Source of the DNA: Microcaldota archaeon | GTDB taxonomy: Archaea > Micrarchaeota > Micrarchaeia > Anstonellales > Bilamarchaeaceae | DNA: 32,782 bases | Direction: 5' to 3' | Assembly: GCA_023248035.1 (NCBI GenBank) | Contig: JAHFFJ010000011.1 | Coordinates: 1 to 32,782 of the forward strand | Part shown: positions 1 to 32,782 of the stretch, in pieces | Layout of the letters: every line of letters begins with the position of its first letter | Numbering within the stretch: position 1 is the stretch's first letter | Made by a program: the position numbers and the translations under genes | Notes under the pieces: model-generated | What the model was told of the DNA's origin: nothing | Database searches by the model: none | What the model saw: only the letters and a program-made list of their open reading frames with translations

Positions 1-63
1 TGCTCGGTTTTCTGCGGTTCTGGGCATTCAGAAATGATGGGTAAGCTTGTGGTAGAAGAATGA
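1..63 (+). CDS. C-terminal end of an unidentified protein (partial)
   Basis: Frame 1 is open from the first base to a TGA at 61-63 and encodes 20 residues ending in GSGHSEMMGKLVVEE. The 5' part lies outside the window. The composition looks protein-like, and the next gene starts after a fresh TATA-like element, which fits a gene end here. The family cannot be recognised from so few residues, and a chance open frame of this length is possible. Confidence 0.4.
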   Translation, partial: CSVFCGSGHSEMMGKLVVEE

Positions 64-115
64 GCAACGTATCCAAAACTACTATTTTTTATATTTTTAG
101 TGGTAATAGGTATTA

Positions 116-1006
116 ATGCTTGTTTCTAGAACTCGTGCTGACAGAAGCCTTGCTGGATGGCAGGGCTCAGCGGGCACTACCGCTGCAATTTTCACTCCCT
201 CATTAGCTCGCCAAGTTGAAATACAAGAAAAAAGACGAAGAGCAACCTTTGGTCCAAGACTTTCTAAAGAAGGGGTGAGTGTTGTTTCCAGGGAATCCGA
301 AACATATTTTTTCGATTGTATTATATCTGAACCAAAACGGTATATTTTTTCACTATATGCCAATCACTATACTTTTTTGGAACTAACTTCCAGAGGACCG
401 ATACTTTTCTCTCAAAATCTAAATAGTGTCGAACCAACAAATCTTCCATCCTACTTCGCCTTGCCTCTTTCCTGTTCTAATGAAAAAGAGGAGCTGGGGT
501 TTGTTCGTTGTGTAGCTGCCAATTCGAAATTATCCACTTTTTATCTTGTAACTGTGGGTGATAAGTGGTCTGCTGGTTACTATTCCAACTGGGTTAATGT
601 TCAGAAAAATTTCAAACCAGAAACATCACTCGCAAGGAGTTTTATTATTGCAACTTCTGATGCTGACTTCCTCCAAAATTTAACCAGACTAAAAGAAGGA
701 GGGATTCGAATATCTTTCTACTATCCAGACTGGAATCGTAATGCGTTGATTTTGAAAGAGGAAAACAACGATATTCTTGGCTTCAAATTTACTATTGCTG
801 ATATTGGCTCTCAAAAAATTATAATCTCAACAATAACTATTGCTAATGCCAATCCAACGTGTTATCGGGTCAGAATTTTCATGGGAGATGCAATTGTCTA
901 CTGTGAAGATTACAAAATCCGTCATGAAGTTGATGCTGCCCACCAAAGACTAGTTTCCGGAATAAAAGATGGCGGGATGCAATTTCTTGATAGTTTAATG
1001 CTCTGA
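116..1006 (+). CDS. Hypothetical protein, 296 aa
   Basis: I do not recognise this protein. It has no signal peptide, membrane segment or catalytic motif that I can identify. The first 55 residues are basic and low in hydrophobics; the rest alternates short hydrophobic stretches like a beta-rich globular domain. Around residues 200-250 a strand-rich stretch (ALILKEENNDILGFKF, then KIIISTITIANAN) loosely resembles the C-terminal part of the unknown family at 26627 and 30756; this is a weak impression only. The ATG at 116 lies about 25 nt downstream of a TATA-like run (TTTTTTATATTTT, 85-97) and no Shine-Dalgarno is seen, so a leaderless message is likely. The RNase P RNA gene follows on the same strand. 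Confidence 0.7.
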   Translation: MLVSRTRADRSLAGWQGSAGTTAAIFTPSLARQVEIQEKRRRATFGPRLSKEGVSVVSRESETYFFDCIISEPKRYIFSLYANHYTFLELTSRGPILFSQNLNSVEPTNLPSYFALPLSCSNEKEELGFVRCVAANSKLSTFYLVTVGDKWSAGYYSNWVNVQKNFKPETSLARSFIIATSDADFLQNLTRLKEGGIRISFYYPDWNRNALILKEENNDILGFKFTIADIGSQKIIISTITIANANPTCYRVRIFMGDAIVYCEDYKIRHEVDAAHQRLVSGIKDGGMQFLDSLML

Positions 1007-1042
1007 ATAATCATTTAATGCCTAACTATCATATTATGTTTG

Positions 1043-1360
1043 AGTGAGGGGTGGGCAATTACGTTTTTTCATTAAATGAAAAAATGAGGAAGTTCTGCCC
1101 TCCATGAGGGGTATGTTCCTTTAAGGGGACGGATGCGGAACAGAAACGAAACTCTTTTGGGATGCCTAAAGAGTTTCATCAGAAAACTTTTTAGGTTGTA
1201 CGAAAGAGATGCAACGGTCGCATCTTACCTCAATGACGGAGCAAGGCCTTTTCGGCCGCTCCATAAAACTTGCAAGAGTTTTGTGGCCTTCTTAGTCGGG
1301 TAACTGGCTAGATTGAAGTCAAATATTGCTTAAAACAGAAGGCAGACTATGCCCCTCACT
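1043..1360 (+). ncRNA. rnpB: RNase P RNA
   Basis: This is the catalytic RNA of RNase P, which removes 5' leaders from pre-tRNAs. The ends pair as P1: AGTGAGGGG (1043-1051) with CCCCTCACT (1352-1360). The P4 pseudoknot helix is visible: TCTGCC (1094-1099), inside the conserved GAGGAAGTTCTGCC, pairs with GGCAGA (1341-1346), inside ACAGAAGGCAGACTAT. Other conserved blocks occur in order: GGAACAGAAACGAAAC (1137-1152) and CGGAGCAAGGCC (1237-1248), and CTAGATTGAAGTC leads into the final ACAGAA, as in the family consensus. The length of about 318 nt is typical. A short T-run (1364-1368) just after P1 may serve as terminator. It is convergent with SRP54. Confidence 0.95.
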
Positions 1361-1650
1361 TGAATTTTTACCCCGTACAAACTCCTGTCAAAAATTCAGT
1401 AAACATCATCCTGTTTACTAAGCCTTGCTCATGTCAGTGCGAGCCCACAGGCGAGCGTACTGACAGTTTCATCAAACTTCGTCCTTATTGAAACCGGTCA
1501 AAAATTTAGTAAACACCATCCCCCGAATAAGTTTCATAAAACTGTTTAATCAGAATTCGTTGAGTTAAAGAGAATACGAAAATTATTTTAGGAAAAGGTT
1601 GAACCAAAACTGATTTGCTAATTTTTGCTTTCGGGAAAAATGGCATAATT
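1361..1650. other. Gene-free stretch with hairpins and a 25-nt direct repeat
   Basis: No credible gene is seen between the RNase P RNA and the SRP54 stop. The stretch holds a near-identical repeat at 1387-1411 and 1497-1521 (23 of 25 positions equal), an 8-bp hairpin AGTAAACA/TGTTTACT (1398-1405 with 1412-1419) and a 10-bp hairpin (1432-1441 with 1456-1465, one G-T pair). It could be 3' processing or termination sequence, or a small RNA gene. No tRNA, C/D-box or H/ACA layout could be fitted. Confidence 0.55.
1387..1521. repeat. Imperfect 25-nt direct repeat, two copies 110 nt apart
   Basis: Copy 1 (1387-1411) and copy 2 (1497-1521) share GTCAAAAATT.AGTAAACA.CATCC with two C/T differences. 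The first copy is followed directly by TGTTTACT, giving a hairpin; the second lacks that close partner. Origin unknown. Confidence 0.7.
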
Positions 1651-2994
1651 TTATCCCACCAGTTTCATATCTCCGCTCATTCCTGGCAGTCCGCCTGCCC
1701 CTCCTTTCATCATCTTTTCCATTTTCTTTCTAAAGCCACGATTCTTCTTGAACATCCCCATCATTTTTTCCATTTTCTCAAACTGCTCCAAAAATTCCTT
1801 TACCTCTTTCTCAGTGCAACCAGAACCCCGGGCAATACGCGTGATACGTGATTGATTATTTTTCAAAATACTCGCTTCTTTCTTCTCCTGCTTTGTCATG
1901 GAGTTTATCATACATTCGAATTTCTTTAGTTTCTCCTCGCTTTGCTGTACCATCTCTTTTGGTACATCGGCTGCTCCAAGCATGGATAGTACATTGCCTA
2001 ACGGGCCAAGTTTTTTTGCAGCTTTAAGTTGTTCATAGAAAGCCTCTATTGTAAGTTCATCGCTTTCATTTACCTTAAGGTCGGTTTCCTTTGAAATCTC
2101 CTTTATCTTTTCCATAAGTCCTGCAATATCAGGTACTCCAAGAAGCCGGCCTACGAACTTTTCAGAATTATATACCTCAAAATCTGCAGGTTTTTCACCC
2201 AAACCGACAAAGGCTATTTTTGTCCCAGAAGCTGCTACTGCACTTAAGGCTCCACCCCCCTTTCCAGAACCATCCATTTTCGTTACTATTACACCTGAAA
2301 GCGGTACTGCACTTGAAAATTCAGTAGCCTGTTTCCCAGCAATCTGTCCAATATCTGCACTTATAACAAGATAATTTTCTTCTGGTTTAAGCACATTGGC
2401 AATTCCTCTAAGCTCTTCTACCAATTCCCCGTCAAAGGCATTTCTCCCAGCAGAGTCAACTATGATAATTTCCTCTTTTGCTTTCGTAAGTGCATTTTCA
2501 ACGATCTTTTTGGCACTCTTCTCTCCCTGTATTGTGTAAAAAGCTGCACCAACTGTTTTTGCAAGCTGCTCAAGCTGTTCCTTTGCCGCAGGCCTATCAG
2601 TATCGGCAGCAACAAGACCCACACTAAGTCCGCGTGTTTTGTAGAAATGCGCAAGTTTACTACATGTTGTGGTTTTTCCCGAACCGTAAAGCCCACAAAT
2701 AAGTATCTTATGTCGTTCGAGTTTGGGGCTGTAGCTGCCACCCATAAGGGTTACCAGTTCTTCATAAACTATTTTGGTAACATGTTCACGAAGTGAAAGC
2801 GCTTCCATTTTTTCGGATTTTAATGAACGCTCTTCGATTTTTTTGGAAAGTTGTAGGACTAGTTTCACATTTACATCAGAAGCAATAAGCACACGCTGGA
2901 GATCTTTTATGAGGGCTTTTACATCGTCAGCATCCACATAAGGTTTGCCGGTGAGCTTGGCTAGCGCTTCTCTAAGTTTTTTGCCTAAATCCAT
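1651..2994 (-). CDS. srp54: Signal recognition particle 54 kDa protein (SRP54)
   Basis: This is the GTPase subunit of the signal recognition particle, which binds signal sequences and SRP RNA and targets ribosomes to the SRP receptor at the membrane. The 447-residue length is normal for an archaeal SRP54. The N domain (about 1-85) precedes the G domain: G1 GLYGSGKTT (101-109), DTDRPAA (131-137), G3 DSAGR (180-184), G4 TKMD (238-241) and the closing-loop motif GLGEKPADFEVYN (264-276). The M domain (about 310-447) carries the RNA-binding SRITRIARGSG (382-392) and a Met-rich tail. Two positions differ from the usual family form: Tyr where G1 normally has Gln, and Ser where G3 normally has Thr (DTAGR). 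The ATG lies 36 nt after the stop of the ClpX-like ATPase on the same strand, so co-transcription is possible. No clear Shine-Dalgarno is seen. Confidence 0.96.
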   Translation of the reverse strand: MDLGKKLREALAKLTGKPYVDADDVKALIKDLQRVLIASDVNVKLVLQLSKKIEERSLKSEKMEALSLREHVTKIVYEELVTLMGGSYSPKLERHKILICGLYGSGKTTTCSKLAHFYKTRGLSVGLVAADTDRPAAKEQLEQLAKTVGAAFYTIQGEKSAKKIVENALTKAKEEIIIVDSAGRNAFDGELVEELRGIANVLKPEENYLVISADIGQIAGKQATEFSSAVPLSGVIVTKMDGSGKGGGALSAVAASGTKIAFVGLGEKPADFEVYNSEKFVGRLLGVPDIAGLMEKIKEISKETDLKVNESDELTIEAFYEQLKAAKKLGPLGNVLSMLGAADVPKEMVQQSEEKLKKFECMINSMTKQEKKEASILKNNQSRITRIARGSGCTEKEVKEFLEQFEKMEKMMGMFKKNRGFRKKMEKMMKGGAGGLPGMSGDMKLVG

Positions 2995-3030
2995 AATTAT
3001 ATCATGGTATTGAAGGTTTTTATTCCAGCT

Positions 3031-4386
3031 TTATCTGCTAAAACCAATAGCCCGCTGTGAACTATTTCTAGTTCGGATTGCTTCAGGCCCGATCCTCATT
3101 GGAATTCTTTTGCCATTAATTAAACTATGAGTTCCAAAAATACCTCCCATGGCTGCAGTTGTTGTCATATCCTTCACTGCTGTAACAAGGCTACGTGCTC
3201 CTGTTTTACTTTTGACTGCTGCTCTTGCAAGTGCTTCAATTGTTTCCGGTTCAAATTTCACATCTATGCCCAAGGCAGAAAGTCTCTCTATCTCAAGTTT
3301 AATGTGCGGATGAGGGGTCGTTATAATTCTGACATAATCTTCAAACACCAATGGTCGTAAAACTATTGGTACTCCCACCCTGCCTATAAGTTCATCAATA
3401 AAACCCGCTTTTCTTAAAGAATCCTCTCCAATATAGTCATCGTATTTCAAATAGGAGAAAGCCCCACTTAATACGATGAGTGCATTTAGTTCTATTTTTT
3501 CTCTACTAGAAGTTGACCTCACCGCTCCATTTCCTTCCAGAAGAGCAAGTAGTTCATTTTGAAGTCTTGAAGATAATTCTGCACCATCTGCATTCAATTT
3601 ATCAAATTCATCAAGCTGGAGTACCAACCTTTCAGGACCACGCCTTGTTCCTAGTCTAGAGAGTTCTTGAAATAAAACGTCGTTTAAATTACTTCCTTTA
3701 TAAGCAGTGGGACTTACACTAGGCATAGCAATTCTAATAAAAGGTATTTCCATAAATTTAGCAAGAGTTCTAAGTGAGAGGGTTTTGCCACAACCACTAG
3801 GTCCAAATACCATCATGGTGTCGGAATACCCATCGTTTTTGTGGCCTATCATACGGATAAACATTCTTTGTAATGCCTCTGTCTGTCCAAATACTAATTC
3901 TTCTGCTTTACCAACTATTCTACTTGCATGTTCGCGTCTATCAACTACAGAAACTTCTCGTGGGCTTGCAATTGACTTTTCTAGTGCAGTCATGGGTATT
4001 CTTCCATTGATAAATCTCCTTGCAGTTTCAGCTATACCATAGCCTTTCAACCAATTCCAAAAAATTCCCGTTGATCTAATCACACCAATTATACTATCTT
4101 TTCGTGCATATCCTTCCTCGCAAAGGCCTGGATTTTCTGTTCGTAGAAATCCAAGTAGCTTTATCGCTCTTAACACCTTTTTCTTTTCCCGTTCTTCAAG
4201 TTCATTTGAATATATAACAAACCTTTCTCTTTCCGTTACCCTAACTTCTCCTTTCTGTATGACTATTTTTCCGCGAGTTTTGGGTTCATTTACTACTTCC
4301 CACTCTATATATTTTGCACGTTCCCCTGCACTAAAAGCCTCCCTTATCATAAAAGCAGTAACTGTTGAAACAGTAGTTGAGGACAT
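3031..4386 (-). CDS. ClpX-like AAA+ ATPase
   Basis: A 451-residue AAA+ ATPase whose module is closest to ClpX/HslU. Visible are Walker A GPSGCGKT (195-202), Walker B LVLQLDEFDK (254-263), SGAFSYL (307-313, like the ClpX GGAFAGL), the arginine-finger segment GFIDELIGRV (328-337, like ClpX GLIPEFIGRL) and sensor 2 KTGARSL (394-400). The first 165 or so residues are not the ClpX zinc-binding domain, since no Cys cluster is present, and I do not recognise them. ClpX unfolds proteins for ClpP; no ClpP-like gene is in the window, so this protein may act alone or with another protease. The ATG sits about 20-25 nt behind a TATA-like GTTATAAAC (minus strand, near 4400-4410), which suggests a leaderless message. 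SRP54 follows on the same strand. Confidence 0.85.
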   Translation of the reverse strand: MSSTTVSTVTAFMIREAFSAGERAKYIEWEVVNEPKTRGKIVIQKGEVRVTERERFVIYSNELEEREKKKVLRAIKLLGFLRTENPGLCEEGYARKDSIIGVIRSTGIFWNWLKGYGIAETARRFINGRIPMTALEKSIASPREVSVVDRREHASRIVGKAEELVFGQTEALQRMFIRMIGHKNDGYSDTMMVFGPSGCGKTLSLRTLAKFMEIPFIRIAMPSVSPTAYKGSNLNDVLFQELSRLGTRRGPERLVLQLDEFDKLNADGAELSSRLQNELLALLEGNGAVRSTSSREKIELNALIVLSGAFSYLKYDDYIGEDSLRKAGFIDELIGRVGVPIVLRPLVFEDYVRIITTPHPHIKLEIERLSALGIDVKFEPETIEALARAAVKSKTGARSLVTAVKDMTTTAAMGGIFGTHSLINGKRIPMRIGPEAIRTRNSSQRAIGFSR

Positions 4387-4483
4387 ATAGATATATCGTT
4401 TATAACAGTTTAAATTAGTTGTGGCACCATTCCTATTCTGTTTTTATGCTATTTAGCAATCTAACCACCACCACGCTACTTTT

Positions 4484-4568
4484 TTAAACATTTTTATAGA
4501 ATAGATATACTAGAAGTTTAGCTTATTTTAGAATTAAGATCAATCTGATTACTATTTGAGGTGGAATT
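4484..4568 (+). promoter_or_regulatory. Thermosome promoter and ribosome-binding site
   Basis: A T/A-rich TATA-like segment TTTTTAAACATTTTTATAGA (4481-4500) precedes the chaperonin gene, and GAGGTG (4559-4564) lies about 4 nt before the ATG at 4569. Unlike many genes here, this one has a leader and a strong Shine-Dalgarno, fitting a highly expressed protein. No heat-shock operator can be named with confidence. Confidence 0.6.
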
Positions 4569-6218
4569 ATGACAAAGCAAGTAAATGGAGACCAAGTTTA
4601 TGTGATGCCGGAAGGTTCACAACGGGTATTAGGACGAGATGCAATGCGTGTTAATATAGCAATTGGCTATGCTGTAGCTAATATAGTGAAGACCACACTC
4701 GGTCCAAAAGGTATGGACAAGATGCTGGTTTCTGATTTGGGCGACATAGTCATTACAAACGATGGTGCAACAATTCTCGAAGAAATGAACGTTGATCATC
4801 CTGCAGCCAAGCTCATGGTGGAAATAGCAAAAACCCAGGATAAGGAAGTTGGTGATGGGACTACGACATCGGTTGTTATCGCAGGTAACCTTCTTAGGAG
4901 AGCGGGTGAATTAATCGACCAGAGCATACACCCAACTGTTATAATAAAAGGTTATGAGCTTGCAGCAAGAAAATCTGAGGAAGTTCTTGCGAAGATTTCT
5001 GAACCTGTTACCATAGCTGACAAGGAAATTCTTACAAGAATTGCATCAGTTGCAATGGGTTCAAAAGGAATCGGAAGCGATGATGAAAAGAAGAAAATCG
5101 CCCAGATAGTTGCCGATGCAGTCATGCAGGTTTCAACTACCCAAAACGGAAAGCAGAAAGTTGACCTTGACCTTATAAAAATAGAAAAGAAGGCTGGTGG
5201 AGAAGTTATGGACACCGAACTTATCCGCGGTGTTGTTGTGGATAAGGAAATTGTACACTCAAACATGCCAAAATCAGTAAAAGATGCAAAGATTTTGCTT
5301 TTGGATGCTGCATTGGAAATTGAAAAAACAGAAACCGATGCAAAAATCGAGATTACTTCTCCTGATAAGATGGAAGCATTCCTTCACCAGGAAGAGAAGA
5401 TGATGAGGGACATGGTGGACAAAATAGCTGCTACAAAAGCAAATGTTGTATTCTGCCAGAAAGGAATAGATGATCTTGTCCAGCACTTCTTAGCAAAGAA
5501 ACAGATCGTTGCAGTTCGCAGAGTGAAGAAGAGCGATATGGAAAAACTTGCTCGTGCAACTGGTGCTTGCGTAGCATCAAGTCTCGAAGACCTAAAAGAA
5601 TCTGACCTTGGTCATGCTGGTATGGTTGAAGAGCGCAAAGTCGGCGGTGAAGCCATGGTCTTTGTAGAAAAATGCAAGGATCCAAAATCAGTTACCCTTT
5701 TCGTACGTGGCGGAACTGATCATGTCGTAAGTGAAGTTGAACGTGCAGTAGTAGATGCACGTGGTGCAGTTGCAAGTGCACTCCAAGATGGTCGTTATGT
5801 CATCGGTGGAGGAAGTGTGGAGATGGAAATCAGCCGCGAACTTCATGCATATGCAGTCCAGATCGGTGGACGTGAGCAGCTTGCAATACAAGGTTTTGCA
5901 GAAGCACTCGAATCCATTCCAAGAGCACTTGCTGAAAATGCAGGTATGGATGTTATCGATACTTTGGTTTCTTTGCGCAACAAGCACAAAGAAGCAGGTG
6001 GAAAAACCGTTGGCGTTGATGTCATGGCCGGAAAGGTCGGGGATCTGAAAGCTTCCGGTATTTATGAACCTGCCAAAGTCAAGAAACAAGCGATTTCATC
6101 CGCAACAGAAACCGCAAGACTCATCCTAAGGATCGATGACATTATCAGTTCCAAGGGAGGTTCGCGTGGTGGAGGCGGAATGCCTCCTGGCGGAATGGAT
6201 ATGGGCGGTATGGATTAG
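4569..6218 (+). CDS. ths: Thermosome subunit (group II chaperonin)
   Basis: This ATP-driven ring chaperonin folds cytosolic proteins in archaea. At 549 residues it has the usual length. Motifs in order are [11 protein letters not shown] (43-53), NDGATIL (64-70), GDGTTTSVV (95-103), the apical domain in the middle, and [11 protein letters not shown] near residue 415. The family's catalytic Asp is kept in the [11 protein letters not shown] segment. The C-terminus is the typical Gly-Met tail ending in GGMDMGGMD. The start is fixed by GAGGTG just upstream. Only one thermosome subunit is in the window; whether paralogues exist elsewhere cannot be judged. A T-rich stretch follows the stop. Confidence 0.98.
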
Positions 6219-6243
6219 TCTTTTTTATTTTTCTATTTTAACT
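6219..6243 (+). terminator. Oligo-T transcription terminator of the thermosome gene
   Basis: Directly after the TAG stop the plus strand reads TCTTTTTTATTTTTCTATTT, a run of T tracts as used by archaeal RNA polymerase for termination. It lies between two convergent genes. No stem-loop is needed or seen. Confidence 0.55.
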
Positions 6244-6252
6244 TATTTCATA

Positions 6253-7179
6253 TTATCCAGGTATCCTTGCAATATCACAAGCCATCTCAACTACGCTTTG
6301 ATATCTCTCAGAGGGTTTTTTTGCAAGAGCTTTTAAGACCAGGTCGTCCACTGCATCCTTTACTGATTTTTCAGCAGCTAGTCTCATTTTTGTACTTGGT
6401 GCTTTGGGTTTGGATCTAATATGCAATTCTATAAGTTTCCTGGTGCCATCAACATCTTCAGCGATAAACGGTGCACTACCCGTAAAAAGTTCATATGCCA
6501 AAATTCCACATGCGTATATGTCTACACGATGATCATACCCCTTCTCCAAGTATATCTCCGGTGCCATATATACTGGGGTTCCAACTCTTCCATAATCCAT
6601 ATACCTCTCATCATTTCCTATTGTTACTCTACCATTACAACCGTGTATCCTCGATAGTCCAAAATCGCAGAGCTTTACTACAGGCAAACCACTATCCGCC
6701 TCCCCATTAAGTACATTTTCGAGTTTTACATCTCTATGAACTACCCCATGACCATGGAGGAGTGAGAGAGCACTACAAATCTGGGAGAGGATTTCTCTAA
6801 TCTCCCCCAGTTTCATCGGTAATATATTCCTAGTTTTTAGAGTTCCTCCCGGGAGATATTGGAGCATTAAATATTTTCTCTGATCGGCATATCCAGAATC
6901 CAAAAATCTTACTATATTTGGATGTTTAAATCTACCATGCAAAAAAACCTCACGCTCAAAAAAAGCACGACTTCTCTCCCCATCTATAGGTATTTTTATT
7001 ACAACCTTCTTTTCATCTTTAGAGGCTAGATAAACTTCAGACATGCGGCTCCCACCTATTTTACGTTCAATACAATAACCATCAATAACACTACCTACAA
7101 AAGGATTAAACCGAATTCCGCTATGTCCACTATTACCTGTATTCCCAAGTCCACCTGGGCATGAATTTCTAGTAAGCAT
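6253..7179 (-). CDS. Hanks-type Ser/Thr protein kinase (soluble)
   Basis: A 308-residue protein kinase made almost only of the catalytic domain. Visible are the glycine-rich loop IGGSRMSEVY (41-50), in which the second and third glycines are not in the standard spacing, the VIKIP lysine (K62), a helix C Glu at E75 or E77, the catalytic loop HRDVKLEN (148-155), DFG (172-174), APE (206-208) and the YACGILAYELFTG helix F region (222-234). All catalytic residues are present, so it is probably active. There is no membrane segment or extra domain; a Gly/Asn-rich stretch of about 30 residues precedes the kinase fold. The promoter is shared with the divergent acylphosphatase; TATATA at 7203-7212 lies about 25-30 nt from the ATG, giving a likely leaderless message. 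Substrate unknown. Confidence 0.93.
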   Translation of the reverse strand: MLTRNSCPGGLGNTGNSGHSGIRFNPFVGSVIDGYCIERKIGGSRMSEVYLASKDEKKVVIKIPIDGERSRAFFEREVFLHGRFKHPNIVRFLDSGYADQRKYLMLQYLPGGTLKTRNILPMKLGEIREILSQICSALSLLHGHGVVHRDVKLENVLNGEADSGLPVVKLCDFGLSRIHGCNGRVTIGNDERYMDYGRVGTPVYMAPEIYLEKGYDHRVDIYACGILAYELFTGSAPFIAEDVDGTRKLIELHIRSKPKAPSTKMRLAAEKSVKDAVDDLVLKALAKKPSERYQSVVEMACDIARIPG

Positions 7180-7264
7180 GTTATATTTAGTGTTCTAAAG
7201 TCTTTATATATTTAAGCAATTTTTATTCCTTCAATTTTTTATTCCTTAGTTGTCAAATAATTTT
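7180..7264. promoter_or_regulatory. Divergent promoter region, kinase / acylphosphatase
   Basis: The palindromic CTTTATATATTTAAG (7201-7215) can act as TATA box in both directions. To the left it is at the right distance for a leaderless start of the kinase (7179). To the right it would place transcription near 7232, giving a short T-rich leader before the acylphosphatase. Confidence 0.5.
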
Positions 7265-7534
7265 ATGGATCGTATTCATGTTTTTGTTTTTGGGCATGTC
7301 CAGGGAGTTTTCTTCCGTGCAGGGGTTCAAAAGGAAGCAAAAAGACTGGGCGTAGTAGGTTGGGCAAGGAACCTCGAGGATGAGAGCGTAGAAATACTGG
7401 CAGAAGGTGAGTGCGAGGCACTTGAAGAACTTTTGATGTGGTGCTATCGTGGACCCAAAGATGCCAAAGTAAAAGAATTGGAATACAACTGGCTCGAAGC
7501 ACAAGGGGATATGGGAGAGTTTAGCGTGCTATAA
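7265..7534 (+). CDS. acyP: Acylphosphatase
   Basis: A small cytosolic enzyme that hydrolyses acyl phosphates such as carbamoyl or 1,3-bisphosphoglycerate phosphates. From the ATG at 7265 it has 89 residues, the usual size. The phosphate-binding loop HVQGVFFRAG (11-20) holds the catalytic Arg (R18), and GWARNLEDESVEI (32-44) holds the catalytic Asn (N36). A TTG at 7250 is in frame and would add five residues; the ATG is preferred because family members begin just before the first beta strand. No Shine-Dalgarno is apparent. Convergent with the aminopeptidase. Confidence 0.93.
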   Translation: MDRIHVFVFGHVQGVFFRAGVQKEAKRLGVVGWARNLEDESVEILAEGECEALEELLMWCYRGPKDAKVKELEYNWLEAQGDMGEFSVL

Positions 7535-7547
7535 TTTACTACTCTAA

Positions 7548-9008
7548 CTATCCTCCCGCTAATTTCTCTAAGGTTCTGGTCACTAGTCTAACCCCAATTC
7601 CCGTTGCTCCTTTTTCCAAATAAGGGTGTGCCCATTTTACAGTATCCACAGCTGCTATATCTAAATGAGCCCATTTGGTTTCGCCAGCAAACTCTTTCAA
7701 AAAAGCTGCTGCGGTTATTGAGCCTGCTTCTGGAAGTTCTGAGATGTTTTTAAGATCAGCAAAATCTGCTTTCATCATTTCCCCATATTCCGGCCATAAC
7801 GGGAGTCTCCACACCCGTTCGTGCACATTGTTCCCGGCATCTTGTAATGCCTGTGCAAGTTTATCATCAGTGGAAAACATACCAATCGCATGACGACCAA
7901 GGCTCACTACCATTGCGCCAGTAAGCGTTGCCATGTCTATCATGTATTCTGGTTTATGTTCTGCAGCATAACTTAGAGCATCAGCAAGAATCAACCTGCC
8001 TTCAGCATCAGTATTTAGAACCTCGATTGTCTTACCGTTGTAGGCTTTGATTATATCTCCTGGTCGCTGTGCCCCCCCTCCTGGCATGTTCTCCACCATG
8101 GGCATAAGACCAAGCAGCCTTATTGGAAGTTTAAGTTCTGCAACAGCCTTAAAGACGCCCAAAGTATTTATCGCACCTGTTTTATCATATTTCATCTCGT
8201 GCATATTTTGGGAGGGTTTTATACTTATTCCTCCAGTGTCAAAAGTAACTCCCTTTCCAACTACACAATAAAGCGGATAATTTTTCTTATCTCTATTGTA
8301 TTCGAGCTTTATGAGGTGGGGTTCATTAACACTTCCCTGGCAGACTGCCAATATTCCATTCATGCCCATTTTTTTGAGTTTGACTCGGTCAAAAACAGTG
8401 ATATGTAGTTTGTAATGGCGGGCAAGTTTCCGTGCCTCTTCTACTACCATGGCAGGTGTAGCTATGTTGGCTGGCTGCTCATCAAGGGTCCTCGAATAGT
8501 TCTGCGAAGTCGCATATTTTACTCCCCTCTCAATCGCCTGGGTTAAGTCATCTTCAGCTACTATCACAAATTTCTCTATTTCAAAAAGGTCTTCTTTTTT
8601 TGTCTTATAATGAGTAAAGCGGTAACTTGCAAGCATTGCACCTTCTGCTATTGCTTGCGTCTGGCATTCTAAATCATGTTTGGATACAAATCGGCTTTGC
8701 ATAAATAAAGTGACTTCTTTTTCTTTCAATCCAGTTGCGTATCTTACTATTGTTCCAGCCGCTCTTCTTAGGTGATCGATTATCATATCCTCTTTCTTAC
8801 CAAGACCAACAACCAAAAGGCGTTCAAAATTTGCTTTTCCTAATGTGTCTGTGGAATACGTTTGAAGTAATTTGCCTTCGAACCTCTCTTTCTTTACTCC
8901 ATTCAAAAAAGGTTTTATTTCAGCTGGTGGATCCTCTCCTTCAATTACAAAAACACAAAGTAGTCCTTTTATCTCTGAAATAGTTGATTTTTTTAATTCG
9001 ATTTTCAT
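7548..9008 (-). CDS. pepA: Leucyl aminopeptidase (M17 family)
   Basis: A cytosolic two-metal exopeptidase that removes N-terminal residues in peptide turnover. From the ATG at 9008 it has 486 residues, matching M17 enzymes. In the C-terminal catalytic domain the metal and catalytic residues are present: GKGVTFDTGG (K252, D257), MKYDKTGA (D275) and the signature NTDAEGRL (332-339; D334, E336, R338). The N-terminal third is the usual variable domain. A GTG at 9017 would add three residues, but the TATA-like CTTTTTTAATATAG (minus strand, 9025-9038) places transcription right at 9008, favouring a leaderless ATG. Convergent with the acylphosphatase. Confidence 0.96.
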   Translation of the reverse strand: MKIELKKSTISEIKGLLCVFVIEGEDPPAEIKPFLNGVKKERFEGKLLQTYSTDTLGKANFERLLVVGLGKKEDMIIDHLRRAAGTIVRYATGLKEKEVTLFMQSRFVSKHDLECQTQAIAEGAMLASYRFTHYKTKKEDLFEIEKFVIVAEDDLTQAIERGVKYATSQNYSRTLDEQPANIATPAMVVEEARKLARHYKLHITVFDRVKLKKMGMNGILAVCQGSVNEPHLIKLEYNRDKKNYPLYCVVGKGVTFDTGGISIKPSQNMHEMKYDKTGAINTLGVFKAVAELKLPIRLLGLMPMVENMPGGGAQRPGDIIKAYNGKTIEVLNTDAEGRLILADALSYAAEHKPEYMIDMATLTGAMVVSLGRHAIGMFSTDDKLAQALQDAGNNVHERVWRLPLWPEYGEMMKADFADLKNISELPEAGSITAAAFLKEFAGETKWAHLDIAAVDTVKWAHPYLEKGATGIGVRLVTRTLEKLAGG

Positions 9009-9132
9009 AAATAGCACTCTAAAGCTATATTAAAAAAGACAACCTATAATAAACCTTAATTACCATTAAACTAAAGTAATTTCTGTGTATTTATTTTATT
9101 CATATAAAATCTAATTAATGTAAGGTGTATCC

Positions 9133-9675
9133 ATGCAAACAAGATTAAGAAAAAATTCCCCAGCTCAAGCTTTATGCAAAGTGCCTCCACGTTATCTAAA
9201 ACCAATTCCAGAACCTTCTTCCAGGCAACCTACAATTGCAATTGTTAAGGGTAGTATAGTTACAACGTTACCACGAATTGCAGGTAAGGATAATTTGTCA
9301 CTACAAAAACTATCTGAAGAAATCGAAAGGGTTCACCGCGCTCTTGAGTGCTTGCCATCTTCATCAGAATATGAACTAGCGCAAATAAGAACACAAAGAA
9401 AGGAATTGAGCGAGGAACTTGGCGGGGCTATTGGTGATTATCTATCCGTCCGCTTTCAAAATCCAACCTGCCTTATTTCTTATCACCCGATCTATGGTTT
9501 TAGGAAGGCAACCTCAGATTCATTTAAAGATAACACACCAAAACCTACTCCAGAGGAAATTAAAAAATTCAAGGAAATCCTTTCCATTAGAGCCAAAACC
9601 GATGATGAGGTAAGCGCATATATTAATACGAATCCAATCTTGCAAGAATTTATCTCGGATGACCTTGCATCCTAA
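9133..9675 (+). CDS. Hypothetical protein, 180 aa
   Basis: I do not recognise this protein. It begins with about 50 residues rich in Pro, Arg and Gln that look disordered, then has a helical stretch (about 55-105: SLQKLSEEIERVHRAL, TQRKELSEELGGAIGDYL) with coiled-coil character, a short beta-like part and a charged tail with TPEEIKKFKEIL. There is no signal peptide or membrane segment. AAGGTG (9122-9127) lies 5 nt before the ATG, a good ribosome-binding site. Its 3' end overlaps the convergent DNA ligase gene by 26 bp, so the two transcripts are antisense there. It is probably a lineage-specific cytosolic protein. Confidence 0.65.
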   Translation: MQTRLRKNSPAQALCKVPPRYLKPIPEPSSRQPTIAIVKGSIVTTLPRIAGKDNLSLQKLSEEIERVHRALECLPSSSEYELAQIRTQRKELSEELGGAIGDYLSVRFQNPTCLISYHPIYGFRKATSDSFKDNTPKPTPEEIKKFKEILSIRAKTDDEVSAYINTNPILQEFISDDLAS

Positions 9676-11371
9676 AAATTTTTTCCACTTCATCCGTAGT
9701 TGTTATTTCTTTGATTCCTTTATCCTCCCTCATTCTCGATATTCTTGGAAATCTAAGCGCGTATCCTTTCCCATCGTGCATTCCACAGGTGTGGTTAGGT
9801 GATTCTGTAATCTCATCGAAAGCAGCCTCTACAACATATTTTGGTTCCACCCAAAAATCAACCTCTATTTTAAAGTCCAAATTAGCTGGTGGTTCTTTGG
9901 TCTTGATCTTTTCCAGAGCGGCCCTAAGTTCAACCATTTCTTCTTCTGAAAAGCCTGAAGCTACCTTTGCAACAGTTTCCAATCTCCCACTATCACTATT
10001 GTAAATAGCTAGCAAAACTCCTCCAAATTCAAACTGCGCTCTTGCACCCTGCCCAAGATAATAGCCTACAATTATACCATCCACGGTGTCAACCGCTTTA
10101 CCATAAGATTTTTTCAGTTTTATCCATGCGAACTTTCTTTTACCGGCGGTGTATGGTGCATTAAGGTCTTTGGCAATTATCCCCTCAAGGCCTTCCTTAA
10201 TGGATTCCTGGAAAATTTTTTCCAATTCCAAAGAGGTAGACACACGGCTGCTACGGCTTGGCATCAGAATGTCATCATGGAAGAGTTTTTCCAATTTTAC
10301 TCTTCTCTTACTATACTTTTCATTTGTAAGGTCTTTTCCATCCAAATAAAGAACATCGAAAACAAAGAGTTTAAGGGGGAGTTCAGCACTTGCTTCTTCA
10401 ATATCGTGCTTCCTTCTCCTGTGCATAGTCTGCTGGAATGAAAAATATCTTTTTTTCTTCTGATCATAGGCAAGTGCCTCACCTTCGAAGATAATCGTTT
10501 CAGCTTTAAGCTTCCGAATCTCTGCTACCAGATCAGGAAACATGTGGGTCATTTTTTCAAGTTTCCTCGAATATAGTTCGACCTTATCACCACTTTTGTG
10601 GCACTGGAGCCGAAAGCCATCATATTTCATTTCAATATCGCATTCACCTAGCCTCTCAACTATCGCTTCAGGTGTGTTTTCCCGCTCGGCAAGTGCAGGC
10701 ATAAGTGGGCGGAAGGGTTCCACTTCAAAAGCAGCGATCCTATCAGGTTTATCATAAAAACCCGCAACAAAGCCAAGATCAGCACATACATTATAAGCAC
10801 GTTCAAGTGGTTCGCGCAGGGACTTATCTCCAGATGCGGCAAAAGACAGTGCATCGATTATGGTTGGATCTCCCACCCCCAGTCTTAAACTTCCAATAAC
10901 AAAACGAACAATATATCTAGCTTCAAGTGGTGAGGAGTTGTTGAGCAATTCGGTAAGTATTTTTATCTTCTGATCCTGGCTGCCCGTTCCGCTCGATTTT
11001 GCAATCTTTATCATTGAATCATATACATAAGCGACGCTCATTTGGGTAGTGGAAAGCGCGGTCTGTTTCTTTTTTGTAAGGAGGGTTTCTGCACTATCTC
11101 CTAGATCTCCGCTTTTTTTGTAATTCTTTTCGACCTCTCCAAATCCATACCCGGCACTAGAGGCAATTGCCTGCATTGCAAACCTTTCACCCATCCCAAG
11201 GTCTATCCCTTCATAGGGAGGAACCAGAATCCCCTGTATAATATATACTAGTTTGCCGATTTCGGTGTGATCAGTTCGCTTAAATAAGGATGAAAGTATG
11301 TCTGTCATCTCAAGGCGGCCGCTTTTCTTCTCTATCCTATCGAATAAGACAGCAACATCGGAAAAGAGCAT
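9650..11371 (-). CDS. lig: ATP-dependent DNA ligase
   Basis: Seals nicks in replication and repair by adenylating an active-site Lys. The 573 residues match archaeal replicative ligases. Order: N-terminal DNA-binding domain (about 1-215), then the nucleotidyltransferase domain with motif I EMKYDGFR (247-254, AMP-accepting K249), motif III FEGEAL (295-300), motif IV EGIIAK (396-401) and motif V WIKLKKSY (416-423), then the OB-fold domain to the end. Motif I has Phe two residues before Arg slots, still fitting KxDGxR. The ATG at 11371 follows AATTAAATTG (minus strand, near 11394-11403), which suggests a leaderless start. The stop region overlaps the convergent gene at 9133-9675. Confidence 0.97.
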   Translation of the reverse strand: MLFSDVAVLFDRIEKKSGRLEMTDILSSLFKRTDHTEIGKLVYIIQGILVPPYEGIDLGMGERFAMQAIASSAGYGFGEVEKNYKKSGDLGDSAETLLTKKKQTALSTTQMSVAYVYDSMIKIAKSSGTGSQDQKIKILTELLNNSSPLEARYIVRFVIGSLRLGVGDPTIIDALSFAASGDKSLREPLERAYNVCADLGFVAGFYDKPDRIAAFEVEPFRPLMPALAERENTPEAIVERLGECDIEMKYDGFRLQCHKSGDKVELYSRKLEKMTHMFPDLVAEIRKLKAETIIFEGEALAYDQKKKRYFSFQQTMHRRRKHDIEEASAELPLKLFVFDVLYLDGKDLTNEKYSKRRVKLEKLFHDDILMPSRSSRVSTSLELEKIFQESIKEGLEGIIAKDLNAPYTAGKRKFAWIKLKKSYGKAVDTVDGIIVGYYLGQGARAQFEFGGVLLAIYNSDSGRLETVAKVASGFSEEEMVELRAALEKIKTKEPPANLDFKIEVDFWVEPKYVVEAAFDEITESPNHTCGMHDGKGYALRFPRISRMREDKGIKEITTTDEVEKIFRMQGHPR

Positions 11372-11447
11372 AGATTACTACTCCAAGACAACAATTTAAT
11401 TAGCATATTATGTGAACTTATCAGTCACAGAGTAAAATAATCAAAAA

Positions 11448-11473
11448 TTATATATGAAATTTATATATGAAAT
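11448..11473 (+). promoter_or_regulatory. Doubled TATA box (perfect 13-bp tandem repeat)
   Basis: TTATATATGAAAT occurs twice, head to tail (11448-11460 and 11461-11473). Each copy is a good archaeal TATA element. The first copy would start transcription near 11475-11478, exactly where the foldable stretch begins; the second would start it 13 nt later. Confidence 0.6.
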
Positions 11474-11477
11474 AAAA

Positions 11478-11703
11478 CGGCTCTTTTCCCAAGTTGGGAT
11501 AGAAAAACCCAACGATTTAGGGAATCCAAAGATGTAAAAAGGGGAAAAAGAGTCGATTCTGGGTTCCATCGCAATTTTGAGAAGAACAAAAGGATAAATT
11601 AGCTAACGTTTCAGAAACTTTATGTCCTCTTCTCAGACGTTCCAAGGGGTATGGCGGTTTCTCTATTCCCCCACCCAACGCATCCTAAAGGTGGAGAAGA
11701 GCC
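11478..11703 (+). ncRNA. Candidate structured RNA or long structured leader
   Basis: There is no credible ORF in this gap between ligase and surface protein. The stretch folds well: GGCTCTTTTCC (11479-11489) pairs with GGAGAAGAGCC (11693-11703) over 11 bp with one G-T, closing the whole element. The same 5' arm can instead pair with 11542-11555, giving 13 bp with one bulge. Inside are GTTGGG/CCCAAC (11493-11498 with 11508-11513), GAGAAGA with TCTTCTC (11580-11586 with 11628-11634) and the small hairpin GTTTCAGAAAC. It lies right after a doubled TATA box, while the surface protein downstream has its own TATA. It does not match SRP RNA, C/D or tRNA patterns that I know. No oligo-T terminator is seen before the next gene. 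Confidence 0.45.
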
Positions 11704-11723
11704 TAAAAAAGTAAAAAGTTATC

Positions 11724-11731
11724 CTTATAAA
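11724..11731 (+). promoter_or_regulatory. TATA box of the surface-protein gene
   Basis: CTTATAAA lies 20-27 nt before the ATG at 11751, with no Shine-Dalgarno between, so transcription should start at or next to the start codon (leaderless). An in-frame ATG at 11760 is the alternative start. Confidence 0.55.
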
Positions 11732-11750
11732 TCTAAGAACTATCATTTAT

Positions 11751-14700
11751 ATGATTGTTATGTTCAAAAATGTTTTATTTGCATTATTGATTTTGCTTAC
11801 TCTTTCAAGCCTAAACTTTGCTGCACTTATTGTGGTTAATGGTACCGAGCCACAATGTACGGTTGGTGATTCATTTACTGATAACATTACTGCTGCAATC
11901 GCAGCTGCTTCTAATGGAGACACTATTATTATATGTGCAAACGGTAGCGGGGTCTACAATGAGAACGTAATCATTAATAAATCGCTTAACATCTCCGGCC
12001 TGAACCTTACCACGCCAGTAATCATTAACACCACAAATGTTGATCTTCCAATCTTCAACGTAACCGCCAATAATTTTAATATCAGTAATCTGACAATAAC
12101 CAACAATAACGGCTCATCTAATCCGGAATCTAGCGGCATTCTGTTTGATGGTAACAATTCCAGGTTCTATAATCTCACCATGGTAAATAATTACCTTGCC
12201 ATAACCCTAATCGGGGGTTCAAATAATACTATAATAAACAATACTCTTGTCAATGGTACCAGCTCCCTTGGTTTTGTCACCACTGCTGGTGTCTATCTTA
12301 GAGGTGTAAGTCTTATTAACAATACAAATATAAGTAACAACGTCTTCTCCTCCAGCCAAATTGGTATCGAGCTTCAAAGCACCGTTCAGTTTACTACAAT
12401 ATTAAATAACACTTTCCAGAACCACTCATTTGCCGGAATGTATCTCTTTAGCGGTCCAGTTTCCAATACCATCCTAAACAACACAATCAACAGTTCTTAC
12501 GATGGGATAACACTAGACAATCCATCCACATCGAACAATATCTCCTTCAATACAATATTCGGTAGTAACAATTCTGGGATATCTATTCTTAGGCAATCAT
12601 CTGGTAATAATATTTTCCAAAATACGATCTACAACAACACCCAGGGTCTTGGTGCAGCTATTTATCTATACAACATTTCCTCAGGAACCAACAACATCTC
12701 AAACAATGTTGTAGTCCAAAACAATACCTATGGTATATTCTTTAGGAATGCTTCAGGCATGAATTTATCAGGAAACAACTTCACTCTAAATGCTTATGGT
12801 GCCTACCTAAATCAAAGTTCAAACAACAATCTTTTGAACAACAATTTCTCCTTTAACAACCAGTCTGGTGTATACATTCACAACAATTCCAATTCAAACA
12901 ACATTTCTTCAAATACCATATTCAACAATTCAATCGGTATCTATCTTGATCGTAACGGTGCAGCTCCTACAAACAACATCTTATTCCAAAATACAATATT
13001 CAATCATACTGGTCTTTCTGGTGTAGGTATTCTTGTAAATAATGTCACATTAATTAACAATATAAATCAAAATAACCTTTCACTAAACAATACTCGCGGG
13101 ATTTTCTTAAACTATTCCTCTAACATAAATGTTACAAACAATACCATTACCCGTAGTAATCGTGGCATCTATCTTGACAATGTAAATACAACTAATATAA
13201 GCGCCAATACTGTAGAGAATAGTACAAGCTACGGAATTACCCTTGCTTCTTCATATAATAACAATCTAAGTTCTAATGATGTTAGATCTAGTATTGATTT
13301 TGGAATTGATCTCGCTTTGGGTTCGTACAATCTATTACTATCAAATTCCGTACATTCCTCTACGGGCCATGGTATTGGAACTGGTGAGAGTAATACAAGT
13401 GTTATAAATAATTCAATGTATAACAATGCATTTTCAGGTTTTTATACTTCTGTTTCAAATAATGTATCATTAGTAAACAATACAGCATACTCCAACCAAA
13501 ACAGCGGTTTATTTGTATACAATTCAAACGCTTCAGTTACAAATGATCATTACTACAACAACACTCAAGGCGATCTCTATGCAGCTATTGATGGTACCAC
13601 CTACAGTGGTTATGGTATCTCATTAACCGATGTAATTTTCGATAATCCAACAGGAAGCCTTGAAAATTACACCAACCTTTCACTTTCAGACTACGATTTC
13701 ACTGATGGTAACTATTCTATCAACTGGACTTCATTTTCTGAGTCTCCACCGTTGTTAAGCTCAAGCTTTGCACAAAAATTCATAGATATTGAAGGTATAA
13801 ATGGAGCGCCTGAAATAACTTCAATAACCTGGAAATGGCTTGATTCAGAATCATCCTCTAATGATGAAACGAAATTCGATGTATGGTATTTTGATGATGT
13901 ATGGGCAGATCAAAATGCGGGTCTTGATACTTCTGCAAATACTTTGACCTTATCCGATGTTGATTTAATGGGTATTTTTGGTATATTTGAGACTAACGTA
14001 ACCCCTCAGTCTAGTGGTGGAAACAGTGGAAGCAAGTCAGATCTTGAAATTGGCTTGGACAAATTCTGTGATAATAGTATAATTACAGTAACTTCCGGAA
14101 GCAAAAAAATTGTAGGTGCAAACCTCTTTGTTAACGGGAATCTTCTAAACAGCAAAACTGATTCCAATGGCCAAGTAAGCGTTGCATTTGCTTGCGGTCA
14201 AACTATAACAATAAAAGCTTCAAAAGTAGGGTACAACACTCAAAGTGAGAACTTTGATACAGTTTCATGCAGTCTTTGTAAAGCACAATGCACTCAGAAT
14301 TCCGATTGCAATCCAAACCAACAATGTTCTAATTCAATGTGTAAGGACATAAGCTGCAGCTGCGGTAAAATCAACAACCACCAATGCACTGTTTATGAAT
14401 GTTGCAGCGATTCCCAATGCGGAACTAATCAGATGTGCAGCAGCAACATCTGTGTAGATAAAAAAGAGTGCAGCATGGATAAAGACTGCTCTAATTCACA
14501 ATCATGCGTTTCAGGCAAATGCACTGAAGTTATTGGAAGCTGCGGTAAAGTTAGCAACCACACCTGGGTTCAATATGAATGCGGTTCAGGCCCAGGTTGC
14601 TCAACCTGCTCAAGCGGTTCTGCATGTTCAGCAAACAAATGCGTTCCACTTTCAATTTCATGTGGAAATGGAATGGTTGGAGATAAGGAAATCTGCACTG

Positions 14701-15014
14701 CAAAAATTGGTGGAGTTGCATGTTCAAACTGCAACTACGAAGTAGTTTCCCCAGGTGGGAAGAAACTAACCGGCCAGACTGATGCTAGCGGTAAATTCAC
14801 ATTAAGCCTTGGTGCAGCTGGAAACTACAAAGTTTCATTACTAAAAGATGGCAAAGCTCAGACCAATGTCAAAGCAGAAGCCCCAGAAACTCCAAAATCA
14901 GTCCCCCCATCAGATAACAGCTGGCTTATACTGCTCTTACTTATCATAATTGTAATTGTTGCTATTTTCATATTCTATAACCGAAGAAACAAGACAACTA
15001 TCAAGAAAAAATGA
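11751..15014 (+). CDS. Cell-surface beta-helix protein with Cys-rich stalk and C-terminal membrane anchor
   Basis: A 1087-residue exported protein. Residues 1-24 are a signal peptide (basic start, hydrophobic core, then NFAAL). About 30-615 are parallel beta-helix (NosD/pectate-lyase-like) repeats, each with NN-rich turns such as NISNN and GIYL; many Asn are in N-x-S/T sequons, so heavy N-glycosylation is likely. A beta-sandwich-like part follows (about 620-750), then a carboxypeptidase-regulatory-like domain (about 760-835, ending at FDTVSC), a Cys-rich region (about 840-990) of repeated C-x-x-D-x-D-C and C-x-x-x-x-C units, a second regulatory-like beta domain (about 985-1035) and a final hydrophobic helix SWLILLLLIIIVIVAIFIF followed by a basic tail, which anchors the protein with its bulk outside. 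It may be an adhesin, a glycan-binding or an S-layer-associated protein; no enzymatic residues can be assigned. Confidence 0.88.
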   Translation: MIVMFKNVLFALLILLTLSSLNFAALIVVNGTEPQCTVGDSFTDNITAAIAAASNGDTIIICANGSGVYNENVIINKSLNISGLNLTTPVIINTTNVDLPIFNVTANNFNISNLTITNNNGSSNPESSGILFDGNNSRFYNLTMVNNYLAITLIGGSNNTIINNTLVNGTSSLGFVTTAGVYLRGVSLINNTNISNNVFSSSQIGIELQSTVQFTTILNNTFQNHSFAGMYLFSGPVSNTILNNTINSSYDGITLDNPSTSNNISFNTIFGSNNSGISILRQSSGNNIFQNTIYNNTQGLGAAIYLYNISSGTNNISNNVVVQNNTYGIFFRNASGMNLSGNNFTLNAYGAYLNQSSNNNLLNNNFSFNNQSGVYIHNNSNSNNISSNTIFNNSIGIYLDRNGAAPTNNILFQNTIFNHTGLSGVGILVNNVTLINNINQNNLSLNNTRGIFLNYSSNINVTNNTITRSNRGIYLDNVNTTNISANTVENSTSYGITLASSYNNNLSSNDVRSSIDFGIDLALGSYNLLLSNSVHSSTGHGIGTGESNTSVINNSMYNNAFSGFYTSVSNNVSLVNNTAYSNQNSGLFVYNSNASVTNDHYYNNTQGDLYAAIDGTTYSGYGISLTDVIFDNPTGSLENYTNLSLSDYDFTDGNYSINWTSFSESPPLLSSSFAQKFIDIEGINGAPEITSITWKWLDSESSSNDETKFDVWYFDDVWADQNAGLDTSANTLTLSDVDLMGIFGIFETNVTPQSSGGNSGSKSDLEIGLDKFCDNSIITVTSGSKKIVGANLFVNGNLLNSKTDSNGQVSVAFACGQTITIKASKVGYNTQSENFDTVSCSLCKAQCTQNSDCNPNQQCSNSMCKDISCSCGKINNHQCTVYECCSDSQCGTNQMCSSNICVDKKECSMDKDCSNSQSCVSGKCTEVIGSCGKVSNHTWVQYECGSGPGCSTCSSGSACSANKCVPLSISCGNGMVGDKEICTAKIGGVACSNCNYEVVSPGGKKLTGQTDASGKFTLSLGAAGNYKVSLLKDGKAQTNVKAEAPETPKSVPPSDNSWLILLLLIIIVIVAIFIFYNRRNKTTIKKK

Positions 15015-15193
15015 GAATTCAGAACCTGGCAAGACTGATTCATCATTCCATAAAGTTTGCTAATTGCTTATTCTAAAGATGGACTTAACGCAACTCACCA
15101 CATCTTCCGATAAAGAGACCATAGAAGCGGTTATTGGTGCAATAAAAAAATTTCCATTGATATAAAGCATTCTGGCAAACATTGGATAGTGAA

Positions 15194-17689
15194 CTACCTA
15201 CGCATAAAATCCTCAGCCAACTTTTGAGCTTCATCATCGCTAAACTGCTTTGGCGGGTGCTTCATCAACCAGGCACTAGGGCCAATAAGAGGCCCACTAA
15301 TTTTACGATCAAGTGCCAACCTGCAATATCTTATTGCATCTATTACTATTCCTGCACTGTTTGCTTTATCGTCTACCTCAAGTCTAACCTCCATGTTGAA
15401 AGGTATTCCGGCCCACATTTTCCCTTCAATACGCATGAACATCAGTTTAGTATTACCTAAAAATGGGATAAAATCGCTTGGACCAACATAAATCTTATCA
15501 TCATCAAGGCGTTCTGAAAGCTGAGACTGCACTGATTCAGTTTTGGAAATCTTTTTTGAGTGTAATCTTTCCTGCTCCTTCATGGAAAGGAAATCGGTGT
15601 TATGGACAAGTATGTTAGAACATACAAATCGCTCATAATGCGGGACACTCACGTCATATACGTACTGGGGTTCTGAGTTCAGTTTCTTTATTGATTTTAT
15701 CTTCAAAAAACGCGTATCACCAAAACAAATATCTGCTATCTTTTGTCGTTCTCGTTCATCCTTAACCTTTTGTAACTGCCTTCGGACAGTGTTTGCTTTC
15801 ATGGTTGGAAACTTCGACCAGCTTGTTGATTTTATGCCCCATTTTCTGAGTAAATCAAATTTTGGTATGATGTGAGTTTCACCTTTGGTCAGATTTCCTG
15901 CTGCAACCTGTAACCTTTCATTTTTCTTGCTTTGTATAAAACCAATTTTTTCAATGAATAACTCCACATCTTCTTTTGAAGAAAGCACACAGTGTGTTAT
16001 ATAAGGAAGATTACTTTTGTAAGAATCTTTTCTAAATTTGTTTTTATAATCTTCTTTGAAAACTGTTGCATTTATGCCCAGTCTTAGAAGTAGGGTTCTT
16101 ATGTCCTCTGCAAGTTCATCTGAGGCAGTTGTTATCCTTACCTGGTTTCCAGTTACTGTTCCATCACCGCTAAAGTAACCTCTTAGTACGAGTGCCATCT
16201 GACTATCTGAAAGATCAAATACCCAACCAGGAACTCTTTTTGTATATGAATTACCGCTTAATCCAAGTGCCATTCTAAATATTTTTCCAACTGTCTTTGA
16301 CATAATACGTACAGAAACCTGTTTTTCTCCTCTGATCTGATAACCTATGTTATGTGCAGATGCGAAACTCTCGATTACCTCCATACAATCAGGATCATTA
16401 CCGCAGGCAATTTCTATATTTGCGGAGCCTACCCTATCAAAATTCCCATCGGCAAGCCACAACCCAGTTATTTGAAGTAGATCCGGAGTAATAGGATATT
16501 CAATAGGAATTCTTATCTCAGGATGATTGTGAACAGCAATCTCGCCTCTTTCGTTAATTCCCTGTACAAAAAGTTCCTTAAGATACGGTATCAAACTTAT
16601 ACTCTTTAGTTCTTCTCTCTCCTCAAGCATGAGGCTTCTGGGAGCAGCAATCCGAGTTTCCTTTTCTTTGAGTTCGCATGCAGGTACAGATTCAAGTTCG
16701 CCACTTGGATTTAGAATAAAAAGATTGTGATCTTTTGTAACAGTTATTTTTCTTCCTTCATGGGTTTCGATTTCGTATAATTCTTGATCAATTCTATGCC
16801 TTATAAGAGCTGATACATTTACTGGTACAGTTTTAAAATTTTCATCGATAGTGAAACATTGAAGATTTTGGTCACTTCGAATTACATCTACTACCTCTTT
16901 TCCATCTCCCCGAGTTTCACCGTACAAACTAATCCAGTCATCTATAAACTTGCCTATTCGTGTTCGTATGGTCTTACCGTTATTTATAAACAAAATTTCC
17001 TGATCTCCCTTTACACTGTTTCCGCCAACATTTATCTGGTAGGTTTTTTCGATTTTAGCCCCTCGTTTATCGCACAGCTTGGCGAGGGTACGATGAACTA
17101 TGGTGGCACCCACCATCCCCTTAATATCATCCCCTATAATCGGAACTCCAGCTTCCTCAAACTTCTTTGCCCATGCTGGTTCAGATGCAATAAATGATGG
17201 CATGCAGTTTACAAAGCCAATTTTTAAATCAAGGCAGATCTGAGCCCAAAACTTGGTTGCTTGATCTGCTCCAACTGGTAAGTAAGAAACCAAAATCTCA
17301 ACTTTCTTCTCTTTAATTTCCTTTATTATTTCTTGTTTAAGATCCTCAAGCGGTCTTTCACTAACTGGTGCCACTATCTTGTTAACATAAATTCCAACAC
17401 CATCGAGTTGGGGTGATTGCTTAACTATAACATTCATGGAAGAGAGTTTTTCCACCCATCTGACCTTGTTTGGTGGTGCATAAACTGCCTCATTAAGAGA
17501 TTTCCCAACTTTTTTCGAATCAACATCAAAAGCAGCCACAAAACCTATATCGTATATCGTATACCCTCCCATGCTGGGGTGCATAACTCCCACTATCTGC
17601 TCGCTTGGGTTGTTTCTATAGTATTCTATTCCCTGAACCAGGCCTGCAAAGCAATTTCCAATACCAACTACAGCACAGCGTATTTTCAT
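15194..17689 (-). CDS. ino1: Inositol-3-phosphate synthase precursor, interrupted by an intein
   Basis: Converts glucose 6-phosphate to inositol 3-phosphate with NAD, feeding inositol lipids or compatible solutes. The N-terminal extein starts with the nucleotide-binding VVGIGNCFAGLVQG (7-20 from the ATG). The family motif GGNTDF is split: the N-extein ends INVGGN, the intein follows, and the C-extein resumes TDFLSMKEQERLHSKK. Spliced length is 358 residues, right for the archaeal short form. The C-extein keeps VGPSDFIPFLGNTK and MEVRLEVDDKANSAG. The ATG at 17689 is preferred: AGTGATT just upstream is ribosome-binding-site-like, although a GTG at 17698 would add three residues. A TATA-like CTTTAAAAAAAC (minus strand, near 17725-17733) lies upstream. 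The enzyme should be inactive until splicing, because the insertion is in its most conserved region. Confidence 0.95.
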   Translation of the reverse strand: MKIRCAVVGIGNCFAGLVQGIEYYRNNPSEQIVGVMHPSMGGYTIYDIGFVAAFDVDSKKVGKSLNEAVYAPPNKVRWVEKLSSMNVIVKQSPQLDGVGIYVNKIVAPVSERPLEDLKQEIIKEIKEKKVEILVSYLPVGADQATKFWAQICLDLKIGFVNCMPSFIASEPAWAKKFEEAGVPIIGDDIKGMVGATIVHRTLAKLCDKRGAKIEKTYQINVGGNSVKGDQEILFINNGKTIRTRIGKFIDDWISLYGETRGDGKEVVDVIRSDQNLQCFTIDENFKTVPVNVSALIRHRIDQELYEIETHEGRKITVTKDHNLFILNPSGELESVPACELKEKETRIAAPRSLMLEEREELKSISLIPYLKELFVQGINERGEIAVHNHPEIRIPIEYPITPDLLQITGLWLADGNFDRVGSANIEIACGNDPDCMEVIESFASAHNIGYQIRGEKQVSVRIMSKTVGKIFRMALGLSGNSYTKRVPGWVFDLSDSQMALVLRGYFSGDGTVTGNQVRITTASDELAEDIRTLLLRLGINATVFKEDYKNKFRKDSYKSNLPYITHCVLSSKEDVELFIEKIGFIQSKKNERLQVAAGNLTKGETHIIPKFDLLRKWGIKSTSWSKFPTMKANTVRRQLQKVKDERERQKIADICFGDTRFLKIKSIKKLNSEPQYVYDVSVPHYERFVCSNILVHNTDFLSMKEQERLHSKKISKTESVQSQLSERLDDDKIYVGPSDFIPFLGNTKLMFMRIEGKMWAGIPFNMEVRLEVDDKANSAGIVIDAIRYCRLALDRKISGPLIGPSAWLMKHPPKQFSDDEAQKLAEDFMRR
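15599..17017 (-). mobile_element. Intein with LAGLIDADG homing endonuclease (473 aa)
   Basis: A protein intron that excises itself and joins the flanking extein parts. It begins with Ser (SVKGDQEILF, block A, Ser as nucleophile instead of the commoner Cys) and ends with block F YVYDVSVPHYERF and block G SNILVHN, i.e. the His-Asn end; the +1 extein residue is Thr. Block B is ITVTKDHNLF with the TxxH motif. The two endonuclease motifs are LLQITGLWLADG and LVLRGYFSGDGTV, each with an acidic residue, so the homing endonuclease looks intact. All splicing residues are present, so splicing and homing are both plausible. Codon use and base composition do not stand out from the host gene. Confidence 0.93.
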
Positions 17690-17698
17690 TTTAATCAC

Positions 17699-17990
17699 TA
17701 TTTAATAAAAGTTAAATAGTAAGTTTTTTTAAAGTATATCGGTCTGCCATGGGGTTATGCCCTTTCAGACTGCACTCGAGTTCGATTTTGTTTTTTCTTT
17801 TGTTATTTTTTTGGTGATGTTATCATATTTTTTTGTAGTTTTCTATTTTTTGTTATTTAGAGCGAATTGCCGGAAAACCTACCGCTGTGAATTCAAAACT
17901 CGCTCTTTTAATTCCTTGTATCCATTAGATTATTGCTATTAGGCTAGATTCTCCCGTATAGATTATACGGGCGACTGACGGAGGATCTCT
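17699..17990. promoter_or_regulatory. Divergent intergenic region, ino1 / rpo7
   Basis: About 290 nt without a credible gene. Near 17742-17770 GTCTG/CAGAC encloses GGG/CCC, a small hairpin followed after about 20 nt by T-rich sequence on the plus strand. The leader of rpo7 contains a perfect 8-bp inverted repeat CCCGTATA-GAT-TATACGGG (17953-17971) and the ribosome-binding site GGAGG (17980-17984), 6 nt before the ATG. The inverted repeat could be an operator or an RNA hairpin near the ribosome site. A 61-codon ORF at 17757-17942 is low-complexity and was not accepted. Confidence 0.5.
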
Positions 17991-18536
17991 ATGTATTATC
18001 TTAAAACAATAGAAGACAGAATACGAATTCCACCATCGATGTTCGGGAGCGAGCTTGAAGATGCAGTTCAATCCATTTTAAGGGAGCGCTACGAAGGCCG
18101 TATTTACAAAGATATAGGCATCGTGCTTTCAATAAACACTCCAAAAATACTTTCACAAGGACTGGTAATTCCAGGTGATAGCGGTGCTTACTATACCGTT
18201 TCATTCGAGGCACTTACATTCTATCCAACGGTAAATGAAGTTTATCGCGCCGAAATAAAAGAAATAGTAGAGTTTGGTGCATTCGCTTCTATTGGTCCAT
18301 TCCAGGGACTGATACACGTTTCACAAATAGACAAGGAAAAATTCTACTATGATAAAAAGGCCAAGAACCTAAGTTCCAAGGTCCTTAAAAAGGTCATAAA
18401 GAAAGGTGATGATGTACTGGTAAAAGTTTCTACGGTGAGTATGAAAGCAACATCATCAGATACCAAAATAGGTCTTACCATGCGCCCAGACGGACTTGGT
18501 AAACCTGAATGGATGAAAAAGAAGGGTGAAAAATAA
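17991..18536 (+). CDS. rpo7: DNA-directed RNA polymerase subunit Rpo7 (RpoE)
   Basis: Stalk subunit of archaeal RNA polymerase, equivalent to Rpb7, which with Rpo4 helps open promoter DNA and binds nascent RNA. The 181 residues are the normal length. The N-terminal RNP-like domain starts MYYLKTIEDRIRIPPSMFG, and the C-terminal S1/OB domain (about 80-165) includes EVYRAEIKEIVEFGAFASI and GLIHVSQI. The GGAGG site upstream fixes the start. The stop TAA shares its last A with the ATG of spt4, as commonly seen in archaeal rpoE1-rpoE2 pairs. Confidence 0.97.
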   Translation: MYYLKTIEDRIRIPPSMFGSELEDAVQSILRERYEGRIYKDIGIVLSINTPKILSQGLVIPGDSGAYYTVSFEALTFYPTVNEVYRAEIKEIVEFGAFASIGPFQGLIHVSQIDKEKFYYDKKAKNLSSKVLKKVIKKGDDVLVKVSTVSMKATSSDTKIGLTMRPDGLGKPEWMKKKGEK

Positions 18537-18718
18537 TGTCTGCATGTAGAGAATGCCGCTATATAGTCCAAACAAAAGAGAAAGTATGCCCAAAATGCCA
18601 GGGCGAACTTTCTGATAAGTATTCTGGTATGGTAGTCATACTTGACCCTGAGCGATCCGAAGTTGCAAAACTTGTGGGCGTAAATGTTGTCGGGAACTAT
18701 GCAATCCGGGTAAAATAG
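18536..18718 (+). CDS. spt4: Transcription elongation factor Spt4 (RpoE'')
   Basis: A 60-residue zinc-ribbon protein that binds Spt5 (NusG) and makes RNA polymerase processive. Four cysteines in two CxxC pairs (C4, C7, C18, C21) bind zinc. The C-terminal half, with SGMVVILDPERSEVAKLVG and the end GNYAIRV, is typical of archaeal Spt4. The start overlaps the rpo7 stop by one base, so translation is probably coupled. A T6 run directly after the stop (18718-18724) may end part of the transcripts before the pilin-like genes. Confidence 0.96.
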   Translation: MSACRECRYIVQTKEKVCPKCQGELSDKYSGMVVILDPERSEVAKLVGVNVVGNYAIRVK

Positions 18719-18757
18719 TTTTTTAACCTTTCCCATCCTATTCTCTTTGGGGGATGA

Positions 18758-19312
18758 ATGCGAGGTTACTTATCGTTTATTCTGGTTCTAATTTCATTAC
18801 TTCTAGTTCTCTCACTGCTTGAATTCTCAATCCAAATCGACCTTTCAAAAGCAATCTCCCTCGAACGCCTGTATGGGGTGGAAATGAATGCAAAAGAGGC
18901 AACGATAGAAGCATTGCGCACGGGTTCAAATGATGGGTTTTCTAACTATGATAAAAATCACAAAATAGAAAACTGCAAGCATTGTTATGATAATTTTTGT
19001 TCCCCCACACCTACGAGTTCCAATTTCTGCAGCGATGCCCTTTGCATTTCATGTTTTCGGGAAAAGGAAGCTCGCTATGCTGCCTTTTTAGGAGCAACTT
19101 CTGCAGTTTCAAGTCTTCATAATTTTGACCCTGATTTTTCAGTCATTATCAGTGCAAGCAATATCGGTGTTTTCCTTCGGCACGAACCACTATCAAAAAA
19201 TGGGTTTGCAATTGATTTTATTCGCATAGATAAAGATGCAACAATAATTTGCAATTCAAAACTCGGTGTTTCTTCCTCATCAAAACTACCTAAAGGGATG
19301 GTAATCCGATGA
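18758..19312 (+). CDS. Pilin-like membrane protein 1, 184 aa
   Basis: Starts MRGYLSFILVLISLLLVLSL, a long hydrophobic N-terminal helix after a very short basic head, as in type IV pilin-like proteins. The outside part holds a Cys-rich loop (about 68-100: CKHC, DNFC, NFCSDALCISCF) and then a mixed alpha/beta domain. No homologue can be named. GGGGG (18749-18753) precedes the ATG at 18758. Its stop overlaps the next gene in an ATGA junction, and four such genes follow each other with overlaps or no gap, so they form one operon. A role as minor pilin or pseudopilin of a surface filament is inferred from architecture and context. Confidence 0.75.
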   Translation: MRGYLSFILVLISLLLVLSLLEFSIQIDLSKAISLERLYGVEMNAKEATIEALRTGSNDGFSNYDKNHKIENCKHCYDNFCSPTPTSSNFCSDALCISCFREKEARYAAFLGATSAVSSLHNFDPDFSVIISASNIGVFLRHEPLSKNGFAIDFIRIDKDATIICNSKLGVSSSSKLPKGMVIR

Positions 19313-19626
19313 AAGCACAGATGACTGTCGAATTTCTTATTGTTTTTGCCATCTGGATGTCAGTTCTAATAATCATCGCACAATCTCTTCTCATTGCACA
19401 AAATCGGGCAGTCGAAAAAATTTCTGACTTTTCTTCTTTTCTTGCTGTGGAAGGTGCTGCACGTGCAATTGAAACAAGTACCAATAATGGTGGGGTAGCA
19501 GTATTCGATTTTTACGATGAAAACGTTTCCTATTCAATAGAAGGTAATAGCCTTCAAATATTTCATAATGGAAAAGTAATCGAAGTTCGGGGTGTTTTTA
19601 CATATGACAAAACAGAGCCAGTCTGA
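19309..19626 (+). CDS. Pilin-like protein 2 with class III signal peptide, 105 aa
   Basis: The N-terminus MKAQMTVEFLIVFAIWM fits the archaeal class III signal peptide (basic/small residue, then Q-x-S/T-x-E-x-x-L) cut by the EppA-type prepilin peptidase before Gln4. A hydrophobic helix (about 9-29) follows, then a small beta domain of about 70 residues. This is the clearest pilin-like member of the four-gene set. It overlaps the gene before it (ATGA) and the one after it by 23 nt. Confidence 0.82.
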   Translation: MKAQMTVEFLIVFAIWMSVLIIIAQSLLIAQNRAVEKISDFSSFLAVEGAARAIETSTNNGGVAVFDFYDENVSYSIEGNSLQIFHNGKVIEVRGVFTYDKTEPV

Positions 19627-20038
19627 TTCTTGGTGGTTCCGTTGCTCTAAAGGAGTTTTCTCTTTCGATGCCCTATTTAGCATTTTGCCACTTGTCATGA
19701 TGCTTTCATTTGTCATGTCACTTTCATCATCCATAATCGATCATGAAAGTTCATACACTAATCGCCAGGAAGTTTTTGATAAATTAGTTTCTATTGCCGA
19801 TTACACAGTCAAAACCGGTCTTGCAATTCATGAAGGTGAATTGCGCTATCCAAACTGGTTGGATGAAGAAAATCCACCTGTTTCATATGTTGAGGATCTT
19901 CGTTTACGTTCCGCTCTCTCAAGGCTTTCAATAACTATTTCAGACCCACCATCAGAGAACTATCTCTTTTGTATTTACAGACTTGTAGTAATCGGAAAAG
20001 AAAAAACTATTACAAAAATTTATGTGTGTGGTGATTGA
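19604..20038 (+). CDS. Pilin-like protein 3, 144 aa
   Basis: From the ATG at 19604 the protein has a short polar head ending in CSKG, then VFSFDALFSILPLVMMLSFV, a prepilin-like start with an acidic residue at position 5 after the Gly and a hydrophobic helix. The rest is a small soluble domain ending with Cys residues. GGGGTG (19589-19594) lies 9 nt upstream and supports this start; a GTG at 19592 would add four residues. It overlaps pilin-like gene 2 by 23 nt and abuts gene 4. Confidence 0.75.
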   Translation: MTKQSQSDSWWFRCSKGVFSFDALFSILPLVMMLSFVMSLSSSIIDHESSYTNRQEVFDKLVSIADYTVKTGLAIHEGELRYPNWLDEENPPVSYVEDLRLRSALSRLSITISDPPSENYLFCIYRLVVIGKEKTITKIYVCGD

Positions 20039-20395
20039 ATGCAAATGGAATCTCTTCTCTCATTCATGTTCCTTGTTCTAATAATTTCTCCTATTATTGC
20101 ATCAATGCCCGAGCGCCATATTGATTATTCGCTCTACCAACTTCAGCTTGCACAGGATAGCTGGAGAGTTCTTTATTTACGCGGAGATTTTAGTGATCTT
20201 AAAGATCAAGATCGCTACTATCTGGAATCTGAATTTGATCTAATCCGTTCACAAACTGGGTTTTGCATTTTTATGGAGGGAATTACATTCACTAACTGTC
20301 GCGATGGAGAACCCCATCCACCAGTTACCTCAATTTCACGAACAATATTCTATGATCACCAGCCTAAAAATGTCACTTTCTCATTGCGACATTAA
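20039..20395 (+). CDS. Pilin-like protein 4, 118 aa
   Basis: The ATG follows the stop of gene 3 without any gap. The N-terminal helix MQMESLLSFMFLVLIISPII is hydrophobic with a Glu near its start, again pilin-like. The soluble part of about 90 residues has two Cys (FCIFMEG, FTNC) that may form a disulphide. No named family is recognised. It is the last gene of the set; its stop is followed by an A/T-rich promoter region. Confidence 0.72.
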   Translation: MQMESLLSFMFLVLIISPIIASMPERHIDYSLYQLQLAQDSWRVLYLRGDFSDLKDQDRYYLESEFDLIRSQTGFCIFMEGITFTNCRDGEPHPPVTSISRTIFYDHQPKNVTFSLRH

Positions 20396-20424
20396 AAAAT
20401 CAGTAATAAAAATAGGATAGCATA

Positions 20425-20440
20425 ATTTTATTATACAAAT
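20425..20440 (+). promoter_or_regulatory. TATA region of the aminotransferase gene
   Basis: ATTTTATTATACAAAT (20425-20440) is the best TATA element in this gap. It would start transcription near 20453-20460, at the first GACGGATCGAAAA block, leaving a leader of about 220 nt before the ATG at 20678. Confidence 0.5.
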
Positions 20441-20452
20441 CGATTTTCCCTT

Positions 20453-20677
20453 GCAGACGGATCGAAAAAATAACAATAAGTTTTGGTTCCGCTTTTCGCG
20501 GCACGTCCTTTTAGGGCGTGCCTCTAGCGGAGGGGTTTTCAAATCAAACCGGAGTAAATAAGGTTGACGGATCGAAAACCGACCGGTGTCGGTAAGGAGT
20601 GGGTTTTCAAATCAAACCGGAGTAAATAAGGTTGACGGATCGAAAACCGACCGGTGTCGGTAAGGAGTGGGTTTTCA
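20453..20677 (+). promoter_or_regulatory. Long structured leader of the aminotransferase gene
   Basis: The leader contains no ATG. First comes a stem-loop: GGCACGTCCT/AGGGCGTGCC (20500-20509 with 20513-20522, 10 bp with one G-T), enclosed by TCCGC/GCGGA (20488-20492 with 20527-20531). Then follow two exact 68-bp units. In each unit GAAAACC can pair with the GGTTTTC after it, enclosing CCGAC/GTCGG and the purine-rich AAGGAGTGG. In the last unit that AAGGAG (20662-20667) is the ribosome-binding site of the gene, and GGTTTTC ends 1 nt before the ATG. GGTTTTC can equally pair with the GAAAACC downstream within its unit, so two exclusive folds are possible. Confidence 0.6.
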
Positions 20678-20678
20678 A
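20533..20678 (+). repeat. Perfect 68-bp tandem repeat, 2.15 copies
   Basis: Units 20533-20600 and 20601-20668 are identical, and a third partial unit (GGGTTTTCAA, 20669-20678) runs into the start codon. A further GACGGATCGAAAA (20456-20468) upstream marks an older, diverged copy. The identity suggests recent duplication or constraint. Confidence 0.95.
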
Positions 20679-21832
20679 TGATTGAACCATCAAAAAGAAG
20701 TGAACTTGTTTCTTATCCAATTCGGGATATTGTCCAGGAAGCAAAAAGGCTGGAAAAGCAAGGGACACAAATGATCTATTTGAATATCGGTGACCCTGCA
20801 CCATTTGGTTTCCGTCCGCCACAGCATGTACTTGATGCAGCTGCTCATGCCCTCACGCAAAACTATTCTGGTTATGCACCCTCAGATGGAGATCCAGAAC
20901 TTAAAGAAGCGGTTGCAAGTTTTGAAAAGGTCGCACCAGAAGACGTTTTCATTACTGCAGGCCTTAGTGAAGGTATCGATTTTCTTTTCCAGGCAATGGT
21001 GGATCCAGGGAGAAACATAATACTTCCTGTTCCAACCTATCCGCTTTATCTTACCAAAGAGCGCATCAGTTATGGGACTATAGAATTCTATGACTGTGAC
21101 GAAAAATTTGAACCAGATCCTGATAGTCTTCGTAAAAATATAAACAAATATACCAAGGCGATTCTCGTAATAAATCCGAACAACCCTACCGGTGCAGTCT
21201 ACTCACGTAAAACCCTTCAAAGCATAATCGATATCGCAGGTGAGAGCAAACTTCCTATAATCAGTGATGATGTCTATGATCAGATGGTTTTTGATGGTGA
21301 AATAACCAACATGCGTGACATCTGCAAAGATGTTCCTGTGGTGTGCGGAAATAGTCTCTCAAAAAACTATATCTACCCCGGTGCGCGTGCAGGCTACCTT
21401 GCTTTCCACGGTGAAGGCTGGGATAAAATGAAGGATGCAGTTCAACGCCTCTGCAACCAGCGGCTTTCGGTAAACTGGGAAATGCAGCGGGCATATATTG
21501 CTGCTATTAAAGGTTCTCATGATCACATCCATAAATTCAACAGTGAGCTCAAAAAAAGGCGCGATATTCTTGTAAAAAGAGTGAAGGAAATAGATGGTCT
21601 TAGCGTTGCTCCGCCAAAAGGTGCATTCTATTCTTTCATAAAAGTTGAAAGCGATAAATGGAAGAACGATACTGAATTTGTCCGTGGCCTCCTAAAATGT
21701 GGTGTTGTAGTAGTTCCAGGTTCAGGTTTTGCGCCAAATATGGATGGAAAATACTTTCGTCTTGTTTTCCTTCCAAAACCAGAGCAGCTTGATGAAGCAT
21801 TCAACAGGATTGAGAAATTTGTCAAGGGCTAG
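20678..21832 (+). CDS. Class I/II aminotransferase (alanine aminotransferase-like)
   Basis: A PLP-dependent aminotransferase of 384 residues. It begins KRSELVSYPIRDIVQEAKRL and LNIGDPAPF, as in archaeal alanine/aspartate aminotransferases. Visible are NPNNPTG (166-172), the cofactor Asp and Tyr in SDDVYD (197-201 region; D198, Y200), the PLP Lys in NSLSKNYIYPGAR (K229) and the substrate-binding Arg near the C-terminus (FRLVF). A GTG at 20654 would add eight residues, but these lie inside the repeat unit; the ATG at 20678, 10 nt after AAGGAG, is preferred. Substrate preference (Ala/Glu) is inferred from the N-terminal pattern. Expression may be controlled by the structured leader. Confidence 0.93.
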   Translation: MIEPSKRSELVSYPIRDIVQEAKRLEKQGTQMIYLNIGDPAPFGFRPPQHVLDAAAHALTQNYSGYAPSDGDPELKEAVASFEKVAPEDVFITAGLSEGIDFLFQAMVDPGRNIILPVPTYPLYLTKERISYGTIEFYDCDEKFEPDPDSLRKNINKYTKAILVINPNNPTGAVYSRKTLQSIIDIAGESKLPIISDDVYDQMVFDGEITNMRDICKDVPVVCGNSLSKNYIYPGARAGYLAFHGEGWDKMKDAVQRLCNQRLSVNWEMQRAYIAAIKGSHDHIHKFNSELKKRRDILVKRVKEIDGLSVAPPKGAFYSFIKVESDKWKNDTEFVRGLLKCGVVVVPGSGFAPNMDGKYFRLVFLPKPEQLDEAFNRIEKFVKG

Positions 21833-21932
21833 AGAATTAACAAGTCTTTGTGTGACTCAATAGTTATCCTTATCTAACAGTAAGAATTATATCATTTTTT
21901 AATACTTTTCTCTTTTAGTATTACTAGGTGAT

Positions 21933-22172
21933 ATTATCGTATATATAACAAAAGTCACTAAAAAGGGTCAAACTTCTATTCCCCAAGATCTCAGGAGTGA
22001 ATTAAATATAGAAGAAGGAGATGAGGTTATCTGGATAATGGAGGGGCATCGACTTGTTGTTGAGCCAAAAAAACTTTTTAAAAATCCACTTGAGCAGCTG
22101 AAAAAAATTAGCTTCAAAAGCAAAAAAAGTTCTTCCCAATTGGCACAGGAAGCAGAAGCAGAGTTTTGGTGA
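21933..22172 (+). CDS. vapB: AbrB/MazE-type antitoxin (VapB-like) with non-standard start
   Basis: The frame encodes TKVTKKGQTSIPQDLRSELN and EGDEVIW...RLVVEP, a complete AbrB swapped-hairpin DNA-binding domain, followed by a helical tail that would wrap the toxin. The TGA at 22170-22172 lies 4 nt before the toxin ATG. No in-frame ATG, GTG or TTG exists between the upstream in-frame stop (21900-21902) and the domain. AGGTGAT (21926-21932) looks like a ribosome-binding site, so initiation at ATT 21933, ATC 21936 or ATA 21945 is likely; the listed start is the earliest of these (75-79 codons). A TATA-like TTTTTTAATACT lies about 30 nt upstream. Confidence 0.8.
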   Translation: MIVYITKVTKKGQTSIPQDLRSELNIEEGDEVIWIMEGHRLVVEPKKLFKNPLEQLKKISFKSKKSSSQLAQEAEAEFW

Positions 22173-22176
22173 ATCT

Positions 22177-22596
22177 ATGTTCATAGATAGCAATGTGCTT
22201 ATTGCATATGTAAAGGAAAAAGATTTGTTTCAAAAAGATTCCGAAATACTGCTCTGCGAAATTCAAAATGGTAAAATAAGTGCCAAAGCAAGCAGCATAA
22301 GTCTCATGGAATTAGCATATGTTCTTAAGAAATACAAAAAATCAAATAAAGAGATAAACACTGCAATTCATGCTGTTTTGTCGATAAACAACTTGGAGTT
22401 TCTTCCAATTACCTCTGATCTTCTTCGTGAAGCTGCTGATTTTATTGAATTGTATTCTCTAAGCCTTAGTGATGCAATTATTGTAGCTACACTGACCCGC
22501 TTAAATATAAGGGAAATTGTGAGCGAGGACTCTGATTTTGATTCTCTCCCCTTTTTAAAACGCATTTCGATGAAAGATGCTATAACTGAGATTTAA
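22177..22596 (+). CDS. vapC: VapC-type PIN-domain toxin ribonuclease
   Basis: A 139-residue PIN-domain RNase, the toxin of a type II toxin-antitoxin pair. The acidic metal-binding set is complete: D4 in MFIDSNVLIAY, E45 in SLMELAYVL, D99 in LSLSDAIIVA and D118/D120 in SEDSDFDSL. Length is normal for VapC. It follows the antitoxin by 4 nt, so the two are co-expressed. It is tail-to-tail with the secretion ATPase, the stops being adjacent (22596/22597). RNA target unknown. Confidence 0.92.
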   Translation: MFIDSNVLIAYVKEKDLFQKDSEILLCEIQNGKISAKASSISLMELAYVLKKYKKSNKEINTAIHAVLSINNLEFLPITSDLLREAADFIELYSLSLSDAIIVATLTRLNIREIVSEDSDFDSLPFLKRISMKDAITEI

Positions 22597-25065
22597 TCAC
22601 TTCTTCTTCAAGCCCAGTTTCTTTGCTCTAAGTTTCTCTCTTAATGATGATAATTCCGGAGGTTCTTCCTCCTCCTTGGGTGCGGGTTTTTTCCGAGTTT
22701 CTAATGGGGGTTCTTCCTCTTGTTCCTCATTCCCCTCTCCCCCATTCGATTCCCCATCATCTATGCTTGGGGGTATGGCTAGTGGGGTATTCTCTCCGAT
22801 ATCCAGTCGTCTTTTGGCAAGTTCCTGCTTTACTACTTCCTTAAATATTGGAACCCATTTATCCCAGGCTTCTGCGAAATCAACTTCGCCCTGCTCTGTC
22901 TCCATGGATAAAAGTAACCTGCCTGCTGCTGTGTTCACTTTGAGTACAAAGTCAAGTTCGAGCATAATTTTATCATTAAGCTGCTGGCTGGTCTTATAAA
23001 TATCATAATACATTTTTCCCTTCCAGAACGCCTGTAAAATGTACTGCTCGGGCGAAATTCCTGTTTCTTCACTCCTTCTTGCAAGTGCAGGGGGTATGAA
23101 TACAATGTCAAGTTCTTTCTGTAATTTCCTTATGTCAACCTTATCAAAGTCCCACATGCTTGCTTCAGGGTTTCGGATGAATTTTGCTTCCCAGGTACAG
23201 TTCTCTATGCTTTCTCCACGCCTAAAGCGGAACACTTCTACAAATTTCTTGTCATCAATATCACTTTCGTATTCAAATCCAAGCAGACGATAAACCCGAC
23301 CCTTCCTTCCAAACCTTACCTTCTTGAGGAAAGTGTAGCGATCGGTTGCATACATACTTGCAGCAGGAAGCCCAAATACCAATTCCAGCCTATCCTGAAT
23401 ATCTCGCAGTGATTCTGCATGGAGGTTGTAAAGAAGGAAAACACCAGGTTGGGTATTAAGCAAATTGATTATACCCTGAACCGCAACTCGTGAACGTACT
23501 TCGTTGATTATAAGGGCAGCATCACCCATACGTAAAAGTGCATTTGCCATTGCCACAAGATCAAGTTCTTTGGTGTTTGATTCTTCAACATCTGAACTTT
23601 GCACCCTCGCAGCACCTATATGGAATCCTCTCTTTCTAAATGCCCGAACGGGAATTTCTTCAATATCCTGAACTGGTATTATCCTTCGTCTTGTTCCAAT
23701 TGAAGTTATTTTTGCAGCAGTAAATGAAGTCTTACCAACACCTTTAAGTCCCAAAACCGCTTCTGAGCAGCCTAAGGTAACCATCATATCATCATAACCT
23801 GCAAAAAACGGGGTGAACGATCGGAAATTAAGATATTGCGCATATGTGAAGGGTTCTTCCTTCATTATACGAAGTGCACCTTGGAGCTCTCCAAATGTTG
23901 CCGGAGGCCGCTGGAGGTGGCATCTCATGGAAAGGCGCTTAAGCACCACATCTACTATGGGGTTATTCTCATCGAACTTCCTCGTTCCCTTAAGAGTGTA
24001 AACAATATTCTTGAAAGTCCGTTCGAGAAGATCTCGGTTGTATCTAAAGAGTGTGTGACATACGCCGTATTTGCGATGTTCAATATATATTGGCGAGTTC
24101 TCACTGTCAATGTAAATATCAGTAACATTTTCCTTATCAAGAGCCAGATTCTCGATATGCGCACCAAGTCCTACTACCCATTCTGCGCATTCCCGTCCCA
24201 TCGCCATGGCATGTTGCGGAGTAATCTCAATTCCATCCAACATCGCCCGGTCGATAAAATATTGACGGTATTCACGTGTTTTTAGGTTCATCAATATGTC
24301 CCAGTCCACGTTGCTAAAAGTTTCCTTGAACTGCTCATTTATAGTTCCTTTAAGTAATTTGTTCAATTCCGGTGAAAGATTTTCTATGCTTTTATTTTCC
24401 TGCACATAAAGGTAAGCTTCCGCTCCTGGTATCTCATAAATTTGTATCTCAACCCCATAAGGCAGGCTATATTTTGCTTCAGGACCCTTAAGGGGTACGG
24501 CATCTTTTGGTATGCCTAGTACAAGTGAAGGGACAAAATAAAGGGTCTTAAGTCCTACTAGTTCTAGAAATGCTGCTCGAAGATCGCCGGTATCTTTTAC
24601 AAGGTCGTAAAGTTTGGTTGATGTGTATCTCTTTAATATTCCTGCTACCCAGCCCTTAAACGTCTGATAACCTTTAATGTAAAGTGATTTTTCCGGTTCC
24701 GGTTCTGCATAACCATTGAGTTCCTGTGCAGCAAGCAGGGGATTAAGGAAAACATATTCGTAAAATCTCTTTAGTACTTTTCTTCGTGTATCATGTGCAG
24801 GATCCTGCTTCAGGCCATAAATGTCATCTTTTAGTAGTATGGTTTCGAGTTGTCTTATGAAGGCTGCATACTGCGTTAATATGCCTGTTTTCTCCTCGTT
24901 TAACTCTACTACTATTTCTTCTTCATACCTAATCGTTTTTATCGGTGCTTCAGTAGTAGAAAGGTCTTTTAGGTGAAGGTTGAGAAACTCAGGCGAAGCG
25001 AACTCATATGGGCATTTTGCAAGGTCTACTATTGCCCGAGTTCCTTCGAGGTAAAGGTTACACAT
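22597..25065 (-). CDS. Divergent type II/IV secretion (pilus) ATPase, GspE/TadA-like
   Basis: An 822-residue ATPase of the family that powers type IV pili and secretion in archaea. The first 270 residues are a family-type N-terminal domain. From about 285 to 650 lies the ATPase core: Walker A GLKGVGKT (439-446), Asp box QDIEEIPVRAF (466-476), the Walker-B region ALIINEVRSRVAVQG (517-531), in which the usual GE-x-R-G/D-x-E-A has become NEVRSRVAV, and the His box YNLHAESL (546-553). The last 50 residues are acidic and Lys-rich, probably disordered. No membrane partner (TadC-like) lies beside it, but a pilin-like operon is 2.2 kb away on the other strand. A TATA-like CTTTTAAAATT (minus strand, 25085-25095) suggests a leaderless start. 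It is preceded by the PEGA kinase on the same strand. Confidence 0.88.
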   Translation of the reverse strand: MCNLYLEGTRAIVDLAKCPYEFASPEFLNLHLKDLSTTEAPIKTIRYEEEIVVELNEEKTGILTQYAAFIRQLETILLKDDIYGLKQDPAHDTRRKVLKRFYEYVFLNPLLAAQELNGYAEPEPEKSLYIKGYQTFKGWVAGILKRYTSTKLYDLVKDTGDLRAAFLELVGLKTLYFVPSLVLGIPKDAVPLKGPEAKYSLPYGVEIQIYEIPGAEAYLYVQENKSIENLSPELNKLLKGTINEQFKETFSNVDWDILMNLKTREYRQYFIDRAMLDGIEITPQHAMAMGRECAEWVVGLGAHIENLALDKENVTDIYIDSENSPIYIEHRKYGVCHTLFRYNRDLLERTFKNIVYTLKGTRKFDENNPIVDVVLKRLSMRCHLQRPPATFGELQGALRIMKEEPFTYAQYLNFRSFTPFFAGYDDMMVTLGCSEAVLGLKGVGKTSFTAAKITSIGTRRRIIPVQDIEEIPVRAFRKRGFHIGAARVQSSDVEESNTKELDLVAMANALLRMGDAALIINEVRSRVAVQGIINLLNTQPGVFLLYNLHAESLRDIQDRLELVFGLPAASMYATDRYTFLKKVRFGRKGRVYRLLGFEYESDIDDKKFVEVFRFRRGESIENCTWEAKFIRNPEASMWDFDKVDIRKLQKELDIVFIPPALARRSEETGISPEQYILQAFWKGKMYYDIYKTSQQLNDKIMLELDFVLKVNTAAGRLLLSMETEQGEVDFAEAWDKWVPIFKEVVKQELAKRRLDIGENTPLAIPPSIDDGESNGGEGNEEQEEEPPLETRKKPAPKEEEEPPELSSLREKLRAKKLGLKKK

Positions 25066-25111
25066 GGCTTTACTACTAAATTAGAATTTTAAAAGCTGCT
25101 CTTATTGGAAA

Positions 25112-26596
25112 TTATCTTTTTTTAGGTCCATTTCTCCAGTTCATACGTAGTGTAATCTCTAAATTTTGACCATCAAGTTTCATAAATTTTGATCCAGGTC
25201 CTTCTACTCCTACTACTCCATTGTTCAGAGTTAAAGTGACTGTTTCTGGAATGAAACCACGTTTCTTTATTATAACCTTTACTTTTTCTCCTTCTATGAG
25301 CTTTAGATCAAATCCATTTTTCCCTATCTCCCCACTATATTTATCACTCTCATCGTAAATCTGGGCATCTGTAGGGTTAGTTCGTATATTTAATGTGATT
25401 TTTACTGGCTGAGCAACAACTGGTGCTGTTGGTACGCTAGCTACTATAGGGGGTTGCTCTTTTTTAGGAAGTAAATCTGCAATCTCATGCCTAAACAAAC
25501 TGACTCCCACCACCAAAAAAGCAGCTGCTAAAACCTTCATACCTGTTCTGGCTTTTGGCTTTGTATAGCCTATAGATTCAGGACCGGCTATCATCGTTGT
25601 TGCATGTGCATCTACTTTCGGTATATCTACTATTGCACTTACTGTGTCATCATGTCCAAGTGTTGCAACTATAGCCGCTCTAAGTTCATCTGCACTCTGA
25701 TATCTATCACCAGGCTTTTTCTCCATAAGTTTTAGGATTATTCTTTCCACCGCTTCTGGTATCCCTACTTCAATTTCTCTCGGCGGTTTTGGGGCTTCCT
25801 TTTGATGTTTGCCAATTATCTCCAAAATTCTTGCAAGTCCTGTTCCAGTGCTTGTAAATGGCAACTCTCCTGTTAGCATCTCATACATAATTACCCCTAA
25901 TGAGTAAAGGTCGCTGCGTTTCTCTGCAGTAGTTTGCTCAGGAGCGCAATAGGCCGGAGATCCAACAAGCACTCCTGTCTGTGTAAGTCGTCCATCATCA
26001 TCAGGTTCTAAAGATTTTGCAATTCCAAAATCAAGTATCTTTACAATTGGCTCTCCATCCCTAGTAGTTAGAAATATATTTGCAGGTTTTAAGTCTCTAT
26101 GAATTATTTCTCTATCGTGGGCAGCTTTTACCCCATTGCATATCTGAAGCATTATAGGGCAAAAGTCACTCCATGTGAGTTTACCATTTTCCTTAAATTC
26201 TTTTGCAAGATCCGATCCTTGTAAGTATTCCATTACACAAAACAAACTATCCTTGTAAAGATCAACCTCAATAACACTAATAACGTTTGGATGTTCTATA
26301 CTCATTGCAAGTTTGGCCTCTCTAATAAAACGGCTATCAGTACCACTTTTACCTTCTGAACTACGTGGAAGTTCCTTTATTATTTTTATGGCTACTTCGC
26401 TTTTGCTTTCAAGATCCAGTGCAAGATAAACAGTTGCCATTCCACCATGACCAAGCTTTCCAGTTACCTCATATCGACGATTAATGGTAATTCCTACAAG
26501 TTCATCATGCTCATCAACTTGTGGTTCATACCTGCTCCAAACTCGTTGGACTGACGCAGGTACTACAACTCTACGTCTGGAGCTAATTGGTTGCAT
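25112..26596 (-). CDS. Membrane Ser/Thr protein kinase with PEGA domain
   Basis: A 494-residue PknB-type kinase. The kinase domain (about 40-310) has the loop GHGGMATVY (49-57), K71 in VAIKI, HRDLKPAN (166-173), DFG (189-191), APE (218-220) and the PGDRYQSADEL motif (295-305), so it should be active. A hydrophobic helix (about 353-369, KVLAAAFLVVGVSLF) crosses the membrane once. The outside part is a Pro/Val-rich linker followed by a PEGA domain (about 398-485, IRTNPTDAQIYD...VKVIIKKRGFIPETVTLTL), a small beta domain often found on surface proteins. The layout suggests a receptor kinase sensing something at the envelope. It shares a 30-bp divergent promoter with the unknown gene at 26627. Confidence 0.94.
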   Translation of the reverse strand: MQPISSRRRVVVPASVQRVWSRYEPQVDEHDELVGITINRRYEVTGKLGHGGMATVYLALDLESKSEVAIKIIKELPRSSEGKSGTDSRFIREAKLAMSIEHPNVISVIEVDLYKDSLFCVMEYLQGSDLAKEFKENGKLTWSDFCPIMLQICNGVKAAHDREIIHRDLKPANIFLTTRDGEPIVKILDFGIAKSLEPDDDGRLTQTGVLVGSPAYCAPEQTTAEKRSDLYSLGVIMYEMLTGELPFTSTGTGLARILEIIGKHQKEAPKPPREIEVGIPEAVERIILKLMEKKPGDRYQSADELRAAIVATLGHDDTVSAIVDIPKVDAHATTMIAGPESIGYTKPKARTGMKVLAAAFLVVGVSLFRHEIADLLPKKEQPPIVASVPTAPVVAQPVKITLNIRTNPTDAQIYDESDKYSGEIGKNGFDLKLIEGEKVKVIIKKRGFIPETVTLTLNNGVVGVEGPGSKFMKLDGQNLEITLRMNWRNGPKKR

Positions 26597-26626
26597 GTTA
26601 TACTTTATGTTTCAAAAAGAATTTAA
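26597..26626. promoter_or_regulatory. Compact 30-bp divergent promoter, kinase / unknown gene
   Basis: GTTATACTTTATG (26597-26609) lies about 25 nt before the plus-strand ATG at 26627, and on the minus strand CATTTAAATT (26616-26625) lies about 24 nt before the kinase ATG at 26596. Both genes would be leaderless, and the two TATA elements are interleaved, so the two directions probably interfere. Confidence 0.5.
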
Positions 26627-27847
26627 ATGATTGCTCCTATCTATTTTCTTAATCTACAACAATTTTATCAAAAACTAATCGAGGTGATGAGAGTTAGATC
26701 TAAATTTTATTCCGGATCTTTTCTGCGTCAGCCTCACTATTACATGTACGATCTTGTCCCTCTTATCTCTACAATTAAAATTGATGGCACCGATGTGAGC
26801 CCCTTTCCTATCAGTTTTGGAATACCCGATCCACAAGCAAGAATTTGTACTTCTCAAAAAGAACGTGCTCTGTTTCTTGCTAGTGCCAAGGGGCGCATGG
26901 AAATAAACGCATTTGCTCTAAAAATCCAGGCCCTTAGCATAGAATTTCCTTTAGCCTTTAAGATTGAAGAATTGGTAATCGGGGGGCGATCTGTAAAATT
27001 TGGCCCACCTCTTCTTCTTGATCGGTACTATTATGGCCCCTCAATTTTTGTGCCACTCCTTATCAGTGAACAACCCAATCAACTTCCTAATTTGCTATTT
27101 GCACTTTACGATAATTATGAATGGAAAAGATTCACTGCACTTGAAAGTTCCAGTCCGGGTGAATATTATGGTGCGAGTACTTATCTACGAATATTCGACT
27201 GGAGATTCCAGAAGGCTCTCGATAAAATTCTGGAAGTTGATCCACTCAAACTACTCAGAAAAAATACTCTTGTAAGCTGGGACGAACTTGTTCCAGGCCA
27301 ATCATCTTTTTTTGGCCGAGCTATGGAAGATTCTATCCAGGCTAAGATGCTCAAAAATGTCAGGGTGCTCGATCTTACTGATCCTAAAGATCTTCCACAC
27401 ACCGTTGTTGATTACACCTGGGATAAGGAAGATAAAAGGGCATTACACGTTATTGCAAACACCTCTGATGGGGAATGCACTTACGGATTAAAAATTACTC
27501 CAGTGCAAGTAACTGATACTACTCCCCAAAAAACAATTCGCTATGTTACCTGTATATCATTCTATTTTGCACAGAATTCCAGTGAATCATTCGGTCCCCT
27601 TCTCACTCCTGATACAATATTTTTGCACCATCTTTATGGGGGAGAATTTCTTCCTCAGCCAAGTTCCTGCCACGCTTTAAATATTCGTGGTGAAGCTGCC
27701 TATCAGTCAGCAAAAGATTTCATATCCGCAGTAAGGTCTGGGAAAGTTCCTGATTTGTCCGGTGTGATGGAGCACGTTCTTGAATATGTAAAACCAAAGT
27801 TGAAATATACAAAGAACGAACCAAGGCCCCTTTGGGTCTCAAGCTAA
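26627..27847 (+). CDS. Hypothetical protein, 406 aa (family A, copy 1)
   Basis: I do not recognise this protein, but it is a paralogue of the gene at 30756: PLAFKIEELVIGGRSVKFGP matches PLAFKPISQIQIGDLEVHFC, YLRIFDWRFQKALDKI matches SLQVFDWRIQKELDKL, and FALYDNYEWKRFTALE matches FALHEDGRWVRFSRFE. There is no signal peptide, membrane segment or known catalytic motif; the pattern suggests a beta-rich cytosolic or peripherally bound protein. The ATG at 26627 is favoured by TATA spacing (leaderless); an ATG at 26687 would remove 20 residues. It is convergent with secD, the stops being adjacent (27847/27848). Function unknown. Confidence 0.75.
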   Translation: MIAPIYFLNLQQFYQKLIEVMRVRSKFYSGSFLRQPHYYMYDLVPLISTIKIDGTDVSPFPISFGIPDPQARICTSQKERALFLASAKGRMEINAFALKIQALSIEFPLAFKIEELVIGGRSVKFGPPLLLDRYYYGPSIFVPLLISEQPNQLPNLLFALYDNYEWKRFTALESSSPGEYYGASTYLRIFDWRFQKALDKILEVDPLKLLRKNTLVSWDELVPGQSSFFGRAMEDSIQAKMLKNVRVLDLTDPKDLPHTVVDYTWDKEDKRALHVIANTSDGECTYGLKITPVQVTDTTPQKTIRYVTCISFYFAQNSSESFGPLLTPDTIFLHHLYGGEFLPQPSSCHALNIRGEAAYQSAKDFISAVRSGKVPDLSGVMEHVLEYVKPKLKYTKNEPRPLWVSS

Positions 27848-29527
27848 TTATTCACCTGACTTCTCAGCTTCAAGAATTTTTTCCACTATGGCTGCATATG
27901 CTGGCCTTGTAAGAAGGTAACCGAGAAGTGCTCCGAGTATTGTAGACATTGCAAATCCTATTATCTCAACCAGGCCTGAAAACAGTAATGGGAGCATAGA
28001 GAATATCGCCACTATGGCGTTAGTCTTAATTATACCAAAAGCAAGTTCCACTTTTTCATGTGTGGTATGCTGGTCGTCTTTCTTTAGAATTTCATCAGTA
28101 ATAACTATTTGAGCATCTACCCCGACACCTATTGCAGCTATTATACCAGCCATTGCTGCAAGATCAATGGTAAAAGATCCAAGTATGGAAATTAGTACTA
28201 CCAATTCTGCAAGACTTATGACAACAATAGGCATGGTCGCTTTAAGATTTCGGTATCGCAGCCCTATAAGTGCAGATATAACTACTAAAGAGCCAACAAT
28301 CGCAATAAGGCTAAGGCGTAAAAATTCGCTTCCCAATGATGCTGGGAGAGTGGTTCGTGAGCCTAATGAAATCTGAACTGGAAGTGCACCTCCTTTAAGC
28401 ACGGATTCTATACTCTTTACTTTTTCTTTTGCTTCTGCTGCTTTGAGGGTAGGGTCCTGTGTGGTTACTCCTCCAGTTACAACATAATTATAGTTTGGAA
28501 CGCCATTTGTTACTCCACCACCAAGAAGGGGTGCGGTTATAAGTCCCACTGCTTCTAATCGATTTACTATAAGTACACCACTTCGTGAGCGCTGGAATTC
28601 AGGAACGATCTTACCCTCTTGAACTTCTACAAGTACGAATCCAAGGTTCTTTATCTGCTCCTTAAATTCAGAAGGAAGTTTTTCCGAGACAATAGCCTTT
28701 GTCTTGTTTGTTTTTGGTGTAATGTTGACCTGGGTTTCTATTATGTATGTACCTATGCTTTTACCTTCCAGTTTAAGCATATCATCAAGTGATTTTTTCG
28801 ATTCCTTCTCTCCAGAATCTGCAATTATATATTTCTTAAAAGTTGAATTTTCATAAAATAATACTGCATCCTCTGGCCTATCAATGAACATATAAACTGG
28901 ATAATCTGCCTTTCCTCTTGCAGAATCGGCAAACTGCTCCCCCCCTTCACGATCAACAGAAAATGCTACTCCCCACTGCGCTCCCTGCTGTATAAGTTCG
29001 TTAGGTCCTAGTGCTCTTATCGTGGTACGGAAAATACGATCTCCGCTTACTGCAATCTTTCCATCAACAATGCCCTGGAAAACACCCTGCTGTGACAAAG
29101 TTTTTTCTATAAAAGAAATGGTTTCATCATCACTACTAGCTATTTCTACATTAACTATACTGTTTCCCAGTGCCCGGGCTTTGACTTCCTTAAGTCCAAG
29201 CGTGCTTGCCCTGCTTTTTATGTTCTGGACAAGTTCATTCATTGTCGCCTGATCCACGGGATGTTCAAGCAAAACTGGTATCCGCGTTCCACCTACAAAA
29301 TCAATACCGAAATTAATTCCATTAACATAAATGTTAAGGAGTGCAAGCAGTACAAGGAATCCAATCCCACTAAGCTTGATGTGAGTTTCTTTCCATATAA
29401 GGGAAGAAAATCCGAAAAATAAAAGTGCTAGTATGAGCAGCCAGCCTGCAACAAATACTATCCCTGCTGCAAAAAGCAGGAACATTATTGTTAAGAAAAC
29501 GAATCGGTTGTCCTTGTAAAAATCCAT
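27848..29527 (-). CDS. secD: Protein-export membrane protein SecD
   Basis: With SecF it helps drive and complete export through the SecYE channel, using ion flow. At 559 residues it has the archaeal size. Two or three hydrophobic helices at the start lead to the family motif FGIDFVGGTRIPVLL (about 73-87); then a large outside P1-like domain (about 90-390) and a cluster of five helices (about 400-550) with GVDAQIVITDEIL and a basic cytoplasmic loop (KKDDQHTTHEKVELAFG). The ATG overlaps the TAA of secF by one base, so translation is coupled. The motif GIDFVGGTR is a variant of the bacterial LDLRGG. Confidence 0.95.
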   Translation of the reverse strand: MDFYKDNRFVFLTIMFLLFAAGIVFVAGWLLILALLFFGFSSLIWKETHIKLSGIGFLVLLALLNIYVNGINFGIDFVGGTRIPVLLEHPVDQATMNELVQNIKSRASTLGLKEVKARALGNSIVNVEIASSDDETISFIEKTLSQQGVFQGIVDGKIAVSGDRIFRTTIRALGPNELIQQGAQWGVAFSVDREGGEQFADSARGKADYPVYMFIDRPEDAVLFYENSTFKKYIIADSGEKESKKSLDDMLKLEGKSIGTYIIETQVNITPKTNKTKAIVSEKLPSEFKEQIKNLGFVLVEVQEGKIVPEFQRSRSGVLIVNRLEAVGLITAPLLGGGVTNGVPNYNYVVTGGVTTQDPTLKAAEAKEKVKSIESVLKGGALPVQISLGSRTTLPASLGSEFLRLSLIAIVGSLVVISALIGLRYRNLKATMPIVVISLAELVVLISILGSFTIDLAAMAGIIAAIGVGVDAQIVITDEILKKDDQHTTHEKVELAFGIIKTNAIVAIFSMLPLLFSGLVEIIGFAMSTILGALLGYLLTRPAYAAIVEKILEAEKSGE

Positions 29528-30609
29528 TATCGTGACCTCTTACTTTCCACATGATGAAGTATCATCACTCCATTTATGCCCCATGTAGCGGCTATGTCGC
29601 CAACCAGGCCTGCAAGTGCAACTGCGGATATCTCATAGTATGTTGGTATGTGGGTGACTATCGAAAGTATAAACAAAGCACTAAATGCTATTATCGCAGT
29701 TATGCTCATTGTCATCCCAGTTTTCATGGCATCAAAGGCGTTCTCTCTCGGGTCTCCCTTTCTCTTTAGCAACCTGGTGGTTAGCAGTATATCGGTATCA
29801 AGTGAGAAACCAACCAACATCAAAAGAGCTGCAAAAGATGCAAGTGTAAGTGGAACCCCCAAAAGACCCATGCCTCCAAGCGCTATCACTATGTCGCTTA
29901 GTGCACCGGTAATAACTGCAATACTTGGTGCTATCGAGCGGAAAAAGAAGAACACCAAAACAATGCTAAGAATGATAGCAAGAATAACTACGTTAACTGC
30001 GACATCTATGAAATGTGTCGAAAGCCCTGGGCTTACTGTTTGTACTGATATTGATTCGTAACTAACATGCTTGTTTATCGGTTCAGATATAGATTTTTGA
30101 TAATCTGAATACACTAAAGTATACTCTTCAGAGAACTTTTTTTGCAGATCATTAGTATTATTGGTTTTTGGGGCAGAAGTTCCCTTTAATGCAAAAAGTT
30201 GTGCTGCAACATCTTCAAGTTCGGCTTTTTTTGCAATGTAATCATCACTTCCAGTTGAATTCTGATATCCCTGGACTTCAAGCGAAGCTACTTCTGGTAT
30301 CAATTTGTTAAACTTGTCCCTAAGGTTATCAGCTTGTACCAAAATCGGGCTTTGTGGAACTTCTATTTCTGCCCTATATCCAATCGTAGTTTGGAATGCT
30401 CGAACGGTTGCTTCAAGACCTTCATCCTGAAGCTGGCTCTGAAGTTCTTCTGCATCCACTGGCTCTTTCAAAGAAAGGGCTATCACTGTTCCTCCCTGAA
30501 AGTCAACCCCCATCTTGATCGAGGGAATAAAATACAAAGAAAGAACAATCATTACAAGCGGAACAATGGCAAGCAAACGATAATCTCCCTTATAGATATT
30601 AGGCAACAT
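29527..30609 (-). CDS. secF: Protein-export membrane protein SecF
   Basis: Partner of SecD in the export-assisting complex in the cell membrane. The 360 residues show a first helix (12-29), the motif GVDFQGGTVIALSL (34-47), an outside domain (about 50-195) and five helices between about 200 and 352. The fourth-helix motif GFSLDTDILLTTRLLKRKGDPREN (about 267-290) is the counterpart of the bacterial GYSLND...DRIREN loop. SecF comes before SecD, the usual archaeal order. A TATA-like TTTTTATGC lies about 25-30 nt before the ATG. Confidence 0.95.
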   Translation of the reverse strand: MLPNIYKGDYRLLAIVPLVMIVLSLYFIPSIKMGVDFQGGTVIALSLKEPVDAEELQSQLQDEGLEATVRAFQTTIGYRAEIEVPQSPILVQADNLRDKFNKLIPEVASLEVQGYQNSTGSDDYIAKKAELEDVAAQLFALKGTSAPKTNNTNDLQKKFSEEYTLVYSDYQKSISEPINKHVSYESISVQTVSPGLSTHFIDVAVNVVILAIILSIVLVFFFFRSIAPSIAVITGALSDIVIALGGMGLLGVPLTLASFAALLMLVGFSLDTDILLTTRLLKRKGDPRENAFDAMKTGMTMSITAIIAFSALFILSIVTHIPTYYEISAVALAGLVGDIAATWGINGVMILHHVESKRSR

Positions 30610-30755
30610 TAGAGTGATAAGTAGGATGATAAAGCATAAAAAGCATAGTTATGTTTCTCAAAACTGGCAGAATAAATCCAACTTTTCTAAAAAAACAAGC
30701 AATTTAAATCTATTCCCACAATTAATATCTATCTAACACTAAAAAGGGAATCCAC

Positions 30756-31892
30756 ATGCCAGCTTGTAAATATGGGTCTATTCAAAGATATGGCGTTCGT
30801 GTAGGACGAGAACGTTACGCTCTACCAATCCCACTTCCAAGTACCCCTCACCCTAAAAGTAGTCTGGTTTCTTTAGATGGAAAAGATTTTGCAAAGATGA
30901 TTCCAGAAAATCCAGTGCAAACCTTCAATGCTCTTATGGGATTAGGTGGCTTTACTATGCCTTTAACTGCTATGCCTTTAACTGGACTAAAGGGATATTT
31001 ATCCGGTGGAGAATGTCGTGCACATCTAATGGCATTTCGTAACCGTTTAGAAGAATTTGGCAGGCAAAATCCACTCGCTTTTAAGCCAATATCTCAAATT
31101 CAGATCGGAGATCTTGAGGTGCACTTTTGTCGACCTATTGTGCTCATGAATGAACATGCCACAGGTTCTTACCCACCTAAGAAAACCTTCATCCCGATCT
31201 ACTTCGGAGATCCAGAAAAAACACCTATGACTTTTGCCCTTCATGAAGATGGCAGGTGGGTTCGTTTCTCCAGGTTTGAACTTGATCACTACAATCGTAT
31301 CTATCACTATTCATGTGCAAGCCCCTCATTACAGGTTTTTGACTGGAGGATACAAAAAGAACTTGATAAATTAAATTCCAGAACCCCACGAAGAATACCC
31401 GTAACTGAAGACCTAAGTGAATCTAGAAATTTCAATCTTTTTTCCCCTGGCTATAGTACTGCTCGTTACATCGAACAAGCAATCCAATATGGAATTTTTT
31501 CTGTTGCTTTAAATCATGAAAAGCCTGACATCCAAGGTCATTTACCCACTAAAATTCTAGATCATTGGTCGCTTGTTAATACTCCAGAGCCTCATGATAT
31601 TATGCGTGTGGTAGCATCCTCAGAAAATGACAGGTTTATCTATACAATTAACGTAACTGGCTATATTAACGAACTAGGGTATAGGACTTTTTGTACCATA
31701 ACCGGAATACAAAGAATTTCCGATAATCTAGTTGTTGGCAGTCCAGCATTCCCTGTTCTACCTGATCTGCCAAGGGGAATGGATCTTAGTTTTGAATTTA
31801 AGGCTTCTAGCTCAGATACTCCTATGACTATTATTTCAAATATACCTGATGCTTACGCTACCAAGCTTCGAGCCTTGGAAAGAATGGTGTAA
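30756..31892 (+). CDS. Hypothetical protein, 378 aa (family A, copy 2)
   Basis: A paralogue of the protein at 26627, sharing the PLAFK segment (about 109-128 here), FALHEDGRWVRF, and VFDWRIQKELDKL (about 196-208). It has no signal peptide or membrane helix; the first 45 residues are Arg/Pro-rich. The similarity is spread over most of the length, so this is one family of unknown function. AAAGGGAA lies 6 nt before the ATG as a moderate ribosome-binding site, and a TATA-like AATTTAAAT (30700-30708) stands further upstream. The next gene starts 2 nt after its stop, so the two form an operon. The pair of paralogues brackets secF-secD. Confidence 0.75.
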   Translation: MPACKYGSIQRYGVRVGRERYALPIPLPSTPHPKSSLVSLDGKDFAKMIPENPVQTFNALMGLGGFTMPLTAMPLTGLKGYLSGGECRAHLMAFRNRLEEFGRQNPLAFKPISQIQIGDLEVHFCRPIVLMNEHATGSYPPKKTFIPIYFGDPEKTPMTFALHEDGRWVRFSRFELDHYNRIYHYSCASPSLQVFDWRIQKELDKLNSRTPRRIPVTEDLSESRNFNLFSPGYSTARYIEQAIQYGIFSVALNHEKPDIQGHLPTKILDHWSLVNTPEPHDIMRVVASSENDRFIYTINVTGYINELGYRTFCTITGIQRISDNLVVGSPAFPVLPDLPRGMDLSFEFKASSSDTPMTIISNIPDAYATKLRALERMV

Positions 31893-31894
31893 CT

Positions 31895-32629
31895 ATGATT
31901 GAAAAAGTAAGAATTGCGGTTAGTGATAAACCCATGGATCTTGCAGTTTTAATGAAAACTGGTGTAACAGGTTTCAATGCCTATCCTTTGATTGAAGCTC
32001 ATAATGCAAGAAATTCAGATCAACTTAGAATTATATCTCATCAATCGGCTGATTTAGCTCTCAATTTTGTGGGAGTTTCCGCGGTCCTTCCATCATTTCT
32101 GGTTAATATGGCCATTGCTTATGAGAAGCCAGATACCAGATTGGGACGAGAAATAGTCTTTTCTTTAGAAAATGAACCAAGAGTAGTTTTGGCAACTGGT
32201 AAATATTTTGGAGAAAAAGACGTTGCCTTAGTAGTTCAAGGGTTAAGTTCAGCTGATTTTGCCTATATTGTGAATCGTAAAGAAAGATCTCTCAAGGAAA
32301 TTTTAGATCAAGATGGTATTGATGCCTTAATGGCAATTGACATTAGGCGACTAACCGAAATCCGATTACTAATAGGAGATGATAGATTAGCCTTAGTTTC
32401 AAACTTCCCAAAATCAAATGGTTGGTATCTACCCCATAAGGATACAAAAGTTCCTGCAATTGGAGCAACAGAACCTAGTTTAGAAATGAGATATCTAGAT
32501 CGATTATCTTCCTATGCTGGTTTTGTGGTCCGTAACGATGGCTACGCTCCCTACCATACATTTGCTCGTTATCGATGTTCTTACGAGTTTGGAGTGGTTG
32601 CAGAATCTCATGACCAAGCTATCAGTTAA
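31895..32629 (+). CDS. Hypothetical protein, 244 aa
   Basis: I do not recognise this protein. It is cytosolic in appearance: no signal peptide, no strong membrane helix, mixed alpha/beta pattern with repeated strand-like pieces (ALNFVGVSAVLPSFLV, REIVFSLENEPRVVLAT, DVALVVQGLS, LALVSNFP). Its start lies 2 nt after the stop of the family A gene before it, so it is almost certainly co-transcribed and probably works with it. No catalytic motif can be named, and a relation to the other unknown proteins here could not be shown. Confidence 0.72.
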   Translation: MIEKVRIAVSDKPMDLAVLMKTGVTGFNAYPLIEAHNARNSDQLRIISHQSADLALNFVGVSAVLPSFLVNMAIAYEKPDTRLGREIVFSLENEPRVVLATGKYFGEKDVALVVQGLSSADFAYIVNRKERSLKEILDQDGIDALMAIDIRRLTEIRLLIGDDRLALVSNFPKSNGWYLPHKDTKVPAIGATEPSLEMRYLDRLSSYAGFVVRNDGYAPYHTFARYRCSYEFGVVAESHDQAIS

Positions 32630-32636
32630 GTAAAAT

Positions 32637-32782
32637 GGACTCGGGGGGATATGCTGCGCTTTTTACCAAAAAGCGCCCAAAAAGTGAGCTGCTATTTTTC
32701 GCTTCGCGAAAAAGGCGTGTTAGCCAGTCTCAATTTTCCATCAGGAAAATTTAGCATGGTCAAAACCAAAAACCCGAAAGGG
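32637..32782 (+). ncRNA. Candidate structured RNA, cut by the window end
   Basis: Three strong hairpins stand in a row: GCGCTTTTT/AAAAAGCGC (32656-32664 with 32668-32676), TTTTTCGC/GCGAAAAA (32695-32702 with 32706-32713), which extends outward by GAGCTGCTA with TTAGCCAGTCTC with bulges, and AATTTTCC/GGAAAATT (32732-32739 with 32744-32751). ATGCT (32651-32655) pairs with AGCAT (32753-32757), closing all three into a multi-branch junction. CCC-GAAA-GGG (32773-32782) follows, a GNRA-type tetraloop. The same stretch is open as a reading frame from ATG 32651, behind GGGGGGAT, to the end, so a protein start remains possible. No TATA box is obvious upstream. Confidence 0.4.

Follow-up and report, generated by a model that had tools for sequence, protein, structure and literature searches.

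Why should the ribosome-binding site of an aminotransferase gene lie in a tandemly duplicated hairpin that ends exactly on the start codon, and does such an arrangement serve this gene or belong to something that recurs elsewhere? The window, by which we mean the whole stretch of DNA that was analysed (32,782 nucleotides), is contig C78 of a 1.17-Mb assembly (G000), and the nearest named relatives of its aminotransferase come from Candidatus Micrarchaeota. The original prediction saw in this leader a translational switch, perhaps responding to an amino acid or keto acid of the enzyme. Its description of two 68-bp units followed by a third box at the aminotransferase ATG is confirmed, the units (20533-20600 and 20601-20668) being 100% identical, and the locus is laid out as follows.

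20400..20416, + strand: probable aminotransferase promoter TCAGTAATAAAAATAGG, judged by its likeness by eye to the AATAAAAAC block of relatives
20456..20541, + strand: first, diverged element copy, GACGGATCGAAAA ... TTTTGGTTCCGC...GCGGAGGGGTTTTC, aligned with the C55 and C62 copies
20500..20522, + strand: nested 10-bp stem-loop within the inner hairpin of the first copy, missing from the C55, C62 and C81 copies
20533..20600, + strand: 68-bp repeat unit 1
20555..20612, + strand: element core B (covariance model match, E ~1e-11)
20601..20668, + strand: second 68-bp repeat unit, with the same sequence as unit 1
20623..20680, + strand: element core C, which runs up to and includes the start codon of the aminotransferase (covariance model match, E ~2e-11)
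20632..20685, + strand: possible coupled upstream open reading frame (uORF) as read from the sequence, with a TTG start and a TGA that reaches 8 nt into the main ORF
20642..20648, + strand: anti-box C, GAAAACC, 5' arm of helix B (covarying helix)
20662..20667, + strand: AAGGAG, ribosome-binding site within helix B, ~10 nt 5' of the ATG (sequence)
20669-20678, + strand: third partial box GGGTTTTCAA, extending into the ATG at 20678
20670..20676, + strand: D-box GGTTTTC, 3' arm of helix B, abutting the start codon (covarying helix and position data)
20678..21832, + strand: class I/II aminotransferase of 384 aa; archaeal alanine aminotransferase PRK08363 is nearest, though its cut-off is not reached

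GAAAACC starts at 20574 and 20642 in this leader, and GGTTTTC at 20534, 20602 and 20670. The 10-bp stem-loop upstream of the units does exist at 20500-20522; however, it had been taken for a separate structure inside an outer stem, and comparison with the C55 and C62 copies, which precede an antitoxin and a hydrolase, respectively, makes it part of the diverged first copy. With its extra nested hairpin, this copy represents a third type of element. A AATAAAAAC block stands upstream of the leader in many relatives, and the promoter-like block at 20400-20416 suggests that the leader is probably transcribed. Among the orthologous loci (stretches L105-L123), a palindrome, CGTCNNNNGACGTAT, followed by AATAAAAAC is conserved upstream of the aminotransferase and is likely to be an operator plus promoter in many relatives. 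Elsewhere in the window, the complementary strand carries an inositol-1-phosphate-synthase-like ORF (15194-17698, - strand) that is apparently split by an intein (SVKGDQEILF ... VHN).

Two mutually exclusive GAAAACC/GGTTTTC pairings had been proposed for the leader, and both are feasible by computed energies: the hairpin around the ribosome site comes to -10.9 kcal/mol, and the alternative, in which box B pairs with the GAAAACC of unit C, to -13.3 kcal/mol. The position of the ribosome site inside a hairpin is likewise supported. In the ensemble of the full leader, the alternative has a predicted pairing probability of ~0.88, with the AAGGAG then predicted to be paired elsewhere. Any holding back of translation at the aminotransferase would, on this folding model, depend on which pairing wins, and we do not commit ourselves as to which is the on and which the off state. 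When compared with shuffled sequences, the full leader is not exceptionally stable (z = -1.7); thus, folding energy alone is no proof of structure, and the support comes from covariation in relatives.

Such relatives of the leader are numerous. With counts for G000 that rest on searches and fetched stretches, blastn with the leader gave 14 matches in its own genome, the best ones outside the window (98% and 94% identity over 81-83 bp) lying upstream of the genes for an exosome-like protein and for ribosomal protein L39e, and a pattern search for GGTTGACGGATCGAAAACCGAC with at most three mismatches gave 14 copies, as opposed to 0 for the reversed control. Pattern searches of the genus found copies also in G004, G010, G011, G013 and G015. 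A covariance model built from an alignment of 21 copies then matched 49 times (E up to 0.001) in 8 of 17 congeneric Micrarchaeota genomes, and found no element in the other 67 of the order's 84 genomes. The consensus reads AGATGGGGAT-NX-AAAACCCC, a variable loop of ~15 nt, and GAGGGTTTT-Y-AA(A)TG, with copies of 59 to 68 nt and two subtypes, GGGG..CCCC and ACGG..CCGAC, both of which occur in G000 and G013. Tandem arrays comprise two units at the window, five before Nop10 and at least two before RpoL in G011. Rfam returned no match, the viral contigs contained no exact match to two element patterns, and literature searches on Micrarchaeota repeats or riboswitches found nothing.

The same genomes harbour further structured repeats. 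A second dispersed hairpin family, AAAGGAGATTAGAAAAGAACCTTGGTTCTTTTC with variants whose arms change in a matched way, is found in G000 (e.g., stretches L014, L058, L062 and L074) and in G013 (stretch L301), in tandem in leaders and at gene ends, and often within the loop of the first element. In G009, G010, G011 and G013 (stretches L158, L163, L183, L195, L204, L205 and L242), an insert resembling a cruciform (ATGTC ... GACAT) interrupts the element at a constant place, after GGGGAT and ahead of NXAAAACCCC. Finally, tRNA-like 3' halves follow long hairpin-rich stretches (L019 and L080), possibly reflecting large tRNA introns; ARAGORN calls no tRNA there.

When the copies are aligned, the stem behaves as a paired structure. 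At the closing pair X-Y, 24 G-C, 20 C-G and 3 A-U combinations are found besides 2 unpaired or other ones (n=49, from 53 model-aligned matches), and double-changed cells number 30 as against 9.5 in shuffles, a signal that collapses when the partner is slid, although this count comes from an alignment fitted to the covariance model. The seed alignment, in which the gapped search pattern left X and Y free, gives 12 GC, 8 CG and 1 mismatch; the AAAACC/GGTTTT core, by comparison, is invariant partly because the pattern demanded it. One pair of helix A (GGGG with CCCC) likewise shows 13 GC, 7 CG and 1 GU, and its double changes track the two subtypes, so that the number of events may be few. A divergent G011 copy (AAAGAACCACC...GGAGGTTCTTTATATG) keeps the pairing with other bases. 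Judged from these compensatory changes, the stem of the element is real, and the view that the structure is archaeal, with real and conserved stems, is borne out by the covariance search over relatives.

The position of the element is as constrained as its structure: inspected copies share the strand of the downstream gene, and for 39 of 44 the distance from the end of the GGTTTT box to the ATG of a long ORF is 1-4 nt. Of the five exceptions, three are tandem units with the next unit 3' of them, and the others are SerRS, whose ATG follows at 11 nt, and a G015 pilin copy without a close ATG (stretch L165, C3), which, translated in frame, could lengthen a class III signal-peptide (pilin-like) protein at its N terminus. 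The genes concerned, named from a reading of their translations, include L11, L14, L22, L29, L39e, S14, RpoL (RNA polymerase L), SerRS, IleRS, aRF1, Nop10, PEP synthase, ferredoxin, PDH E1 beta, V-ATPase D, PurD, FEN1, aroA, cmk, ScpB, HD hydrolase, dCTP deaminase, pilins and an antitoxin. So broad a set is hard to reconcile with a switch that senses a single aminotransferase metabolite. A ligand- or protein-sensing translational switch of this gene, duplicated like tandem riboswitches, would explain the exclusive pairings around the ribosome site and the covarying stem, and one orthologous aminotransferase besides that of the window, in LFW-283_2, does carry a clear full copy. However, nearly all other orthologues read do not, the same element precedes dozens of unrelated genes, its loop is variable and no large conserved aptamer core or Rfam match is present, and it behaves as an insertion. 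The amino-acid or keto-acid switch originally proposed is therefore extremely improbable.

What we consider probable instead is a small dispersed insertion element of one Micrarchaeota genus, placed at or next to start codons, similar in kind to the mycobacterial MIRUs, and keeping its host genes translated by coupling. Copies recur at the same gene across species (PEP synthase in three; L11, ScpB, ferredoxin, HD hydrolase and RpoL in two each), and, of 14 inspected cases of a bare GAGGGTTTT directly before the ATG, without the rest of the element, 8 belong to genes that have the full element in other species, where the background of 35 of 1300 genes is an assumption. Together with the covariation of both helices A and B, these observations would suit a true regulon, in which a cis-acting RNA element is selected at translation and central-metabolism genes, its GAGGGTTTT box is bound by a trans-acting protein or antisense RNA, and the set of genes has grown by mobility. 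Nevertheless, the gene set also takes in r-proteins, FEN1, dCTP deaminase, pilins and an antitoxin, the distribution is very patchy among close relatives, no trans-acting partner was identified, and the T-rich boxes after GAGG may be plain ribosome sites, as in PEP synthase leaders, so that we regard this reading as unlikely. Quite unlikely, too, is the more specific idea of a mobile translational-control module that spreads between start codons in a DPANN archaeon and installs a two-state ribosome-site switch at each host gene, assembling a regulon of translation and central metabolism under one trans-acting factor. Recurrence at the same gene and bare boxes in further species also fit long-term vertical retention or function; the bare boxes may reflect excision between repeated boxes, or they may be the ordinary ribosome site of the genus, as the PEP synthase leaders suggest.

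That the copies are insertions, as expected for a dispersed mobile element, follows from sites found both empty and filled. At S14, G013 has a precise 59-nt insert after ATGAAG where its sister G014 has the empty site GTCGAGTGATATTTATGAAGCTGACAACC; the flanks are identical to the empty site at 35 of 35 positions, and TTATGAAG is present at both borders. At L14, G013 alone carries the element, the other 15 genomes in the comparison having empty sites; at L22, the site is filled in G015 and empty in the other four genomes where the gene was found, with TATGAA as its flank repeat; and at PEP synthase, G015 has a filled site and its close relative G009 an empty one. All four empty sites place the insertion at a start codon or a stop/start junction. 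The repeated flank at SerRS, GAAGTGAT, is where the upstream gene ends. Over all copies without an upstream box, the excess of direct repeats is marginal (permutation p ~0.05), while individual loci (S14, SerRS) show a clear target duplication. Mobility of the element is well supported. A purely local origin, in which native leaders with GAGGGTTTT boxes gained anti-boxes in place as a mini-satellite expands, could draw on the native-like bare boxes in relatives and on the tandem arrays, but it is contradicted by the empty sites: the S14 insert is precise, those at L14 and L22 are similar, and relatives have unrelated ribosome sites there. With near-identical copies also standing at unrelated genes, local expansion without mobility is very improbable.

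As to what might move the element, no terminal inverted repeats were seen by eye at the ends of filled sites, only the internal arms being inverted, which speaks against a MITE of a DDE transposon; no autonomous partner element was found. A REP element moved by a Y1 tyrosine transposase (RAYT) is suggested by the short palindromic repeats and by the distribution of PF01797 genes, which are present in 4 of 4 element-rich genomes and in 1 of 13 others (Fisher p = 0.002; the count includes a G013 gene that is a fragment at a contig end). The Y1 transposase genes of the four element-rich genomes and the one other lie in stretches L284, L285 (G000), L286, L287 and L288. While the distribution fits, the flanks do not: the Y1 genes have their own unrelated, IS200-style flanking hairpins, and no element copy lies beside five of the six PF01797 matches, whose flanks were read by eye (Y1 genes in G000, G011, G012 and G015). 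Moreover, a strict start-codon position is not a REP trait, and REP and IS200 insertions are not known to duplicate their target, making RAYT-driven movement improbable.

The favoured insertion element must still allow for the expression of its host genes, and here the reading frame that crosses it is informative. In 13 of 26 copies with an ATG 55-75 nt upstream, some of them closely related and hence not 13 independent events, an uninterrupted uORF ends with a TGA that overlaps the main ATG; shuffles yield a mean of 5.0, and 0 of 2000 reach 13. The frame of the uORF relative to the conserved core varies between copies and the stop position is kept, which indicates that the stop position, rather than the peptide, is what is maintained, and a role of the encoded peptides (RWG[SY]KTP-like) as the main driver was rejected on this ground. 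In the window's own copies, no internal ORF with a 4-nt overlap of the gene start is present, the usual uORF ATG being lost to ATC in copies B and C.

We infer the following course of events. The element would insert at or adjoining a start codon, whereupon the native ribosome site and ATG would open a short uORF through it, as they now do at PEP synthase in G015, and its right end (GAGGGTTTTNAA or similar) would provide another ribosome-site box immediately in front of the gene's ATG. Lying between these two boxes, the GAAAACC anti-box could pair with either, masking one ribosome site at a time. In translating the uORF, a ribosome would melt the hairpin before terminating at the ATGA overlap, and the gene would thereby stay translated through coupling. 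Since the element brings its own ribosome site and mini-gene, insertion probably does not silence the gene. Repeated boxes would in turn permit tandem expansion by recombination, from which the two identical units of the window may have arisen.

When compared with known systems, the leader resembles tandem riboswitches in its repeated structured modules near the ribosome site, but it differs from them in having no aptamer-like conserved core and no shared pathway among its genes, and in being mobile. Rickettsia palindromic elements, which lie in frame inside genes, are likewise hairpins tolerated in or at coding sequences (compare the in-frame G015 pilin copy), whereas the present elements sit before the start codon. 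REP, REPIN and BIME repeats with RAYT transposases are short dispersed palindromic DNA with lineage-specific copy numbers (PMC3116915, PMC2817692). The present element shares these features, but is oriented with its genes, sits at start codons and has direct repeats at fresh insertions, and an associated RAYT was not found. The closest likeness is to the mycobacterial interspersed repetitive units (MIRUs), reportedly the subject of work by Supply and colleagues in 1997, which form tandem arrays and have a DTGA target that the flanking RTGA of the present element resembles. The modules of the window are duplicated, as the original prediction had it, but by analogy repeat duplication as in MIRU arrays would fit better than its comparison with tandem riboswitches. 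MIRUs are not known for dyad symmetry, and a covarying hairpin with two alternative ribosome-site boxes sets the present element apart. According to a review of translational coupling (PMC12548453), MIRUs are short, apparently mobile repeats that enter at start codons and bring an ORF whose coupling to the gene is at -4 nt (ATGA), and the present element agrees with them in these features. The statement that no such layout had been described is thus half right: start-codon insertion and a coupled ORF are shared with MIRUs (PMC12548453), and the hairpin with alternative boxes is an added feature. The present element is archaeal and confined to one genus, and the likeness concerns described features, not compared sequences, so that we claim sameness of kind and not membership: a MIRU-like archaeal element that has, in addition, a conserved ribosome-site hairpin. 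Elements of this type have been described for mycobacteria. A separate example from a reduced archaeon, documented by empty sites and by compensatory changes that preserve its base-paired ribosome-site hairpin, would suggest that coupling-preserving insertion is a general strategy. It also makes it possible to test how a mobile element can occupy essential genes, such as those of ribosomal proteins, and leave them active, and by what means it moves.
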